DNA from: Anaerofustis stercorihominis DSM 17244
GTDB lineage: Bacteria; Bacillota; Clostridia; Eubacteriales; Anaerofustaceae
Direction: 5' to 3'
NCBI RefSeq assembly: GCF_000154825.1
Contig: NZ_DS560019.1
Span: 682,001-746,000 of the forward strand
Length of the DNA: 64,000 bases
Shown here: piece by piece, positions 1-64,000 of the stretch
Numbering within the stretch: the first letter of the stretch is position 1
Layout: every line of letters begins with the position of its first letter
Program-made: the position numbers and the translations under genes
The notes under the pieces: model-generated
Database searches by the model: none
Told to the model about the DNA's origin: nothing
Seen by the model: the letters and a program-made list of their open reading frames with translations, nothing else

Positions 1-1525
1 GTCTGTTTGAAGCATTTTCTACTTTACCTTCTTTAAGCATTTCTTCATATCCGCTTAAATGAATGGTGTTTATTACTATATCCATAAGTCCGTTATTTTC
101 CGGAAGCCTTCTGATTTCTTCAATGGTATCTCTAAAGTTCATCAGCTTTTCTTTTATGGCTCCTTTGAATAAAGGGGAAGAGTCTATATGCTTTATTACT
201 TCATACATCGATGTACCTTTCATAAAAGCATAATCTTTGATTTTTTCCACACTTGCTGGACCGATGCCTCTTTTAGGCGTATTTATCACCCTTATCAAAG
301 CAAGGTCATCCTGAGGATTAACTATAAGTTTTAAATAAGCAAGGATATCTTTGATTTCCATACGGTCATAGAACTTCGTTCCAGCAACTATTTGATAAGG
401 TATGTTTCTTCTCATGAGTCCTTCTTCAAGCATACGAGACTGAGCATTGGTCCTGTATAATATGGCAATATCACTGTATGGGATACCATGATATTCATTT
501 AAACAAAATATTTCCCTGGAAATAAGCGACGATTCTTCAAGGTCACTGTTTGCATTCAAATATTTTATTTTTTCTCCTTCGTCATTATCGGTAAATAATG
601 TTTTCCCCATTCTTCTTTGATTATGCTCAATTACTCCGTTCGCCGCATTTAAAATATTCTTTGTACACCTGTAATTTTGTTCGAGTCTTATAACTGCCGC
701 ATCCTCAAAGTCTTCTTCAAACTCTAAGATATTCCTGATGGACGCTCCTCTCCAGCCGTATATACTTTGATCGTCATCACCGCACACACATATATTCCTG
801 TGATCTTCCGCAAGCTTACTGACTATAGCATACTGAGAAAGGTTAGTATCCTGATACTCGTCAACCAATATGTATTTAAATCTATTTTTATATTTATTAA
901 GTACTTCCGGACATTTCGCAAATAATATGTTCATATTTAATAATAAATCATCGAAGTCCATTGCGTTTGAACTTAATAATCTCTTTTGATACTCTGCGTA
1001 AATCTGTGCTATCCTGGCTTCGGTATAGCCTCCTTCAAAATCATCATGCTCTTCCAAATAATCATCACTGGTTTCTAAATTATTCTTAAGTAATGATATT
1101 TGGGATTTAACACCCTCTACCGGGAATTCCTTATCAGAAATATCCAAGTCCTTTAATATCGACTTAACGACTCTTTTAGTGTCATCATCATCATAAATAG
1201 AAAAGTTACTTGTAAATCCTAAATTATGTCCTTCTATCCTTAATATCCTTGCACAGATAGAGTGAAAAGTACCCATCCAAATATCGGACGTAAAAGGTAT
1301 CCCCATACTATCTATTCTTTCTCTCATTTCTCCAGCCGCTTTATTTGTAAAGGTAAGAGCAAGTATCTCCCAAGGTTTTGCATAACCGTTCTCGATTATA
1401 TAAGCTATTCTATGTATTATCGTCCTTGTCTTACCGCTTCCCGCGCCGGCAAGTATTAAAAGAGGACCGTCCACACATGTGACTGCCTCTTGCTGTTTTT
1501 CATTTAACATGCTTAGTAAATCCAT
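1..1525 (-). CDS. pcrA: ATP-dependent DNA helicase, UvrD/PcrA family (partial, C-terminus outside window)
   Basis: This is a superfamily 1A 3'-5' helicase of the PcrA/UvrD type, acting in DNA repair and in removing proteins from DNA. I translated it from the minus strand: it begins MDLLSMLNEKQQEAV (Q motif), followed by Walker A AGAGSGKT near residue 30, motif II DEYQDTN, motif III GDDDQSIYGWRGA and a QNYR motif IV. About 508 residues are visible; the reading frame is open to base 1, so roughly the last third is missing. The ATG at 1525 overlaps the stop of the upstream histidine kinase by one base (TAATG), suggesting translational coupling in one operon with the two-component genes. PcrA is the likely name in a Firmicute; Rep-like paralogues are possible. 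Confidence 0.93.
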   Translation of the reverse strand, partial: MDLLSMLNEKQQEAVTCVDGPLLILAGAGSGKTRTIIHRIAYIIENGYAKPWEILALTFTNKAAGEMRERIDSMGIPFTSDIWMGTFHSICARILRIEGHNLGFTSNFSIYDDDDTKRVVKSILKDLDISDKEFPVEGVKSQISLLKNNLETSDDYLEEHDDFEGGYTEARIAQIYAEYQKRLLSSNAMDFDDLLLNMNILFAKCPEVLNKYKNRFKYILVDEYQDTNLSQYAIVSKLAEDHRNICVCGDDDQSIYGWRGASIRNILEFEEDFEDAAVIRLEQNYRCTKNILNAANGVIEHNQRRMGKTLFTDNDEGEKIKYLNANSDLEESSLISREIFCLNEYHGIPYSDIAILYRTNAQSRMLEEGLMRRNIPYQIVAGTKFYDRMEIKDILAYLKLIVNPQDDLALIRVINTPKRGIGPASVEKIKDYAFMKGTSMYEVIKHIDSSPLFKGAIKEKLMNFRDTIEEIRRLPENNGLMDIVINTIHLSGYEEMLKEGKVENASNR

Positions 1526-2868
1526 TATTCTGTCTCCTCATATGAAATTAAAGGTAAAGCTATTATAACATCAGTTCCTTTATCTTCAATGCTTTCTATA
1601 TTTATAGTTCCATTTAAATTTTCCACTATCCATTTTGCAATAGGAAGCCCCAGGCCGCTTCCGTTTTCTCTTCTGCTTCTGGCTTTATCGATTCTGTAAA
1701 ATCTTGTAAAGACCTTTTCTATTTCATCTTTCTTCATTCCTATACCTTGGTCTTTTACTTTTATTACAACGCTATTTTTGTTTAAATTGACTTTAACGGT
1801 AATCATGATCTGAGTTTTATCTTCAGAGTATTTTATTGCATTATCCAAAAGTATCATCATTAACTGAGTAAACTTGTCTTCATCAATATTCACTTTTACT
1901 CTATTGTAAGGACAGGACATATAAACTCTTATTTCCCGCTTTACGGCAATAGGCTCGATTTTTTCAATAGCTTCTTTTATAAGATGAACTATATCATGTT
2001 CTTTGTTATTAAAAGGTATCTCATTTAAATCAGCTTTGGATAATATCAGTAAATCTCCCACCATTTTATCCATTCGCTTGATTTCACTTTTAGCATAATC
2101 TATCCATACTTCCTGAGACTTGATCGTTTCATCTTCGTTTGACTCAATCAATTCAAGATTTGTCTTTATAACTGCAATAGGGGTTCTAAGTTCATGTGAC
2201 GCATCTGCAATAAACTGTCTTTGATTATCCATATTTTCTTTTATCGGGACCAAAGCTTTATCGGCAGTATAAAAACCTCCGAGAAGAGATGCAACCACAC
2301 CAAAAATAACAGTTAATGCCAATATATACAAAAGAGTATTCAAAGTAGCATTTTCCGACCTATTATCTTCAGCTATCAATATAAGCTGCATATTCCCCTC
2401 ATTATCGGTAATAAGGGTTGTACATGTTCTGTAAGATATTTTGCTGTCTTCATAATCGGAAAAGACATATATTCCATCCTGCTCTTTAACTTCTGTATGT
2501 GAAGCATTTACATCGGCAAAATAAAGAGTTGCAATTTTAGCTAATTTTTTCTTACTGATTTTAAACTTACTCGAAGAAAAAATAGGTTTCATTTCATTGT
2601 TAAAAAATATCAATTTACATTTTTCATTATTTAATTTTTCCTTAAAGTAACTAAGCTCCTGATTATAAGATAAATCATTTTCGATGCTTTGAAAATCACT
2701 CTTTGAAAATCTTTTTGACTGATATACAAGATTTAACAGTTCATTATCCGAAGTATTTGAAAAAGAATAGGAAGAAAACACATAAATAAAAGTAGTCACC
2801 ATAATCAAGATGACTAATAAAACAAAAGTATTCGTTAAAATAAGTTTATTTTTTATCTTATTAAGCAT
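1525..2868 (-). CDS. Sensor histidine kinase (two-component)
   Basis: Membrane sensor kinase that would phosphorylate the response regulator encoded just upstream. Two membrane segments (about residues 10-32 and 178-200) flank an extracytoplasmic sensor domain of about 145 residues. Then come a HisKA dimerisation domain with His225 in ASHELRTPIA and a HATPase domain with N box LLDNAIKYS, G1 DQGIGM and G2 GSGLGLPIAK. Length 447 aa is normal for the EnvZ/PhoR class. The start at 2868 lies inside the last codons of the regulator gene (8-base overlap), so the pair is co-translated. The ligand cannot be told from sequence. Confidence 0.93.
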   Translation of the reverse strand: MLNKIKNKLILTNTFVLLVILIMVTTFIYVFSSYSFSNTSDNELLNLVYQSKRFSKSDFQSIENDLSYNQELSYFKEKLNNEKCKLIFFNNEMKPIFSSSKFKISKKKLAKIATLYFADVNASHTEVKEQDGIYVFSDYEDSKISYRTCTTLITDNEGNMQLILIAEDNRSENATLNTLLYILALTVIFGVVASLLGGFYTADKALVPIKENMDNQRQFIADASHELRTPIAVIKTNLELIESNEDETIKSQEVWIDYAKSEIKRMDKMVGDLLILSKADLNEIPFNNKEHDIVHLIKEAIEKIEPIAVKREIRVYMSCPYNRVKVNIDEDKFTQLMMILLDNAIKYSEDKTQIMITVKVNLNKNSVVIKVKDQGIGMKKDEIEKVFTRFYRIDKARSRRENGSGLGLPIAKWIVENLNGTINIESIEDKGTDVIIALPLISYEETE

Positions 2869-3541
2869 TATCCTTTTCCTTTAAAGTATATCCGAGCCCT
2901 CTGTTTGTGACTATTTTAACATCCGCATCACTGCCTAATTTCTTTCTTAAATAATGAATATATATTTCAACGCTGTTATCTATCGCATAACTGTCGATAC
3001 CCCATACTTTATCCAAAATATAATCTTTAGAAAGCACATTATCTTTATTTTTCATCAAAGTCTCAAGCAAGTTAGCTTCTTTTTTTGTTAAAGTTTCTTC
3101 TCTGTCTCCGATACTTAAAGAAGCATTATTGACATTCAAACTTACGTTACCGATATGAAGTACCTCTTCTGTGATACTTCCCGAACCTCTTCTTGATAAA
3201 GCTTTTATCCTGGCAATAAGTTCCTTTGTATCAAAAGGTTTTGTAAGATAATCATCTGCACCTAAATTAAGTCCCTTAACTCTGTCATCAATATTATCCA
3301 GAGCAGTTAAAAGAAGTATTGGCGTATTATTATGTTCTTCTCTTAAAGTCTTTAGTATGGTAAACCCGTCTATCTCGGGTAACATTATATCAAGAACGAT
3401 AACATCATAAACAGGTTTTCTGGCTAACATCAGCCCTGAAGTACCATCAGCGACAGTATCGGCAAGTATTTTATTTTTTTCTAAAAGTGCTACAAGAGGA
3501 AGGGCTAAATTCACTTCATCTTCTATAATAAGTACTCTCAT
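2861..3541 (-). CDS. OmpR/PhoB-family response regulator
   Basis: DNA-binding response regulator, 226 aa. The receiver domain occupies residues 1-115 with the phosphoacceptor Asp51 in VLDIMLPEIDG, acidic residues near the N-terminus (EDE) and the conserved Lys in YLTKPF. The C-terminal winged helix (about 125-222) has the typical LRKKLG and TNRGLGYTL segments. It is the first gene of a minus-strand operon with the histidine kinase and the PcrA-type helicase. The regulon is unknown; such pairs often sense envelope stress, but nothing in the sequence fixes that. Confidence 0.93.
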   Translation of the reverse strand: MRVLIIEDEVNLALPLVALLEKNKILADTVADGTSGLMLARKPVYDVIVLDIMLPEIDGFTILKTLREEHNNTPILLLTALDNIDDRVKGLNLGADDYLTKPFDTKELIARIKALSRRGSGSITEEVLHIGNVSLNVNNASLSIGDREETLTKKEANLLETLMKNKDNVLSKDYILDKVWGIDSYAIDNSVEIYIHYLRKKLGSDADVKIVTNRGLGYTLKEKDNA

Positions 3542-3685
3542 AATATTAATTCCTTTCTGTTTTATATATTATAGTTCATTAGCTAAAAATAAACAATTTT
3601 TTTTGATATTTTTAATTTTTTAAGGTAATTTAAAGGTTCGGCGAATATACTTCTTAATCATAAGGAAAAAAGGAGTGTTTTTAAT

Positions 3686-3856
3686 ATGAAATGTCCTTAC
3701 TGTTCAAATAAAGATATGGGAAAAATTGGCAGAAAAAAATATTTTTGCAGCAACTGTTTTTCTGAAATAGTTGTAAGTTCAAATAAATTTAAAGTGATTT
3801 CTTTAAATGAAAAGGGAATAGCGAAAGTAGTTAAAACTTGCTCAATATCTGATTAG
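3686..3856 (+). CDS. Small zinc-ribbon protein (56 aa)
   Basis: A short gene starting ATG at 3686, 8 bases after an AGGAGTG ribosome binding site, and ending TAG at 3854-3856. The protein MKCPYCSNKDMGKIGRKKYF... has two CxxC pairs (Cys3/Cys6 and Cys21/Cys24) spaced as in a rubredoxin-like zinc ribbon, followed by a basic, non-structured-looking tail. It is probably a metal-binding structural protein or a nucleic-acid-binding accessory. It stands alone between the divergent response-regulator operon and the convergent metA and shares a bidirectional terminator with metA. The good SD and clean Cys spacing argue that it is real; function unknown. Confidence 0.7.
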   Translation: MKCPYCSNKDMGKIGRKKYFCSNCFSEIVVSSNKFKVISLNEKGIAKVVKTCSISD

Positions 3857-3918
3857 CATAGATTTGGAAGAACAAAAGTTAAACCCCTCAGACTTTTGAT
3901 TTCTCTCACAACTAAAAT

Positions 3919-3950
3919 AAAAAACGACCGCAGACGGTCGTTTTTTATTT
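3919..3950. terminator. Bidirectional terminator between zinc-ribbon gene and metA
   Basis: A perfect stem CGACCG/CGGTCG (3925-3930 with 3935-3940), extended by A/T pairs and flanked by an A-run on the left and a T-run on the right, so it can stop transcription from both sides. Confidence 0.85.
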
Positions 3951-3954
3951 TTAA

Positions 3955-4899
3955 TTATTCATTAACCCCAAATTCTTTATCTATTTGGTTTAACTTTTCT
4001 AGATCAAACGGTGTTGTTTGATAAACATGATAGTTAAGCCAGTTTGAAAATAATAAATTTCCGTGAGCTTTCCACCTTACTATAGGTTTTTTTGTATCAT
4101 CATCATTCGGAAAATAGTTTTTCGGAACTTTCGGATTAAGTCCTTTTGCTTTATCTCGTTCATATTCCTTTTTTAATGTATTGGGATCATATTCACTATG
4201 ACCGAATACAAAAATTTTTCTTTGATCTTTACTTACCAATAAGTATGCTCCTGCTTCTTTACTGGAAGCAACTATTTCCAAATCATCTATTTTTTTGATG
4301 TCTTTTATCCTGCACTGAGTATGTCTGGAATGAGGTGCATAAAAAACATCATCAAATCCTCTTACTATAGGTCTTCTTCTGACTATTTTATGTTCAAATA
4401 TTCCGAACATCTTCTCAGGCAAATCTTTTTTATCTATTCCGTAATAGTGCTTTAATGCAGCCTGTGCCCCCCAGCAAATAAACATTGTAGAAAAAACATT
4501 TTTATCGGCAAAATCAAATATTTCCTGAAGTTCTTCCCAGTAATTTACATCGTCAAACTCCAATTTTTCTACGGGTGCTCCCGTTATTATCATACCATCG
4601 TATTTTTTATATTTTATATCATCAAAGTTTTTATAGAAAGCCTTTAAGTGATTATGTGAAGTGTTTTTACTGGTATGAGACTTCATATTTATCAAGTCGA
4701 CTTTAACTTGAAGAGCAGTGTTACTTATAAGTCTAAGTAATTGTGTTTCCGTGACTATTTTCGTGGGCATTAAATTTACTATTGCAAGTTCAAGAGGTCT
4801 TATATCCTGGCTTTTGGCTCTCTCTTCATGCATAACAAAGATATTTTCTCTATCAAGCTGCTTAGATGCAGGCAAATCTTTTGGTATTATAACAGCCAT
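3955..4899 (-). CDS. metAA: Homoserine O-acetyltransferase, MetA family
   Basis: Acylates homoserine in the first committed step of methionine synthesis. The sequence matches the MetA (not MetX) fold: PKDLPA start region, catalytic Cys142 in [11 protein letters not shown], and the His/Glu pair in GHSEYD (His234, Glu236). Residue 111 is Glu ([10 protein letters not shown]); in the studied MetA enzymes Glu at this position favours acetyl-CoA while Gly favours succinyl-CoA, so acetyl transfer is predicted. This fits the neighbour upstream in the same direction, an O-acetylhomoserine sulfhydrylase 83 bases away. Length 314 aa is typical. Many databases would call it homoserine O-succinyltransferase by family name only. 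Confidence 0.92.
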
Positions 4900-4982
4900 A
4901 ATTCAATCCTCTTTTCTACTACTGAAATTACTATTTTTTTATTTATTCTTAAAATTTCTGATACTATATTTCTTACCTTAAA

Positions 4983-6269
4983 TTAAACCAATTCCAGAGC
5001 TTTTGCTAAATCTGTCTTGATATCTTCAACGTCTTCTATACCCACGGACAGTCTTATCAAATCAGGCTGAACACCTGCTTCAATCAATTCCTGATCATTC
5101 ATTTGACGGTGAGTATGGCTTGCGGGATGAAGAACCGAAGTTCTGGCGTCCGCAACATGAGTGACAATAGCGGCAAGTTCCAAATTATCCATCATTTTAA
5201 CTGACGCATCTCTTCCGCCTTTTAACCCGAATGATATTACTCCGCAGGTCCCGTTCGGCATATATTTCTTAGCCAGTTCATAGTATTTATTTCCCTTGAG
5301 TCCCGCATAATTGACCCAAGCAACCTTTTCATGCTCAGACAAAAATTCTGCAATCGCCAATGCATTTTCGCAGTGTCTCTTCATTCTCAAATGAAGTGTT
5401 TCAAGTCCTATATTTAAGAGAAAAGCATTTTCGGGAGATTGTATCGAACCGAGATCACGCATCAATTGTGCCGTTGCCTTGGTAATATAAGCTCCTTTTC
5501 CAAACCTCTCGGTATAAATAAGTCCATGATATGTAGGGTCGGGTGTCGTAAGTCCCGGGAATTTATCTTTATAAGCGTCCCAGTCAAAATTTCCGCTGTC
5601 GACTATACAACCGCCTACAGTTGCCGCATGTCCGTCCATATATTTGGTGGTTGAATGTGTTACTATATCCGCACCCCATTCAAAAGGTCGACAGTTGATA
5701 GGTGTCGGGAAAGTATTATCAATAATAAGCGGAACTCCATGCTCATGTGCCGCCTCAGCAAATTTTTCTATATCCAATACTACAAGTGCCGGATTTGCGA
5801 TAGACTCTCCCACAACTGCTTTTGTATTTTCCTTAAATGCTTTATCAAGTTCTTCTTTGCTTATATCCGGGTCCACAAAAGTACACTCTACTCCCATTTT
5901 CCTTATAGTATGGGCATAGAGGTTATATGTACCACCATATACGGCAGACGAACAAATAATATGGTCTCCCGCTTCCGCGATATTCATAACCGCATAGAAA
6001 TTTGCTGCTTGCCCCGAAGAAGTAAGCATTGCAGCTTCGCCTCCCTCAAGTTCACAAATTTTTTGAGCTACCATATCGTTTGTTGGGTTTTGAAGCCTTG
6101 TATAAAAATAGCCCTCAGCTTCTAGATCGAAAAGTTTTCCCATTTCTTCGCTTGTACCGTATTTAAAGGTCGTCGATTGTATTATAGGAAGTATTCTGGG
6201 CTCACCGCTTTTAGGCTGATATCCGCCCTGAACACACTTAGTTCCCTGCCTTTTATTTTTAATATCCAT
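4983..6269 (-). CDS. metY: O-acetylhomoserine sulfhydrylase (PLP enzyme)
   Basis: A cytosolic Cys/Met-metabolism PLP enzyme of 428 aa that replaces the acetyl group of O-acetylhomoserine with sulfide to give homocysteine. The PLP lysine is Lys209 in THSTTKYMDGH; YFYTRLQNPT, SSGQAA and the C-terminal HPASHTHRQ segment are typical of the O-acetylhomoserine aminocarboxypropyltransferase group, whose members are longer than cystathionine gamma-synthases (about 380 aa). It precedes metA in one transcription unit, giving direct sulfhydrylation from homoserine to homocysteine. I saw no SAM riboswitch or T-box in the 228 bases upstream. Confidence 0.93.
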   Translation of the reverse strand: MDIKNKRQGTKCVQGGYQPKSGEPRILPIIQSTTFKYGTSEEMGKLFDLEAEGYFYTRLQNPTNDMVAQKICELEGGEAAMLTSSGQAANFYAVMNIAEAGDHIICSSAVYGGTYNLYAHTIRKMGVECTFVDPDISKEELDKAFKENTKAVVGESIANPALVVLDIEKFAEAAHEHGVPLIIDNTFPTPINCRPFEWGADIVTHSTTKYMDGHAATVGGCIVDSGNFDWDAYKDKFPGLTTPDPTYHGLIYTERFGKGAYITKATAQLMRDLGSIQSPENAFLLNIGLETLHLRMKRHCENALAIAEFLSEHEKVAWVNYAGLKGNKYYELAKKYMPNGTCGVISFGLKGGRDASVKMMDNLELAAIVTHVADARTSVLHPASHTHRQMNDQELIEAGVQPDLIRLSVGIEDVEDIKTDLAKALELV

Positions 6270-6497
6270 TTTTAATTTCTCCTAACTGAATTAAGTTAAA
6301 TTTAATGGTATCAAATATTTTGTTATAAGTAAATATATTAATTATCATTTAGAAATAGATTTTAGCTATAACCAGTTATAATTTGATCATTTAAAAAATT
6401 TTATCGAAAATATAAAATTACTTTTAAATGCAAAAATAAAGTATAAATTTTGATTCAAGTTAACAAAATAATAGTAGAAAAAATTAGGAGGATAATA

Positions 6498-6878
6498 ATG
6501 GAACAAAAATTTTATTTATGTAAACACTGTGGAAATATCATTACTTTTGTAAGAAATATGGATGTACCTGTTATATGCTGCGGAGAAAAAATGGAAGAAA
6601 TAAAACCGGGAGTAAAAGATGCTGCCGTTGAAAAACATATTCCGGTCGTAGCAGTTGAAGGAAATAAAGTAGAAGTATTCATCGGTGAAGTTGAACATCC
6701 AATGGTGGATGAACATTATATAGAATGGATTACCTTGGAAACAGAAAAAACAAATCAAATCACTCACTTAAAACCGGGAGATAAACCAAAAGCGGAATTT
6801 GCTATCCCTGAAGGCGATAAAGTGATTTCGGCTCATGAATATTGTAATCTACACGGATTATGGAAAAAAGAACTGTAG
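6498..6878 (+). CDS. dfx: Desulfoferrodoxin / superoxide reductase
   Basis: Reduces superoxide to peroxide in the cytosol of anaerobes. The start is the ATG at 6498 behind AGGAGG; a start 48 bases further upstream has no ribosome binding site. The N-terminal desulforedoxin domain has four Cys (CKHC and ICCG). The C-terminal neelaredoxin domain carries the His ligands of the Fe centre (EKHIPV, EHPM, EHYIEW) and the Cys plus His of YCNLHGLW. At 126 aa it is a standard two-iron desulfoferrodoxin. It is monocistronic, with a strong terminator after it, and is divergent from metY. Confidence 0.95.
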   Translation: MEQKFYLCKHCGNIITFVRNMDVPVICCGEKMEEIKPGVKDAAVEKHIPVVAVEGNKVEVFIGEVEHPMVDEHYIEWITLETEKTNQITHLKPGDKPKAEFAIPEGDKVISAHEYCNLHGLWKKEL

Positions 6879-6880
6879 TA

Positions 6881-6916
6881 AAAAAATCTCTTCATATGAG
6901 GAGATTTTTTATTTTA
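6881..6916 (+). terminator. Terminator after desulfoferrodoxin gene
   Basis: A stem with about 10-base arms (ATCTCTTCAT with ATGAGGAGAT, one G-U pair) set in an A-run and followed by TTTTTTATTTT. Confidence 0.85.
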
Positions 6917-7008
6917 CATAATAGTATAAAACAGTAAAAATAATAATTTGATTGAGTTTTCTTTAATTATTTTTTATAATATTAATATAAAACTAAAGGG
7001 GAAATAAA

Positions 7009-7623
7009 ATGAAAAATGTAAAAAAATTGACCGGTTTTATTTTGAGTATTTTAATGCTCGTGTCTTTGAGTGCATGCGGCGGACAGTCACCGGATAAAGC
7101 GGTAAGTGAATATTTGGATGCACTTAAAACTTACGATGCCGAAACACTTAAAAACTATGAAGATGTATTAGACAGTGTGGATAAAAATCTAAGCAGTTTT
7201 TTAGATGAAAAGGACAAGGATAAAGTAGACAAAGAAAGTCAGGAAATAGCTAAAAAAATATTATCTAATCTATCTTACGAAATCGTATCTACTAAAGACA
7301 ATGGAGATACTGCCACAGTAAAAGTAAAAATAACGAATAAGGACTTTGGCAGCGGAATGAAAACATTTTTTACCGATATGTTCGCATATGCTCTATCTCA
7401 TTTAGATGCGTCAGAAGATGAAATGAATAAATACGTTGAAAAGAAACTAAATACAATGATTGACGATGCGGTTAAAAGCTCTACAACAGTTACAAATGAA
7501 GTAACAGTAACTTTAAACAAGAAAGACGATAAGTGGGTAATAAAACAAAATGATAAATTATCAAATGCTATTTTAGGTAATCTCCTTGATAGCTTAAATG
7601 ATTTATCTGATTCATTCAAGTAA
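7009..7623 (+). CDS. Putative lipoprotein, unknown function (204 aa)
   Basis: Begins with a lipoprotein signal peptide: basic MKNVKK, hydrophobic core and lipobox LSAC with Cys about residue 23. It would be anchored to the outer face of the membrane. The mature part is charged and soluble, with a DKAVSEYLDALKTYDAETL start resembling the DUF4878/NTF2-like group of small lipoproteins, but I do not recognise the family with certainty. Its own RBS (AAGGGG) and a terminator shared with the convergent BceB-type permease mark a single-gene unit. No link to the ABC genes downstream can be claimed, as they are on the other strand. Confidence 0.75.
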   Translation: MKNVKKLTGFILSILMLVSLSACGGQSPDKAVSEYLDALKTYDAETLKNYEDVLDSVDKNLSSFLDEKDKDKVDKESQEIAKKILSNLSYEIVSTKDNGDTATVKVKITNKDFGSGMKTFFTDMFAYALSHLDASEDEMNKYVEKKLNTMIDDAVKSSTTVTNEVTVTLNKKDDKWVIKQNDKLSNAILGNLLDSLNDLSDSFK

Positions 7624-7625
7624 AT

Positions 7626-7655
7626 AAAAAGAGGCATAAGCCTCTTTTTTAATTT
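7626..7655. terminator. Bidirectional terminator between lipoprotein and ABC permease genes
   Basis: AAAAAGAGGC, loop ATAA, GCCTCTTTTTT: a perfect A/T-flanked hairpin lying between two convergent genes. It overlaps the permease stop codon at 7649-7651. Confidence 0.85.
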
Positions 7656-9715
7656 TCTTTGATTATATTTTTGCTTGAGAAGTAAGTCAATAAGAAATAT
7701 CCTCCGTAAATCAATATTATTACTACAGATGTTGCGATAATAGAAGGAAGTATATTCATATGACCTATTGTACTTAATACATAATCTGCAAATTGAAGTC
7801 CGAATATTGAATGAACGACAGCAAGCAATAACGGAAGTATGAAAAATATCCCGATTTGAGCGAATAAAGCTTTATTTATCATGCCCTCACTCGTACCTAT
7901 TTTTCTTAATATGGAATATCTGTCTTTATTATCCGCACTTTCCGAAAGTTCTTTTAAAGCTAAGATTGCAGCCGATGTAATAAGGAATATGATACCGAGA
8001 TATATCCCGATAAACGTCACCGTAGCGCCAAGTCCTTTAGAAGATTCGATATTTGTAATCCTCGTCCTTCCATTTATCTGAATGGCATAATCTTTTACAT
8101 CTTTGAATTTACTGTTTTCTTCCAAATCTTTTAACATCTTTTCTTCAAAAGTTATTTTATCTCCCTTAGAAGAAACGGAGTAGTTTGAATTTGCATAACT
8201 TTTTTCTATCCAACTCGTTTTAAGATTTGCACTATCCGGAAGTACTATGATCCCGGTATTTATAGACTGTATACTATCTTCTATAAAACCATCAATACAT
8301 TTTTCATTTACGGGAGTATAAGATTTTCCACCTATACTTATTTCGGTTCCGCTTTTAAGTGCCTTATCACGATATACCTTTATGTTATCGTAATCACATA
8401 TTACCGCATACTCTTTATCATTCAATTTGATTTGTTCATTTCCGAATAGTTTAGCGATTTTATTATAATCCGACAATTTCATGATTTCTTCAGCAGTACC
8501 ATACTTAATACCCGGAAAATCTTTTTCCATTTCTTTAATCTGATTTTTTAAAGTATCCTTCATCGTTAATTCATTTGTTGCATAAGTATATGTTTCGGTA
8601 TAGTTTTTAAAATCTTTATTGATATCATAACCCAATTCATTTAATATCTCTTTAACGCTTTTTTGGGAGTAATCAATCGCAGCCTCAGTGTATTTACCGT
8701 TATCCGGCAAATTCATAGTCTTGCTTATCGTCATATCGACCGGATTATACTTATCTAAATTATAAGTCAATGAACTATTCATCGCCAGTCCGGATGAAAG
8801 CATACCTATGGTTGTAAATAACATTAAGCATATAATGCTCATAGATATTACCGTAGTGTTTATCTTCGAGTCTATTTGTTTAAGTACGAACATATTTAAA
8901 TTTTTATAATATAACCTCTTATTCGATTTCACGAGTTTTAATATAAAACCTGACAGTGAAAAGAAGAAGAGGAATGTAGCGACCGAACCGATAGCAATAT
9001 ATATAATAATATCGTTTTGATTTAACCCGTCTACCCCCGCAGTGACTTTATAATAAGAAAATCCCAACATTATTATAGATATTATAAATACAATTACGGA
9101 TACAATCGGATTTCTCATTTTGATTTTTTCCGATTTTCTGCTTGCCATCAATAAATCAATGAGTTTATATTTTGATATTGCAAAGGTATTAAATACCATT
9201 ACGCATAAATACATAACCGAGAAATATATTACCGTTTTTATTATAGCAGCGCTTGATAATACAAAATGAAAGTTACTCATATCTGCTTCAAACATATTAG
9301 CAACTATAATAGACATAAACTGCGAAGCGAATACTCCTAATACTAATCCTACAGCCAAAGATATGATACCAATAAATAAGGTTTCCAAGAATAATATTTT
9401 GGATAACTGTCCTTTTCCCATCCCCAGAGTCAAATAAATACCAAATTCTTTTTTCCTTCTTTTTATCAAGAAGTTATTTGCATATATTACCAAAAACCCG
9501 AGTATGACGGATATAAAAACCGATAATCCGGATAACATATCGATCATGAGTTTAACTACGTCATAAGATGATTTTGAAAAATTCATCATAGGTTCCTGTG
9601 CATCCATAGAGTTAAATATATAGAATACAGCTACCCCAAGTATCAATGTCATAAAATATATGGCATAATCCTTAAAACTTTTCTTTATATTCTTAATCGA
9701 TAATTTAAATAACAT
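7649..9715 (-). CDS. BceB-type ABC transporter permease
   Basis: Large FtsX-family permease of 688 aa. The first membrane segments begin about residue 16, and a long hydrophilic extracellular domain (about residues 310-590) lies between the N-terminal and C-terminal groups of helices, the hallmark of BceB-type transporters that recognise peptide antibiotics bound to lipid II-cycle intermediates. It overlaps the ATPase gene upstream by 11 bases. Together with the lipoprotein, ATPase, kinase and regulator genes it forms a Bce module. In this family the transporter is also the sensor, passing flux information to the kinase. The drug specificity cannot be read from the sequence. Confidence 0.9.
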   Translation of the reverse strand: MLFKLSIKNIKKSFKDYAIYFMTLILGVAVFYIFNSMDAQEPMMNFSKSSYDVVKLMIDMLSGLSVFISVILGFLVIYANNFLIKRRKKEFGIYLTLGMGKGQLSKILFLETLFIGIISLAVGLVLGVFASQFMSIIVANMFEADMSNFHFVLSSAAIIKTVIYFSVMYLCVMVFNTFAISKYKLIDLLMASRKSEKIKMRNPIVSVIVFIISIIMLGFSYYKVTAGVDGLNQNDIIIYIAIGSVATFLFFFSLSGFILKLVKSNKRLYYKNLNMFVLKQIDSKINTTVISMSIICLMLFTTIGMLSSGLAMNSSLTYNLDKYNPVDMTISKTMNLPDNGKYTEAAIDYSQKSVKEILNELGYDINKDFKNYTETYTYATNELTMKDTLKNQIKEMEKDFPGIKYGTAEEIMKLSDYNKIAKLFGNEQIKLNDKEYAVICDYDNIKVYRDKALKSGTEISIGGKSYTPVNEKCIDGFIEDSIQSINTGIIVLPDSANLKTSWIEKSYANSNYSVSSKGDKITFEEKMLKDLEENSKFKDVKDYAIQINGRTRITNIESSKGLGATVTFIGIYLGIIFLITSAAILALKELSESADNKDRYSILRKIGTSEGMINKALFAQIGIFFILPLLLAVVHSIFGLQFADYVLSTIGHMNILPSIIATSVVIILIYGGYFLLTYFSSKNIIKEN

Positions 9716-10472
9716 CGTTTAGTTCACCTCCAAGAAGCGTAACTACTTCGATAATTTTATTAAAGAACTCTTTTCTGGAGCTGTCTCCTCTTACAATTTC
9801 ATTGAATATCTTGCCGTCTTTAATAAAGAGTATCCTTCTGGCTTGTGATGCTGTAAAGGCATCATGTGTTACCATCAAAATAGTAGCACTTAATTTTTCA
9901 TTCAGTAAATCTAAACTTGACAAAAGCATCTTCGCGGATTTTGAATCGAGAGCCCCTGTAGGTTCATCCGCAAGGATCAATTTAGGATTGGTAATTATTG
10001 CTCTTGCGCATGCAACTCTTTGCTTTTGTCCTCCTGACATTTCATAAGGATATTTGTTAAGTACTTCTGTTATGCCGAGTGCTTTTGCAACATTTTTTAC
10101 TCTTCTCTCTATATCGTTAGGTTTGATCTTTTGTATAGTTAAAGCAAGGGCTATATTCTCAAAAGCAGTCAAAGTATCAAGCAAATTAAAGTCCTGGAAT
10201 ATGAAACCAAGTCTGTTTCTTCTGAATTCATTTAACTGTTTACCTTTTAAATTAGTAATATTGATATCACCGACAAAAATATCTCCGCTTGTAACTTTAT
10301 CTATGGTAGATATAACATTTAAAAGCGTTGTTTTACCGCTTCCGCTGGAACCCATTATCGCAACGAATTCACCCTTTTCTACTTCAAAACTTATATCCTC
10401 TATAGCCTTTGTTAAATTACTCTTATTCCCATAATATTTTTCAATATTTTCAACTTTTAATACTCTTTCCAT
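9705..10472 (-). CDS. BceA-type ABC transporter ATP-binding protein
   Basis: ABC ATPase of 255 aa from the MacB/LolD-like clade that pairs with FtsX permeases. Walker A is GSSGSGKTT, the Q loop is IFQDFNLL, the signature is MSGGQKQRVACARA and Walker B with catalytic Glu is LILADEPTGALD; the H loop is VTHDAF. It is translationally coupled to the permease gene and powers antibiotic removal from its target in Bce systems. The 12-base gap from the upstream lipoprotein gene places it in the same operon, behind the BceR-like operator at 11033-11048. Confidence 0.93.
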   Translation of the reverse strand: MERVLKVENIEKYYGNKSNLTKAIEDISFEVEKGEFVAIMGSSGSGKTTLLNVISTIDKVTSGDIFVGDINITNLKGKQLNEFRRNRLGFIFQDFNLLDTLTAFENIALALTIQKIKPNDIERRVKNVAKALGITEVLNKYPYEMSGGQKQRVACARAIITNPKLILADEPTGALDSKSAKMLLSSLDLLNEKLSATILMVTHDAFTASQARRILFIKDGKIFNEIVRGDSSRKEFFNKIIEVVTLLGGELNDVI

Positions 10473-10484
10473 AATAAATCTCCT

Positions 10485-10961
10485 TTAAATTTCCTTTGAT
10501 ATTAGATTTAGTGAGCCGCTAAAATGATCACCTATAAATCCTATATAAAAATCCCCATCGTATACGGTTATATTGATTTCCCCGCTTTCAAAGCCTGCAC
10601 CTTCAAATAAATTGATGGTTTTAACTTCTCCGTTGTTTTTACAAACTAATTTACCTCTTCCTTTATCAACACTGACTTTATAAATCAGACTGATTTTCTC
10701 TTTTGGTCTGTTAACTTTGCAAGAGCCAAATAAAACTTCAGTATTATGAAAATCATTATAATTACATTCATAAGTCCCTATGTTGTAATTTTTTCCCAAA
10801 AATCTCTTACCAACCAAGTCATTATCTTTTGTAAGAGCATTCTTTCCAAATGTTTCAATAATATCATTGTACTTATTTATTACTTTATCTTTATTTATGC
10901 TGCAGCCTACCAATAACAGTGAAATCGAACAAATAAGTACCAGTGCAACTTTTTTCTTCAT
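10485..10961 (-). CDS. Small lipoprotein encoded inside the Bce operon (158 aa)
   Basis: Starts with MKKKVALVLICSISLLLVGCS, a clear lipoprotein signal with lipobox LVGC. The mature domain of about 138 residues is mostly beta-rich by appearance and carries three more cysteines (YECN, GSCKV, LVCKN). I do not recognise the family. It is the first gene of the operon with the BceAB-type transporter and sits directly downstream of the predicted regulator operator and -10 box, so it should be the most strongly induced product. A role as an extracytoplasmic accessory, for example target shielding or substrate capture, is inference only. The start is supported by GGAGGGAG 6 bases upstream. Confidence 0.8.
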   Translation of the reverse strand: MKKKVALVLICSISLLLVGCSINKDKVINKYNDIIETFGKNALTKDNDLVGKRFLGKNYNIGTYECNYNDFHNTEVLFGSCKVNRPKEKISLIYKVSVDKGRGKLVCKNNGEVKTINLFEGAGFESGEINITVYDGDFYIGFIGDHFSGSLNLISKEI

Positions 10962-10984
10962 TTTATCTCCCTCCTTTTAATCAA

Positions 10985-10990
10985 ATTATA
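10985..10990 (-). promoter_or_regulatory. -10 box of the lipoprotein-ABC operon
   Basis: TATAAT on the minus strand, 24 bases upstream of the lipoprotein start codon. The matching -35 position (TGGATG, about 11008-11013) is poor, as expected for a promoter that needs an activator. Confidence 0.6.
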
Positions 10991-11032
10991 GAAGAAGATA
11001 TTTTTTTCATCCATTGATTTATATTACATAAC

Positions 11033-11048
11033 CTTACAGTTTTGTAAG
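11033..11048. promoter_or_regulatory. BceR-like operator
   Basis: CTTACAGTTTTGTAAG: it contains TTACA-N4-TGTAA, matching the TNACA-N4-TGTAA consensus known for BceR-type regulators, with one extra matching base on each side. It lies about 20 bases upstream of the weak -35 region of the lipoprotein-ABC operon, the place expected for an activator. Confidence 0.75.
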
Positions 11049-11086
11049 ATTTAAATTCAGTATAAAAATTGATCTATTATATAAAT

Positions 11087-11115
11087 AAAAAAACAGACAT
11101 ATGTCTGTTTTATTT
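11087..11115 (-). terminator. Terminator after the Bce-type kinase gene
   Basis: Inverted repeat AAACAGACAT/ATGTCTGTTT with a T-run on the minus strand. It overlaps the stop codon of the kinase and separates the regulator-kinase unit from the transporter operon. Confidence 0.8.
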
Positions 11116-12126
11116 TACCTCATCTATAAGAGAACTCAAAGGAAAAGTGATTATAACCACGGTTTTAGCATTTTCCTGGGAAAGTATATCTATTTTATGA
11201 TATAAGTTGTCGCAAAGGGTCTTACAAAGATATAACCCCATACCCGTAGACTTATATGTTTTTCTTCCGTTGGTTCCGGTAAATCCTTTTTCAAATACCT
11301 TACCAAGCTCACTTTTGTTTATCCCTATCCCATTATCCTCTATATAAAGCTCTATCCCGTCTTTCTTCTTTATGGAATAAATCCATATTTTAGGTTTTTC
11401 ACCTTTTGAATATTTAATACTATTTATTATTATTTGATTTATAATGAACTCAAGCCATTTACTATCGCTGTTTACCTCTACATCAAGGTCATTCATATAT
11501 AAGCTTATATGCTTATTAAGAAAATCCTTTTTATTCCTAAGCACCGCTTTCTTTACTATATCTTCCAGCTTGACTCTTTTTATTATATAATCTTTTTCAA
11601 CGTTTTTACTTCTCGCATAATATAAAACCTGTTCAACGAGATTATCTATTTTATTTAACTCTTCGTCTATACTATCCGTTACTTCATTATTATTATTTGC
11701 TATTATCATTTTAGAAGTGGAGATTGGAGTTTTTATTTCATGACACCAAAGTTCTATGTAATCTTCCAGGTCATGATTTTTTCTTTTATATAAATTAACA
11801 TATTCATTCATTGATTTATCGATATCATAAATCGTATCATTTAAAATCCTGCCCTCTATAAAATTAGGATTTCTGATAAATTCACTTATTAAATATTTCT
11901 TATCCAAATTAGCCAAGTTTTTCTCAAGTCTGTTATAAAAATCTCTTTTTCTGTAAAATTCATAACCGAAAGAAATAACCGGGATTACAAATGTCAAAAC
12001 CAATATATTTACTTTCAGCGAGCTGTTGACTTTAAATATATTAAGCAGAAACAGGCTTATTAAAAATAAACCTACATACAACATTATATTTACGAACTTG
12101 TCCCTTAAAAAATCTTTTAGCTTCAT
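11110..12126 (-). CDS. BceS-type intramembrane-sensing histidine kinase
   Basis: Kinase of 338 aa with two N-terminal membrane helices (about residues 13-31 and 38-56) joined by only a few external residues, so it has no sensor domain of its own. This is the intramembrane-sensing design whose partner BceB-type transporter supplies the signal. The H box is ELWCHEIKTPIS with His129, and the ATPase domain shows QIIINSIKYSKG, EDNGIGI and GMGLYLCK. The gene overlaps the regulator gene by four bases. The transporter genes follow on the same strand after a terminator and the operator. Confidence 0.92.
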   Translation of the reverse strand: MKLKDFLRDKFVNIMLYVGLFLISLFLLNIFKVNSSLKVNILVLTFVIPVISFGYEFYRKRDFYNRLEKNLANLDKKYLISEFIRNPNFIEGRILNDTIYDIDKSMNEYVNLYKRKNHDLEDYIELWCHEIKTPISTSKMIIANNNNEVTDSIDEELNKIDNLVEQVLYYARSKNVEKDYIIKRVKLEDIVKKAVLRNKKDFLNKHISLYMNDLDVEVNSDSKWLEFIINQIIINSIKYSKGEKPKIWIYSIKKKDGIELYIEDNGIGINKSELGKVFEKGFTGTNGRKTYKSTGMGLYLCKTLCDNLYHKIDILSQENAKTVVIITFPLSSLIDEVK

Positions 12127-12788
12127 GATATTATGTATCCCTGTCCTCTTTTTGTCTCAATAAAATTTTTAAGCTCCACACTTTCAAGCTTTTTTCTAAG
12201 CCTATTGATATTTACGGTTAGAGTATTATCATCAACAAATTCATTATTATCCCATAAATAATCCATAAGCTCGTCTCTTGATACTATTCTAGACTTATTT
12301 TTTAGAAGAAAATGTAATATTTTAAGTTCATTTTTACTTAAATCGATTTCTTTATCATTATATGAAAAAGTACTTTTTGAAATATTTAATTTAAGTCCGT
12401 TATAAAATATAACATCACTGAAATTTTTATTTACTCTTTTTAAGAGTGCTTCTATCCTTGCTATTAAAATCCTCGGATTATATGGTTTTGTAACATAGTC
12501 ATCTGCTCCGTAATTGATACTTAAAAGCTCGTCCATCTCATTATTTCTGCTCGTAAGCATTATTATAGGTATATCCGAAGATTTTCTGACTTCTTTACAA
12601 ATATATTCACCGTCAATACCCGGAAGCGTTATATCAAGAAGGATAAGATCGGCATTACCTGCCAGGATAATATCCACACTATGCTTAAAATCCAAAATCT
12701 CACTGACTTCATAGCCATTATTTTTCAAATATAATGTTAATTCACCTCTGAGTTTATTATCGTCTTCGACTACAAGTATACGTGACAT
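12123..12788 (-). CDS. BceR-type response regulator
   Basis: OmpR-family regulator of 221 aa. Receiver domain residues 1-115 with Asp52 in LILLDITLPGIDG and the Lys of YVTKPYNPR; C-terminal winged helix with NRLRKKLE and TKRGQGYII. It pairs with the adjacent kinase, and the predicted target is the TTACA-N4-TGTAA site upstream of the lipoprotein-ABC operon. Its own upstream region holds a different perfect palindrome at 12828-12847. The ATG follows AAGGAGA. Confidence 0.92.
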   Translation of the reverse strand: MSRILVVEDDNKLRGELTLYLKNNGYEVSEILDFKHSVDIILAGNADLILLDITLPGIDGEYICKEVRKSSDIPIIMLTSRNNEMDELLSINYGADDYVTKPYNPRILIARIEALLKRVNKNFSDVIFYNGLKLNISKSTFSYNDKEIDLSKNELKILHFLLKNKSRIVSRDELMDYLWDNNEFVDDNTLTVNINRLRKKLESVELKNFIETKRGQGYIIS

Positions 12789-12827
12789 TATCTTCTCCTT
12801 AAACTTTATTTTATATTTATATAATAC

Positions 12828-12847
12828 TTAAGTTAATCATAACTTAA
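12828..12847. promoter_or_regulatory. Perfect 8+8 palindrome upstream of the BceR-type gene
   Basis: TTAAGTTA-ATCA-TAACTTAA, 40-60 bases upstream of the regulator start codon, in its promoter zone. It does not match the BceR-type operator, so it may bind another regulator. Confidence 0.4.
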
Positions 12848-12875
12848 AATTTCATTAATGAATAGTTAATTTAAT

Positions 12876-12911
12876 AAAAAAGTAATCAAATACAACAGTT
12901 GATTACTTTTC
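12876..12911. terminator. Hairpin terminator overlapping the GNAT gene end
   Basis: AAAAGTAATCAA and TTGATTACTTTT arms around a 10-base loop, with A-run and T-run flanks. On the minus strand it ends the acetyltransferase gene just ahead of the regulator promoter. Confidence 0.75.
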
Positions 12912-13376
12912 AAATATAAATCTCGGATTCTTTAGATCCAAAACCATAAATATATCCGCAAATTCATTGTTGTTATATTTTTTTGTGACTTTAAAACCTA
13001 TTTTTTCATATAGCGATATCGCTCTTTTACTGTTAGATAATGTATCCAGATACATTTCGTCATAGCCGAGATCTATAGCTATTTTTATTACTTTTGATAA
13101 TAATTCAAACCCTATGGATTTACCATAATAATCCTTAAAAATATATAGAGATTTTAATTCACATTTTTTATTATTCAATTTTTTGATACCGACAGTACCT
13201 ATTATCATCTTATTATCGAACATACATAAAAAACAATCAAAATATCTATTTATATCTTTATACATTTTATATCGTCCGTCAATATCTAAAGTCCTTCCCG
13301 ATTCAGGAAGACATTTATATAAAAATCCTATTAGAGAATCGTGATAAGTCTTGTTATATTCGTTTAAATTCAACAT
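12903..13376 (-). CDS. GNAT-family N-acetyltransferase
   Basis: A 157-aa acetyl-CoA-dependent transferase. The core motif is seen as KSLYIFKDYYGKSIGFELLSKVIKIA (residues about 89-114), where the usual Q/RxxGxG/A pyrophosphate loop appears as a slightly divergent YYGKSIG, followed by MYLDTLSNSKRAISLYEKIGF, typical of GNAT beta5/alpha4. The substrate is not predictable. It stands alone on the minus strand, upstream of the Bce-type regulator and separated from it by a terminator. Confidence 0.85.
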   Translation of the reverse strand: MLNLNEYNKTYHDSLIGFLYKCLPESGRTLDIDGRYKMYKDINRYFDCFLCMFDNKMIIGTVGIKKLNNKKCELKSLYIFKDYYGKSIGFELLSKVIKIAIDLGYDEMYLDTLSNSKRAISLYEKIGFKVTKKYNNNEFADIFMVLDLKNPRFIFEK

Positions 13377-13575
13377 GATAATCTCCGCATAATAAATTAA
13401 TTTAGTAAATAAAATATAGTCAATATATTTTATAATTATTTTTTATTATATCATATAAGGATTTTATAATTATTAATTATATAATTCATTAAAATATTTA
13501 TTTCATATTATATTATTTTTTACGCATAATATCCTATAAAGTAAAGTCGGAAAGCTGGAAAACAAGCCATAATTA

Positions 13576-13584
13576 TGATATAAT
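13576..13584 (+). promoter_or_regulatory. Extended -10 promoter ahead of plsX
   Basis: TGATATAAT (TGN plus perfect TATAAT), 84 bases before the plsX start. The -35 region is weak, which an extended -10 can tolerate. The rest of the 290-base gap (13377-13667) is AT-rich with no gene seen; rpmF, often found before plsX, is absent. Confidence 0.6.
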
Positions 13585-13667
13585 CCGGTTTAGATATTAA
13601 TTTTATTTAAAATTATTTAAATAAAATTAAATCTTTAAGTGAAAATATTATATAAAGAGGTATAAAT

Positions 13668-14654
13668 ATGATATATGTAGATGCCTTCGGGGGAGATTAT
13701 GCTCCCGACGCAATGGTCAAAGGAGCTGTACTTGCAGTTCAAGAATTTAACAGAGAAATCACATTGGTAGGTCATGAAGAAAAAATCAAAGAAGTATTTG
13801 ATAAAAATAACCTAAGTATGGATAAAATAAGTATTATCCATGCACCGGAAGAAATCACCTGTCATGATGAAAGTGCGTTGGCTATAAGAAGAAAAAAACA
13901 ATCTTCGCTGGTAGTTGCCGCAAATTTAATAAAAGAAGACCGTAACAGCGTTCTTGTAACGGCGGGAAGTACGGGAGCCGTCCTTTCGGCAGGAGTCCTC
14001 GTTACGGGAAGAATAAAAGGAGTAAAAAGACCGGCACTCGGAGCTGTCCTTCCTGCAAGAAAGAAGCCAATCCTCCTTATGGACTGCGGAGCCAATGCAG
14101 ATTGTACCAGCGAATATATAAAGCAGTTTGCTTCAATGTCAAGTATTTATATGAAATACGTTATGGGAGTTGAAAATCCAAAAGTCGCCCTTGCAAATAT
14201 AGGAAGCGAAGAAGAAAAAGGAAATAAATTATACAAAGAAGCTCATCAAGTATTAAAAGAAACAGAAGATATAAATTTCGCAGGAAATATGGAAGGCACA
14301 GAAATTATGAACAGCGATAATGATGTAATAGTATGTGACGGATTTACCGGAAATATTATCCTAAAAACAATCGAAGGTATGGGAAACTTGATGAAGGACA
14401 TACTAAAAGATGTTTTCTATACGAATACAAAGACAAAACTAAGTTATGTCCTTACAAAAAATGTATTAAACAAAGAAATGGCTAAATTATCATCCAAGAG
14501 ATACGGCGGAGCACCTCTTCTCGGAGTAAACGGAGGTATCATTAAAGCCCATGGTAATTCTGATGAAACGGCATTTAAAAATGCAATCGGACAAGCCATA
14601 AAATTTGAAGAAAATGAAGTTTTAGAAAAAATTAAAAATATCTATGCTAAATAA
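13668..14654 (+). CDS. plsX: Phosphate acyltransferase PlsX
   Basis: Converts acyl-ACP to acyl-phosphate, the acyl donor for the first step of phospholipid synthesis; a peripheral membrane protein. The 328-aa sequence starts MIYVDAFGGDYAPDAMVKGA and contains ITLVGHEEKI, SAVLSAGVLVTGR and VCDGFTGNIILKT, all diagnostic for PlsX. It follows a GAGG site and is the first gene of a plus-strand housekeeping run plsX-acpP-rnc-smc-ftsY, an order conserved in many Firmicutes, although fabD and fabG, which often lie between plsX and acpP, are missing. Confidence 0.97.
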   Translation: MIYVDAFGGDYAPDAMVKGAVLAVQEFNREITLVGHEEKIKEVFDKNNLSMDKISIIHAPEEITCHDESALAIRRKKQSSLVVAANLIKEDRNSVLVTAGSTGAVLSAGVLVTGRIKGVKRPALGAVLPARKKPILLMDCGANADCTSEYIKQFASMSSIYMKYVMGVENPKVALANIGSEEEKGNKLYKEAHQVLKETEDINFAGNMEGTEIMNSDNDVIVCDGFTGNIILKTIEGMGNLMKDILKDVFYTNTKTKLSYVLTKNVLNKEMAKLSSKRYGGAPLLGVNGGIIKAHGNSDETAFKNAIGQAIKFEENEVLEKIKNIYAK

Positions 14655-14715
14655 GGAATATATGATATAAGTATATATATAATAATCTATAAATACGTAT
14701 GGAGGAATATCATCA

Positions 14716-14940
14716 ATGATTTTTGAAAGAGTTAGAGATATTATCATTAAGCAGTTAGAGGTAAATGAAGACATAGTTAAAATGGAAACTTCTTTTACAG
14801 ATGATTTAGATGTTGATTCACTTACACTGATCGAACTAATCGCAGATTTTGAAGATGAATTCGGCATTGAAATCGAAGAAGATAAGTTAGAAGACATGAA
14901 GACTGTTAAAGATGTAGTTGATTATTTAGAAGCATTATAA
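14716..14940 (+). CDS. acpP: Acyl carrier protein
   Basis: Small acidic carrier (74 aa) for growing fatty acids. The phosphopantetheine attachment residue is Ser35 in the DVDSLTLIEL motif, and the rest of the protein shows the usual helical, strongly acidic composition. It sits 61 bases after plsX behind GGAGG, and a GC-rich hairpin follows. PlsX uses its acylated form directly, so the neighbours act in one pathway. Confidence 0.96.
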   Translation: MIFERVRDIIIKQLEVNEDIVKMETSFTDDLDVDSLTLIELIADFEDEFGIEIEEDKLEDMKTVKDVVDYLEAL

Positions 14941-14957
14941 AATAAATAAAAATAGAA

Positions 14958-14984
14958 AAAGGGCTCCTTATAAGGGAGCCTTAA
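14958..14984 (+). terminator. Hairpin after acpP
   Basis: GGGCTCC and GGGAGCC arms form a stable stem, but the T-run after it is broken (TTAAACTATTT). It may act as a partial terminator or a processing site between acpP and rnc. Confidence 0.5.
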
Positions 14985-15046
14985 ACTATTTAAAAAATTG
15001 AAGGAATGATTTCTGTGATTTTTTACATAGTTTATGAGGTAGAAAA

Positions 15047-15730
15047 ATGGAGATTGAAAGATTAGAACAAAAATTAGGATATGAATTTAAAGATAAAGAA
15101 CTGATAAAAGTTGCTCTTACTCACTCATCAAAAAGCAACGAAAATAAAACTTTACAAAACAATGAAAGATTGGAATTTCTAGGAGATGCGGTGCTTGATT
15201 TATGCGTAGGTGCATATCTTTATAAAACCCTTCCGGGTAAAAAAGAAGGCGTTCTTACAAAGCTCAGAGCACTGATAGTCTGTGCAGACTCTTTATTCAG
15301 CGCATCGGATAAATTAGACCTGGGAGAGTTTATAATGTTAGGGAAAGGTGAAATGCACAGCGGAGGCAAATACAAAAAAAACATAATAGCGGACTGTTTC
15401 GAAGCCGTGCTCGGAGCAATTTATTTAGACAGCGATTATGAAAAAGTTAGCACCATCGCACTTACTTTATTATCGGATGTAATAAAAAAAGCAATAAGTG
15501 GAAATTTAACTTATGATTATAAGACACTGCTTCAGGAATATATACATTCAAAAAATATAAAAGATTTCAGTTATGAACTCGTTCAAATAAAAGGTCCTGA
15601 ACACGACCAGATATTTACTTCAAAAGTAATAATAAATAATAAAGACATGGGACAAGGCGAAGGTAAAAACAAAAAAGAATCGGAACAGCATGCAGCTTTA
15701 AACACACTAAAAAAACTTAAACTGATTTAG
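15047..15730 (+). CDS. rnc: Ribonuclease III
   Basis: Double-stranded-RNA endonuclease for rRNA and mRNA processing, 227 aa. The catalytic signature NERLEFLGDAVLDL is at residues 39-52, the second acidic site DCFEAVLGAIYLD is near residue 115, and the C-terminal double-strand RNA-binding domain covers about 155-226 (DYKTLLQEYIHS... GEGKNKKESEQHAALNTLKKL). It is 10 bases upstream of smc, the arrangement common in Firmicutes. Confidence 0.97.
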   Translation: MEIERLEQKLGYEFKDKELIKVALTHSSKSNENKTLQNNERLEFLGDAVLDLCVGAYLYKTLPGKKEGVLTKLRALIVCADSLFSASDKLDLGEFIMLGKGEMHSGGKYKKNIIADCFEAVLGAIYLDSDYEKVSTIALTLLSDVIKKAISGNLTYDYKTLLQEYIHSKNIKDFSYELVQIKGPEHDQIFTSKVIINNKDMGQGEGKNKKESEQHAALNTLKKLKLI

Positions 15731-15740
15731 GCGGTAGTAA

Positions 15741-18700
15741 ATGTATTTAAAAAAAGTTGAAATATATGGCTTTAAGTCTTTCGGACAAAAAGTTGAAATA
15801 ATTTTTGATAATAAAGTAACGGGTATAGTAGGACCGAACGGAAGCGGTAAAAGCAATATCGTTGACGCTATCAGGTGGGTTCTGGGAGAACAGAGAGTAA
15901 AGACACTAAGAGGCGGAAAAATGGAAGACGTCATCTTTTCCGGAACGGAAGAAAAAAGAGCCCTCGGATATGCTTTTGTAAGTATAACTATAGATAACAC
16001 GACCGGGATACTGCCAAGCGAATACAGTGAAGTTAACGTATCAAGAAGGCTTTATCGCTCGGGAGAAAGCGAATATTATATAAATAAAAATGCTGTAAGG
16101 CTTAAAGATGTTCATGAATTATTCATGGATACAGGGCTTTCCAGAGAAGGTTACTCTATAATTTCACAAGGAAAGATAGAAAGTATCGTCAACAATTCTG
16201 CGGTAGACAGAAAATTAATGATAGAAGAAGCCGTAGGAATAGTAAAATATAAGACCAGAAAAAATGAAGCTTTAAGAAAACTGGATAAAACACAAAGTAA
16301 CTTATATAGGATTTTAGATATAATAAGCGAGCTCGAAAGCAGACTTCCAAGTTTAAAAAGAAACTCAAAAAAAGCCAGAAAATATATAGAACTTAGTGAA
16401 GAACTAAAAGGTTTGGAACTTAATCTTTTTGTGCATAAAGCAGATAAATATAAAGAAGAATTATCCAAACTAGACGAAGATGAAAAGATAATGAAAGATA
16501 CTTTAACAGAACAAGAAGAAAGTATCTCTATTTTAGACGATAAATACAGCGACCTTAAATTAAAAATCAATTCTTTCGACGAACAGATAAACAATGCAAA
16601 CAAAGAAATACATGATTTTATTTCTACATATGAAAATTCCAAAGTGGAAGTAGAAGTTAATAAAAATAAAATAGAAACTCACCTGGGAAATATAGATAGT
16701 CTAAAAGAAGGTATCATAAGATTAGAAGAAGAAAAAGAAAATATAGAGGATAAAAAAGAAGAAACGCAAGCATTACTAAATGAGCAGGAAACTTTATTTG
16801 ATGATTTAACGAAAGAATATAACAAGCTAAAAGTAGAAGTCGAAAGATTAAAAGGTATTTCTAACGAAACAGAAAATGCTATTCAAAGAGAAAATATTAA
16901 CTTAAAGACAAAGGAAAGATTATTAAAGGATAAAGAGGGTCTTTTATCCGATAGCTTAAACAGAATAGAAAACAATAAATTTATCAAAACGAAACTTGAT
17001 GAAGAAAATTACAATTTAGAAAAAAACATAGAAGAATTGGAAAGTTCTTTGGAAAATGTAGATAATTCCGAAAACGAAGAAAAACTCGATAAACTCGATG
17101 ACGAAAATAATAAGCTATTGGAAGAAAGATATAAAATCGAAGAAGCAAAAGCAGACTTTAGAGAAGAATTACTTGATAAATACAATAAAGCCAAACTTCT
17201 TAAAGGACAAAAAGATATACTTTTGGGATATGAAGAGAACAAAGAAGGCTATAAATTTGCAATAAAAAAACTATTCGAATACGCTAAATCTAACAATGAC
17301 TTAAAAGGCGAAGTATACGGTACTTTAGGGGATTTGATTTCGGTAGAAGAAAAATATATGGATGCAATACAAAAATCTCTTGCATCCACAATAGAACACG
17401 TAATAGTGAAAAATGAAATCACAGCTTCGAAAGCAATAAAAGCGTTAAAAGAAAATAAATGGGGCAGGATAACATTTCTGCCTCACAGCATTATAAAACC
17501 GAGAGAAATCTATAATCTAAATTCTTCCATTACTTCCGCAAAAGGATTTGAGGGAGTGGGGAGTGATTTGGTCAACTACGATAAAAAATATGAAAATATT
17601 ATAAAAAATGCTCTGGGTACACTTTTGATTTTTGATAATTTATCAAATGCAAATGCTTTTGCAAAAAAAAGCGGACATAAATATAAAATAGCGACTTTAG
17701 ACGGAGAGGTATTATTCCCGGGCGGAGCATTGGTCGGCGGTCAGAACAAAAGGGGCGACGAAGGCTTACTGTCAAGAAAAAACAAAATCGATAAATTAGA
17801 AAGAGAAATAAAACAAGCCGTTAAGGATTATAATGAATATCTTAAAAAGAGCGATTCATTTGATGAACAATTAAAACAAAAAGATGAAGAACTCAAAGTA
17901 ATGGCTGAAAAAATCAATAATCTTACATTGATAATAAGTAAAGAAGAGGATAAAAACAGAGACAAAGAAGATGAACTGGAAACAGCCATAAAGACTCTTG
18001 AAGATAATAAAAAGAAAATTTTAAATCTAAAAGAAGCTGATAAAAAAATTCATGAAATGAATGAGAAATCAAAAGAAGAAATTGATAAATTATCAAAAGA
18101 AATAGAAGATAAAAAAGACGAAATATCAAAGATTTCTCTGGGACTTTATAAAGATAAATATCTTGAAATGGCTACAAAATTAAATAATGAACAGCTTAAG
18201 TTATATAAGGAAGAGGAAAAGCTGAGAAATTATAATTCTTCCATATATGATTTAAATAAAAATATCAGAGATATAGAAAGTTCTTTAATAAACAGTAAAA
18301 AAGAAATAGACGAAAACGAAGAAAATATTTTGATATTAAACGAACTAATAGAAAAAGCAAAAGAAATAGATAACGACTACGACAGACTAAAACAAAACTT
18401 GGATGATAATTATAAAGCTTTAATGGAAAAGAAGAAAGACAGCGGTGAAGAATTTGACAGAGTAAATACAGAGCTTAAAAATCTTCAGGAAGAACGATTT
18501 AATTTAAGCGAAAGAATACAAAAACTTGAAAATAAAAAAGATAAATTATCATTGGAATTTGATTATCTCCAAAGAGGTATAATAGAAGATTACAATCTTA
18601 CATATGCACAGGCGGCAGAATTTAAAACCCCTATAGAAAATATGCTTGAAATAGAAACCAAAGTGAGAGATTTAAAGTCGAGTATAAAAAAACTGGGTAA

Positions 18701-19319
18701 TATAAATGTAGAGTCTATAGAAGAATACAAAGAAGTCAAGGAAAGATTTGAATTTTTAAGTGAACAAAAAAATGACTTGGAAAATTCTAAAGACGAGTTA
18801 TTACATATTATCAAAGATATGAATTCTAAAATTGAAGAAAGATTTATAAAAGAATTCGACCATATCAATGTTGAATTCGATAATGTATTTAAAAAATTAT
18901 TCAACGGAGGAAGTGCAAAACTTATACTTACAAATCCGGATGATATTATGGAAAGCGGTATAGATATAGTCGCACAACCGCCAAAAACTAAACTTAAAAA
19001 CATATCCTCCCTTTCCGGCGGAGAAAAGTCTATGACAGCTATAGCATTGATTTTTGCGATACTTAAATTAAAGCCCGCACCATTCTGCGTTCTGGATGAA
19101 ATCGACGCAGCGCTTGATGACGCAAATGTTGCAAGGTTCTGCAATTATTTAAAATCAATAATTGGTGACAATCAATTCATAATCGTAACACACAGAAAAA
19201 TAACAATGGGTATTGCCGATGTTTTATACGGAGCTACAATGGGAAGCGAAGGTATCACGAGGATCGTAAGTGTCAAACTAAAAGATATCCACGAAGGAGG
19301 TCAAATAAAAAATGCCTAA
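15741..19319 (+). CDS. smc: Chromosome segregation protein SMC
   Basis: ATPase that compacts and separates the chromosome as part of the SMC-ScpAB condensin. The 1192-aa protein has the N-terminal Walker A GPNGSGKSN near residue 32, a first long coiled coil (about 165-500), a globular hinge (about 510-680) with a glycine-rich GGALVGGQNKRGDEGLLSR end, a second coiled coil, and the C-terminal signature LSGGEKS with Walker B CVLDEIDAALDD. The size matches Bacillus SMC. It overlaps ftsY by 8 bases. Being transcribed leftwards-to-rightwards, it runs toward the predicted origin at 31.5-32 kb. Confidence 0.98.
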   Translation: MYLKKVEIYGFKSFGQKVEIIFDNKVTGIVGPNGSGKSNIVDAIRWVLGEQRVKTLRGGKMEDVIFSGTEEKRALGYAFVSITIDNTTGILPSEYSEVNVSRRLYRSGESEYYINKNAVRLKDVHELFMDTGLSREGYSIISQGKIESIVNNSAVDRKLMIEEAVGIVKYKTRKNEALRKLDKTQSNLYRILDIISELESRLPSLKRNSKKARKYIELSEELKGLELNLFVHKADKYKEELSKLDEDEKIMKDTLTEQEESISILDDKYSDLKLKINSFDEQINNANKEIHDFISTYENSKVEVEVNKNKIETHLGNIDSLKEGIIRLEEEKENIEDKKEETQALLNEQETLFDDLTKEYNKLKVEVERLKGISNETENAIQRENINLKTKERLLKDKEGLLSDSLNRIENNKFIKTKLDEENYNLEKNIEELESSLENVDNSENEEKLDKLDDENNKLLEERYKIEEAKADFREELLDKYNKAKLLKGQKDILLGYEENKEGYKFAIKKLFEYAKSNNDLKGEVYGTLGDLISVEEKYMDAIQKSLASTIEHVIVKNEITASKAIKALKENKWGRITFLPHSIIKPREIYNLNSSITSAKGFEGVGSDLVNYDKKYENIIKNALGTLLIFDNLSNANAFAKKSGHKYKIATLDGEVLFPGGALVGGQNKRGDEGLLSRKNKIDKLEREIKQAVKDYNEYLKKSDSFDEQLKQKDEELKVMAEKINNLTLIISKEEDKNRDKEDELETAIKTLEDNKKKILNLKEADKKIHEMNEKSKEEIDKLSKEIEDKKDEISKISLGLYKDKYLEMATKLNNEQLKLYKEEEKLRNYNSSIYDLNKNIRDIESSLINSKKEIDENEENILILNELIEKAKEIDNDYDRLKQNLDDNYKALMEKKKDSGEEFDRVNTELKNLQEERFNLSERIQKLENKKDKLSLEFDYLQRGIIEDYNLTYAQAAEFKTPIENMLEIETKVRDLKSSIKKLGNINVESIEEYKEVKERFEFLSEQKNDLENSKDELLHIIKDMNSKIEERFIKEFDHINVEFDNVFKKLFNGGSAKLILTNPDDIMESGIDIVAQPPKTKLKNISSLSGGEKSMTAIALIFAILKLKPAPFCVLDEIDAALDDANVARFCNYLKSIIGDNQFIIVTHRKITMGIADVLYGATMGSEGITRIVSVKLKDIHEGGQIKNA

Positions 19320-20208
19320 TGAAAAATATAACAAAGGTCTGGATAAGACTAAAAAAAGTTTATTATCAAAGTTAAAAGATGTTTTTTCATCAAACAAAAT
19401 AGACGATGATTTATATGAAGAGCTAATTGAAGTATTGATACTTAGCGATATCCCTTTTAACGTAAGTGAAGAAATAATAGAAAACGTCAAGGAAAATGCA
19501 ACAAAAAAAGACGTTAAAGATATAAATAAATTATATGATTTGATAAAAGATGAAATCAGAAACAGACTTAATTTAAATTTATGGGATAAAGAAATCAAAA
19601 AACCCGCTTTGATATTATTTATCGGAGTAAACGGAGCAGGAAAGACGACTACCATAGCAAAACTTGCAAATAAATTCTTAAAAGAGGACAAAAAAGTAAT
19701 ATTGGCGGCAGCAGATACATTCAGAGCCGCCGCAAGCGAACAGCTGGCTACATGGGCAGAAAGACTTAATGTACCTATAGTAAAGAGTTCACAAGGTCAG
19801 GATCCCGCTAGCGTGATTTATGACTGTTTGGATTCAGCAAAGGCTAAAGATATGGACATAATATTAGCGGACAGTGCCGGAAGACTTCAAAACAAGAAAA
19901 ACTTAATGGATGAACTCAATAAAATTTACAGAGTTTGTGATAAATTCAAAGGAGATTATAATCTATATACAGTCTTAGTGCTTGACGCCGGAGCAGGACA
20001 AAATAGTGTGATACAGGCAGAAAGCTTCAACGAAAGTGCAAAAGTGGACGGTATCATAATGACAAAACTTGACGGAAGTGCCAAGGGTGGGGTCATAGTA
20101 TCACTGGCCGGAGATAATAAACCTCCAATGTGGTATATAGGTCTCGGAGAAGGGCTTGATGATTTGGAAGAATTTGATGTAGATAACTTTGTAGATGCAA
20201 TAATATAA
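19312..20208 (+). CDS. ftsY: Signal recognition particle receptor FtsY
   Basis: GTPase that docks SRP-ribosome complexes at the membrane for co-translational insertion. The 298-aa protein has an N-domain helical bundle (1-100) and a G domain with GVNGAGKTTTIAKLA, DTFRAAASEQL, DSAGR and TKLDGSAKGG. The acidic A-domain found in E. coli FtsY is missing, as is usual in Gram-positives. The smc-ftsY order is common; ylxM and ffh, which often follow, are not here, and a terminator comes right after. Confidence 0.97.
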   Translation: MPNEKYNKGLDKTKKSLLSKLKDVFSSNKIDDDLYEELIEVLILSDIPFNVSEEIIENVKENATKKDVKDINKLYDLIKDEIRNRLNLNLWDKEIKKPALILFIGVNGAGKTTTIAKLANKFLKEDKKVILAAADTFRAAASEQLATWAERLNVPIVKSSQGQDPASVIYDCLDSAKAKDMDIILADSAGRLQNKKNLMDELNKIYRVCDKFKGDYNLYTVLVLDAGAGQNSVIQAESFNESAKVDGIIMTKLDGSAKGGVIVSLAGDNKPPMWYIGLGEGLDDLEEFDVDNFVDAII

Positions 20209-20209
20209 A

Positions 20210-20238
20210 ATAAAAGACCTCTTATGAGGTCTTTTTAT
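20210..20238 (+). terminator. Terminator after ftsY
   Basis: Perfect stem AAAAGACCTC/GAGGTCTTTT around a 4-base loop, ending the plsX-ftsY transcription run. Confidence 0.88.
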
Positions 20239-20578
20239 ATGTATTTTTTTGCTTAGCGTATACTAATCGTAGCCATTTTATCTTTATATTTTTCCATAAA
20301 CTCAGTAACAAACTATTTGTTTGTTTATAAGCAATTTTGCAAAGCACAACCGATAACTTTATTTATAAAGAATTCTTTATGTACCAAAATTTTTAACTGT
20401 TATCTTTTCTAAAAGTTCTTTGTTTGTTTTTCCTATTCTAAGAAACTGACGCTCAATACTAACTCTTTAAATCAAATATATCGCTAATGCTTCGATTAAG
20501 TAAAATATAATTTACATTTTTATCTTATCTATATTTTCTTTATTTATATAGTCGAGAAACATACTAAACATATCCATT
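20239..20578. other. Intergenic stretch with a possible decayed reading frame
   Basis: No intact gene was seen. On the minus strand at about 20380-20462 a 27-residue stretch reads like protein (VSIERQFLRIGKTNKELLEK, then ITVKNFGT), bounded by stops, and neighbouring bits in other frames (RSISDIFDL upstream, KVIGCALQNCL downstream) also look coding. This may be a gene broken by frameshifts; I do not recognise it. Confidence 0.3.
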
Positions 20579-21232
20579 TTATTTACCATAAATAGAATTA
20601 TAATCGTTAGTGAATTTTTTTATTCCTTCTTCCGTAACGGGATGATTGAATAATTGATTGAATACTTCATATGTGAGAGCAAGAGAATCCGCACCGGCAA
20701 GAATAGATTCTATAGCGTCATTGCAGTTTTTGATACTTGCTGCAATCACAACGGATTTTATATCATAAAAGTCATACATTTTTCTGACCTTTCTGAACAG
20801 CTCCATTCCGTCATGACCAATATAATCGACTCTGCTTATAAAAGGACTTATAAAAGGAGAGCCGGCAAGACCCGCCGCAAGAGCCTGCCCTGGGTTACAT
20901 ATAAGCGTAGCGTTGGTTTTTATACCCATAGGAACCAATTTGTTTATAGCCTTTATACCCTTTTTGTTGGCAGGTATTTTTATTACGATATTTTCCGATA
21001 AATCATTTAATCTTTTTGCTTCTTCTATTATTTCTTCGGTTTCTGTAGGGATTGCCTCTACGGCAATAGGTCCGTCAAAAAATGAACGGATATCTTTAAT
21101 TACATCTTCGTACTTTCTTCCTACATTTGCCATTTTGTTCGGATTGGTTGCAATTCCGGCAACTATCCCAGTTTCAACAGCTTCTTCGATTTCTTTCACA
21201 TTTGCAGTATCAAGAAAAATTCTATAATCCAT
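20579..21232 (-). CDS. Transaldolase / fructose-6-phosphate aldolase-like (TalC family)
   Basis: Single-domain aldolase of 217 aa in the small transaldolase (MipB/TalC) subfamily, acting in the non-oxidative pentose phosphate pathway or as a sugar-phosphate aldolase. The Schiff-base lysine is Lys85 in NIVIKIPANKKG; FLDTAN, IATNPN and SPFISRVDYIGHDG are conserved. I chose the ATG at 21232, preceded by AAGGAG; a start 48 bases upstream would add a non-conserved tail. Whether it is a transaldolase or an F6P aldolase cannot be settled here. No terminator is evident after it. Confidence 0.92.
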   Translation of the reverse strand: MDYRIFLDTANVKEIEEAVETGIVAGIATNPNKMANVGRKYEDVIKDIRSFFDGPIAVEAIPTETEEIIEEAKRLNDLSENIVIKIPANKKGIKAINKLVPMGIKTNATLICNPGQALAAGLAGSPFISPFISRVDYIGHDGMELFRKVRKMYDFYDIKSVVIAASIKNCNDAIESILAGADSLALTYEVFNQLFNHPVTEEGIKKFTNDYNSIYGK

Positions 21233-21280
21233 AATATTTCTCCTTAATTTTTTATTAACTAAATTATATACCTCTGCCAT

Positions 21281-21768
21281 AATTTATTTCAAGTTTATTT
21301 TGCGTTATAATTATTTATAAAAGAAAAACAGAAATGCCTAAATAGACATTCCTGTTTATTCCGATTTATTAACTTTTCAAACAAAATTTGCTTATTTATT
21401 ATACCAAATTTTTCTATATATGACAATGATATATTTGGAAATTTTTACATTAGAGAAGCAGAAGTGAAATTGGCTATTAACACATAATGGATCATATATT
21501 TAGAATTTTATCATTTTACTATATAATCTTCTGCTTCTCAGCAACTTATTGCTATCATTATAATATTACTTATGTCACATAAATGCAATATATTTCGGCA
21601 ATAAAAATAAATTCGTTAGCTCATTCTTACATGTGTTCATATATAGAAACCATATAAAAATAATAAATGCTCAAATACAATGATTTTTAATGATAAACAA
21701 TATATAATTAAATAGATTTGTCAATATTGTACAATACTATATAAAATTAAAATGATAAATTAAATTGG
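21281..21768. other. Gene-free region before the AraC gene
   Basis: About 490 very AT-rich bases between two divergent genes. A hairpin-like pair around 21328-21358 and a perfect 12-base inverted repeat (21453-21464 with 21528-21539) are the only structures noticed; no reading frame of note. Confidence 0.5.
21453..21539. repeat. 87-bp segment bounded by perfect 12-bp inverted repeats
   Basis: GAGAAGCAGAAG at 21453-21464 and its exact complement CTTCTGCTTCTC at 21528-21539, 63 bases apart. It could be a MITE-like remnant or an operator pair; no flanking target duplication was seen. Confidence 0.5.
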
Positions 21769-21777
21769 GTGAAAAAA

Positions 21778-22578
21778 ATGAATGATAGAAAAATTATATT
21801 CGATAAAACATTAAACATAGAAGCTTATATTTTCAGCGACGGTACACAAGATTTTCCAAATCATTTTCATGATCATTATGTTATAGGGCTTATAAACAAC
21901 GGTAATAGGACTCTAACTTACGGGGAAACCAAATATTACATAAAAAGTGATGATATGATATTATTTAATCCTTTTGACAATCATGACTGCAGAAATCAAG
22001 ACGGTTCATTACTGAAATATATTGCCGTAAATATACCAAAACAAAGTATGGAATATTTAACATATATGATAAAAGATAAAAATACTTTAAAATTCAAATA
22101 TCCCGTTATAAAAGATATGGGACTTGCAAAACAGTTTGAAAAAGTTCATTACATGATTATGGAAAATGAAAATGAAATGGAAAGAGAAGAACTATTTATT
22201 CTTTTTATGGATGAATTAATAGATAAATATTCTAAATACAAAAGCCTGGAAATAAATAACGAAAATAATAAAATTCAAACCATAGAAAATTATATTATAG
22301 AAAACTACGATAAAATAATTTCTCTTGATATATTAAGTGAAATATCAGGAATGAATAAATACGCAGTAATACGAAGTTTCACAAAAATAAAAGGAATAAC
22401 ACCTTACAGATATATAGAAACTATCAGGATAAATAAATCAAAAGAGTTATTAAAATACAATAACGACATTGTAGAAGTTGCGCTGAAATTAGGTTTTAAT
22501 GACCAGAGCCACTTTACAAAGACATTTAAAAAACTTACAGGTTTGACACCCGGAGAATATAAAAATATTTTTAAATAA
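21778..22578 (+). CDS. AraC-family transcriptional regulator
   Basis: 266-aa regulator with an N-terminal cupin ligand-binding domain (HFHDHYVIGLINNGNR, then YIKSDDMILFNPFDNHDC) and a C-terminal double helix-turn-helix (about residues 165-264) with GMNKYAVIRSFTKIKGITPYRYIETIRI and LGFNDQSHFTKTFKKLTGLTPGEYK. The start is the ATG at 21778 with a GGGTG site; a GTG nine bases earlier is the alternative. It is followed 10 bases later by a broken DMT transporter gene, which it probably once regulated, an arrangement often seen with AraC regulators of amino-acid exporters. Confidence 0.92.
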   Translation: MNDRKIIFDKTLNIEAYIFSDGTQDFPNHFHDHYVIGLINNGNRTLTYGETKYYIKSDDMILFNPFDNHDCRNQDGSLLKYIAVNIPKQSMEYLTYMIKDKNTLKFKYPVIKDMGLAKQFEKVHYMIMENENEMEREELFILFMDELIDKYSKYKSLEINNENNKIQTIENYIIENYDKIISLDILSEISGMNKYAVIRSFTKIKGITPYRYIETIRINKSKELLKYNNDIVEVALKLGFNDQSHFTKTFKKLTGLTPGEYKNIFK

Positions 22579-22588
22579 TGGGGGAGAA

Positions 22589-23460
22589 ATGGAGCAAAAA
22601 GCAAAAGGACATATATTGGCACTTATAACGATTTTTATTTGGGGAACAACCTTTATCTCAACTAAATTTTACTTAAAACTTTTACGCCAATTGAAATATT
22701 ATTCTATAGATTTTTACTGGGGTTCATATTTTTAATATTAATGTATCCTAAAATATTAAAATTAGAGAATAAAAAAGAAGAGATATACTTTATATTTGCA
22801 GGATTAAGCGGGGTAAGTCTATATTATTTATTTGAAAACACTGCACTTACTTATACATCTGCATCTAATGTAGGGGTACTCGTTTCGGTAGCTCCCTTCT
22901 TTACCGCAATTTTATCAAATCTATTTATAAAAAGCGAAAGCCTTCATAAAAATTTTTTTATAGGATTTATAATCGCCATAAGCGGTATTATTTTTATAAG
23001 CTTTAAAGATACTGCAAACGTTAGTCTTTCACCTATGGGGGATATTCTGGCATTATTGGCAGCGATGATTTGGGCTGTTTATTCACTGCTGAGCAAAAAG
23101 ATAAGTGAACTGGGATACAATATAATTCAGTGTACACGAAGGATTTTCTTTTATGGTTTGATATTTATGATAATAATGCTGCCTTTCTTTGATTTTAAAT
23201 TCGATATATCTTTATTTAATAATTTCACTGTGATATTCAATATATTATTTTTGGGATTCGGAGCGTGTTCCATATGTTTTGTAACTTAGAACACAGCGAT
23301 AAAGATCCTCGGTACAATAAAGACAAGTGCATATATTTACATAGTTCCCGTAATAACTATAATAACTTCTTTTATAGTACTTAAAGAAAAAATAACATTG
23401 AGTATCATTATAGGAACCATATTAGTATTGATAGGATTATTTTTAAGTGAAAGAAAATAA
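22589..23460 (+). pseudogene. DMT/EamA-family transporter, inactivated by a frameshift and a nonsense codon
   Basis: Membrane transporter of the drug/metabolite superfamily, about 290 codons with around ten helices when reconstructed. The ATG at 22589 follows GGGGAG and gives MEQKAKGHILALITIFIWGTTFIS, a typical EamA start. The frame then breaks near 22675-22690: one A appears missing in an A-run, and the KTFTPIEILFYRF segment continues in the -1 frame. A second lesion is TAG at 23287-23289, where the family has Trp (CFVT-stop-NTAIKILG); the frame then stays open to TAA at 23460. Two independent lesions make a sequencing error unlikely. It follows the AraC gene closely. Confidence 0.88.
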
Positions 23461-23493
23461 AAAAGAACTTAATAGTAAGTCCTTTTTTATTTT
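23458..23493 (+). terminator. Terminator after the DMT pseudogene
   Basis: AAAAAAGAACTTA and TAAGTCCTTTTTT arms with one mismatch, followed by a T-rich tail. Confidence 0.7.
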
Positions 23494-23510
23494 ATATAAT
23501 CATTCATTGA

Positions 23511-24050
23511 TTATTGCTCAAGCTGTTTAGCTAAGAAAATCGAACCTGTCTTTGCAAGTAAACTTCCTTGTTCGATAGGAAGTGCATGCTTATCTTTGCT
23601 AAGTAATACTATTGCTCCTATAGGATCTCCGTTAGCCACAATAGGAGAAATAACCTCATATACATGTTCATTTTTTTTATCACTTATAATGTCGTAATCT
23701 CCGTTTAAAGATGTTACCAACTGTCTTTTGGATATAACTCTGTCCAGTTCTTTACTGATCCTTTTATCCATTAATTCTTTCTTATCTCCGCTTGAAGCCG
23801 CTACGATATTTTCTCTGTCACATATAACACTCGTAACTTTAGCTGAAAGAGATAAGCTGTCTACATATTCCTGAGCAAAATTTGACAGTTCGCCTACCAT
23901 AGAGTATTTTTTAAGTATAACTTCTCCTTGTGAATCCGTATATATTTCCAAAGGATCTCCCTCTCTGATCCTTAATGTTCTTCTTATTTCTTTTGGTATT
24001 ACAACTCTACCCAAATCATCTATTCTTCTAACAATTCCAGTTGCTTTCAT
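23511..24050 (-). CDS. spoVT: Stage V sporulation protein T (AbrB-type regulator with GAF domain)
   Basis: Transition-state type regulator active in the forespore of spore formers. The start is the ATG at 24050 behind AAAGGAGAG, giving MKATGIVRRIDDLGRVVIPKEIRRTLRIREGDPLEIYTD, the SpoVT-type AbrB swapped-hairpin domain; an upstream extension of 30 codons has no such conservation. The C-terminal part (about 60-178) is a GAF-like domain ending VLLSKDKHALPIEQGSLLAKTGSIFLAKQLEQ. Length 179 aa matches SpoVT (178 in B. subtilis). Its presence suggests sporulation or a spore-forming ancestor; some non-sporing Clostridia keep it. Confidence 0.93.
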   Translation of the reverse strand: MKATGIVRRIDDLGRVVIPKEIRRTLRIREGDPLEIYTDSQGEVILKKYSMVGELSNFAQEYVDSLSLSAKVTSVICDRENIVAASSGDKKELMDKRISKELDRVISKRQLVTSLNGDYDIISDKKNEHVYEVISPIVANGDPIGAIVLLSKDKHALPIEQGSLLAKTGSIFLAKQLEQ

Positions 24051-24123
24051 TAAACTCTCCTTTGATAAAAATTCATTAATACTAGTTTTGCTAAAAATAG
24101 AAATTTTATACTTTTTAACCTTA

Positions 24124-24172
24124 ATTAAACAAAAAAACATTTAACCTTTGATTAAATGTTTTTTTGTTTAAT
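24124..24172. terminator. Perfect 21-bp-arm hairpin terminator between tetR-like gene and spoVT
   Basis: Arms 24124-24144 and 24152-24172 are exact complements with a 7-base loop; each arm holds a run of seven A or T. The arm starts at the stop codon of the TetR-family gene. It insulates spoVT from the upstream gene. Confidence 0.85.
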
Positions 24173-24765
24173 TATTTAAAATCTTCTATTTTATGTTTTT
24201 GAGTTATTCCATTAACACCATAAAAAATAATTTTAAAAATTTTTTCAATATTTTGTTCATTGTTTTCTATTTGATTATCTGATACTCTAACGGCAAAGTT
24301 AAGTGTAGTTTCAATCAAATATACCCAGAATATTTCTGGATCCGCTCCCAGTTTAGGCATTACTTTTTTAACAATCTTTGTAAAAAAGTTAAATGACTTG
24401 ATCTGACCTTTCATTGTTTCTTCATCATAGTAAGATGACTGTCTGTAATTAAGATAAAATTTAGTATAACTACCATGAGAAATCAAATATTCAAAATATT
24501 TATACCACAGTTCTTTTATACCTTTAGGTAAATTAAATCCCCAAAAAGATACTTCTTTTAATGCACTGTCTATTTTATTATCAACGTAATATAAACATTC
24601 TCTAAGTAAAGTCTTTTTATTTTTAAAATGATATAAAATAGTACCTTCCGAAATCTTCATTTCATTTGCTACTTTTTTTGTTGTAACATTTTCTAAACCA
24701 TAATTTGCAACATAATCTATTGTATTTTCCAATATAAGCTGACTGGTAATATATCCTTTTTTCAT
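24172..24765 (-). CDS. TetR-family transcriptional regulator
   Basis: A 197-aa regulator with an N-terminal helix-turn-helix (residues about 8-54: ILENTIDYVANYGLENVTTKKVA followed by MKISEGTILYHFKNKKTLL) and an all-helical ligand domain. No transporter or enzyme gene is adjacent on the same strand, so the target is unclear; it may act on its own promoter or on the flavin-binding gene upstream. The start ATG has an AAAGGTAT-like site only. Confidence 0.88.
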   Translation of the reverse strand: MKKGYITSQLILENTIDYVANYGLENVTTKKVANEMKISEGTILYHFKNKKTLLRECLYYVDNKIDSALKEVSFWGFNLPKGIKELWYKYFEYLISHGSYTKFYLNYRQSSYYDEETMKGQIKSFNFFTKIVKKVMPKLGADPEIFWVYLIETTLNFAVRVSDNQIENNEQNIEKIFKIIFYGVNGITQKHKIEDFK

Positions 24766-25065
24766 GAATATACCTTTCCAAATAATAAATATATAAATAA
24801 TATATATTATTTTTTTATTTTAATCAAATTTTTATTACATAATAAATTATTTTTTGTTATAATTTAAGCATATACTCGAATATTATTAAGTAATCACTTA
24901 AAAACCATTGTAATTTCAAACTTATATTGATATAATAACCATATAATTGTTGTTGTATAACAATATATAAAATGGATAATTAATAAATATTCCCTTAGCA
25001 AAATTTGATTGTCCATTTTTAATTTATATAGATGATATACCAATATCTATGTAAATATATTATAC
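24766..25065. other. Intergenic region, mostly featureless
   Basis: 300 AT-rich bases between two minus-strand genes. A long-looped hairpin at about 24969-25020 (AATGGATAAT pairing with ATTGTCCATT, one mismatch) followed by A/T runs may terminate the flavin-binding gene. An ATTGTT/AACAAT pair near 24948-24966 is the only operator-like sequence. Confidence 0.35.
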
Positions 25066-25467
25066 CTAAAATCTAATCACTTTAGGTTCATCAGTAAACG
25101 AATAAAATGTAGCGACTGCATTTTTAAGATAAAAAACCACAGTATTTTCATCTTCGGCAGAATACATATTTTTAAGTTGTGGATAATTATCGAGAAGACT
25201 TTTTTTAGCTTCTATCCTGTCATCTTCAACTAAAGTAGTTTCAATACGAAGCCATTCTCCCTCATAAACAGCACATATTTCTACTTTTGGATTTATATCG
25301 ATTTGTTTTTTAACATTTTTCGCTTTACCGGTTTGAATATAAAGTTTATCTTCAAAAATATTAACTGTACCGAAAGGACGGACTCTTGGCTGATCTCCTT
25401 CCACTGTAGCCAGATAATAAGTTTCGCATTTTTTAAGAAAATCATAAACTTTCTTCATAGATTTCAC
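25066..25467 (-). CDS. Pyridoxamine 5'-phosphate oxidase-like flavin-binding protein
   Basis: 133-aa split-barrel protein of the PNPOx-like superfamily. The N-terminus (VYDFLKKCETYYLATVEGDQPRVRPFGTV) and the YIQTGKAKNVKKQIDINPKVEICA strand-loop-strand are characteristic of the small FMN- or F420-binding members. It lacks the C-terminal signature of true PdxH, so vitamin B6 synthesis is unlikely; a flavin reductase or an oxygen-protection role is a better guess. Single gene with GGGGGTG as RBS. Confidence 0.85.
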   Translation of the reverse strand: MKSMKKVYDFLKKCETYYLATVEGDQPRVRPFGTVNIFEDKLYIQTGKAKNVKKQIDINPKVEICAVYEGEWLRIETTLVEDDRIEAKKSLLDNYPQLKNMYSAEDENTVVFYLKNAVATFYSFTDEPKVIRF

Positions 25468-25621
25468 CCCCTTATTTTTTATATTTTATTTATAATTTTA
25501 ACATTAAATTACCATTAATTAAACAGGAATAATAACAAAAATAAATATTTATATTCTTTTATAATGTTTTTTGTAATACTATGTTAAAATATACATACAA
25601 ACTGAACATTAGGAGAGAAAA

Positions 25622-26077
25622 ATGGAAAAGATAGCAAGTTTTATGGTTGATCATACAAAATTGGAACCCGGTATTTATTTATCAAGAGAAGACAGGGGAG
25701 TTATAACATATGATTTAAGGTTTATAAAACCAAATACACCTCCTTTTTTATCAAATAAAGCACTTCATACAATAGAGCACTTATGTGCGACTTATTTAAG
25801 AAATTCAAAGTTTAGTGAAAATGTAATATATTTCGGACCTATGGGGTGCAGAACAGGGTTTTATCTTTTAACTTTGGGACTTACACATAAAGAAGTAATA
25901 GGCCTAGTGAAAAAAACAATAAGTGATCTCAGCGATTATGAAGGCCCTATTCCGGGACAGTCGGAAATAGAATGCGGAAATTATAAAGAACTCGACTTAC
26001 AAGAAGCAAAGAAAGAATTAATAAAATATAACGATGTTATCAAAGATTTAACTGAAAATGATATTTATTACAAATAA
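25622..26077 (+). CDS. luxS: S-ribosylhomocysteine lyase LuxS
   Basis: Splits S-ribosylhomocysteine to homocysteine and DPD, the precursor of autoinducer-2, in the activated methyl cycle. The zinc ligands are His49 and His53 in HTIEH plus Cys118 in EIECGNY; Cys76 in FGPMGCRTGF is the catalytic acid/base. Length 151 aa is normal. Homocysteine released here joins the product of the MetA/MetY route encoded at 4-6 kb. It is a single gene with its own terminator. Confidence 0.97.
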   Translation: MEKIASFMVDHTKLEPGIYLSREDRGVITYDLRFIKPNTPPFLSNKALHTIEHLCATYLRNSKFSENVIYFGPMGCRTGFYLLTLGLTHKEVIGLVKKTISDLSDYEGPIPGQSEIECGNYKELDLQEAKKELIKYNDVIKDLTENDIYYK

Positions 26078-26078
26078 A

Positions 26079-26110
26079 CTAAATCCCACTATAGTGGGAT
26101 TATTTTTTTA
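26079..26110 (+). terminator. Terminator after luxS
   Basis: AATCCCACTATAGTGGGATT perfect palindrome followed by ATTTTTTT. Confidence 0.88.
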
Positions 26111-26122
26111 AGGAGATTTAAA

Positions 26123-26947
26123 ATGTTTAAAATAGGAGAATTCTCTAAATTGACACAAGTATCCGTTAGAATGCTTAGATATTATGATGAAGTAGGTTTA
26201 TTGAAACCTATGAATGTAGATAAATTTACAAACTACAGATCATATTCTGTAGAACAAATACAAACACTTCAAAAAATATTACTGTTAAGAGATATGAATT
26301 TCCCGGTAAAAGAAATAAAAGAAATCTTAAATAAGGAGAATGAACAGGTTTTTATTGATGAACTAAATAGTAAAAAGAAAAATATATATGATGAAATTTA
26401 TGAGCTTGAAGAAAAAATAAATAAAATTGATACTGCTTTAAAAGATATAAATCAAAATAAATTTGATATAAATTCAAATATAATTATAAAGAAAATCCCA
26501 AGTTATAATATGCTCATACTCAGAAAGAAAATAAAAACATATTTTCATGAAAGTGAATTATGGAAAGAATTAACCGATTATATAACTAAAAATAACATTA
26601 AAATACAAAAAGATCCTAAATATATAACCTTTTTTTACGATGAGGAACATAAAGATAATAATGTAGATACAGCGGTAGGAGTGTCTGTAAATAGATTAAA
26701 TCAAAATGACGGTAATTTTAAATACATACAATCTGAAGAAATAAAAAACATGGCTTCAATAATGGTCTACGGCGATTTTAGTAATATAGGAAAGTATTAT
26801 TATAATTTTGCAAAGTGGCTGGAAAATCATAATTATTATAAAATCAAAAACCCTACAAGACAAATATGCCATATAGGTCCGTTTAATAACAGTGAGCCCG
26901 ATAAATATTTAACAGAACTTCAAATCCCGCTTATAAAAAATTCTTGA
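26123..26947 (+). CDS. MerR-family regulator with GyrI-like effector domain
   Basis: 274-aa regulator. Residues 1-70 are the MerR winged helix (MFKIGEFSKLTQVSVRMLRYYDE... NYRSYSVEQIQTLQKILLLRDMNFPVKEI), then a coiled-coil dimerisation helix (about 75-115), then a GyrI-like/SOUL-type ligand-binding domain (about 125-272) as in BmrR/TipAL-type drug sensors. It has no Cys cluster, so it is not a metal sensor. The next gene (TrmO-like) starts 56 bases later and may be co-transcribed. Confidence 0.9.
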   Translation: MFKIGEFSKLTQVSVRMLRYYDEVGLLKPMNVDKFTNYRSYSVEQIQTLQKILLLRDMNFPVKEIKEILNKENEQVFIDELNSKKKNIYDEIYELEEKINKIDTALKDINQNKFDINSNIIIKKIPSYNMLILRKKIKTYFHESELWKELTDYITKNNIKIQKDPKYITFFYDEEHKDNNVDTAVGVSVNRLNQNDGNFKYIQSEEIKNMASIMVYGDFSNIGKYYYNFAKWLENHNYYKIKNPTRQICHIGPFNNSEPDKYLTELQIPLIKNS

Positions 26948-27003
26948 CCCTCACACCGTGTGAAGGATTATACTGCGAATATAGGAAACGGAGGTATAAT
27001 AAA

Positions 27004-27483
27004 ATGAATAAAAATTTAACAGTAAATCCTATAGGTAAAATCGAAGTAAATAATGATATCATTTATATCAGGCTGGATAAAGAATATATTTCGGGATTAA
27101 AAGAACTAAGCGATTTTTCTCATGCAGAAATAATCTGGTGGTTCAGTGAAAGTGATAAAGAAGAATATAGAAATATAATAGAAGTCGAAAGTCCATATAA
27201 AAATTCTCCAGAAATAATGGGGACATTTGCGACACGTTCACCGTTCAGACCAAATCCAATAGCCTTATCTGTTATAGATATTGCGGATATAGACTTAAAT
27301 GAGGGAATAATAAAGACTTATTATATAGACGCTTATAATAATAGTCCGATATTAGATATAAAACCGTATACGCCAAGCCTAGACAGGGTTAAAAATCCCA
27401 TAGTACCTTACTGGTGTAAACACTGGCCAAAAAGCATTGAAGAATCGGCAGATTTTAACTGGGAAAATGAATTTAATTTTTAA
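27004..27483 (+). CDS. TrmO-like tRNA methyltransferase (UPF0066/YaeB family)
   Basis: 159-aa protein of the family that N6-methylates t6A37 of threonine tRNAs using SAM. I see VNPIGKIE at the start, FSHAEIIWWFSE, GTFATRSPFRPNPIALSV (the signature around the SAM site) and YIDAYNNSPILDIKPYTPSLD. Many Clostridia have short stand-alone members of this family whose substrate is not proven. The ATG at 27004 behind GGAGG is preferred to an in-frame start 60 bases upstream that lacks an RBS. Confidence 0.85.
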   Translation: MNKNLTVNPIGKIEVNNDIIYIRLDKEYISGLKELSDFSHAEIIWWFSESDKEEYRNIIEVESPYKNSPEIMGTFATRSPFRPNPIALSVIDIADIDLNEGIIKTYYIDAYNNSPILDIKPYTPSLDRVKNPIVPYWCKHWPKSIEESADFNWENEFNF

Positions 27484-27563
27484 ATTACATAATTGGCTTT
27501 TCTTTTTATATAATAATTTTTTATCTTATAAAATTAAATATAGAAAATATAAAATGAATAATA

Positions 27564-27600
27564 AAAAATACTGCTTATTAAATAAGCAGTATTTAATTTT
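27564..27600. terminator. Bidirectional terminator between TrmO-like gene and dcd
   Basis: 14-base perfect arms AAATACTGCTTATT and AATAAGCAGTATTT around a single base, between convergent genes. Confidence 0.87.
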
Positions 27601-28120
27601 ACTTTTCAAAATCCTTAAACATCAAGCTAGGCTGTATCCCCGTATTGTTTTGATATTTACCGCTTGAATATAAATCATAATCTCCATGGATATCATGAAA
27701 ATAAATTTGGCATATTTCCACGTTAGGATAAATTTTGATAGGCTGAACACAAAAAATTTCAAGTGTCCAATATCCGGCAAAACCAATATCACCAAATCCT
27801 GCCGTAACATGAATAAATAAACCTAACCTACCAGTTGAAGAACGCCCTTCCAACATAGGAACAAATTTATCCGTCTTTGTAAATTCATTTGTCCTGCCGA
27901 GATATAGTTTATTTGGTTCCAATATAAGTCCGTCTTCCGGAATTACGATTTTCGAAGCTTTGTTTTCTTTTTTCATATCTAGTAAATCATTATCATAAAC
28001 AAGCAGCTCATTGGATAAAGATAGGTTATAACTGTTAGGATTTATTCTATTTTTATCATACGGTTCTATTATTATTTCTTTTCCTATATGTTTTTCAATT
28101 TCTTTTCCTGATAATATCAT
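27599..28120 (-). CDS. dcd: dCTP deaminase
   Basis: Deaminates dCTP toward dUTP/dUMP, feeding thymidylate synthesis. The 173-aa trimeric-fold protein has SYNLSLSNELL, the EGRSSTGRLGL loop (residues 91-101) and HVTAGFGDIGFAGYWTLEI with the catalytic Glu121. It could be the bifunctional deaminase-dUTPase type; sequence inspection does not settle it. I chose the ATG at 28120 with GAGGTG six bases upstream; the alternative GTG start lies within that RBS. Monocistronic. Confidence 0.92.
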   Translation of the reverse strand: MILSGKEIEKHIGKEIIIEPYDKNRINPNSYNLSLSNELLVYDNDLLDMKKENKASKIVIPEDGLILEPNKLYLGRTNEFTKTDKFVPMLEGRSSTGRLGLFIHVTAGFGDIGFAGYWTLEIFCVQPIKIYPNVEICQIYFHDIHGDYDLYSSGKYQNNTGIQPSLMFKDFEK

Positions 28121-28284
28121 TATTAACACCTCATATACAATAAATATTTATAGTCAAGATATATTAAAGACAGTATAACATAAACAATTATATTTGAATA
28201 AAAAACATTGTATTATTTTAAGGTTTTATTTACCTATATGCTATAATATTTATATACATATATTATCAGGGAAATAAAAAATAG

Positions 28285-28842
28285 GAAAAATACAAGAAAG
28301 AAAAGTTTATTTTATTAATTGTTCCTTTATTAATAATTATAATTATAGGTATTTTGATTACATTAGGACTCAATTATAAATATGACAGTAATAATGGAAA
28401 AGAAATCTATAATAGAATAAAAAATTCTGATTATAATTTTGAAATTAAAAATAATGCTTTGAATTTATATTACACAACAGATTTTAATAAATATATATTT
28501 AAATTTTATTTATCCGAAAACAATAATGTTACAAAATATTCTTTTAATGAATATCCTTTAGATAAAAATAATTATATAGTAATTTTTTATTACAGTAATT
28601 ATGATCAATATGCCGTTATAAAAAATAAAAATCTATCTGAAATAACTTACGATATGGTTACGGAAGAAAAAGTAAAAGGTAAAAGAAATATCAATAAAAC
28701 CGAAAAATCCAATATAGAAAATCTTGATGACATTAATTTTGATATTTTATATGAAATGGATGTATCTCAAGATGACCTTTTTGACTTTGCAAATTATTAT
28801 TTAATGAATATAGAAGTGTTAAAAAGATACGACAACAAATAA
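28285..28842 (+). pseudogene. Membrane-anchored hypothetical protein, apparently lacking its start codon
   Basis: The frame is open from 28285 and encodes a short basic head (EKYKKEKF), one membrane helix (ILLIVPLLIIIIIGILITL) and an extracytoplasmic domain of about 155 residues rich in Asn, Tyr and Asp. No homologue recognised. A ribosome binding site AGGGAA lies at 28269-28274, but the codon where ATG is expected reads TAG (28282-28284); removing one A would restore ATGGAAAAATAC. The only later start is TTG at 28354, inside the membrane helix and without an RBS. Either the gene has lost its start or it uses a rare start codon. Confidence 0.55.
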
Positions 28843-28973
28843 GTAACTTATAATACTTAAAATTTACTAATAAATCATTTATTTATATTAAAATTTGCTT
28901 AAATTTTACATTTTTTAACTTATAGTATGATACAATATAATTTACGAAAATCGTTAAAAGAGAGGATTTATAA

Positions 28974-31472
28974 ATGGGATTACTTGGAGCGGTTGCAAAA
29001 TCTTTAGATACTAAAGAAATTAAAAAATTAGAAAAAACTGCAGATAAAATAGAAGCATTGGCAGATGAATATTCTGCTTTAAGCGATGAGGATCTACAAC
29101 ATAAAACTATAGAATTCAAAGAAAGATTATCCAATGGGGAAACATTGGATGATTTGCTTGTAGAAGCTTTTGCTACGGTAAGAGAAGCATCAACAAGGAT
29201 ACTCGGACTCAGACATTTTAAAGTTCAGCTGATAGGGGGTATCATTCTTCATCAGGGAAATATAGCCGAAATGAAAACAGGTGAAGGTAAAACGTTGATG
29301 GCAACACTTCCAGCATACTTAAATGCACTTGATGGCAAAGGTGTTCATATAGTAACAGTAAATGATTATTTGGCAAAAAGAGACAGTGAATGGAACGGAA
29401 AAATGTTTAATTTTCTGGGATTAAACGTTGGACTTATTGTTCACGGTCTAGAGTTTGAAGAAAAGAAAGCAGCATATGCAGCGGATATAACTTATGGTAC
29501 AAATAACGAATTCGGTTTTGATTATCTAAGAGATAACATGGTTACCGAAATGGATGAAATGGTCCAAAGAGATCTGAATTATGCCATTGTGGATGAAGTG
29601 GACAGTATTTTGATAGATGAAGCCAGAACTCCTCTTATCATTTCGGGAAGCGGAAATGAAAGCACTAAAAGATATTATGACGCAAATGCATTCATTAAAA
29701 CTCTTAAAAAAGAAGAGGACTATGCGGTTGACGAAAAAGAAAAAACTTGTAACTTAACCGAAAAAGGTATAGCAAAAGCCGAAAGAGCATTCAATATTGA
29801 AAATCTATCCGATATAAACAATATGGAACTTCAGCATCATATAAATCAAGCTTTAAGAGCTAATACATTGATGTTCAGAGACAGAGATTATGTTGTAAGA
29901 GACGGAGAAGTTTTAATCGTAGATGAATTTACCGGAAGGATCATGGAAGGAAGAAGATATTCCGAAGGATTACATCAGGCAATAGAAGCAAAAGAAGGAG
30001 TTAAAGTAGAAAGAGAAAGTGTTACACTTGCTACTATTACATTCCAGAACTATTTCAGGATGTACAATAAACTTGCCGGCATGACAGGTACAGCTAAGAC
30101 GGAAGAAGAAGAATTTAAAGAAATATATAATATGAACGTTCTTCAAGTTCCTACAAATAAACCTCTGATCAGAGAAGATATGAGAGATGCAGTCTTTACA
30201 ACAAAAAAAGGTAAAGAAAAAGCAATCATCAATGAAATAAAAGAAAGACATGATAAAGGTCAGCCTATTTTGGTCGGTACGATAGCTATAGAAGACAGTG
30301 AAAGACTAAGTAAACTTCTCAAAAGAGAAGGTATCAAACATAGTGTACTTAATGCTAAATTCCATGAAAAAGAAGCCGAAATCATAGCAAATGCCGGACA
30401 GATGGGAACAGTTACAATTTCAACGAATATGGCAGGTAGAGGTACCGATATAGTTCTAGGAGAAGGTGTTAAAGAATTAGGCGGTCTTCATATACTAGGT
30501 ACAGAAAGACACGAAAGCAGAAGAATTGATAATCAGCTTCGTGGTAGGTCGGGTAGACAGGGAGATCCGGGTTCTTCACAATTCTTTATTTCCCTCGAAG
30601 ATGATTTAATGAGACTTTTCGGAGGAGAAAGAATACAAAATTTTGCAAGTAAAACGAACTTGGAAGAAGATGAAGCTTTAGAAAGCAGAATGCTTACAAG
30701 AACGATAGAAAATGCTCAAAAGCAAATAGAAGGTAAAAACTTCGGAATAAGAAAATATGTACTTCAATACGATGATGTAATGAATAAACAAAGAAAAGTT
30801 ATTTATGATCAAAGGAAGAAAGTACTTAAAGGTGAAGATGTATCCGATGCAATAAGAGAAATGATAGACTCCATTATCGATAATATAGTTGAATCTTTTA
30901 CGACAGAAGAACACTTTACGGATAATTGGAACTACGATAAAATAAAAGAAAATATATTTAATATCTTTGACATTAAAATGGAATTTGATAGTTCCATAGA
31001 CAGTAAAGAAAAATTAAAAGATATAATAAAAGAAGCAGTATATTCTTTATATAAGAAAAAAGAAGAAGAATTTTCGACTCAGGAACTCAGAGAACTTGAA
31101 AGACTTGTACTTTTAAGAGTAGTGGATTCAAACTGGATGGAACATATAGATAATATGGACCAATTAAAACAAGGTATCAACCTTAGAGCTTACGGACAGG
31201 TAGACCCTGTTCAAGCGTATACAAAAGAAGGTTTTGGTATGTTTGAAGAAATGAATGAAGTAATAAAAGAAGATACGGTTAAATACTTGTTTCATATGGA
31301 AAGAGTTGAAGAAATCGTAAACGAAGCACCTAAAGAAATGTATGTAAATGATGGAGAAGAACCGGCTAAAAAGAAACCGGTAGTAAATAAAAATAAAGTC
31401 GGAAGAAACGACCCATGTCCATGCGGAAGCGGAAAAAAATATAAAAAATGCTGCGGAAGAAATCAAAATTAA
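28974..31472 (+). CDS. secA: Preprotein translocase ATPase SecA
   Basis: Motor that pushes preproteins through SecYEG. The 832-aa protein has Walker [11 protein letters not shown] near residue 103, [19 protein letters not shown], the cross-linking domain, the second NBF with [10 protein letters not shown] and [11 protein letters not shown], and a C-terminal zinc tail [13 protein letters not shown] that binds SecB or the ribosome. It follows GAGAGG, ends in a strong terminator, and directly flanks the origin region, reading toward dnaA. It lies head-on to a fork leaving the origin leftwards. Confidence 0.98.
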
Positions 31473-31474
31473 TA

Positions 31475-31508
31475 AAAAAGTCCTGATTTAAATCAGGACT
31501 TTTTTAAT
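31475..31508 (+). terminator. Terminator after secA
   Basis: AAAAAAGTCCTGATTT/AAATCAGGACTTTTTT, a perfect palindrome with flanking A- and T-runs. Confidence 0.9.
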
Positions 31509-32026
31509 TATTTAATTTGTTTTATTTAATCAGATTGAATAAAAAATTAATTTATTTATATTTCAACTTTTATTATTAGTATACTTATAAATAATATTTG
31601 AATAAGTATATTTATTATTAACATAAATTTTAATAATATTTTTTTAACCTATTTTATAACCAATATATTTATAAAACACAAAATGCATTACTTAATCATA
31701 AAAATAATAGCATATATAGTAGAAATATAGTATATTTACACTGTTTATAACACATAAAATAAATGTTGATAATTTAGCATTTTTTGTTATAATAGATAAA
31801 AAGACCACTTATCTACATATATTATAGAAGTTATTAACATTTATTGTGGGTAAATTATTAATAAGCCTATTTTTTTTCTGCTTTTTTAGGAAAATATGCT
31901 AATTCAAAGATCGTTTATATGTTGATAACTTAAATGTTAATAAAATTTATAAGTTGAATTATAAGTTTTTTACATTTGTATATGTTTTTTTACTATTGAT
32001 ATTTATATTACTACTTGGAGGTTAAA
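31509..32026. other. Putative chromosomal replication origin (oriC), upstream part
   Basis: A 520-base, extremely AT-rich region between secA and dnaA with no gene. Near-consensus DnaA boxes (TTATNCACA, one or two mismatches) include TGTTGATAA at 31764-31772, TTATCTACA at 31809-31817, TGTGGGTAA at 31845-31853, TGTTGATAA at 31920-31928 and TGTTAATAA at 31935-31943. The stretch 31509-31760 is a candidate unwinding region. With the boxes after dnaA this resembles the bipartite origin of Bacillus. Confidence 0.75.
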
Positions 32027-33397
32027 ATGTCTTTTAAAACAGAATTATGGAACAATGCACTGGAATATTTAGAAGATGAATTATCTGATTTTGTGTTTAA
32101 AGAATATTTCGAAACATCAATAACACCTTTAGCTTATGAAAATGATACATTTTTTCTGCAAGTTCCCGACGAAGGAAATAAAATACTACTTGAAGGACAA
32201 TATGCAGTATTGGTTGAAAATGCTTTAAAATATTATACTCAAAGATATATTAAAGTTAAATTCGTAGTCGCTTCATCAAATGATATGGTTTATAGCGAAA
32301 ATGAGGCTATAGATGAAATTGCAGCGGCAGAACCTAAACCGAGTGTGGAATATAATGTATATAATACTTCTTACATACAATTCAATCCCAAATATACATT
32401 TGATTCTTTTGTGGTAGGTCCAAATAACAGATTCGCTCACGCAGCTTCTTTAGCTGTTGCGGATGCTCCTGCTAAAAAGTACAATCCTCTTTTTATATAC
32501 GGGGGAGTTGGACTCGGAAAAACCCATTTAATGCACGCAATTGCACAACATATACTTAGAAAAGACCCTACAAAAAAAGTAGTCTTATTATCAAGTGAAC
32601 AATTCCTAAATGAATTCTTGGATGCTATACAAAATAAAACAAATGTACAGTTTAGAAATAAATACAGAAATGCAGATGTATTATTGATTGATGATATTCA
32701 ATTTATAGCAGGAAAAAATGAAACACAAAATGAATTTTTCCATACATTCAATGCACTCCAAGGTTCAAATAAACAAATAATACTAACATCAGATAAACCT
32801 CCAAAAGAAATCCCTCACCTTGAAGACAGACTTCGTTCCAGATTTTCTCTTGGATTGATATGTGATATATCTATGCCGGATTTTGAAACAAGACTTGCGA
32901 TACTCAGAAAGAAAGCAAAAGAAGAAAATTATCAGGTAAGCAACGAAATACTTAATTATATAGCGGAAAATATAGAATCCAATATAAGAGAACTCGAAGG
33001 CTTATTATTAAAAGTAATGGCACTCAATGAATTTTATAACAAACCTTTAACATTAGACCTTGTAAAAAAACAATTAAAAGATATAATTGATATAAGCGAT
33101 AAAAAAATATCTATGGATTTGATTACAAAGGTGGTTTGTGATTATTATAATATAAGTAAAGCCGATATTTTATCAAAAAGGAGAACTAAAAATATAGCTT
33201 TTCCTAGACAAATAAGCATGTATTTATCCAGAGAACTTACAGATAGTTCTCTTCCCGCAATAGGTGATTACTACGGAGGAAGAGATCATTCGACAGTAAT
33301 CCACGGATATGATAAAATAAAGGAAGAACTTAAGACAAACGGAACACTTGAAGAAGAGATAAAGAAGATAACTCTTGAAATAAAAAACAGTAAATAA
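32027..33397 (+). CDS. dnaA: Chromosomal replication initiator protein DnaA
   Basis: Initiator ATPase that binds DnaA boxes and melts the origin. The 456-aa protein has domain I (1-80: TELWNNALEYLEDELSDFVFKEYF), a short linker, the AAA+ domain with Walker A GGVGLGKTHL, Walker B VLLIDDIQF and sensor regions DRLRSRFSLGL, and the C-terminal box-binding domain with YYGGRDHSTVIHGYDKI. The start is the ATG at 32027 behind GGAGG; the TTG four codons upstream overlaps that RBS. Autoregulation through the nearby boxes is likely. Confidence 0.98.
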   Translation: MSFKTELWNNALEYLEDELSDFVFKEYFETSITPLAYENDTFFLQVPDEGNKILLEGQYAVLVENALKYYTQRYIKVKFVVASSNDMVYSENEAIDEIAAAEPKPSVEYNVYNTSYIQFNPKYTFDSFVVGPNNRFAHAASLAVADAPAKKYNPLFIYGGVGLGKTHLMHAIAQHILRKDPTKKVVLLSSEQFLNEFLDAIQNKTNVQFRNKYRNADVLLIDDIQFIAGKNETQNEFFHTFNALQGSNKQIILTSDKPPKEIPHLEDRLRSRFSLGLICDISMPDFETRLAILRKKAKEENYQVSNEILNYIAENIESNIRELEGLLLKVMALNEFYNKPLTLDLVKKQLKDIIDISDKKISMDLITKVVCDYYNISKADILSKRRTKNIAFPRQISMYLSRELTDSSLPAIGDYYGGRDHSTVIHGYDKIKEELKTNGTLEEEIKKITLEIKNSK

Positions 33398-33486
33398 CAA
33401 CTTATTAAGATAGTTATCCTAATAAAATTATTGATTATTAACAGTAAAAAACAGTCGAAATCAGCTGATAAAAATAGATTTTTGAC

Positions 33487-33504
33487 TTATCAACATTATC
33501 AACA
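33487..33504 (+). promoter_or_regulatory. Two abutting DnaA boxes between dnaA and dnaN
   Basis: TTATCAACA occurs twice in direct repeat with no gap (33487-33495 and 33496-33504), each one mismatch from the DnaA box. It corresponds to the second part of a bipartite origin and may also regulate dnaN. Confidence 0.65.
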
Positions 33505-33589
33505 CTACTAATACTATTACTCTTTAATAATTAATAATTCTATAAAGATAAAATGACAGTTAATTCTATAACAGAAAGGATACTAATAA

Positions 33590-34696
33590 ATGAACATAAA
33601 AGTTGATAGAAATGAATTTTTAAAAGCACTTATAACGGTAAGTAAAGCAACGACTCTTAGAAATGTAGGATCTTTGGAAGGAATACTACTTGAAAGCTAT
33701 GATGATGTACTTTCTTTATATGCAACAAATAAAGAAATACAGATATCAACGATAATAGATGCTAAAGTAATAAGAGAAGGTAAACTTTTAATAAATTCAA
33801 GGATACTAAGTGATATAGTCAGAAGTTTTGATAACGGTGAAGTTGAAATAGATGCGGATGAAAATAATAATATTAAATTAACTTGTTTAAATTCAAAGTT
33901 TAATATTACAGCTATGGATCATAGAACATTCCCAAATAAAGAAGTTTATAATATAAATGATTTTATAAAAATGGACAACCATGTCATAAGAAATATGATA
34001 AAAGAAACATCTTTTGCATGTGCAACTTCCGATTCCGTTTCTCCTATACTTACGGGTATACTAATAGAAAATAATGATGAAGATATTAAATTTGTTGCAA
34101 TTGACGGATTTAGAATGGCTATAAGAAGTGAACAATCAAAAGAGAGATATATGAATAATATTAAGTGTGTAGTTCCTTCAAGTACATTGAACGAACTTAA
34201 TAAAATACTTACTAATTACGATGACGATGTATTCCTAAATATTAATGATAAAAAGTTTGTTGCGAATATAGGAAGAACTCAATTGGTATCCAGCCTGCTT
34301 CAGGGACAATTTATCGATTACGGCAATCTTCTTCCTAAAGAAAGTAAAACAATAGTAAAAATGAATAAAAATGAGTTATTATCGGCTTGTGAAAGAGCTG
34401 CAATAATATCTGATGAAGGAAGAGCTCATTTAATAACTCTTCATTTCACCGATAATAATTTATTGCTTACAAGCAAATCTGCTTACGGCAATGTTGAAGA
34501 AAATATAAATATAAATTTAAGCGGTGAGGATTTGGATATATCTTTTAACAGCAGATATGTTATAGATGCACTTAAAGTTATTGAAGATGAAAAAGTCATA
34601 CTTGAATTCAATAGTTCTAACAGTCCATGCTTGATTAAACCTGTAAGCTCAAATAAGTTTACTTATTTAATAATGCCTGTTAGAATATCAAACTAA
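33590..34696 (+). CDS. dnaN: DNA polymerase III sliding clamp (beta subunit)
   Basis: Ring-shaped clamp, 368 aa, three repeated domains. MNIKVDRNEFLKALITVSKATTLR, the FDNGEVEID segment, GILIENNDEDIKFVAIDGFRMA and the C-terminal YLIMPVRISN are typical of the family. It lies 192 bases after dnaA behind AAAGGA and ends in a strong terminator, so it is separated from the flavodoxin gene that follows. recF, yaaA and gyrB, which usually follow dnaN in Firmicutes, are not in this window. Confidence 0.97.
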   Translation: MNIKVDRNEFLKALITVSKATTLRNVGSLEGILLESYDDVLSLYATNKEIQISTIIDAKVIREGKLLINSRILSDIVRSFDNGEVEIDADENNNIKLTCLNSKFNITAMDHRTFPNKEVYNINDFIKMDNHVIRNMIKETSFACATSDSVSPILTGILIENNDEDIKFVAIDGFRMAIRSEQSKERYMNNIKCVVPSSTLNELNKILTNYDDDVFLNINDKKFVANIGRTQLVSSLLQGQFIDYGNLLPKESKTIVKMNKNELLSACERAAIISDEGRAHLITLHFTDNNLLLTSKSAYGNVEENININLSGEDLDISFNSRYVIDALKVIEDEKVILEFNSSNSPCLIKPVSSNKFTYLIMPVRISN

Positions 34697-34719
34697 AAAA
34701 GACCTTATGGTCTTTTTTA
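34695..34719 (+). terminator. Terminator after dnaN
   Basis: AAAAAAGACC, loop TTAT, GGTCTTTTTT. Confidence 0.88.
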
Positions 34720-34734
34720 ATAAGGAGAATTAAA

Positions 34735-35238
34735 ATGAAATATAGTATTTATTATGAATCAAAAACGGGAAATACGAAGTTACTTGCCGAAAAAGCTTAT
34801 GAAATACTAAAAAAAGACATAGTTAATTTTGAAGAATATAAAGGTAATTATATTGACTATAATGAAGATATAATAATTGTAGGATTTTGGACCGATAAAG
34901 GCGGTGCTACAGACAATATAAAAGAACTATTAAGTAAAATAGAAAATAAAAAAATCATATTGTTCGGTACAGCAGGTTTTATGAGTGACAAGGAATACTA
35001 TGAAAAAATCATAAATAATGTAAAAGAAGATATCAATGAAAGCTGTGAAGTGATAGATTATTTTATGTGTCAAGGTAAAATGGGGATTGGCATAAGAAAA
35101 AGATATGAAAAATCTTTGGAAACAAATCCTGATGACGAAAATATAAAAGTAATGATCAAAAATTTTGATAATGCTCTTTCTCATCCTGATGAAGAAGATT
35201 TAAAAGCTTTTGAAGGACTTTTAACTAAATATATGTAA
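34735..35238 (+). CDS. Flavodoxin-like protein
   Basis: 167-aa protein with a flavodoxin fold: the FMN phosphate loop SKTGNTKLLAEKAYEIL at residues 8-25, then YNEDIIIVGFWTDKGGATDNIKELL and KKIILFGTAGFMSDKEYYEKI. The C-terminal third (GMGIRKRYEKSL... DNALSHPDEEDLKAFEGL) is like the small flavodoxins of anaerobic gut Firmicutes, for example those paired with reductases, but no partner is adjacent. It carries electrons or acts as a flavin oxidoreductase; the partner is unknown. Confidence 0.87.
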   Translation: MKYSIYYESKTGNTKLLAEKAYEILKKDIVNFEEYKGNYIDYNEDIIIVGFWTDKGGATDNIKELLSKIENKKIILFGTAGFMSDKEYYEKIINNVKEDINESCEVIDYFMCQGKMGIGIRKRYEKSLETNPDDENIKVMIKNFDNALSHPDEEDLKAFEGLLTKYM

Positions 35239-35324
35239 TTACTTATAAAATTTGTTTTGTGTTAAATAAAAGCTGATAATGGCTTTAAAGTGAGTGATAC
35301 CGATAAAATAAATATAAGAAAAAA

Positions 35325-35364
35325 ATAAAAAGGATTTATTAAGTATAATAAATCCTTTTTTTAT
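35325..35364. terminator. Bidirectional terminator between flavodoxin and LxxG-repeat genes
   Basis: AAAAAGGATTTATT (35327-35340) and AATAAATCCTTTTT (35348-35361), perfect arms between convergent genes. Confidence 0.87.
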
Positions 35365-35394
35365 AAAATATTCATATATATTAATTTAATAATT

Positions 35395-37065
35395 TTATTC
35401 TATAGCTTCCGTTTTATATATAAATTTAACGCTTCCATTCATATTATTTGATATTCCTGAAAAATTATTATAAGCATTAGCTTTATTTATAGTTGTATGA
35501 AGTCTGGCTTTTAAATTATCTATACTTCCTGCAGCTTCCACAAGTTTACTTATACCTTCTTTATCAAATTGGTTCATACCTTCTTTTAATTGTTTAGAAC
35601 CTTTTTGTAATTTATTAATACCGCTGATCAATTGACTGCTTCCTTTTTGAAGAGTGTTTAGTCCTTCGCTTAATTCACTGCTACCTGTTATCAATGGATT
35701 TATACCTTTATTTATTAAATCATTTGCGCCGGCTGCTATTTTATCGCTACCCTGTGATTTTAATAATTTACTTCCGTCATATATTTGTGATAATCCGCTT
35801 TCTAGATTTGAAGTTCCTTTCATTAATGTTGGTTTCCCGTTTACTGTATCTGAAGTGGTTAAATTATAAACTATTTGTTTTTGTCCATTAATAGTTTGAT
35901 CCAGTGTAGCTGACATTGTTTCAAGCTTAGTAATCATTGGATTTGACGGATCTGCATTTTTTAATTGACTTATCATAGTATCAATACCTGATTTTACTTG
36001 TTCATTATAAGATATAGTTTGATTTAAAGAGTTTCCCGCCGTATTTAGTCCGTCTTTTAATGTTGAACTTCCTTCTTTTGCCGTTTTTACATTTGATGAC
36101 AATTTATTTATATTATTTGATAGTGTATTTGCTCCGTTTTTTAAATCCGTTGCTCCTGTTTTTAATTGCTTACTTCCTTCTGATAATTTTTTAGCACCCT
36201 TATTTAATTTATCTACTCCTGTCGTTAGTGTACCTGATTTATCCACTAAAGTAGTAATTCCTTTATATAATTCATCCGAACCTTCTACAAGGCTGTTTGA
36301 AGCATTTGAAAGCTTACTTAAAGAATTAGTTAAATCCATTAAACTGTCTACATCAGTTAAGTCTATATCGTTAAAGAGTTCATTTGTAGCGTAGCTCATA
36401 CTACCGTCAAAAGTAAAGTCTTTTACATCAGCACTTACTTCTAAATATGAAGGTATATCTACTCCTTTCATACTCAATGATTCATCCATTCCCGGAAAAC
36501 CGTATCCCATAATCAATGTATTGTTACCCTCATCAACTGCTTTACCGTTTGTAACTTTTACATTACTTACTTTCTTTGAATCCATAATCATTCCCGAAAC
36601 TATCATAAAAGGACTGTTATTAAATGTCGTATTTTTATAATCAAATCTTATTTTTAATTTTCCTGATTTATGTGCTATATCTTCAGCACTTACTTTTTCT
36701 CCGTTTAAATAATATGATAATTTTACACTTATAGGAAGTTTTTTGTTTGAAGTACCCTGGTATGTTATATCTTTTCCTTCACTGTTCCATACTACTTTAG
36801 AAAAAGTTTTATTAAATGTTTCATTTCCTTTTATATTTTTTATATCACTTAAACTTGATTTGTCTTCTATTTTTTCACCCTTATTTGTATTTTTTAAAGT
36901 GTCGCTTACTATTTTTTTATTTATATTACCGTTTTGATCTGCAATCACATATACGCTTTCTTCTTTAGTTACTTTTGAACTTTTTGCAAATATACTTGGA
37001 GTAAATGCAGAAATTACAAGTAATGAAGATAAAGCTCCCGCAATTATTTTATTTTTATTTTTCAT
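35395..37065 (-). CDS. Secreted LxxG heptad-repeat (YhgE/Pip-like) protein
   Basis: 556-aa extracytoplasmic protein with an N-terminal signal peptide (MKNKNKIIAGALSSLLVISA...). After an N-terminal domain of about 210 residues it has two blocks of xxxLxxG heptads (about 250-345 and 455-530; for example LYKGITTLVDKSGTLTTG and LITGSSELSEGLNTLQKG). These form long, alpha-helical rods. Such domains are fused to or encoded beside MMPL/YhgE exporters. Here the gene overlaps the MMPL transporter gene upstream by 11 bases, so the two products very probably work together. There is no C-terminal membrane anchor. Confidence 0.87.
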   Translation of the reverse strand: MKNKNKIIAGALSSLLVISAFTPSIFAKSSKVTKEESVYVIADQNGNINKKIVSDTLKNTNKGEKIEDKSSLSDIKNIKGNETFNKTFSKVVWNSEGKDITYQGTSNKKLPISVKLSYYLNGEKVSAEDIAHKSGKLKIRFDYKNTTFNNSPFMIVSGMIMDSKKVSNVKVTNGKAVDEGNNTLIMGYGFPGMDESLSMKGVDIPSYLEVSADVKDFTFDGSMSYATNELFNDIDLTDVDSLMDLTNSLSKLSNASNSLVEGSDELYKGITTLVDKSGTLTTGVDKLNKGAKKLSEGSKQLKTGATDLKNGANTLSNNINKLSSNVKTAKEGSSTLKDGLNTAGNSLNQTISYNEQVKSGIDTMISQLKNADPSNPMITKLETMSATLDQTINGQKQIVYNLTTSDTVNGKPTLMKGTSNLESGLSQIYDGSKLLKSQGSDKIAAGANDLINKGINPLITGSSELSEGLNTLQKGSSQLISGINKLQKGSKQLKEGMNQFDKEGISKLVEAAGSIDNLKARLHTTINKANAYNNFSGISNNMNGSVKFIYKTEAIE

Positions 37066-39151
37066 TTAAAACTTCTCCTTTATTACCTATATTGAATTTA
37101 TAACTTGTTTTTATTATTAGTTTATCAAATATCATTAATGCTGATGGAAGCATGAATATGACAGTAAACATACTTATGATCGCACCTCTCGATAAAAGTG
37201 TACATAGAGAACTTATCATATCTACCTTAGAATAAACAGAAACTCCGAGAGTAGATAAGAAAAATCCTAAAGCACTTACTATGATTGAATTTATAGATGT
37301 TTTAAGTGCTATCGTCACAGATTCTTTTTTACTAAGTCCATTAGTTCTTTCTCTTTTATATCTCGTGGTCATAAGAATTGCATAATCTACCGTAGCTCCC
37401 AGCTGTATAGTACCTATAACAACTGAAGCTATAAATGGTATTGTCGTATTTGTATAAAAAGGTAATCCCATATTTATGAATATGGCAAATTCTATAATTG
37501 AAACCAGTATAACCGGAAGTGATATAGATTTGAATACGCATGCAATTATAATAAGTATTGCTATTATTGATATATAACTTACGACTTTAAAGTCTCTGTC
37601 CGTTATATCTATTAAATCTTTTGTACATGCTGCTTCTCCTATTACAAGAGAGTTTTTATCATATTTATTTGTTATATTGTTTATACTCGTTATTTGATTA
37701 TTAACTTCATTTGATGCGGTCTTATAAGATGAGTTTATTATTATAAGTTTATATTTATCGCTTTCCAATAAGTCTTTTACATTACCTGGTATCATTTCAT
37801 CAGGTATCGAAGGATCTACTATAGAATCCAGTGATAATACATCTTTTATTCCTTTTATATTTTTTATTTCATTTATCATATTATAGGTATCTTTTCTTGA
37901 TAAATTTTTATCTGTGAGTATCATATGTGTTGTACCTATATCAAAATCTTTAACTAATGCATTATTTGCAACTATACTTTCTGTTGTAGCAGGAAGTGTA
38001 TCTGCAAGATTGTAATAAACCTTTGTATTTTTATATCCGTATATTGAAGGTATTAATATTACCACGAATAGTAAAGCGAATATTTTATAATTTTTAACTA
38101 TAAAACTACATAACCTATCAAAATTTGGCATAAAGTTTCTATGTTTTGTCTTATTGATAGTCTTTTCAAAGGTAAGTATCAATGAAGGTAATATCGTAAC
38201 GCATGATATTATACCTATTACTACACCTTTTGCCATTACTATTCCGAGATTAAGACCAAGAGTAAATGTCATAAAACAAAGAGCCAAAAATCCTGCTATA
38301 GTAGTTACCGAACTTCCTACTATTGAAGTAAATGTATTCGTTATGGCATTTGCCATTGCTTCATTTTTAGTATCATAATTTTGAAGTTCTTCCTGATAAC
38401 TGTGATATAGAAAAATAGAATAGTCCATTGTTACTGCTAACTGAAGAACTGCTGTCAATGCTTTTGTTATGAAAGATACATCTCCGAGAAAGAAGTTACT
38501 TCCAAGGTTATATAATATGGACATTCCAATACTTAATAAAAAGAATACCGGTATCATAAATGAATCCATTGAAACAGCCAATATTATAGATGTAAGGATT
38601 GCTGCTATTATTACATAGATCACAGTTTCTTGATTGACGACTTGTTTTATATCAGTTATTACAGATGACATCCCGCTTAGGAAACATTGTTTATCGGATA
38701 TACTCCTTATTTCTTCTACTGCTTTCATTGTTTCATCCGAACCCATACTTCCTTTAAAGAAAATTGCCATTAATGTTTCATTATTTTCTTTATTATTAAA
38801 TTCTTTATATATATTATCCGGAAGTATATCTTTAGGTACTGATGTGTCCATTATATCGTCGTACCATATTACGGATTCAACACCTTTTACACTTTCTATT
38901 TTTGTTTTTAAGTTTGATATGTCTTTATCTTCCATTCCTTTGACTACATACATGCCAAATCCGCCTTTACCGAATTCATCCATAAGTATATCCTGACCTT
39001 TCATGGTATCAAGGTCTTTAGGCAGATATGATAATATATCATAGTTTATCCTTGTAGTAACAAATCCGATTACTGACGGTATCAATAAAAGCAAACTTAT
39101 TATTAAAATAAGTATTTTATTTTTTACTATTTTTTCAGATATTTTTATCAT
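37055..39151 (-). CDS. MMPL/RND-family exporter
   Basis: 698-aa transporter with 12 predicted helices in two repeats: one N-terminal helix, an external domain (about 35-170), five helices (172-325), a helix near 350, a second external domain (375-510) and five more helices (520-680). The LAVTMDYSIFLYHSY and LGATVDYAILMTTRYKRER segments are the MMPL-type proton-relay helices with Asp. Substrates are often lipids or hydrophobic drugs. It heads an operon with the LxxG-repeat protein, divergent from a TetR regulator with three shared palindromes in between. Confidence 0.92.
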   Translation of the reverse strand: MIKISEKIVKNKILILIISLLLLIPSVIGFVTTRINYDILSYLPKDLDTMKGQDILMDEFGKGGFGMYVVKGMEDKDISNLKTKIESVKGVESVIWYDDIMDTSVPKDILPDNIYKEFNNKENNETLMAIFFKGSMGSDETMKAVEEIRSISDKQCFLSGMSSVITDIKQVVNQETVIYVIIAAILTSIILAVSMDSFMIPVFFLLSIGMSILYNLGSNFFLGDVSFITKALTAVLQLAVTMDYSIFLYHSYQEELQNYDTKNEAMANAITNTFTSIVGSSVTTIAGFLALCFMTFTLGLNLGIVMAKGVVIGIISCVTILPSLILTFEKTINKTKHRNFMPNFDRLCSFIVKNYKIFALLFVVILIPSIYGYKNTKVYYNLADTLPATTESIVANNALVKDFDIGTTHMILTDKNLSRKDTYNMINEIKNIKGIKDVLSLDSIVDPSIPDEMIPGNVKDLLESDKYKLIIINSSYKTASNEVNNQITSINNITNKYDKNSLVIGEAACTKDLIDITDRDFKVVSYISIIAILIIIACVFKSISLPVILVSIIEFAIFINMGLPFYTNTTIPFIASVVIGTIQLGATVDYAILMTTRYKRERTNGLSKKESVTIALKTSINSIIVSALGFFLSTLGVSVYSKVDMISSLCTLLSRGAIISMFTVIFMLPSALMIFDKLIIKTSYKFNIGNKGEVLNEK

Positions 39152-39197
39152 ATAATTTCCTCCTTAAATTTAATATATGAAGGTATATATTAAATAA

Positions 39198-39288
39198 TGA
39201 CTAATAGTCATTTTATTACTGTAGAAGATTATAATACTAAAATGACCGTTAGTCAATAATAATATATAAAAAAAATGACTAATGGTCA
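39198..39288. promoter_or_regulatory. Three TetR-type operators TGAC-N5-GTCA
   Basis: 13-base palindromes at 39198-39210 (TGACTAATAGTCA), 39243-39255 (TGACCGTTAGTCA) and 39276-39288 (TGACTAATGGTCA), all in the 205-base region between the divergent MMPL and TetR genes. Centres lie 45 and 33 bases apart. Confidence 0.85.
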
Positions 39289-39356
39289 ATTAAGTTTATT
39301 TAAAGATTGACTTTCCGCAGTTATTATAATAATATTTAAAATAAGGAGAGATAAAA

Positions 39357-39959
39357 ATGGGTATTATTGAAGATAAAAAAAAATTAAAATTAGATGCTCT
39401 TTTGGATTCTGCATTTAGTTTATTTATAACAAAAGGGATAGAGAAAACATCTGTATCGGATATAACTAAAAAAGCTAAAGTTGCCAAAGGAACTTTTTAT
39501 TTATATTTTAAAAATAAATATGATATCAATGATACTCTTATATTCAATAAGTCTACGGAAATTTTTAATGCCGCTAAATTAGCATTGGAAAAAGAAAATA
39601 TAAATGAATTCCATGAAAGAATAATATTTATAGTAGACTACATAATTAATTTTTTGGATAACAATCCTATTATGTTGAGTTTTATTGCTAAAAACTTAAG
39701 CTGGGCCGTATTCAAAAAAGTAATCATAGAGGATAATGAGGAAGATAATAAATTTAAAAATTATTTTGATGATTTGATAAATAGTTCGGGATATGAATTT
39801 GATAATCATGAACTTATGCTTTATACTATTTTGGAATTTGTAAATTCAACTTGTTATAATGTAATTTTATATAATGAACCGGTAAAACTTGAAGTACTTA
39901 AAAAGTTTTTGTATAAAGATATAAATTCGATAATAAATAATCATATTATAAAAAAATAA
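39357..39959 (+). CDS. TetR-family regulator of the MMPL operon
   Basis: 200-aa regulator with N-terminal HTH (residues 10-56: LDSAFSLFITKGIEKTSVSDITKKAKVAKGTFYLYFKNK) and an all-helical ligand domain. It is divergent from the MMPL exporter operon, and the shared region holds three TGAC-N5-GTCA palindromes, so it most likely represses both itself and the exporter until a ligand binds. The ATG at 39357 follows AAGGAGAG. Confidence 0.92.
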   Translation: MGIIEDKKKLKLDALLDSAFSLFITKGIEKTSVSDITKKAKVAKGTFYLYFKNKYDINDTLIFNKSTEIFNAAKLALEKENINEFHERIIFIVDYIINFLDNNPIMLSFIAKNLSWAVFKKVIIEDNEEDNKFKNYFDDLINSSGYEFDNHELMLYTILEFVNSTCYNVILYNEPVKLEVLKKFLYKDINSIINNHIIKK

Positions 39960-39992
39960 GACTATTCCGTATTATAGTCTTATTTTTAATTG
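39955..39992 (+). terminator. Terminator after tetR-like gene
   Basis: AATAAGACTA and TAGTCTTATT arms around a 9-base loop, followed by TTTT. Confidence 0.8.
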
Positions 39993-40017
39993 AAAAAAAA
40001 TGTAAATTTCAAAACTG

Positions 40018-40046
40018 TTGACTCCTGATTTTAAACAATATATAAT
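40018..40046 (+). promoter_or_regulatory. Sigma-A promoter of the ABC exporter operon
   Basis: TTGACT at 40018-40023 and TATAAT at 40041-40046 with the optimal 17-base spacer, 58 bases before the ATPase start. Confidence 0.8.
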
Positions 40047-40103
40047 GGGATATAAGTTTTAAAAATCACTTTAATAATAAAGTAAAATTGTACGAGGTAT
40101 TGT

Positions 40104-40964
40104 ATGGCGAAAGATAAAAACATAATTATTAAGCTCGAACATGTAAATAAAAAGTTCGGTGAAAAAGAAGCATTAAAAGATGTAACTTTTAATGTAAGTA
40201 AAGGTGAGATTTTAGGTTTTCTCGGTCCTTCGGGAGCAGGTAAAACTACTTTAATAAAAATCCTTACAGGTCAGATACCTTCAGATTTAGGTATAGCGGA
40301 AGTATTTGGTAAAGAATGTATAAGACTTAAAGATGCGGATTATGAAAGAATTGGTATGGTTCTTGATGACAGCGGAGTTTATGAAAGACTTACTTGTTTT
40401 GATAATATACTTTTCTTTGCTGATTTACATAATATATCAAGACAGGAAGTTCACGATGTATTTGATAAAGTAGATTTGGCAGATGCAAAATGGGAAAAAG
40501 CCGGTAACTTATCGAAAGGTATGAGACAAAGGCTTGTTATAGCAAGGGCTATACTGCATAAACCGGAACTTATATTTTTGGATGAACCTACAAGCGGTCT
40601 GGATCCTTTGACAGCTCAAAAAGTACATAAATTATTATTTGAACTTAGAGAACAAGGAACCACTATCTTCTTGACTACTCATAACATGGAAGAAGCTACC
40701 AAACTTTGCGATCATGTAGCTTTACTTAATGAAGGTGTCATAGTAGAATATGGTGTTCCCGAAGAATTATGCAGACAGTATAATGAGAAAAATGAAGTTG
40801 AGTTACTTCTTAAATCAGGTAATACAGTAAGATATTTAAATAACAGTGAGTGTGCTGATAAAGTAGCAGATCATTTCAGAAAAAATGAAGTCGTATCTAT
40901 TCACTCTTCTGAACCTAATTTGGAAACAGTATTTATTTCGCTTACAGGAAGGAAGTTAATATAA
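40104..40964 (+). CDS. ABC exporter ATP-binding protein
   Basis: 286-aa ATPase of the DrrA/CcmA-like exporter group. Walker A is GPSGAGKTT near residue 45, signature LSKGMRQRLVIARA, Walker B LIFLDEPTSGLD, H loop TTHNM. The C-terminal extension (about 220-285) fits the DrrA type. It ends with a one-base overlap (TAATG) to the permease gene, so the two form an exporter. The substrate is unknown; peptide or drug export is usual. Confidence 0.93.
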   Translation: MAKDKNIIIKLEHVNKKFGEKEALKDVTFNVSKGEILGFLGPSGAGKTTLIKILTGQIPSDLGIAEVFGKECIRLKDADYERIGMVLDDSGVYERLTCFDNILFFADLHNISRQEVHDVFDKVDLADAKWEKAGNLSKGMRQRLVIARAILHKPELIFLDEPTSGLDPLTAQKVHKLLFELREQGTTIFLTTHNMEEATKLCDHVALLNEGVIVEYGVPEELCRQYNEKNEVELLLKSGNTVRYLNNSECADKVADHFRKNEVVSIHSSEPNLETVFISLTGRKLI

Positions 40965-41665
40965 TGTCAACATCACTTAGAAAAATAAAAGCAATTTTTG
41001 TTAAAGAAATTAAAGATGCACTCAGAAGCAACAGGATAGTATTTTTATTCTTACTTTTTCCTGTATTTGGGTATTTGATTACAGCAATGATGAAGGGAGA
41101 TGCAGGAACAAATCCTCTTATTTTCCTTACAATGCATATATCTATGATACCTTTAATGATAACAGCTGCTCTTATAGCAGAGGAAAAAGATAAACAAACT
41201 TTAAGAGTTTTGATACTCTCAAATGTAAAACCGCTACAGTATTTACTTGGGGTGGGAAGTTTTGTATTTGTACTTAATATAGTTACTTCGTGTTTATTCT
41301 TACCTCTTTTAAATTTACAGCTTGTATATATACCTCAGTTCTTACTTGTAGTAATGCTTGGTATATTATGTTCAACTATACTTGGAGCTATTATCGGTGT
41401 TATAGTTAAATCCGGTTCTAATGTAGCTGCTGCAAGTACACCTATAACTATTTTATTTGCACTTGTTCCTCTTATTGCTTCAGGTACTGGAAGTGGATTT
41501 TTATCTACAATAGCAATGGGATTATACAGCGGTCAGTTGATGACCATTATATTTGATATAGCAAATAACTTTACATTCCTAAGGATTTCCATTATGATGG
41601 TCAATTTGGTAGTTCTGGCAACTGTATTCGTATTTGTTTACAATCAAAAAAAATTATCGGATTAA
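40964..41665 (+). CDS. ABC-2 type permease
   Basis: 233-aa membrane protein with about six helices, of the ABC-2 family (N-terminal AIFVKEIKDALRSNRIVFLFLLFPVFGYL, EEKDKQTLRVLILSNVKP coupling segment, and a final helix with VFVYNQKKL). Translation is coupled to the ATPase gene. It is short compared with ABC-2 permeases carrying large loops (around 370 aa), as is common for small bacteriocin-like exporters. The operon ends in a terminator at 41684. Confidence 0.9.
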   Translation: MSTSLRKIKAIFVKEIKDALRSNRIVFLFLLFPVFGYLITAMMKGDAGTNPLIFLTMHISMIPLMITAALIAEEKDKQTLRVLILSNVKPLQYLLGVGSFVFVLNIVTSCLFLPLLNLQLVYIPQFLLVVMLGILCSTILGAIIGVIVKSGSNVAAASTPITILFALVPLIASGTGSGFLSTIAMGLYSGQLMTIIFDIANNFTFLRISIMMVNLVVLATVFVFVYNQKKLSD

Positions 41666-41681
41666 TAATATATAGTATTTT

Positions 41682-41711
41682 TTAGACAGGTTAATACCTG
41701 TCTTTTTTATT
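41682..41711 (+). terminator. Terminator after ABC exporter operon
   Basis: AGACAGGT, loop TAAT, ACCTGTCT, then TTTTT. Confidence 0.88.
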
Positions 41712-41869
41712 TTATAAGAATCATTAAGATAGAAATAATAATATTATTATTCAATAAATAATGATATATTTAAATTATATTTTGCAACTAAATATAACAT
41801 AAATGTAAATATTAGTTGGTTTTAAATTTTCTATATTAAATTTATACTTTTGAATTAAGGAGAAGAGTT

Positions 41870-42286
41870 ATGATTTACAAAAATTTAAAAGACTTAAGAA
41901 AAAATAACGGTTTAACTCAAGAACAGTTATCGGAGAAAATCGGTGTCAGCAGACAAGCTATAGGCAAGTGGGAGAAAGGAGAAAGTATACCCGATTTATA
42001 TAGTATACTGGAGCTTTCTAATGTTTACTCTATAACAATCGATACATTGGTAAGGTATTTACTTGATGATGTTGATGATAAATCCGATGATGATGAAGGA
42101 AAATATTTATTTGGTACTGTAAAAGTAGGAGACAGAGGACAAATAGTTATACCTAAAGAAGCAAGAAATATTTTTAATATCAACCCCGGTGATTATCTTA
42201 TATTTTTAGGTGATATAAATAAAGGATTGGCTCTTGCCAAGACAGAAATATTTAAACCTATAACAGATGAAATATTAAAAGATTAA
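41870..42286 (+). CDS. XRE-AbrB fusion regulator
   Basis: 138-aa protein joining an N-terminal Cro/CI helix-turn-helix (residues 1-62, LRKNNGLTQEQLSEKIGVSRQAIGKWEKGE) to a C-terminal AbrB/SpoVT swapped-hairpin domain (about 82-128, GTVKVGDRGQIVIPKEARNIFNINPGDYLIFLG) through an acidic linker (DDVDDKSDDDEG). Two DNA-binding folds in one short chain are unusual, though the combination is known in Clostridia. It is the first gene of a likely three-gene unit, 19 bases before an ABC ATPase, so it probably controls that transporter. Confidence 0.9.
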   Translation: MIYKNLKDLRKNNGLTQEQLSEKIGVSRQAIGKWEKGESIPDLYSILELSNVYSITIDTLVRYLLDDVDDKSDDDEGKYLFGTVKVGDRGQIVIPKEARNIFNINPGDYLIFLGDINKGLALAKTEIFKPITDEILKD

Positions 42287-42305
42287 TAAGAAAAGGACAT
42301 AAAAA

Positions 42306-43169
42306 ATGAAAGTATTGAATATAGAAAATTTAAATAAAAAGTATGAAAAGTTTGAGCTTAAAAATATATCATTTTCTCTTGATGAAGGAAAAATAATAGG
42401 ATTTATAGGAAGGAACGGAGCCGGAAAAACGACTACAATAAAATCCATAATGAATTTTATTAAAATAGATAACGGAAATGTAACTTTTTTTGAAAAGTAT
42501 AATAGAGACAATATAAATAAAATAAAAAAATATATAGGTTTTGTAAGCGGAGGAATAGATTATTATTCTTTAGAACCTATCAAAGTTATAACTTCCGTTA
42601 CGAAACGATTTTATAGTAACTGGGACGATAAATCATATATGTATTATATAAAAAAGTTTGGTATTGATGAAAATAAGAAACCAAGTGAATTATCCGAAGG
42701 AATGAAAGTTAAATATTCTCTTATACTTGCTCTTTCTCACAATGCAAAATTATTGATACTTGATGAACCTACAAGCGGTTTGGATCCTGTATCCAGAGAA
42801 GAACTTTTGGATATATTTTTAGATTTGGCAGAAAAAGAAAAAGTGACTATATTTTTTTCAACTCATATAACATCGGATTTGGAAAGATGTGCGGATAATA
42901 TCATATATATAAAAAACGGAAATATCATATTAAACAAAACCTATGATGATTTGATAAATGAATTTAAATGTATAAGGATAAAAAAGGATTATTATACCAA
43001 GGAGGATAATAAAAATCTTATTGGTATAAAGAGAACGAAATACGGATATGAAGGAATAATAAGATGCAGCGATGATGTAAAAGATTATTATGAGGTAATG
43101 AATACTGATTTAGAAAGTATAATGATACACTTAGAAAGGGACGAAAATGATGAAAAATATATTATATAA
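42306..43169 (+). CDS. ABC transporter ATP-binding protein
   Basis: 287-aa ATPase with GRNGAGKTTTIKSIM, LSEGMKVKYSLILALSHNAKLLILDEPTSGLD and STHITSDLE. The signature LSEGM and the short, divergent C-terminus place it with BcrA/YtrB-like exporters controlled by small regulators. It overlaps the permease gene by 23 bases. No lantibiotic gene is near, so the substrate is open; YtrB-type transporters respond to cell-wall antibiotics. Confidence 0.92.
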   Translation: MKVLNIENLNKKYEKFELKNISFSLDEGKIIGFIGRNGAGKTTTIKSIMNFIKIDNGNVTFFEKYNRDNINKIKKYIGFVSGGIDYYSLEPIKVITSVTKRFYSNWDDKSYMYYIKKFGIDENKKPSELSEGMKVKYSLILALSHNAKLLILDEPTSGLDPVSREELLDIFLDLAEKEKVTIFFSTHITSDLERCADNIIYIKNGNIILNKTYDDLINEFKCIRIKKDYYTKEDNKNLIGIKRTKYGYEGIIRCSDDVKDYYEVMNTDLESIMIHLERDENDEKYII

Positions 43170-43797
43170 AGAATTTAAACTTGCAATTCATCCCAGTACA
43201 TATATATTTTTATTACTGTCATCAATGGTACTGATACCAAATTATCCATATATGGTCATATTTTTTTATAGTATTCTTGGAGTATTCTTTATATCTTTAA
43301 ACGGAAGAGAAACTAAAGATATATATTATTCAATGCTTCTTCCTATAGATAGAAGTGAACTTGTAAAATCAAGGATATTATTTGTTTCTTTAATAGAAAC
43401 AGCTCAGATATTATTACTTGTTCCTTTTATAATAATAAAAAATATATTTATATACTCACCTAATTTGGCAGGACTTGATGCAAATATTTCTTTATTGGCA
43501 ATGGGATTTTTAATATATAGTATATACAATTATGTATTTTTTACAAATTATTATAAAAATGTAAATAAAGTAGGTTATTCATTTTTTATAGCTTCGATAT
43601 TTTCTACTATACTTATGATAATAATTGAATCATCTACACATATCGTTCCCTTTGTAATGAATTATATAGATACTCCCGATAGTATATTCTTATTTGGGAA
43701 ATTAATATTATTATTTATTAGTATAATGATATTTTGTGTATCTAATATCTTTACATATAGAAAATCCGTAAAAGAATTTAAAAAAGTAGATTTATAA
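43147..43797 (+). CDS. ABC-2 transporter permease (small)
   Basis: 216-aa protein with about six hydrophobic helices, starting MMKNILYKEFKLAIHPSTYIFLLLSSMVLIPNYPYMVIFFYSILGVFF. This start and the YYSMLLPIDRSELVKSRILFVSL segment match the ABC-2 permease family often paired with XRE- or GntR-type regulators. The start lies within the ATPase gene (GGGACGAAAATG as RBS region), showing coupling. A strong terminator follows. Confidence 0.85.
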   Translation: MMKNILYKEFKLAIHPSTYIFLLLSSMVLIPNYPYMVIFFYSILGVFFISLNGRETKDIYYSMLLPIDRSELVKSRILFVSLIETAQILLLVPFIIIKNIFIYSPNLAGLDANISLLAMGFLIYSIYNYVFFTNYYKNVNKVGYSFFIASIFSTILMIIIESSTHIVPFVMNYIDTPDSIFLFGKLILLFISIMIFCVSNIFTYRKSVKEFKKVDL

Positions 43798-43800
43798 AAC

Positions 43801-43833
43801 TTAACACCTTATTTTAATAAGGTGTTTTTTTAT
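43801..43833 (+). terminator. Terminator after XRE-AbrB/ABC operon
   Basis: AACACCTTATT and AATAAGGTGTT arms, then TTTTT. Confidence 0.88.
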
Positions 43834-43902
43834 TTAATAAAATTGAAAGAATAATACTCATATGCTAAACTTTATATTAAATTACTGATAAAGAGGTCAA
43901 TT

Positions 43903-44370
43903 ATGAGCGAAAAAACTAATGTGATGAGGATATTGGATAAAAAGAAAATTAAATATAAAAGTTATTCATATAAAAAGAAAGGTGCTATAAGCGGGACAGA
44001 AGTAGCTAAGTATTTAAATCAAAATGAAAATCAGGTTTTTAAGACTCTTGTTACCATAGGTAAATCAAAAGAAAATTATGTATTTGTCATTCCTGTAAAT
44101 AAGGAACTTGATCTAAAGAAGGCAGCAAAATGTGTTGGAGAAAAGTCTATTAGTATGATAAAAGAAAAAGAGCTTTTACCGCTTACCGGTTATGTTCATG
44201 GAGGATGTTCCCCTATAGGTATGAAAAAGTTTTTTACTACGGTTATAAATAAAACCGCAGAAGATTTTGATACTTTTATATTTTCAGCCGGTAAAGTCGG
44301 ATATCAAGTCGAAGTTAATTTAGATGACTTGAAGAAAGTTATAGAATTTAAACTTGAAGATATAGTATAG
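43903..44370 (+). CDS. Cys-tRNA(Pro)/aminoacyl-tRNA deacylase, YbaK/EbsC family
   Basis: 155-aa editing enzyme that hydrolyses mischarged tRNA. The sequence shows EVAKYLNQNENQVFKTLVTIGK with the conserved Lys, FVIPVNKELDLKKAAKCVGEKSISMI, GYVHGGCSPIGMKK and FSAGKVGYQVEVNLDDL, all typical of YbaK. It is a single gene; the MarR gene 62 bases later has its own promoter. Confidence 0.93.
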   Translation: MSEKTNVMRILDKKKIKYKSYSYKKKGAISGTEVAKYLNQNENQVFKTLVTIGKSKENYVFVIPVNKELDLKKAAKCVGEKSISMIKEKELLPLTGYVHGGCSPIGMKKFFTTVINKTAEDFDTFIFSAGKVGYQVEVNLDDLKKVIEFKLEDIV

Positions 44371-44380
44371 ATTAAAGATA

Positions 44381-44409
44381 TTGACAAAATTTTCATCAGA
44401 TGTTATAGT
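44381..44409 (+). promoter_or_regulatory. Sigma-A promoter of marR-like gene
   Basis: TTGACA at 44381-44386 and TATAGT at 44404-44409 with a 17-base spacer. Confidence 0.8.
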
Positions 44410-44419
44410 GTATATACAC
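44408..44419. promoter_or_regulatory. Palindrome GTGTATATACAC at the marR-like start site
   Basis: Perfect 12-base palindrome touching the -10 box, 13 bases before the MarR start codon; a good place for autorepression. Confidence 0.6.
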
Positions 44420-44432
44420 GAAAGGTTAAAAA

Positions 44433-44864
44433 ATGGATAATTTGAAGAAACATAGCTGTTATTGTATTAATTTTAGAAGAGCGGCAAATTCAATTACAAA
44501 GTATTATGATAATTATTTAAAAAAAGCGGGTCTTACCATAAATCAGTTTTCTTTACTTAAAAATATACTCAAGATAGAACCTGCTTCGGTAAGTGAGATT
44601 GCCGTAAAAGTAGGTTTGGAAAGAACTACTGTAGTTAGAAATTTAAAGTCTTTATTTAAAGAGCGATTAATAGAAGATATATCGGAAAAATTTGAGAGAA
44701 ATAAAAAAGTCAGACTTACCGAAAAAGGAAAAAAAACTCTAAATTCAGCAATACCATTATGGGAAGAAGCTCAGAAAGATATCGAAAATAAAATAGGTAA
44801 AGAAAATTTTACTAATTTACTAAAAACTTTCGATAGTTTAAATAAATTAGATATTGATAATTAG
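44433..44864 (+). CDS. MarR-family transcriptional regulator
   Basis: 143-aa winged-helix regulator (about residues 30-110: LTINQFSLLKNILKIEPASVSEIAVKVGLERTTVVRNLKSLFKERLIEDI) with dimerisation helices at both ends. A perfect promoter and palindrome precede it. The TauE/SafE permease and DUF2148 genes follow within 50 and 35 bases on the same strand, so it may regulate a sulfur-related unit. Cys8 and Cys10 at the N-terminus (HSCYCINF) could sense redox or sulfur species; that is inference. Confidence 0.9.
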   Translation: MDNLKKHSCYCINFRRAANSITKYYDNYLKKAGLTINQFSLLKNILKIEPASVSEIAVKVGLERTTVVRNLKSLFKERLIEDISEKFERNKKVRLTEKGKKTLNSAIPLWEEAQKDIENKIGKENFTNLLKTFDSLNKLDIDN

Positions 44865-44912
44865 TATATTACGCAGCATTTTATTTAAGTAAATTTATAT
44901 TGTGAGGTTTTT

Positions 44913-45680
44913 ATGATTTTTAGTTATTTGATTTATATTATATCAGGTCTGGGTGCAGGGATAGGAACCGGGCTGGCAGGTCTTTCTGCGGCAGCGGTAA
45001 TTTCTCCGATGCTCATTACATTCTTGGGATTTAATGCGTATGAAGCGGTATCAATCGCGTTGGCTTCAGATGTTTTAGCTTCTGCAGTTTCTGCTTACAT
45101 ATATTATAAAAATAAAAATATAGATATCAAAAACGGAGTTATAATGCTTATTGCTGTTTTGATATTTACCGTAGTTGGAAGCTATATAGCTTCAATAGTC
45201 CCAAATTCCACAATGGGAAGTTTTTCTGTATTCATGACATTTTTATTGGGTATTAAATTTATAGTAAAACCCGTTATGACTACCAAAGAAAACTTGGAGA
45301 AAAAAGATAAAAAGTCAATGGCTGTAAGTTCTGTTATTTGTGGAATACTGATTGGTTTTATATGCGGTTTTATAGGTGCCGGGGGAGGTATGATGATGCT
45401 TCTTATTTTAACCAGTGTTCTTGGATATGAACTTAAAACTGCTGTGGGTACGAGCGTGTTTATTATGACTTTTACTGCATTTACCGGTTTCTTGTCTCAT
45501 ACCGCTATAAGTTCAGCTCCGGATATCCCTGCACTTATAACATGTATAATTGCTACATTTGTTGGTGCCAGAGTAGCAGCATTATTTGCTAATAAATCAA
45601 CTCCGGAAAAATTAAACAGAATAACAGGGATAGTACTTGCTGTTCTTGGACTCTCAATGATACTTGTAAAAATTATATAA
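44913..45680 (+). CDS. Sulfite exporter TauE/SafE family permease
   Basis: 255-aa membrane protein with about eight helices in two halves, each with a glycine-rich motif (SGLGAGIGTGLAGLSAAAVISPML and CGFIGAGGGMMMLLILTSVLGYELKTAVGTSVFIM). This is the TauE/SafE fold for export of sulfite, sulfoacetate or other small organic anions. It sits between a MarR regulator and a DUF2148 gene in one run. The substrate is not proven. Confidence 0.9.
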   Translation: MIFSYLIYIISGLGAGIGTGLAGLSAAAVISPMLITFLGFNAYEAVSIALASDVLASAVSAYIYYKNKNIDIKNGVIMLIAVLIFTVVGSYIASIVPNSTMGSFSVFMTFLLGIKFIVKPVMTTKENLEKKDKKSMAVSSVICGILIGFICGFIGAGGGMMMLLILTSVLGYELKTAVGTSVFIMTFTAFTGFLSHTAISSAPDIPALITCIIATFVGARVAALFANKSTPEKLNRITGIVLAVLGLSMILVKII

Positions 45681-45713
45681 ATATATTTTATATAAATAAA
45701 AAGGAGATAAAAA

Positions 45714-46259
45714 ATGATTTACAATGAAAAACAAATGGAAGAAAAAGCTGTTTTGGAAACTGCAGCTAAGATGTGTGCCGCTGCAAGGACCTCACCAAAG
45801 ACAAAAGGTGTGGATAACATTGTAACTGTTGTGCTCACAGGAAAAGAAAAAGATGAACTTGCCGATAAAATGGAAGAAGTTTATTTAAGAGAATTTGGTG
45901 AAACCGAAGGACATTATGTGAGAGACGGCAGAAATTTAAGAACAGCGGGAGCTGTTGTATTGATAGGTGTGAAAAGAGCTTATACAGGACTTCCTCATTG
46001 TTCTTTCTGCGGATTTAAAAACTGCGGTGAAAATAAAAAAATGGGTGGAAGATGTGCTTTTAATACTATCGATCTCGGTATTGCCATTGGTTCTGCTGTT
46101 TCCATTGCCGCTGATAACAGGGTAGACAGCAGAGTTATGTTTTCCATAGGTAAAGTCGCCGAAGAAATGAATTATGCTGAAGGTGAAGATATTATATGGG
46201 AAGGAATTCCTATAAGTGTCAGTGGAAAAAGTCCTTTCTTTGATAGAGTTAAAAAATAA
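45714..46259 (+). CDS. DUF2148 ferredoxin-domain protein
   Basis: 181-aa protein of a family common in anaerobes, with no known function. It has AAKMCAAARTSPKTKGVDNIVTVVL near the start and a Cys cluster GLPHCSFCGFKNCGENKKMGGRCAF that likely binds an Fe-S cluster, then LGIAIGSAVSIAADNRVDSRVMFSIG. It follows the TauE gene by 33 bases with AAGGAGA and ends before a terminator-like hairpin. The link with the sulfur permease is only positional. Confidence 0.85.
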   Translation: MIYNEKQMEEKAVLETAAKMCAAARTSPKTKGVDNIVTVVLTGKEKDELADKMEEVYLREFGETEGHYVRDGRNLRTAGAVVLIGVKRAYTGLPHCSFCGFKNCGENKKMGGRCAFNTIDLGIAIGSAVSIAADNRVDSRVMFSIGKVAEEMNYAEGEDIIWEGIPISVSGKSPFFDRVKK

Positions 46260-46261
46260 AG

Positions 46262-46300
46262 AAATAAAAAAGGCAATATATAATTGTCTTTTTTTATTAA
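46262..46300 (+). terminator. Probable terminator after DUF2148 gene
   Basis: AAAAAAGGCAATATATAATTGTC stem with one mismatch, followed by TTTTTTTATT. Confidence 0.6.
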
Positions 46301-46707
46301 ATCCTGTTTTTTTAACATATTGAATAGGATATTTATTTAATCTATAATAGTCAATATATTAATTAAAGGATTTTATATGTTTGATATTTGATAAAAAGAA
46401 ACTATATTAAAAACTTTTAATAAGAACAGATATAGTCTTATCAGATTTCAAGATAAAATAATTCAGATTATTTTATTTAATATGATATTCAACTGAGGTA
46501 AATTCTGTTTTAGGGTAGGGGATTTATCAAAAAACAAATATATCAATGACTGCGTTTTTTTATGATTTAAAAGTACTTTAAGATATTAATATAATAAAAT
46601 GAGTAAAGAATATATAAATTATTATTTAAATTTCTACAGCATTTCAATAAAACATTTATATCATTTTTAAGATATCGAAACTATAATAAATAAGAGAGGA
46701 TAATAAT
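46301..46707. other. Gene-free region
   Basis: About 400 AT-rich bases. A 23-codon frame at 46600-46671 has no RBS. No RNA element or repeat recognised. Confidence 0.5.
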
Positions 46708-47490
46708 ATGAATATATCAAAGGTAAATAATTTATTTTTCAGTCCTACCGGAGGGAGTGAAAAAATTGCAAAGATAATTGCCGGAGTTTGGGAAAACGAT
46801 AAGGTTAAAAATATAGATATTTCCATTTATAATGAAGATTATGGAAAATACGAATTTGGAAGTAACGAACTATGTATAATAACTGTTCCATCTTTTGGAG
46901 GGAGAGTACCAAATGCTGCAATGAATAATATCTCAAAGATAAAAGGTGATCATACTCCTGCTTTACTCGTAGTTTCTTACGGTAACCGAGCATATGATGA
47001 TACTTTACTGGAACTTAAAGAAACTCTTAACGATAATGGGTTTTTATGCTTTTCCGCTATTGCGGCTGTAGCAGAACATTCAATTATGCATATTTATGGT
47101 AAGGGACGTCCGGATGAAGATGATAAAAAAGAATTGATTACATATTCTAAAAAAGTTAAAGATTATTTAGCTGATAATGATGAAATCAAAGGAGAAGTTA
47201 ATATTCCCGGAAATTATCCTTATAAAGAATATAACGGAGTACCCATCAAACCAAAAGCTTCGGATAAATGCAGTGAATGCGGGCTTTGTGCCAAAAGATG
47301 TCCTGTTGGAGCAATACCCTTAGATAATCCAAAACTTACGGATAAAGAAAAGTGTATTTCCTGTATGCGATGTATAGAAATATGTCCGAACAATGCAAGA
47401 AGTGTTAATAAGGTCATGCTTGCTGCATCGAAAAAAAAGCTTAAGAAAGTATGTGAAAACAGAAAGAATAATGATTTTTTTATAGAATAA
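46708..47490 (+). CDS. EFR1-type flavodoxin/ferredoxin protein
   Basis: 260-aa redox protein with an N-terminal flavodoxin domain (LFFSPTGGSEKIAKIIAG at residues 8-25, TVPSFGGRVP, VSYGNRAYDDTL) and a C-terminal two-cluster [4Fe-4S] ferredoxin (CSECGLCAKRCPVGAI and CISCMRCIEICPNNAR). Such EFR1 proteins are common in gut Clostridia and transfer electrons between FMN and Fe-S partners. It precedes the FAD-Rieske oxidoreductase by about 100 bases on the same strand, which may be its partner. Confidence 0.92.
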   Translation: MNISKVNNLFFSPTGGSEKIAKIIAGVWENDKVKNIDISIYNEDYGKYEFGSNELCIITVPSFGGRVPNAAMNNISKIKGDHTPALLVVSYGNRAYDDTLLELKETLNDNGFLCFSAIAAVAEHSIMHIYGKGRPDEDDKKELITYSKKVKDYLADNDEIKGEVNIPGNYPYKEYNGVPIKPKASDKCSECGLCAKRCPVGAIPLDNPKLTDKEKCISCMRCIEICPNNARSVNKVMLAASKKKLKKVCENRKNNDFFIE

Positions 47491-47594
47491 TATAATTTTT
47501 AAAAGCAGTGATTATAACTGCTTTTTTAATTTATAATGTTATAAATTTAATATATGCGTCAATAATTATAAAAAAATATTATGAGGTATTTATT

Positions 47595-49055
47595 ATGGAT
47601 GCACTTTGGAAAAACACTACGGATTTACCTGATTATGAAAGCTTGAAAAGTAATATAAATGTTGATATAGCTATAATCGGAGGAGGGCTTGCGGGTATAC
47701 TAACGGCTTATAAATTAAAGGAAAAGGGACTTAATGCTGTAATTTTTGAAGCAGATAAAATATGTTCGGGTACAACAGGGTATACGACAGGTAAAATATC
47801 TTTGGCACATGGACTTATTTATAATTATTTAATAGATAACTTTTCTTTAGAACAAGCAGTAGAATATGCTGACTGTAATAAAAAAGCGATAAACGAATAT
47901 GAAGAATTGATAAATAAAGAAAATATTGATTGTGAATTTGAAAAATGCTCTTCTTATCTTTACTCCGCTTTATATGATTATAATTTAAAGGAAGAATTTA
48001 AAGCGGCTAAAAAATGTAATTTGGAATGTGAGTATTTAGAAGAAAGTGAGCTTCCAAAAGGTATTAAGGGAGCAATAAAATATAAAAATCAAGGAAAATT
48101 TAATCCTTTAAAGTTTGTGAAACATATAATAAAGGATTTAAAGATATATGATCATACTTTTATCAAAGAATTTGATGAACAAAATAAATTATTGACTACC
48201 GATAAAGGATATAAAGTCAAAGCGGATAAAATAGTATTTGCCTGTCATTACCCTTTTGTAAACAGTCCCGGATATTATTTTTTAAGAATGCACCAAGAAA
48301 GATCATATTTTTTAATATGTGAAAATAAAAAGAAACTTAAAAATATATACTTAAATGTAGATGAAAAAGGATATTCTTTCAGAAGTTATGACAAATATTT
48401 ACTATTCGGCGGAGAAAAGCATAGGACGGGAGGAAATAAAGAGGGCTATAAATATAATTTACTCAGAGAAAAACTAAAAACCTTTGACAAAAACTATAAT
48501 GAAGTCGGTCATTATTCGACTCAGGACTGTATGAGTATAGATAAAGTTCCTTATATCGGCTTATTTTCAGATTCACTGAAAGACATTTATGTACTTACGG
48601 GATTTAATAAGTGGGGAATGACGTCTTCGATGTTCGGAAGTGATATAATTGCCGATATGATATCGAATGGTCTTGATAATAAAAACAGTATTTTTTGTCC
48701 AAGCAGATTTGATACCAAAGGTGTTGCAAAGTCAGCTATTAAAGAAGGTCCTTATTCCATAAAGGGACTATCTAAGGAATTTCTCAATATACCAAATACC
48801 GAACTTGATAAACTGCTTTTGGGACACGGAGGAGTCGTTAAGTATAATGGAAAGAAAGTCGGAGTGTATAAAGATGAAGACGGAAAGTGCTATATAGTTT
48901 CTACAAAGTGTCCTCATTTAGGATGTGAACTATCTTGGAATCCCGATGAAAAATCATGGGACTGTCCTTGCCATGGTTCGAGGTTTGATTATATGGGTAA
49001 TATAATCAATGATCCGAGTGTGGAAAATTTGGAGTTTATAGAAAAGAAACAGTAA
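47595..49055 (+). CDS. FAD-dependent oxidoreductase with C-terminal Rieske domain
   Basis: 486-aa fusion protein. A DAO-type FAD-binding domain starts with IAIIGGGLAGILTAYKL (dinucleotide-binding glycines about 29-34) and ends near residue 390; the last 95 residues form a Rieske [2Fe-2S] domain with CPHLGC and CPCHGSRFDYMG ligands. I chose the ATG at 47595 with GAGG upstream; earlier in-frame codons encode a hydrophobic run unlike the family. Such fusions oxidise amines or other reduced substrates and pass electrons onward. It is followed by an unusual GC-rich hairpin and a terminator. Confidence 0.92.
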   Translation: MDALWKNTTDLPDYESLKSNINVDIAIIGGGLAGILTAYKLKEKGLNAVIFEADKICSGTTGYTTGKISLAHGLIYNYLIDNFSLEQAVEYADCNKKAINEYEELINKENIDCEFEKCSSYLYSALYDYNLKEEFKAAKKCNLECEYLEESELPKGIKGAIKYKNQGKFNPLKFVKHIIKDLKIYDHTFIKEFDEQNKLLTTDKGYKVKADKIVFACHYPFVNSPGYYFLRMHQERSYFLICENKKKLKNIYLNVDEKGYSFRSYDKYLLFGGEKHRTGGNKEGYKYNLLREKLKTFDKNYNEVGHYSTQDCMSIDKVPYIGLFSDSLKDIYVLTGFNKWGMTSSMFGSDIIADMISNGLDNKNSIFCPSRFDTKGVAKSAIKEGPYSIKGLSKEFLNIPNTELDKLLLGHGGVVKYNGKKVGVYKDEDGKCYIVSTKCPHLGCELSWNPDEKSWDCPCHGSRFDYMGNIINDPSVENLEFIEKKQ

Positions 49056-49074
49056 ATCATAAATGAATTTATTA

Positions 49075-49107
49075 GGGCGCGGAATCTGCGAAGCAGGTGT
49101 AGTGCCC
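49075..49107 (+). ncRNA. GC-rich structured RNA element (unknown)
   Basis: 33 bases folding as GGGCGC with GTGCCC (one G-U), a symmetric 5x5 internal loop (GGAAT facing GTGTA), then CTGC-GAA-GCAG. It stands out by base composition, lies 20 bases after the Rieske gene and just before its terminator. I do not recognise the family. Confidence 0.4.
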
Positions 49108-49110
49108 GCT

Positions 49111-49146
49111 AAAAAAGACCTTAACTATCAGTAGGGTCTTTTTCTT
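49111..49146. terminator. Terminator between FAD-Rieske and ThrE-type genes
   Basis: AAAAAGACC and GGTCTTTTT arms with a 14-base loop, between convergent genes. Confidence 0.8.
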
Positions 49147-49586
49147 ATATAATATTTTTTTAGTTTTGTAATTATCTGCATTATTGAAGTAACAAGTATG
49201 ATACCAAAAGAAATCGCCGCTGCTTCTTTTATAACCAAATTAAAAAAGTAAATAAAATTATCCATATTGTCGGTGACCAAATTATACATTGTATAGTATA
49301 AATCTCCTCCGGGTATCAAAGGAACCAGTATCGGTATTAGAATAATTATTACCGGAGTTTTTATTTTTCTGGATATGATTTCTGCAAATATAGATAATAT
49401 GAAAGTTGATATAAATAAACTTATTACTTTATTTGCATTATAACTGTAAAAAAACAAATAACAAATCCAGGACATTGCTCCTCCGAAAGCAATAATAGAA
49501 ATTTTGTCTTTTTTTATATTGAATAGTATTGCAAATCCTACAGAACCTATTAACGCCATCAGTATTTGAATTAGACTTTCTATCAT
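49128..49586 (-). CDS. Threonine/serine exporter, small subunit (ThrE C-terminal/YjjB-like)
   Basis: 152-aa membrane protein with about five helices (LIQILMALIGSVGFAILFNI at the start, PVIIILIPILVPLIPGGDLYYTMYNLV in the middle), matching the DUF3815/YjjB half of ThrE. The stop codon overlaps the terminator. It follows the YjjP-like gene by one base, so both subunits are co-translated. Together they equal a split ThrE-type exporter of small amino or organic acids. Confidence 0.88.
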   Translation of the reverse strand: MIESLIQILMALIGSVGFAILFNIKKDKISIIAFGGAMSWICYLFFYSYNANKVISLFISTFILSIFAEIISRKIKTPVIIILIPILVPLIPGGDLYYTMYNLVTDNMDNFIYFFNLVIKEAAAISFGIILVTSIMQIITKLKKYYIRKRPY

Positions 49587-49587
49587 G

Positions 49588-50340
49588 TTAACCTCCCATT
49601 GGTATTAGTATCAGAGAGAACCCCAGAGCAACTGCGGCAGCTTTAAGCAGAGATTCAAGCAGTCCCAATAAACCGGATATTATATCTCCGTTGATTAAAT
49701 CTCTTAAAGAATTTGTAAGAGGTATACCGGGAATTAAAAGCATTATATTTCCTATTATGATTTTATCTATATTACTTCCTATACCTATATTAGATAGCGT
49801 AACGGCACTTAAAGCAGTTAATGTAGAGGATAAAAGGCTTATGACTATATTGTTCATGTTTACTTTATTTAATAGCTCAAGTAAAATAAATAAAATTGAT
49901 CCTGTTATTCCCGAAGCCACAGCATCTGAAAAAATCCCTCCGAAAAAGACTGAAAAAGCAAATGAAATGGCTATATAAGAGAATAAATGTAAAACTTTAG
50001 GATAATTTTTAGTTTTATCTATATTTCTAATTTCCTTTTCAACTTTTGAAATATTAACTTTTTTTGAACATATATCTCTTGATAATTGATTTAGGTATTC
50101 AACCTTTTCAAAATTTGTGTTATATTTTTTGATCCTTCTTGTTTGTGTTATTATTTCGTCATTTGGAAGGTGTATAGTCAGTATTATCGTAGATGTAATG
50201 GTAAATACATCTACTTTTTTAAAGCCGTAAGAAGTTCCTAGACGTATCATAGTATCTTCTACTCTGCTTACTTCAGCTCCCGATACAAGAAGCATTTCAC
50301 CTATATCCAATATATTTGAAACCAGTTTAGTACTTTGCAT
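49588..50340 (-). CDS. Threonine/serine exporter, large subunit (ThrE N-terminal/YjjP-like, DUF1212)
   Basis: 250-aa protein: a cytosolic N-terminal domain (about 1-110, beginning MQSTKLVSNILDIGEMLLVSGAEVSRVEDTMIRL, characteristic of DUF1212) followed by five membrane helices and LLIPGIPLTNSLRDLINGDIISGLLGLLES. This is the YjjP half of ThrE, next to the YjjB half. In E. coli YjjPB exports succinate, and actinobacterial ThrE exports threonine/serine; which substrate applies here is unknown. Confidence 0.88.
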   Translation of the reverse strand: MQSTKLVSNILDIGEMLLVSGAEVSRVEDTMIRLGTSYGFKKVDVFTITSTIILTIHLPNDEIITQTRRIKKYNTNFEKVEYLNQLSRDICSKKVNISKVEKEIRNIDKTKNYPKVLHLFSYIAISFAFSVFFGGIFSDAVASGITGSILFILLELLNKVNMNNIVISLLSSTLTALSAVTLSNIGIGSNIDKIIIGNIMLLIPGIPLTNSLRDLINGDIISGLLGLLESLLKAAAVALGFSLILIPMGG

Positions 50341-50440
50341 TTAATGTCCTTTCAAAATATATAAAATCTTTATTATTATATTAATATTTATGGTTATTTA
50401 CTATATTTATTTTATGTTTTTATATTATATCTATAAATTA

Positions 50441-50478
50441 AAATAGATGACAATTATTATTGTCATCTATTTTTTTGT
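50441..50478 (-). terminator. Terminator of the phosphonate operon
   Basis: AAATAGATGACAAT and ATTGTCATCTATTT arms, 4-base loop. It lies just after the PhnX gene on the minus strand. Confidence 0.87.
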
Positions 50479-50497
50479 ACGGGGTAATTTATTTATA

Positions 50498-51274
50498 TTA
50501 AAGGTCGTTTATAATATCTATTATGCCTCTAATATCATTGATTATATAATCTGCTCCTGCATTTTTATAAGTTTTCTTAACTCTTTCAATTTCTTTTTCT
50601 TTATTTTCTTTACTTAAATTATTGTATTCTTCCATTGTAAGTCCCATTTCCGAACTACCTTCAATAATTCCTACGGATATAACACCGGCATTTTTTCCTT
50701 CCAAAATATCAGAAACAGTATCTCCGACTTTAATTACTTCATCAACAGACTTTATGTTTAATTCTTCCATATTCTTAAATATCATGTAAGGATATGGTCT
50801 TCCCATTTTGTTGGTAGAATCGGGACTAAACCAAGCGTCAGGTTCGTAACCTTGGGATTTTGCCGTATCTGTAACTATTTTCATCATTTTATCTGTATAA
50901 CCCGTGGTAGAGCCTATTTTAATATTCATTTTTTTAAGTTCTTCCACTGTTTCCAAGACATAAGGTTTTACATCGGAATGTTTATTCAAAACCTTTAATA
51001 TCATATCAGAAAATCTGTCATGCATTGTCTTAACATCATCTTCATTGAATTTTCTATTATGCTTTTTAATAAATTCTTCACTTAATCTATCCATATTAAG
51101 CATAGTTCTTATATGGTCTATTTTAAGCATACCCATTGGCTTTCTTGTTTCTTCCATTGTAGGACTCAGTCCGTATGCGTTAAAAACTTCTATAAAAGTT
51201 TGAACCGGAGCGAAACATCCGTAATCAACGGTTGTTCCCGCCCAATCAAAAATTACTGCTTTAATTTTACTCAT
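50498..51274 (-). CDS. phnX: Phosphonoacetaldehyde hydrolase (phosphonatase)
   Basis: HAD-superfamily enzyme of 258 aa that cleaves the C-P bond of phosphonoacetaldehyde to acetaldehyde and phosphate. The nucleophile is Asp10 in VIFDWAGTTVDYGC and the Schiff-base lysine, unique to this HAD branch, is Lys51 in MGMLKIDHIRTM. Later acidic motifs include VIKVGDTVSDILEG. The start overlaps the phnW stop by one base, so it is coupled. It is the last gene of the 2-aminoethylphosphonate operon and gives the cell phosphate and acetaldehyde. Confidence 0.96.
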   Translation of the reverse strand: MSKIKAVIFDWAGTTVDYGCFAPVQTFIEVFNAYGLSPTMEETRKPMGMLKIDHIRTMLNMDRLSEEFIKKHNRKFNEDDVKTMHDRFSDMILKVLNKHSDVKPYVLETVEELKKMNIKIGSTTGYTDKMMKIVTDTAKSQGYEPDAWFSPDSTNKMGRPYPYMIFKNMEELNIKSVDEVIKVGDTVSDILEGKNAGVISVGIIEGSSEMGLTMEEYNNLSKENKEKEIERVKKTYKNAGADYIINDIRGIIDIINDL

Positions 51275-52365
51275 TAATTAACTCCTTTTAAAAATTCATC
51301 AATAATATCACATAACTTTATAATATCTTCTTCGTATATTTCGCCTATGTTTCCTATTCTGAAAGAATTAATATTTTCAATTTTACCGGGATATATAGCA
51401 TATCCTCTTTGTTTTATATAACTATACATTTCTTTAAATGTATATCCGACATTTTCAGGATATATAAAAGATGTTATAATAGGTGACTGATATTTTAAAT
51501 CTACATATGTTTTAAATCCCAGTTTTTCCATTTTATTTATTAAAAGACGATTGTTGTTAAAATATCTTTCATATCTTTTTTCAATCCCGCCTTCTTCAAT
51601 TAATTCATCCAATGCTTTATTAAATGCCAGTACTGTATGAGTAGGTGAGGTAAATCTCCATTTTCCGTCTTTATTCATCGTTTCCCACTGTGCATATAAA
51701 TCGAGAGAAAGACTTCTTGCTTTATTTTTACATTTTAATATTTCTTCTTTTTTAGCTATAATAAATGAAAATCCCGGTACACCTTGTATACATTTATTTG
51801 CACTGCTTATGATGAAATCTATATCATATTTTTCTACCGGGATATCTATACCACCGAAACTGCTCATTGCATCAACGATAAATATTTTATTATAGTTTTT
51901 AATTATTTTACCGACTTCTTCTATATCATTTAATATGCCTGAAGTAGTTTCACTATGCACAATAGACACATGAGTGATATCTTTATCATTTTCAAGTATA
52001 TCCTTTATTTTATTTAAATCATGTCTTTTATTATAATCTTGTGTATACATAACATAATTTATTTTATTATGCTTAGCTATATCAGTCATTCTTTCACCGT
52101 AAGCTCCGTTTGCAAGGATGAGAAGTTTCTCATCTTTGCCTATTGAACTTGATAACACAGATTCAACTCCGAAAGTCCCGCTTCCCTGCATTAAAGTGCA
52201 TACATATTTTTCTTTGTTTACATGTGCTAAATCAAGTAATTTGTCTGTTATATCTCTTGTAATCTTTTTATAGTCTTCATCCCATGTACAGTGATCAAAT
52301 AACATTTGTTCTTTGACGGAGTCAGTGGTTGTAAGAGGTCCGGGAGTTAATAATTTATATTTCAT
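51274..52365 (-). CDS. phnW: 2-aminoethylphosphonate:pyruvate transaminase
   Basis: PLP aminotransferase of 363 aa that converts 2-aminoethylphosphonate and pyruvate to phosphonoacetaldehyde and alanine. The sequence begins MKYKLLTPGPLTTTDSVKEQMLFDHCTWDEDY; the PLP lysine is Lys191 in IISSANKCIQGVPGFSF, and FIVDAMSSFGGIDI supplies the ring-binding Asp. Its product is the substrate of PhnX encoded next, and its substrate is imported by the transporter encoded upstream in the same operon. Typical length. Confidence 0.96.
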   Translation of the reverse strand: MKYKLLTPGPLTTTDSVKEQMLFDHCTWDEDYKKITRDITDKLLDLAHVNKEKYVCTLMQGSGTFGVESVLSSSIGKDEKLLILANGAYGERMTDIAKHNKINYVMYTQDYNKRHDLNKIKDILENDKDITHVSIVHSETTSGILNDIEEVGKIIKNYNKIFIVDAMSSFGGIDIPVEKYDIDFIISSANKCIQGVPGFSFIIAKKEEILKCKNKARSLSLDLYAQWETMNKDGKWRFTSPTHTVLAFNKALDELIEEGGIEKRYERYFNNNRLLINKMEKLGFKTYVDLKYQSPIITSFIYPENVGYTFKEMYSYIKQRGYAIYPGKIENINSFRIGNIGEIYEEDIIKLCDIIDEFLKGVN

Positions 52366-52384
52366 TTTTTTTATATAAATCCTC

Positions 52385-53377
52385 CTATTTGCAGTTTTCT
52401 GAGAAATCTTGATGTTGTTTTAGTAGGTCTGCAGTTAATTTTTCTTTAAATACTTTAGGGTATTTTGAAGCATTTTCTTTATTTGTGGTTTCTCCTTCAT
52501 ATATTGCATTAGGATAATATTTGATTAATTCGCTTCTACCTTTTTCAATTATACATTGTGCTATTTTCATGCAAAGTGCATTGGTTTTGTCGCCTTTGTC
52601 AACTACCGCAACTGATTCCGTTAAAGAGAAATTACCTTCGGTTGGGTCAACGTAATCTATCGGAAGACCTTCTTTTTTATCTGCAACAGCTTGTTGTCTG
52701 AGTCCAAAACCTATTGCAACTTCTCCCGAACGTACTTTTTTGATAGGGCCCGAACCTGATTCTTCAATATGTGGTCCTGCATTTTGATAAAGTTTTTTAA
52801 GTACTTCTGCTCCTTCATCTTCTCCGTATTCGCTGATGATCGCTTGAATAAGTAACCAAGCAGTTGAAGATGATTTGATATCCGTAACGGAAATATTGTC
52901 TTTGTATATATCTTTTGTTAAATCTTTTATTGATTTCGGCATAGGAAGATTATTTGCTTTAAGTACGTCTGTGTTAACTATTATCGCACCTTCCTGAGAT
53001 GTTATAGGTGCATAAATTGATGGAAATTCATCTTTTGTTTTAGCGTCAAATGTTAAATCTTTAAACATGGTATTTTTAGCCTGTGCACTGTCAAGGTAGA
53101 ATGAAGACATTGTTACCATGTCTGCTTCTATATTTTTACCTTCTGCAATAAGCTTACCGCCAAGTTCACTTGTTCCGAATGTTTGAAACATATATTTATC
53201 TTTATATCCGTTTACATCTAAAGCCGTAGACATAGCTGCAATAGCTTCATCGTCAGCATTTGAATATATTATCACTTTATCCGAGCTTGAGCTGCTTCCC
53301 GTATCACTGTTTCCGCATCCCGCGAAAACTCCTAATCCTAAAATTAAACATAATAATAAACTAATTAACTTTTTCAT
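52385..53377 (-). CDS. 2-aminoethylphosphonate ABC transporter, substrate-binding lipoprotein
   Basis: 330-aa extracytoplasmic binding lipoprotein: signal peptide with lipobox VFAGC (Cys about residue 21), then a periplasmic-binding-protein fold of the iron/spermidine/phosphonate type (VIIYSNADDEAIAAMSTALDVNG near the start, SVTDIKSSSTAWLLIQAIISEYGEDEG in the middle). Family identity as a 2-AEP binder rests on its position between the transporter and phnW/phnX genes. It overlaps the permease gene by 17 bases. Confidence 0.9.
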   Translation of the reverse strand: MKKLISLLLCLILGLGVFAGCGNSDTGSSSSSDKVIIYSNADDEAIAAMSTALDVNGYKDKYMFQTFGTSELGGKLIAEGKNIEADMVTMSSFYLDSAQAKNTMFKDLTFDAKTKDEFPSIYAPITSQEGAIIVNTDVLKANNLPMPKSIKDLTKDIYKDNISVTDIKSSSTAWLLIQAIISEYGEDEGAEVLKKLYQNAGPHIEESGSGPIKKVRSGEVAIGFGLRQQAVADKKEGLPIDYVDPTEGNFSLTESVAVVDKGDKTNALCMKIAQCIIEKGRSELIKYYPNAIYEGETTNKENASKYPKVFKEKLTADLLKQHQDFSENCK

Positions 53378-55007
53378 TTTCTTTTTTATTCCCCTTCTTA
53401 TTTGCTAGTTTTTCAAAAATTATTTTTATAAGTACATTTGTCAGCATTATCATCAAAGATAATATAAATATTTCGTTAAATTTTGCAAAGTGCTGTAATT
53501 CTTTTATTTTAGTCGTTATTACCATTGTTTTTGTTCCGACCAAGAATACTATTGCACTTATCGTAACCATTGCGTTTACGAAGTAATAAGATAATACTTC
53601 GAATATCGTTGATTTTGCATTTGGAGTAACAACTCTTATAATGGTTTTTACCCAGTTGTCTCCCATCAGCATAGCTGTGGTTTCCCAAGAACTGTTCATT
53701 TTTTCCAAAGAATTTTTAAACATTAGGTATGGTGTCGAAAAGTAATGAATGACATTACATATAATGATCAATGGAAAAGTATTTTGAAGACTTGTTCCCG
53801 TAAACATAAGCAAGTATGCAATACCTAATACCATACCCGGTATTGTATTTGTAATAATGGATATATTTTCTATTACTTTTTTAAGTTTTTTATTAAGTTT
53901 ACTTCTTGCTGTTACCAGTGCTGCGCCGTAAGTGACTAGCATACCTATTACTGCGGTCAAAATTGCTACAAAGATAGAATTTAAGTATACCTGACCTAAA
54001 TTTTGTCCCGTTATTGCATTTTTTATATTGTCAAAAGTAAAAGTCAAGTCATAAGGCCAGCCTTTGATAAAAGGTATAAGAAATATTACCAAGAATAGAG
54101 ACAGTACACCAAGTGAAAATACAGATGATATACCACCGAAGAATACGTCTCTCGATGTACTTTTCTTAATTTCAACCGTAGAAATTTTTTGATATCTGAT
54201 GTTATATTTCTCCAAATACGTAAGCAGCAGGATACTAACGATGGAAGGAATTAACATTATGATAGCTATTACTGCACCTGTATTAAAGTTTGGAAGAGAA
54301 CCCAGCATTTCACTATATAAACTTGAGGCAACTACTGAATACTGTCCCCCTACTGAAGCAGGTATACCAAAATCCGTAAAACTCAAGAAAAATGCTTGTA
54401 TGAACGACGCTGCCAGTGTTCCGAGGAGTGGTTTTAACAGGGTGTTTTTAAATGTTTTAAATCCGTTATCCCCCATTATTTTAGAAACTATCATAAATTT
54501 CCTGTCTATGTAAAGCATTGTATTGCTTATGAGCATAAATGCTATAGGGAGGGTGTATATAACAAATCCCAGAACCATTCCGTTAAATCCATATATATCA
54601 AAAAGCTGCTTACCGAAGAGTTTTGTAAGTAGACCCTGTTTACCGAATGAATATATAATCGCAAATCCATATGTTATGGTAGGTAGAAGCATCGGTAATG
54701 TACAGCTAAGCTTTATTAATTTCTTTACTTTTTTATTTACATTTGTGTATTGGATCGTATAAGACATAAAAAAAGCAATCAATGTAGCTATTACGGCACT
54801 TACTATAGATACTTTAAAACTGTTTATAAGTACCGTAGAAAAGTTTCTCTCACTGAGTACTTCTTTTATATAATCCGTGGTAAAACTGCTGCCATTTAAA
54901 AATGCATTACCAAGTATATGCAGTAGCGGCACCAGCAGAAAAAAAGCAAAGATAATTAAAATACATGTATATATTATTTTAATTTCTAAGCCCTTTTTTT
55001 GTTTCAT
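53361..55007 (-). CDS. 2-aminoethylphosphonate ABC transporter, permease (fused two-domain)
   Basis: 548-aa permease with about twelve helices made of two BPD-type permease halves in one chain (residues 1-275 and 290-540). Each half has an EAA-like loop (KIMGDNGFKTFKNTLLKPLLGTL and MLMGDNWVKTIIRVVTPNAKSTI). It resembles the fused permeases of the iron(III)/2-AEP class (phnU/phnV equivalents joined). It overlaps the ATPase gene by four bases (ATGA). Confidence 0.92.
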   Translation of the reverse strand: MKQKKGLEIKIIYTCILIIFAFFLLVPLLHILGNAFLNGSSFTTDYIKEVLSERNFSTVLINSFKVSIVSAVIATLIAFFMSYTIQYTNVNKKVKKLIKLSCTLPMLLPTITYGFAIIYSFGKQGLLTKLFGKQLFDIYGFNGMVLGFVIYTLPIAFMLISNTMLYIDRKFMIVSKIMGDNGFKTFKNTLLKPLLGTLAASFIQAFFLSFTDFGIPASVGGQYSVVASSLYSEMLGSLPNFNTGAVIAIIMLIPSIVSILLLTYLEKYNIRYQKISTVEIKKSTSRDVFFGGISSVFSLGVLSLFLVIFLIPFIKGWPYDLTFTFDNIKNAITGQNLGQVYLNSIFVAILTAVIGMLVTYGAALVTARSKLNKKLKKVIENISIITNTIPGMVLGIAYLLMFTGTSLQNTFPLIIICNVIHYFSTPYLMFKNSLEKMNSSWETTAMLMGDNWVKTIIRVVTPNAKSTIFEVLSYYFVNAMVTISAIVFLVGTKTMVITTKIKELQHFAKFNEIFILSLMIMLTNVLIKIIFEKLANKKGNKKENEKVN

Positions 55008-55774
55008 GCAAGTTCACCGCTTAGATTATTATTGACTTGAAACAGACTGAAAATATTATTTCTTTTTATTTCAAGTTGGTTTAATATAAAATCTTTTACA
55101 AAATTATTATTTGGTCTATGAATGATTTCTTCTGGTTTACCATACTGAGAGATTTCTCCTTCGTTTATAATCAGAACCCTGTCCGATAATGTCAGAGCTT
55201 CTTCCGGGTCATGTGTTACGATTATTGTCGTAAGATGAAGTTCTTTTGCTATGGTTTTGATTTTTTCCTTAATGGATTCTTTTATAACTCCGTCCAAGGC
55301 ACTTAGAGGTTCATCCAATAATAAAATATCAGGCTTCATAACCAAAGTTCTGGCTAATGCAACTCTTTGTTTTTGTCCTCCGGAAAGCATTTCTATTTTT
55401 TTATCCAAATGAGGCTCCAAACCTAAAAGATGTATCAATTCATCTACTTCTTCTTTTGTGGATATGTCCGGGTTATTTTTTAGTCCGTAAGTAATATTAT
55501 CGTATGCATTTAAATTCGGGAATAAGGCATAGTCTTGAAAAACTATATTAAATCCTCTTTTTTCCATTGGAACATTTGTTAAATCTTTATTGTTAAATTC
55601 TATTTTGCCGCTGTCTGCATCGGTAAGACCCAATATCAGATTTAACAGTGTAGTTTTTCCGCTGCCGGAAGGTCCTAAAATTGATACGATTTCTCCATCG
55701 TTTATTTCGAGATTAATGTTATCTAAAATTACATTATCATCGTATGATTTTTTTATATTTTGCAATTTAAGCAT
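55004..55774 (-). CDS. 2-aminoethylphosphonate ABC transporter, ATP-binding protein
   Basis: 256-aa ATPase of the importer type, first gene of the phosphonate operon. Walker A GPSGSGKTT, Q loop VFQDYALFPNLNAYDN, signature LSGGQKQRVALARTL, Walker B ILLLDEPLSALD, H loop VTHDPEEA. It is close to the PhnT/FbpC group, shorter than MalK as it lacks a full TOBE domain. RBS AAAGGAG. Upstream lies a weak TTGATA/TATGTA promoter. Confidence 0.92.
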   Translation of the reverse strand: MLKLQNIKKSYDDNVILDNINLEINDGEIVSILGPSGSGKTTLLNLILGLTDADSGKIEFNNKDLTNVPMEKRGFNIVFQDYALFPNLNAYDNITYGLKNNPDISTKEEVDELIHLLGLEPHLDKKIEMLSGGQKQRVALARTLVMKPDILLLDEPLSALDGVIKESIKEKIKTIAKELHLTTIIVTHDPEEALTLSDRVLIINEGEISQYGKPEEIIHRPNNNFVKDFILNQLEIKRNNIFSLFQVNNNLSGELA

Positions 55775-55812
55775 TGTTATTCTCCTTTTTATTTTCTTGG
55801 TAAATCAAAGTT

Positions 55813-55841
55813 TACATAAAAAGGAAAGTTTTCTCTATCAA
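55813..55841 (-). promoter_or_regulatory. Probable promoter of the phosphonate operon
   Basis: On the minus strand TTGATA (55841-55836) and TATGTA (55818-55813) with a 17-base spacer, about 40 bases before the ATPase start. The rest of the gap to 56082 holds a terminator for the next minus-strand gene and no reading frame. Confidence 0.5.
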
Positions 55842-56000
55842 ATTACTCTTAAGTTTTTGTAAATATTTTGTAAAGCAGTTTTATATCTTAATGGTATTTT
55901 TATTAATAATAATTTTAAAAATAAACAAGCTGGCTTATTAAATTAGGTTAAAATACTAAAATATATATTAACGTAAAATTTGAATATATATGGATTAAAT

Positions 56001-56036
56001 AAAAAAGAAGAGTACTATGCTCTTTCTTTTTTATCA
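56001..56036 (-). terminator. Terminator after XRE pentad-repeat gene
   Basis: AAAAAAGAAAGAG and CTCTTCTTTTTT arms on the minus strand with one bulged A, followed by ATTTAAT. Confidence 0.65.
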
Positions 56037-56082
56037 TTTAAATTATTAAATTATTTTATGTTTATACTGCTGAATAAATTTA

Positions 56083-56760
56083 TTAAAAATTCGGTGTGTT
56101 AGGTAATTTATTTAGTATTAAAGTTTTAATATTTTCTGTGTCCTGCATTATTGCTACCGGAGCATTTGCATATCCTCCTGCGGCTATCTTACTTGCCAAA
56201 GCCGCTCCTCCAATAGAATATATGCCCATAGCAAAACCTCCTATAGCGAATATCCCAAGTGCAAATCCGCCTATTGCCACTATACCTACGGATAACCCGC
56301 CGATACTCACTCCTGCTATACAAAGACCGCCCAATGCCGATAATAATCCGATTGCTATCGGTCCCAGAGAAATCAGACCTATTGATAATAATCCTATGGA
56401 TAGCAGTCCTTTTGCTATATTTCCAATAGCTATAATTCCTTTGGCTTTGTAGAAACCTCTTCCTATATTTATGTGTATCAGTGGTATATTTCCTATTTTT
56501 CTTTTACTTATATATTCGTAGTGAGTTTTAATGGGTATATAATTAATCTCTTTATTATTTATGTTTGTAATTCCTGCAAGCTCATCAAGACTTATATCAT
56601 AAAGTTTACTTATTAATACAAGTTTATCAAATTCCGGATAGCTGGAATTTGTTTCCCATTTAGATATTGTCTGTCTGGAAACACCGATTTCATTCGCAGC
56701 CGTTTCCTGTGATATACCTTTTTGCTTTCTTAGTGTATATAATTTATTTCCTAAATCCAT
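56083..56760 (-). CDS. XRE regulator with C-terminal hydrophobic pentad-repeat domain
   Basis: 225-aa protein. Residues 1-62 are a Cro/CI HTH (LRKQKGISQETAANEIGVSRQTISKWE). After a linker (about 63-105), residues 108-199 form tandem five-residue units of the type G-h-h-S/A-I (for example GLLSI GLLSI GLISL GPIAI, later GIVAI GGFAL GIFAI GGFAM). Such periodicity suggests a compact beta-helix or a membrane-seeking solenoid rather than classic helices. Similar HTH-plus-repeat proteins exist in Clostridia, but no function is known to me. It is a single gene ending in NTPNF. Confidence 0.8.
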   Translation of the reverse strand: MDLGNKLYTLRKQKGISQETAANEIGVSRQTISKWETNSSYPEFDKLVLISKLYDISLDELAGITNINNKEINYIPIKTHYEYISKRKIGNIPLIHINIGRGFYKAKGIIAIGNIAKGLLSIGLLSIGLISLGPIAIGLLSALGGLCIAGVSIGGLSVGIVAIGGFALGIFAIGGFAMGIYSIGGAALASKIAAGGYANAPVAIMQDTENIKTLILNKLPNTPNF

Positions 56761-56859
56761 ATTTAACCTCTTACTTTATATCGTTGATATAAATATACAC
56801 TAAAGTCATTAAAATAGCTATCAACCTTACTTTGAAATTTGTCAACCAAAGTTAACATT

Positions 56860-56896
56860 AATAAAAAAAGGACTATATATAGTCCTTTTTTTATTA
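56860..56896 (-). terminator. Terminator after the 134-aa membrane protein gene
   Basis: AAAAAAAGGACTATA and TATAGTCCTTTTTTT perfect palindrome. Confidence 0.87.
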
Positions 56897-56900
56897 ATTA

Positions 56901-57305
56901 TTATTGTTCTTGCATTTGTTTTTTATTCATAATTGCACCTGATATCATCAAACAAGGTGGTATAAGAGGTATTACGACATTTATAATATTCATTACAGAC
57001 CAATTTGTTGTTAAGAATACCAATACTACCATTATTGTTCCCAGTATATAAGGTGTCTTCCATGCTTCCGGTTTATTTCTTGTCATAAAAGCTACAGCCG
57101 CATTTATTGCATGAAGTATTAATAGGATATAGAAACCAACTAATCCAAGCAATCCTTCTTTTGCACTTATTCCTATGGATTGATATAATTCAGATGATGA
57201 TTCTTTTTGTAATATTACTACAAGTATCAAGCTGGCTAGTGCTAAAATTACATCAATTATTGCCGAGATTGTCAAATAGTTATATCCTTTTGATTTTTTA
57301 TTCAT
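56901..57305 (-). CDS. Small membrane protein, unknown (134 aa)
   Basis: Four predicted membrane helices (about residues 8-30, 43-66, 80-98 and 104-126) with short loops and a basic start (MNKKSKGYNYL). No motif recognised; it resembles the many small uncharacterised four-helix proteins of Clostridia. The start follows AAAGGAG, and a strong terminator follows the stop, so it is a stand-alone gene. Confidence 0.72.
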   Translation of the reverse strand: MNKKSKGYNYLTISAIIDVILALASLILVVILQKESSSELYQSIGISAKEGLLGLVGFYILLILHAINAAVAFMTRNKPEAWKTPYILGTIMVVLVFLTTNWSVMNIINVVIPLIPPCLMISGAIMNKKQMQEQ

Positions 57306-57482
57306 ATATTTCTCCTTTAATTTGTATATTTACTCAAATTATAGCATAATATTATTTGAATGTATATATTTTTATTTGGAAATAATAAACATATTATGAT
57401 TTGATAAGTATAAAAAATAAAAAAACTTTGTAAAATTATGTTAATTATTGTATTATATTGTAAGTAAAAGGTAGGTATTTAT

Positions 57483-58652
57483 ATGGTTAATTTATTGGCT
57501 AAAAAGTTTATAAAAAATTATAATGAAGTTGATAATGAAAATGTCAGGAGTGCATATGGTATACTTTGCAGTTTATTAGGCATTTTATTTAATGTGTTTT
57601 TATTTGGTATAAAATATTTTGCGGGGATATTAAGCGGTTCAATTGCTATTATGGCAGATGCTTTTAATAATTTATCCGATGCAGGCTCATCTCTTATTAC
57701 GTTGATCGGTTTTAAGTTTGCGGGAATGGAACCGGATAATGAACATCCTTTCGGACACGGCAGGATAGAGTATATTGCGGGATTTATCGTATCCGTTCTT
57801 ATTATATTAATGGGTGTGGAATTGTTTAAATCGTCTGTAATCAAGATTTTCAACCCTGAAGCAATCGATACTAGTTTGATTTCCATTGTTATCTTAATTA
57901 TATCAATCCTTGTTAAATTATATATGTCTTTATATAACTCAAATATAGGTAAAAAGATAAATTCATCTGCGATGAAGGCGACTGCTACTGATAGTAAGAG
58001 CGACTGTATAGCTACGACCGTTGTACTTATTTCTATGCTTATACTTAAACTTACCGGACTTAATATTGACGGATACAGCGGGGTTCTTGTTGCTTGTTTC
58101 ATTCTTTATGCAGGTTATGATGCGGCAAAAGAAACTTTAAGCCCGCTTTTGGGGCAGCTTCCCGATAATTCTCTCGTTCAAAACATTGAACAGATTGTAA
58201 TGAATTATGATGAAATAGTAGGTATTCATGATTTAGTAGTTCATGATTACGGTCCGGGAAGACTGATGATTTCTCTTCATGCGGAAGTCCCGGGAAGCGG
58301 GGATATATTTGTTCTTCATGATGCTATAGACAGAGCGGAAATGGAACTTAGCAAAAAACTTCACTGTGAAGCTGTTATACATTTGGATCCGATAGATACA
58401 GATGATGAAGAGACTATGAGAATGAAAGATTTGGTAAGTAAAAAAATAAAAGAAGAATTAGATGAAATAATCTCGATTCATGATTTTAGAATGGTAAAAG
58501 GACCAAGCCATACGAATGTGATTTTCGATGCGGTGATACCGCCTAAATATAAAATGAGTGAGAAAGAAGTTGAGGATAAAATAAAAGAACTGGTCAGCAG
58601 AAATTTTAAAAACCACTTTGCGGTAGTCAAAGTGGAAAGTACATATATATAA
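57483..58652 (+). CDS. Cation diffusion facilitator (CDF) family transporter
   Basis: 389-aa divalent metal/H+ antiporter. Six helices span residues 30-215 with the metal-binding acids in MADAFNNLSDAGSS (helix 2) and TATDSKSDCIAT (helix 5). The C-terminal cytoplasmic domain (about 220-300) is followed by an extra region of about 85 residues, giving two ferredoxin-like units (HDLVVHDYGPGRLMISLHAEVPG and HDFRMVKGPSHTNVIFDAVIP), larger than the usual 300 aa. Fe, Zn or Mn export is expected; the metal cannot be assigned. Confidence 0.92.
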   Translation: MVNLLAKKFIKNYNEVDNENVRSAYGILCSLLGILFNVFLFGIKYFAGILSGSIAIMADAFNNLSDAGSSLITLIGFKFAGMEPDNEHPFGHGRIEYIAGFIVSVLIILMGVELFKSSVIKIFNPEAIDTSLISIVILIISILVKLYMSLYNSNIGKKINSSAMKATATDSKSDCIATTVVLISMLILKLTGLNIDGYSGVLVACFILYAGYDAAKETLSPLLGQLPDNSLVQNIEQIVMNYDEIVGIHDLVVHDYGPGRLMISLHAEVPGSGDIFVLHDAIDRAEMELSKKLHCEAVIHLDPIDTDDEETMRMKDLVSKKIKEELDEIISIHDFRMVKGPSHTNVIFDAVIPPKYKMSEKEVEDKIKELVSRNFKNHFAVVKVESTYI

Positions 58653-58654
58653 AA

Positions 58655-58690
58655 TAAAACTTTGCTCAAAATGGGTAAAGTTTTTTTATT
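58655..58690 (+). terminator. Probable terminator after CDF gene
   Basis: AAAACTTT and AAAGTTTT arms with a G/C-containing loop, followed by a T-run. Confidence 0.6.
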
Positions 58691-58736
58691 AATAAAGAAT
58701 ATTAATGTGTTACAATGAAAAAAAGGAGATAATAAT

Positions 58737-59948
58737 ATGCCTAAATATAATTCACTTTCTAAAGATTTACAACAACGTATATTGGAAGACAGAAAAAAAC
58801 ATAAAGAAAATCCATATGCGTTTAGAGATGAAAATATAATAAGAAGAGACATGGAACATGATAAGGCAAATTTGTGGAGACCTGCCTTTGTAAGAGATGT
58901 AGAAAAGATCTTACATATTCCTTACTACAACAGATATTTTGATAAGACGCAGGTGTTTTCACTGTATAAAAATGACGATATATCACGAAGAGGTCTTCAT
59001 ATTCAGCTCGTATCGAGAATTGCAAGGAATATTGGAAGAGTTTTAAATTTAAATTTAGATTTGATTGAAGCCATTGCTCTCGGACATGACCTCGGTCATA
59101 CTCCTTTCGGGCATGCGGGAGAGGATTTCTTAAGTAAGTTATATTTTGAACATACAGGAAGGTATTTTAATCATAATGTTCACAGCGTAAGAGTACTTGA
59201 TAAAATAATTAAGAGAAATATGAGCCTTCAGGTTTTGGATGGTATACTTTGTCATAACGGGGAACTTGAGCAGAAAGAATATAGACCTATGTCCCTCGAT
59301 AACTTTGATGATTTTGATAAAAAAGCCGAAGCATGTTATATCGATAAAACGAATATAGGTCATTTGGTTCCTTCAACTTTGGAAGGCTGTGTAGTCAGAG
59401 TAAGTGATATAATAGCTTATCTTGGTAAAGACAGGCAGGATGCCGAAAGAATAAAAATGTTAAAAGGAACTGAAGTTTTCAGTGATGAGGGTATAGGCAG
59501 CAGCAACGCTGAAATCATAAATAATTTAAGCGTAAGCATAATGGAACATAGCTATGGAAAAGAGTATCTTCAAATGGATGAAGTTGCTTATAATGCTTTG
59601 AAACTGGGTAAAGTAGAAAATAATGAAATCATATATGGTACGGATAAAGTAAGGTCGGACTACAGCGAAAAAATCGAACCTATGATGAAAGAGATATATG
59701 AAAAACTACTTTATGATTTAGAAAAAAAAGATTCTTCTTCAATCATCTACAGACATCATATCAATTATGTAAACAGCAATAATTTTTATACCGCAAAAGA
59801 TTTTAAATATGAAGAAACGAAACCCAATGATATAGTTGTCGATTATATAGCCAGTATGACGGATGATTATTTTATAGATTTGCATGAATATCTTTTCCCG
59901 AACAGTAAATATAAAGTTCAGTATAAAGGATATTTTGAGCATAAATAA
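58737..59948 (+). CDS. dGTPase-type HD-domain triphosphohydrolase
   Basis: 403-aa HD-superfamily enzyme that removes triphosphate from dGTP or other dNTPs. The metal site is seen in RIARNIGRVLNLNLDLIEAIALGHDLGHTPFGHAGEDFL (HD motif) with an upstream RRGLHIQLVSRIARN. The DGILCHNGE and VVRVSDIIAYLGKDRQDA segments are conserved in the deoxyguanosinetriphosphate triphosphohydrolase-like family. It is AAGGAGA-led and alone. Some members act on other dNTPs, so the substrate remains open. Confidence 0.93.
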   Translation: MPKYNSLSKDLQQRILEDRKKHKENPYAFRDENIIRRDMEHDKANLWRPAFVRDVEKILHIPYYNRYFDKTQVFSLYKNDDISRRGLHIQLVSRIARNIGRVLNLNLDLIEAIALGHDLGHTPFGHAGEDFLSKLYFEHTGRYFNHNVHSVRVLDKIIKRNMSLQVLDGILCHNGELEQKEYRPMSLDNFDDFDKKAEACYIDKTNIGHLVPSTLEGCVVRVSDIIAYLGKDRQDAERIKMLKGTEVFSDEGIGSSNAEIINNLSVSIMEHSYGKEYLQMDEVAYNALKLGKVENNEIIYGTDKVRSDYSEKIEPMMKEIYEKLLYDLEKKDSSSIIYRHHINYVNSNNFYTAKDFKYEETKPNDIVVDYIASMTDDYFIDLHEYLFPNSKYKVQYKGYFEHK

Positions 59949-59965
59949 ATCAAGTGAATATAGTT

Positions 59966-59996
59966 CATTGACTAAAGTTCATTCATGTGATATTAT
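59966..59996 (+). promoter_or_regulatory. Promoter/operator of the TetR-methyltransferase pair
   Basis: TTGACT (59968-59973) and TATTAT (59991-59996) with a 17-base spacer. The spacer holds GTTCATTCAT; the 21-base block 59966-59986 recurs in inverted orientation at 60617-60637. Confidence 0.7.
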
Positions 59997-60016
59997 AAGG
60001 CTGAAAGGAAGTAAAA

Positions 60017-60583
60017 ATGCGTATTTCTAAAGCACCGGAAGAAAGAAAGCAGGAAATATTGGATACTGCTATGAGATTGTTTTCCACAAAAGGATATAAT
60101 GAAACGACCATGGCTGATATAGCAAAGGAAATGAATGTGGTAAAAGGTCTTTGTTACAGATATTTTGATTCAAAACAAAAATTATTTGAATCTGCTATGG
60201 ACGAGTATGTCAAACAGTGCAGTGAAGTTTTTATAAACCTGATAAAAGACCGCTCAAAACCTTTAAACAAAAGGCTGGATTTGCTTGGTTCATTAATGAT
60301 CGAAACCGAAGAAAATTCTGAATATAAAAGCTTTTTTCATAAAAAAGGAAATGAAGAATTCCATGAAAGACTTACCATAAAGATGTGTCGATATCTTTCT
60401 CCTTATTTTGAAGAAGAAATAAACAGATTATGTGAGCTGGGAGAATTGAATGTAAATAATCCTAAAATATTGGTCGATTTTATCATGTATGGTCAGGTGG
60501 GGCTTCTTTCCAAAACAGATGACAATATAGAAGAAGTTGTAAAAGAAATACGTAATTATATAGATATTTTACTGAAAGCTTAA
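60017..60583 (+). CDS. TetR-family transcriptional regulator
   Basis: 188-aa regulator with N-terminal HTH (EERKQEILDTAMRLFSTKGYNETTMADIAKEMNVVKGLCYRYFDSKQKLF, residues about 7-57) and a helical ligand domain. It is followed by a class I methyltransferase gene on the same strand; two mirror-image copies of a 21-base site flank the regulator gene, one in its promoter. This suggests self-control and control of the neighbour. Confidence 0.9.
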   Translation: MRISKAPEERKQEILDTAMRLFSTKGYNETTMADIAKEMNVVKGLCYRYFDSKQKLFESAMDEYVKQCSEVFINLIKDRSKPLNKRLDLLGSLMIETEENSEYKSFFHKKGNEEFHERLTIKMCRYLSPYFEEEINRLCELGELNVNNPKILVDFIMYGQVGLLSKTDDNIEEVVKEIRNYIDILLKA

Positions 60584-60606
60584 CCCCCGATATATATCGG
60601 GGTTAC
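60583..60606 (+). terminator. Hairpin after tetR-like gene
   Basis: CCCCGATA and TATCGGGG arms, weak T-tail (TTACATTTT). Confidence 0.65.
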
Positions 60607-60616
60607 ATTTTAAAAT

Positions 60617-60637
60617 ATGAATGAACAAAAGTCAATG
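60617..60637 (-). promoter_or_regulatory. Inverted second copy of the TetR site, promoter-like on the minus strand
   Basis: On the minus strand it reads CATTGACT-TTT-GTTCATTCAT, 18 of 21 bases the same as 59966-59986. Read that way TTGACT is 17 bases from TAAAAT (60616-60611), a plausible promoter facing the tetR gene. The block touches the methyltransferase ribosome binding site. Confidence 0.55.
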
Positions 60638-60647
60638 GAGGTTTATA

Positions 60648-61259
60648 ATGAATATCTACAAAGAAAAGTCAAGACACGCGTTTAATGATTATGCAGAAAG
60701 ATATGATGATACCAATTGCTGTAATCACGCAAAGAAATTATATAAAGATATCATAAAAGAAGTTGAGAATATAAGTTTTAATTCTATGTTAGATGTTGGC
60801 TGCGGTACAGGGGAAATTATAAATATTATAAAGAATAAAAATGACAAAGCCGAATATTATGGTTTAGATTTATCGGAGAATATGATAAAAGCAGCTGGAA
60901 ATAAGCTCGGTAATGAAGTCGATCTTATCGTATCGGACAGTGAAAATTTGCCTTATGAGAATAATAAATTTGATTTAATATTATGTAATGACTCCTTTCA
61001 TCATTACCCAAACCCTTTAAAAGTTCTCGGTGAAATGCATAGGGTGTTAAAAGACAGCGGATATTTGCTTATAGGAGAATGTTATCAACCGATTATTTCC
61101 AGGGAAATAATGAATGTATTTATGAAGTTCGGCAGAGACGGAGATGTAAAAATATACTCAAAAAAAGAGTTTATAAAAATGCTTAATGAAGTTGGATTTA
61201 AAGATATAGATTATAAGAAAGTAAATCATACAAGCTGTGTAATAAAAGCAAAAAAATAA
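60648..61259 (+). CDS. Class I SAM-dependent methyltransferase
   Basis: 203-aa enzyme with the Methyltransf_11 fold. SAM-binding motif I is FNSMLDVGCGTGEIINII (about residues 43-60), then YYGLDLSENMIKAA and NNKFDLILCNDSFHHYPNPLKVLGEMHRVLK. Acceptor unknown (quinone, polyketide or small molecule). I chose ATG 60648 behind GGAGG, although an earlier in-frame ATG exists. It lies beside a TetR regulator that may control it. Confidence 0.88.
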   Translation: MNIYKEKSRHAFNDYAERYDDTNCCNHAKKLYKDIIKEVENISFNSMLDVGCGTGEIINIIKNKNDKAEYYGLDLSENMIKAAGNKLGNEVDLIVSDSENLPYENNKFDLILCNDSFHHYPNPLKVLGEMHRVLKDSGYLLIGECYQPIISREIMNVFMKFGRDGDVKIYSKKEFIKMLNEVGFKDIDYKKVNHTSCVIKAKK

Positions 61260-61287
61260 GCTATTATCATTCCAATAATAGCTTAAG
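61257..61287. terminator. Bidirectional terminator between methyltransferase and ATPase genes
   Basis: TAAGCTATTAT (61257-61267) and ATAATAGCTTA (61275-61285), perfect 11-base arms that include both genes' ends. Confidence 0.85.
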
Positions 61288-62001
61288 CATATAATCTTTA
61301 TTTTCTATGAATGTCTTCATAAGCTGATAGCTGCTTGTTTCTTCGTAAGTTATTTTGCTGATATCATCATTATCAAAAGACAGTATTTCTGAACTTGGAA
61401 GAGCAAGCAAAATAGGGGATTGAGTTCCGATTATAAACTGAGCTCCTTCTTTTGCCAGTCTGTTGATGTGAATCAAAAGTGTAAATTGTCTTTCAACGGA
61501 TAATGCGGCTTCGGGTTCATCTAGTATATATAGTCCTTTTCCCCAAAATCTATACTCAACCAAAGATAAAAAACTTTCCCCGTGTGACTTTTGATGAAGA
61601 GAAGTTCCTCCGTAGCTATTTATCGCTCCATATTCATCAAGTTTACTGGCTACATTATAAAAACTTTCCGCTCTTAGGAAAAAACCGTCTTTGGACGGTC
61701 GTGTACCTTTTATAAGAGTTATATTTTCATTTAAATCTGAGTGTGTTTCTTTGATGGAAAACGCAAAGTTTTTGCTTCCTCCCTCAGGATTAAATCCGTA
61801 ATTGATTGCAATTGCTTCAAGTAAAGTTGATTTCCCGCTTCCGTTTTCTCCCGAGAAAAAAGTAACATTTTTATTAAATGTAAGTTCTTTGGTATTTTTT
61901 ATAGATTGTATTTCTTTTACATATGAGCTTTCTTTTATGTCATCAAACTTTATTTTTACTCCTCTTATAAACAAATCATTCATCATTTTATTTCTTATCA
62001 T
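61267..62001 (-). CDS. AAA ATPase of the COG3910 type
   Basis: 244-aa ABC-like ATPase without membrane parts. Walker [11 protein letters not shown] is near residue 50, SHGESFLSL serves as signature region, Walker B is [13 protein letters not shown] and the sensor/switch is [13 protein letters not shown]. Such predicted ATPases occur widely with no assigned role. The start at 62001 lies 14 bases inside the end of the uridine phosphorylase gene, with no good RBS, so it depends on translation of that gene; an alternative ATG is at 61986 (M6). Confidence 0.85.
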
Positions 62002-62764
62002 TTTTAATGAGTTCTTTTATCGCTTCTATAGCAACTTTGATTACTTCGTCGGTATCGTGAACTTGGATATTTTCCAGTCCTGCTTTTTCTCTTTCCTGAT
62101 TTGCTATTGCAAGAAAGCATGCGCCGCATCTTACTTTAAGATAGCTTGCTACTATAAATAATGCAGCTCCTTCCATTTCACTTGCTTTACATCCCAGTTT
62201 GCACCAAGCTTCCCATTTGGATAATAATTCATCTTTATTTGGGAGAGTCTCCGGTCTGTGCTGTCCGTAAAATGCGTCCTTACTTTGAACCACACCTATA
62301 TGGTTTCTCATACCCAGTTTATCTGCTGCATTCTTTAAGGCAGTCATTATTTCAAAATCGGCAACCGCAGGATATTCTATAGGTGCATATTCTTTGCTCG
62401 TTCCTTCAAATCTAATTGCAGAACTTGCAATGACCATATCTCCCCCTATTACATTTAAATCCATACCTCCGCACGTACCTACTCTTATGAACGTATCGGC
62501 TCCGCATGCAACTAATTCTTCCATTGCTATTGCCGCAGACGGTCCGCCGATTCCCGTAGAAGTGACGGATACCTTTTCTCCGTTAATAAAACCTGTGTAA
62601 GTGACGAATTCTCTCGAATCGGCTATCAGCTTAGGATCGTCAAAATATTTTGCTATTTCTTTACATCTCTTTGGATCTCCGGGAAGAAGGACATACTTAC
62701 CGACTTCTCCTTTTCCCACTCCTATATGATATTGTTTTCCGCTTCCTTCAGCATAATCTATCAT
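61988..62764 (-). CDS. udp: Uridine phosphorylase (nucleoside phosphorylase family)
   Basis: 258-aa NP-I family enzyme that splits uridine to uracil and ribose-1-phosphate. Motifs: [18 protein letters not shown] at residues 24-41, [27 protein letters not shown], and the substrate-specifying [12 protein letters not shown] near residue 195. The Lys/Gln/Arg pattern of [12 protein letters not shown] fits uridine rather than purine phosphorylases. It is followed in operon by the COG3910-type ATPase and preceded by a LOG-family gene. Confidence 0.92.
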
Positions 62765-62774
62765 TATAATTCTC

Positions 62775-63314
62775 CTATTTATTATTTTCTATGTAATCGA
62801 ATGTTTCTTTGATATTATCCGTTATACAAAATAAATCAAATATTTTTTCTCCCATCATTCCCTTATTTAAAAGCATTTTCATGAATGATATAATTTCGTT
62901 AAAAAATCCGTCTGTATTAAAAAGTACTATAGGTTTATTTAACACATTTTTACTTGCTAAAACAAGTATTTCAAAGAATTCATCCAATGTACCTATTCCT
63001 CCCGGAAGGATTATAAATCCATCGGATATTTCTTCCATATAGTGTTTTCTCTCACTCATATTCTTCTTTGAAATCAAGTCCGTACATTCTTTATAAACAT
63101 AACTTTCCATATCGGAGTCATCTAAAATAACGCCAATGATTTTTTTATTATTGTTATGAACTTCTTTTGCTAATTGACCTAGAAGTCCGTTTTTCCCTCC
63201 GCCGTAAACCAGCGTATGATTTCTTATGCAAAGTTCTTTTGCTATATTTGTTGATAAGTTTAATAACTTCTCATCTTGATTTTTGCTGTATGAACCGTAA
63301 ATACATATATTCAT
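62775..63314 (-). CDS. LOG-family protein (cytokinin riboside monophosphate hydrolase-like)
   Basis: 179-aa member of the LONELY GUY/TIGR00730 family, nucleoside-monophosphate phosphoribohydrolases. The signature [12 protein letters not shown] is at about residue 104 and [18 protein letters not shown] at 36-53; SERKHYM has the conserved Arg. It releases a base and ribose-5-phosphate from AMP-like substrates. With uridine phosphorylase 10 bases away it suggests a small nucleotide-salvage unit. Confidence 0.92.
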
Positions 63315-63480
63315 TTTATATCACCTGCTGTTTTTTATTATATTATAACATATATTTATTTTTATGTTGAAAGTCATATTACTTAAATATTTTATTGTTA
63401 TATTTTTAGTTATTAAAAAATAATACTTATAAGTTATGTTATTATATATAAAATGTGATATTGAGAAACGGAGAGAAAAT

Positions 63481-64000
63481 ATGAAGGGAAAAGTTATATG
63501 TAATATAGAGGATTTATTTATTCCTATATATGAAAGTTTAAAGTTACTCATAGGATGTGAGGTAGTATTTATTTATAATAATAATAAACATACTTTATCC
63601 TTGGTCGGAGATGATAACGGGAGTACAAGGGAAATATGTGATTTTTATTTGGATGATAAAAAATTTAATTCACTTGAAGAGTTGAAAAAGTATGGTATTA
63701 TCGACGGGGAGTATTTACTTGATATTAAAGAAAAAATCGAAGTTGTTTCAATAGATGATGAACCTGCTGTAGGTTATATCCCATATACTGAATTTATTGT
63801 CGGGAATGATAAATTAAAGGATAAAAACAAAAAATATAAGAAAAAATATGATAATCGTAAACCTATATTTATTTCTAAAGCTTCGCTTTTTATAAACTCT
63901 GTTAAAGATTTATTTTTAGCTCTTTTAGTTATTATTATAACAATATTAATATTTATGACTATCGTTGGAGTAATAAACTTAAATAAAACCGGACTTGGCT
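63481..64000 (+). CDS. Membrane protein, unknown (partial, C-terminus outside window)
   Basis: Open from ATG 63481 (AACGGAGAG as RBS) to the window end, at least 173 residues. A soluble N-terminal region (MKGKVICNIEDLFIPIYESL..., about 1-130), a basic linker (KLKDKNKKYKKKYDNRKP) and a first membrane helix DLFLALLVIIITILIFMTIV are seen. It was absent from the supplied list of predicted frames. Not recognised. It is divergent from the LOG-family gene. Confidence 0.7.
   Translation, partial: MKGKVICNIEDLFIPIYESLKLLIGCEVVFIYNNNKHTLSLVGDDNGSTREICDFYLDDKKFNSLEELKKYGIIDGEYLLDIKEKIEVVSIDDEPAVGYIPYTEFIVGNDKLKDKNKKYKKKYDNRKPIFISKASLFINSVKDLFLALLVIIITILIFMTIVGVINLNKTGLG

Follow-up and report, generated by a model that had tools for sequence, protein, structure and literature searches.

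A lipoprotein of a Bce-type module in Anaerofustis stercorihominis and its relatives beside Bce and LanFEG-type transporters

A 158-residue lipoprotein, here called LP, is encoded within a Bce-type module of Anaerofustis stercorihominis, and its family recurs beside two kinds of peptide-antibiotic pump, the Bce type and the LanFEG type. We consider it very probable that LP is, in general terms, an accessory of peptide-antibiotic detoxification modules. By analogy with the LanI protein NisI, it may be a membrane-tethered capture protein for a peptide or lipid target, a more specific reading to which we give about an even chance. Work on Bce modules has treated them as a transporter joined to a two-component system; a lipoprotein family that accompanies both Bce and LanFEG-type pumps offers a candidate for a capture step that the two would share in gut Clostridia.

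The module and its regulatory sites

The window, by which we mean the whole 64-kb stretch of A. stercorihominis DNA that was analyzed, holds the module on its minus strand in the order regulator, kinase, hairpin, operator, LP, ATPase, and permease (Table 1). The open reading frames and their Pfam matches (Response_reg, Trans_reg_C, HATPase_c, ABC_tran, and FtsX) bear out the Bce-type module that an earlier note had read from this DNA. The note had assigned it to positions 10485 to 12788, which do contain LP, the kinase, and the regulator, but the transporter genes lie just downstream, outside that interval. The Bce-type features found are a BceA ATPase with a single large FtsX permease (its outer domain predicted, and placed by likeness to BceB), a kinase without a sensor domain adjoining an OmpR regulator, and, ahead of the transporter genes, an inverted TTACA/TGTAA repeat, which we take to be the BceR-type operator motif. 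The kinase has two predicted transmembrane (TM) segments with a short loop between them and no large outer domain, as the earlier description of a two-helix kinase had it, and its best NCBIfam match is SapS (1.1e-61, under the cut-off). Eleven hydrophobic segments were counted in the permease, and identity taken per 50 residues marks a divergent middle at residues ~300 to 550. Identity to the corresponding proteins of other LP-bearing Bce modules is 39 to 56% for the regulator and, in six such modules from outside the genus, 49 to 73% for the ATPase.

Table 1. Features of the Bce-type module and its surroundings, in window coordinates
Feature	Position	Strand	Basis
OmpR-family response regulator (BceR-like)	12123..12788	-	Pfam Response_reg 1.6e-23, Trans_reg_C 1.1e-25
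BceS-like sensor kinase	11110..12126	-	Pfam HATPase_c; HisKA under its cut-off
Terminator-like hairpin between kinase and LP genes	11090..11111	-	Fold z-score -2.79
BceR-type operator CTTACAGTTTTGTAAG, perfect inverted repeat CTTACA-N4-TGTAAG	11033..11048	-	Motif scan
Second half-site ATGTAA beside the operator	11024..11029	-	Alignment of ten promoters
-10 hexamer TATAAT of the LP-transporter unit	10985..10990	-	Conserved column block and sequence
Lipoprotein LP, 158 aa	10485..10961	-	ORF and lipobox LVGC; mature part ~139 aa; predicted beta-sandwich
BceA-like ABC ATPase	9705..10472	-	Pfam ABC_tran 1e-34
BceB-like FtsX permease, 688 aa	7649..9715	-	Pfam FtsX 7.6e-16
Terminator-like hairpin 3' of permease gene	7626..7649	-	Seen on both strands

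Being palindromic, the operator is listed on both strands; its 16-mer occurs at a single place in the 2.28-Mb genome, with none for the reversed control. The core motif is present once in the window against 0.18 expected, and at least one copy turned up in 17 of 100 shuffles. The window's operator, half-site, and -10 hexamer can be aligned with operator-containing promoters of other LP-bearing Bce modules. Across the ten LP-bearing Bce promoters in that alignment, which were picked for having the operator, the half-site is kept in register with a downstream ATCAATGG block. A scan of 15 LP-bearing Bce loci found a perfect TTACA-N4-TGTAA core upstream of the first gene of the transporter unit in 10 (the window, L007, L008, L038, L039, L040, L044, L093, L098, and L099) and a core one or two bases off in 3 more (L041, L095, and L097), and it did not find the core in L035 or L101. 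The operator is thus kept ahead of the first gene of the unit whether LP or BceA leads. Since the operator and the two hairpins flank them, LP, the ATPase, and the permease look like a regulated unit of their own, with LP in front behind the operator; for the hairpin between kinase and LP, 2 of 200 shuffles folded equally well. Reading frames, the single genomic operator, and the hairpins thereby agree with the earlier claim that LP is the first gene of the transporter unit, directly behind the operator.

The LP family and its linkage to pumps

LP has a signal peptide and a lipobox, LVGC, at residues 17 to 20. A lipobox is the pattern of lipid-anchored exported proteins, and anchoring of LP on the outer face of the membrane is predicted from it. 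The gene is real, with a protein 94% identical in G002, also 94% identical in A. stercorihominis DSM 28733, and 44% identical in G001, and it is present in one copy in this genome. The lipobox pattern is absent in 4 of 28 family members, and in two of the four, L038 and L039, the N-terminus is of a TM type. The three further cysteines in the mature part, which had been singled out as a possible clue, do not characterize the family: there are none in the G001 protein and between 0 and 5 across the 28 members, and a cysteine-based function was rejected because the residues are not conserved. The mature part is acidic in 26 of the 28 members (mean charge -10.7) and would suit cationic peptides; a simple lipobox pattern defined where each mature part begins, apparently too early in a few proteins, and both the charges and the numbers of cysteines are therefore approximate. 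The mature protein of the window itself has a net charge of +1 and its G002 relative one of -2, so the argument for an acidic binder is weakest for the window's own LP.

No known family claimed the protein. LP had no Pfam match, and its NCBIfam matches were all under the cut-off; among 14 LP members, Pfam matches were scattered, no Pfam family being shared by more than two of them and no match having an E value below 0.005. PADLOC and PHROGs models gave no LP match at E <= 0.01, and annotation that relies on these four libraries would therefore miss LP. At E <= 0.1 the DUF1093/YxeA profile PF06486 failed to match any of the 14 members tried, peptidase families including S41 matched neither LP nor 13 relatives, and membership of the YxeA, NSR, or another known domain family was rejected on these searches. 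A search of PDB chains gave no sequence or profile match of LP to NisI or SpaI. The AlphaFold model, an N-terminal helix followed by a beta-sandwich, is weak (pLDDT 63.7, pTM 0.58, three sequences). Searched with Foldseek/VIA-align, it returned among the matches listed generic jelly rolls, many of them carbohydrate-binding modules, at Z 7.4 to 8.7, where the fold tool's own note calls a Z near 8 a common arrangement; NisI and SpaI were absent among those fold matches of the weak model.

An LP-family profile was searched against 391 genomes of the class, 398 of the phylum, 199 of the order of G360, 148 of family f62, and 9 of the family of G074. The single LP protein was searched against 13 genomes of the window's family and against plasmids, and an LP relative was searched in viral contigs. 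The genome, plasmid, and viral-contig searches gave a linkage table of 54 places, and may under-count, since the candidates scored in each genome were capped in number; scans of viral contigs added a new relative in one of eight (L111), and a search of phage records for LP was unproductive. Among the matches listed, 31 relatives scored better than E 1e-10; for 29 of them a Bce or LanFEG-type permease is encoded no more than 2.5 kb away on the same strand, and the two that are unlinked start less than 450 bases from a contig end. The linked loci among these matches comprise 14 with BceB and 15 with LanE/LanG. The earlier note had made its case depend on conserved co-occurrence with bceAB-like genes, and such co-occurrence recurs at those 14 loci; the 15 LanFEG-type loci go beyond what it had foreseen. 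Gene position in LP loci helped to choose the seeds of the LanE2 and LanG2 permease profiles. Fifteen of the 29 linked places lie outside both the LP profile and the permease profiles, and all 15 are linked, so the linkage there is free of circularity.

The weaker matches provide a built-in control. Two of 23 are linked (G798, G812, G360:C7, and G005 having been judged on 1.5-kb flanks), namely, a Subdoligranulum plasmid match and G046c, which is cut at a contig end, and both are true LP members. G046b is likewise a true member, lying at a contig start with no upstream sequence, and the other 20, some of which match in the signal-peptide region only, are unlinked. Apart from contig ends, no clear LP relative was seen away from a pump. 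The reading frame is intact in all but a few loci; it is broken in G066.

The two kinds of permease were separated by their own profiles, and among the matches listed no BceB scored as LanE or LanG. In L006 and L033 the LanF-like ATPase matches TIGR03740 but scores under its cut-off, and the permeases tried gave weak or no matches to lantibiotic permease models, so the label "LanFEG-type" is given here on gene order and best match. Of the 14 Bce loci, 4 (the window, G001, G002, and G985) have LP ahead of the ATPase, and the other 10 have it after the permease; each of the 15 Lan loci has it after the permeases. The first position reported earlier for LP therefore stands for the window, but it is an exception in the family, where a place after the permease is the rule, and "LP first" as a family rule was rejected.

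LP is also an optional extra of Bce modules, as shown within family f62. At least 14 of its 148 genomes carry LP; a profile search for BceB found 75 places, spread over 66 of these genomes, and 6 of the 75 have LP next to them (both among the matches listed). A six-frame search for LP at 20 BceB loci without an LP match gave 0 of 20, these being the better-scoring of 69 LP-less places and not a random draw; at L117 the search covered 962 bases past the permease, and at L118 and L132 little sequence before it.

Divergence and proposed function

Between the window and G001, identity is 44% for LP, 89% for BceA, and 72% for BceB, and within BceB it falls to 42 to 62% per 50 residues at residues 350 to 550. 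The parts that would face outward, LP and the BceB middle, thus diverge most, which was counted in favor of capture; gene replacement could also have contributed to the low identity of LP. In G001 the bceAB genes and LP retain the operator, and the corresponding kinase (71%) is encoded some 37 kb from them on that contig. Against G002, LP (94%) is no faster than the kinase, regulator, and RNase III (95% each), so its rapid divergence is visible only at the larger distance, and its dN/dS is 0.05. The BceB middle is 60 to 84% identical there, and the permease has a dS of 1.02 against 0.26 to 0.61 for the others, an elevation that may reflect recombination instead of adaptation. The lack of LP in most of the Bce modules seen, and its even pace with its neighbors against G002, were counted against capture, as were the charge of the window's own LP, the absence of NisI and SpaI among its sequence and listed fold matches, the weakness of the model, and the lack of induction reported for a C. 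difficile lipoprotein beside cprABC (PMC5786555).

A tree of 28 LP sequences has three changes between Bce and Lan partners. The best tree places the Anaerofustis LP with LanFEG-linked proteins (support 92/93, not starred), and a single Bce clade was not rejected (AU p 0.166). Transfer between transporter kinds was rejected as a firm claim, with AU tests at 0.11 to 0.27. We put forward only tentatively, at somewhat less than even chances, that LP founds a family of transporter-independent capture lipoproteins moving between LanFEG and BceAB systems, the Anaerofustis member having come from a LanFEG-type system to be placed first in a Bce operon. If so, a Bce transporter would have been given a LanI-like partner.

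In the mechanism that we propose, LP would be exported and tethered on the outer face of the membrane, and would be produced together with the transporter once the BceS-BceR pair reports antibiotic flux. Near the membrane it would capture the antibiotic, either as the peptide itself or in complex with its lipid-cycle target. Capture would lower the free dose of peptide and would pass the peptide to, or back up, the ATP-driven transporter, to the presumed benefit of the cell. The mode described for NisI beside LanFEG serves as the model. LP is common to two kinds of pump with distinct permeases, which makes action on a ligand or target likelier than contact with one permease; LP probably handles the antibiotic or its target and not one particular pump. 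Bce and LanFEG-type pumps are described as sharing a ligand class and its lipid-cycle targets (PMC5786555), which favors capture of the peptide or of the peptide-target complex. As the whole genome has no LanC-like gene (PF05147), the module is, on gene content, one for resistance; producer immunity to a LanC-dependent lantibiotic was rejected for that reason.

The main rival to capture is a role in signaling like that proposed for YsaD of Lactococcus lactis, in which an exported LP would contact the permease or kinase and set the threshold of the flux sensor. YsaD is a secreted YxeA-family protein of the Bce-like ysaDCB operon, with a promoter before ysaD; as reported there, it heads its transporter operon and alters the promoter response with hardly any effect on resistance (PMC7438565). 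In L038 and L039 a DUF1093 (YxeA) gene comes after LP within one run of genes, so such partners do co-occur. Yet LP itself lacks a DUF1093 match, and its family accompanies both BceS-type kinases and the quite different LanK-type kinases (305 to 470 aa), which makes one shared signaling contact less likely. We regard a signaling role as unlikely, though the best placed of the alternatives.

Slightly less probable still is binding on the target side, in which LP, with its jelly-roll-like predicted fold, would cover lipid II, UPP, or nearby wall glycan and shield it from the peptide. The carbohydrate-binding modules and jelly rolls among its fold matches would be consistent with this, as would the run in L038, which continues to a GT51 transglycosylase, a lipid II-using enzyme. 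Fold scores of that size are commonplace, however, the model is weak, and an unchanging target would give its binder no need to drift to 44% identity inside one genus.

It is highly improbable that LP is a passenger without any role in the module: most Bce modules seen lack it and its sequence is divergent, but its near-exclusive linkage over many genera, two transporter kinds, and more than one gene order, its mostly retained reading frame, its low dN/dS between close species, and its staying with bceAB in G001 though the kinase gene is distant all speak against it.

Comparison with known systems

The Anaerofustis module shares with BceRS-BceAB of Bacillus subtilis the regulator, the short-loop kinase, the BceA ATPase, the FtsX permease, and the inverted-repeat operator, and it differs in the added LP gene ahead of bceA, within the transporter unit. 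The earlier premise that Bce modules contain only four components was wrong, since extra proteins in Bce and Cpr operons have been published, among them NSR, YxeA/YsaD, VraH, and "a lipoprotein." An additional lipoprotein or protease is described for some Cpr/Bce operons, NSR being the one in the NsrFP operon (PMC5786555), and VraH is listed with VraDE (PMC6291627). NsrX, which is reported to bind nisin, occurs with MutFEG (PMC9241761). SaNSR with NsrFP, NsrX with MutFEG, and VraH with VraDE resemble LP in being extra components of peptide-resistance operons. In contrast, NSR is an S41 protease and VraH a transmembrane protein, and LP matches no peptidase family. YsaD/YxeA (DUF1093, TIGR01655) is, like LP, a small exported extra, and YsaD too leads its operon, but LP did not match the DUF1093 profile, and both kinds stand side by side in L038 and L039. 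In Clostridioides difficile, CD1348 beside cprABC is likewise a lipoprotein gene adjoining a LanFEG-like (Cpr) resistance operon; there, that lipoprotein is reported as not induced (PMC5786555), which sets it apart from the arrangement proposed for LP.

For the proposed function, the parallel drawn is with the LanI proteins NisI and SpaI, which are lipid-anchored exterior proteins likewise encoded with a peptide-antibiotic transporter, LanFEG; NisI and NisFEG are described as jointly active (PMC4828448). The likeness extends to the LP relatives that come after the permeases of LanFEG-type operons. Unlike LanI, LP has no detected sequence kinship to these proteins, its partner is a Bce transporter, and it is not in a lantibiotic producer's gene cluster, the genome being without PF05147. 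A survey of gut bacteria for lanI genes reports none in the commensals tested (PMC10877564), and such counts may pass over LP-like proteins, among others. In the literature searched, we found no description of a single lipoprotein family common to Bce and LanFEG modules. Extra components of Bce and Cpr operons are already known; what this analysis adds is an unnamed and very probably accessory family common to two kinds of transporter.

The Bce module in the Anaerofustis relatives

The second lipoprotein-like gene of the window, which is convergent toward the Bce module, has kept its synteny in both Anaerofustis relatives, G002 (95%) and G001 (28%). In the sister species G001, the Bce module itself is found in two pieces (locus L007 and G001:C66:54152-55153); the operator has been retained with bceAB and the gene for LP (the lipoprotein that has 158 aa in the window), and the kinase gene lies approximately 37 kb distant.

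Features in the window and in four other loci
Location	Strand	Feature	Remark
Window 7009-7623	+	Second lipoprotein-like gene	Resembles DUF5105/DUF4878 weakly, with sub-cut-off scores
L038:7168-8266	-	LP, DUF1093 (YxeA-family) gene, GT51 transglycosylase	Transglycosylase by Pfam
L039:7685-8630	-	LP, DUF1093 (YxeA-family) gene, GT51 transglycosylase	Transglycosylase by sequence likeness
L113:5950-6723		GT51 transglycosylase gene, start at bceB end	Bce module without LP
L111:469-1898		LanG-like permease and LP relative	Contig filed as viral

Genes accompanying LP and its transporters

The gene order regulator, kinase, BceA, BceB, LP, YxeA and transglycosylase was observed in two genomes (L038 and L039). 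The GT51 gene of L113 adjoins a module that lacks LP, indicating that a transglycosylase of this kind is tied to Bce modules more than once.

Directly upstream of LP in nine loci (L031, L033, L034, L036, L042, L091, L092, L094, and L100), mostly representing one class of LanFEG-type operons, is an unnamed protein of 94 to 103 aa with three hydrophobic segments, which sits 3' of the last permease gene in those loci whose sequence includes that gene.

Possible mobility and wider relationships

The permease/LP pair of L111 is flanked, as read by eye, by a methylase-like gene and phage-like genes, a context hinting at mobility of LanG-like permease/LP modules. Weak LP profile matches (E values of 6e-10 to 1e-4) were obtained in L053 to L055 and L102 to L107, all to lipoprotein-like proteins of similar length encoded in different gene contexts. 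These proteins and LP possibly constitute a wider superfamily.
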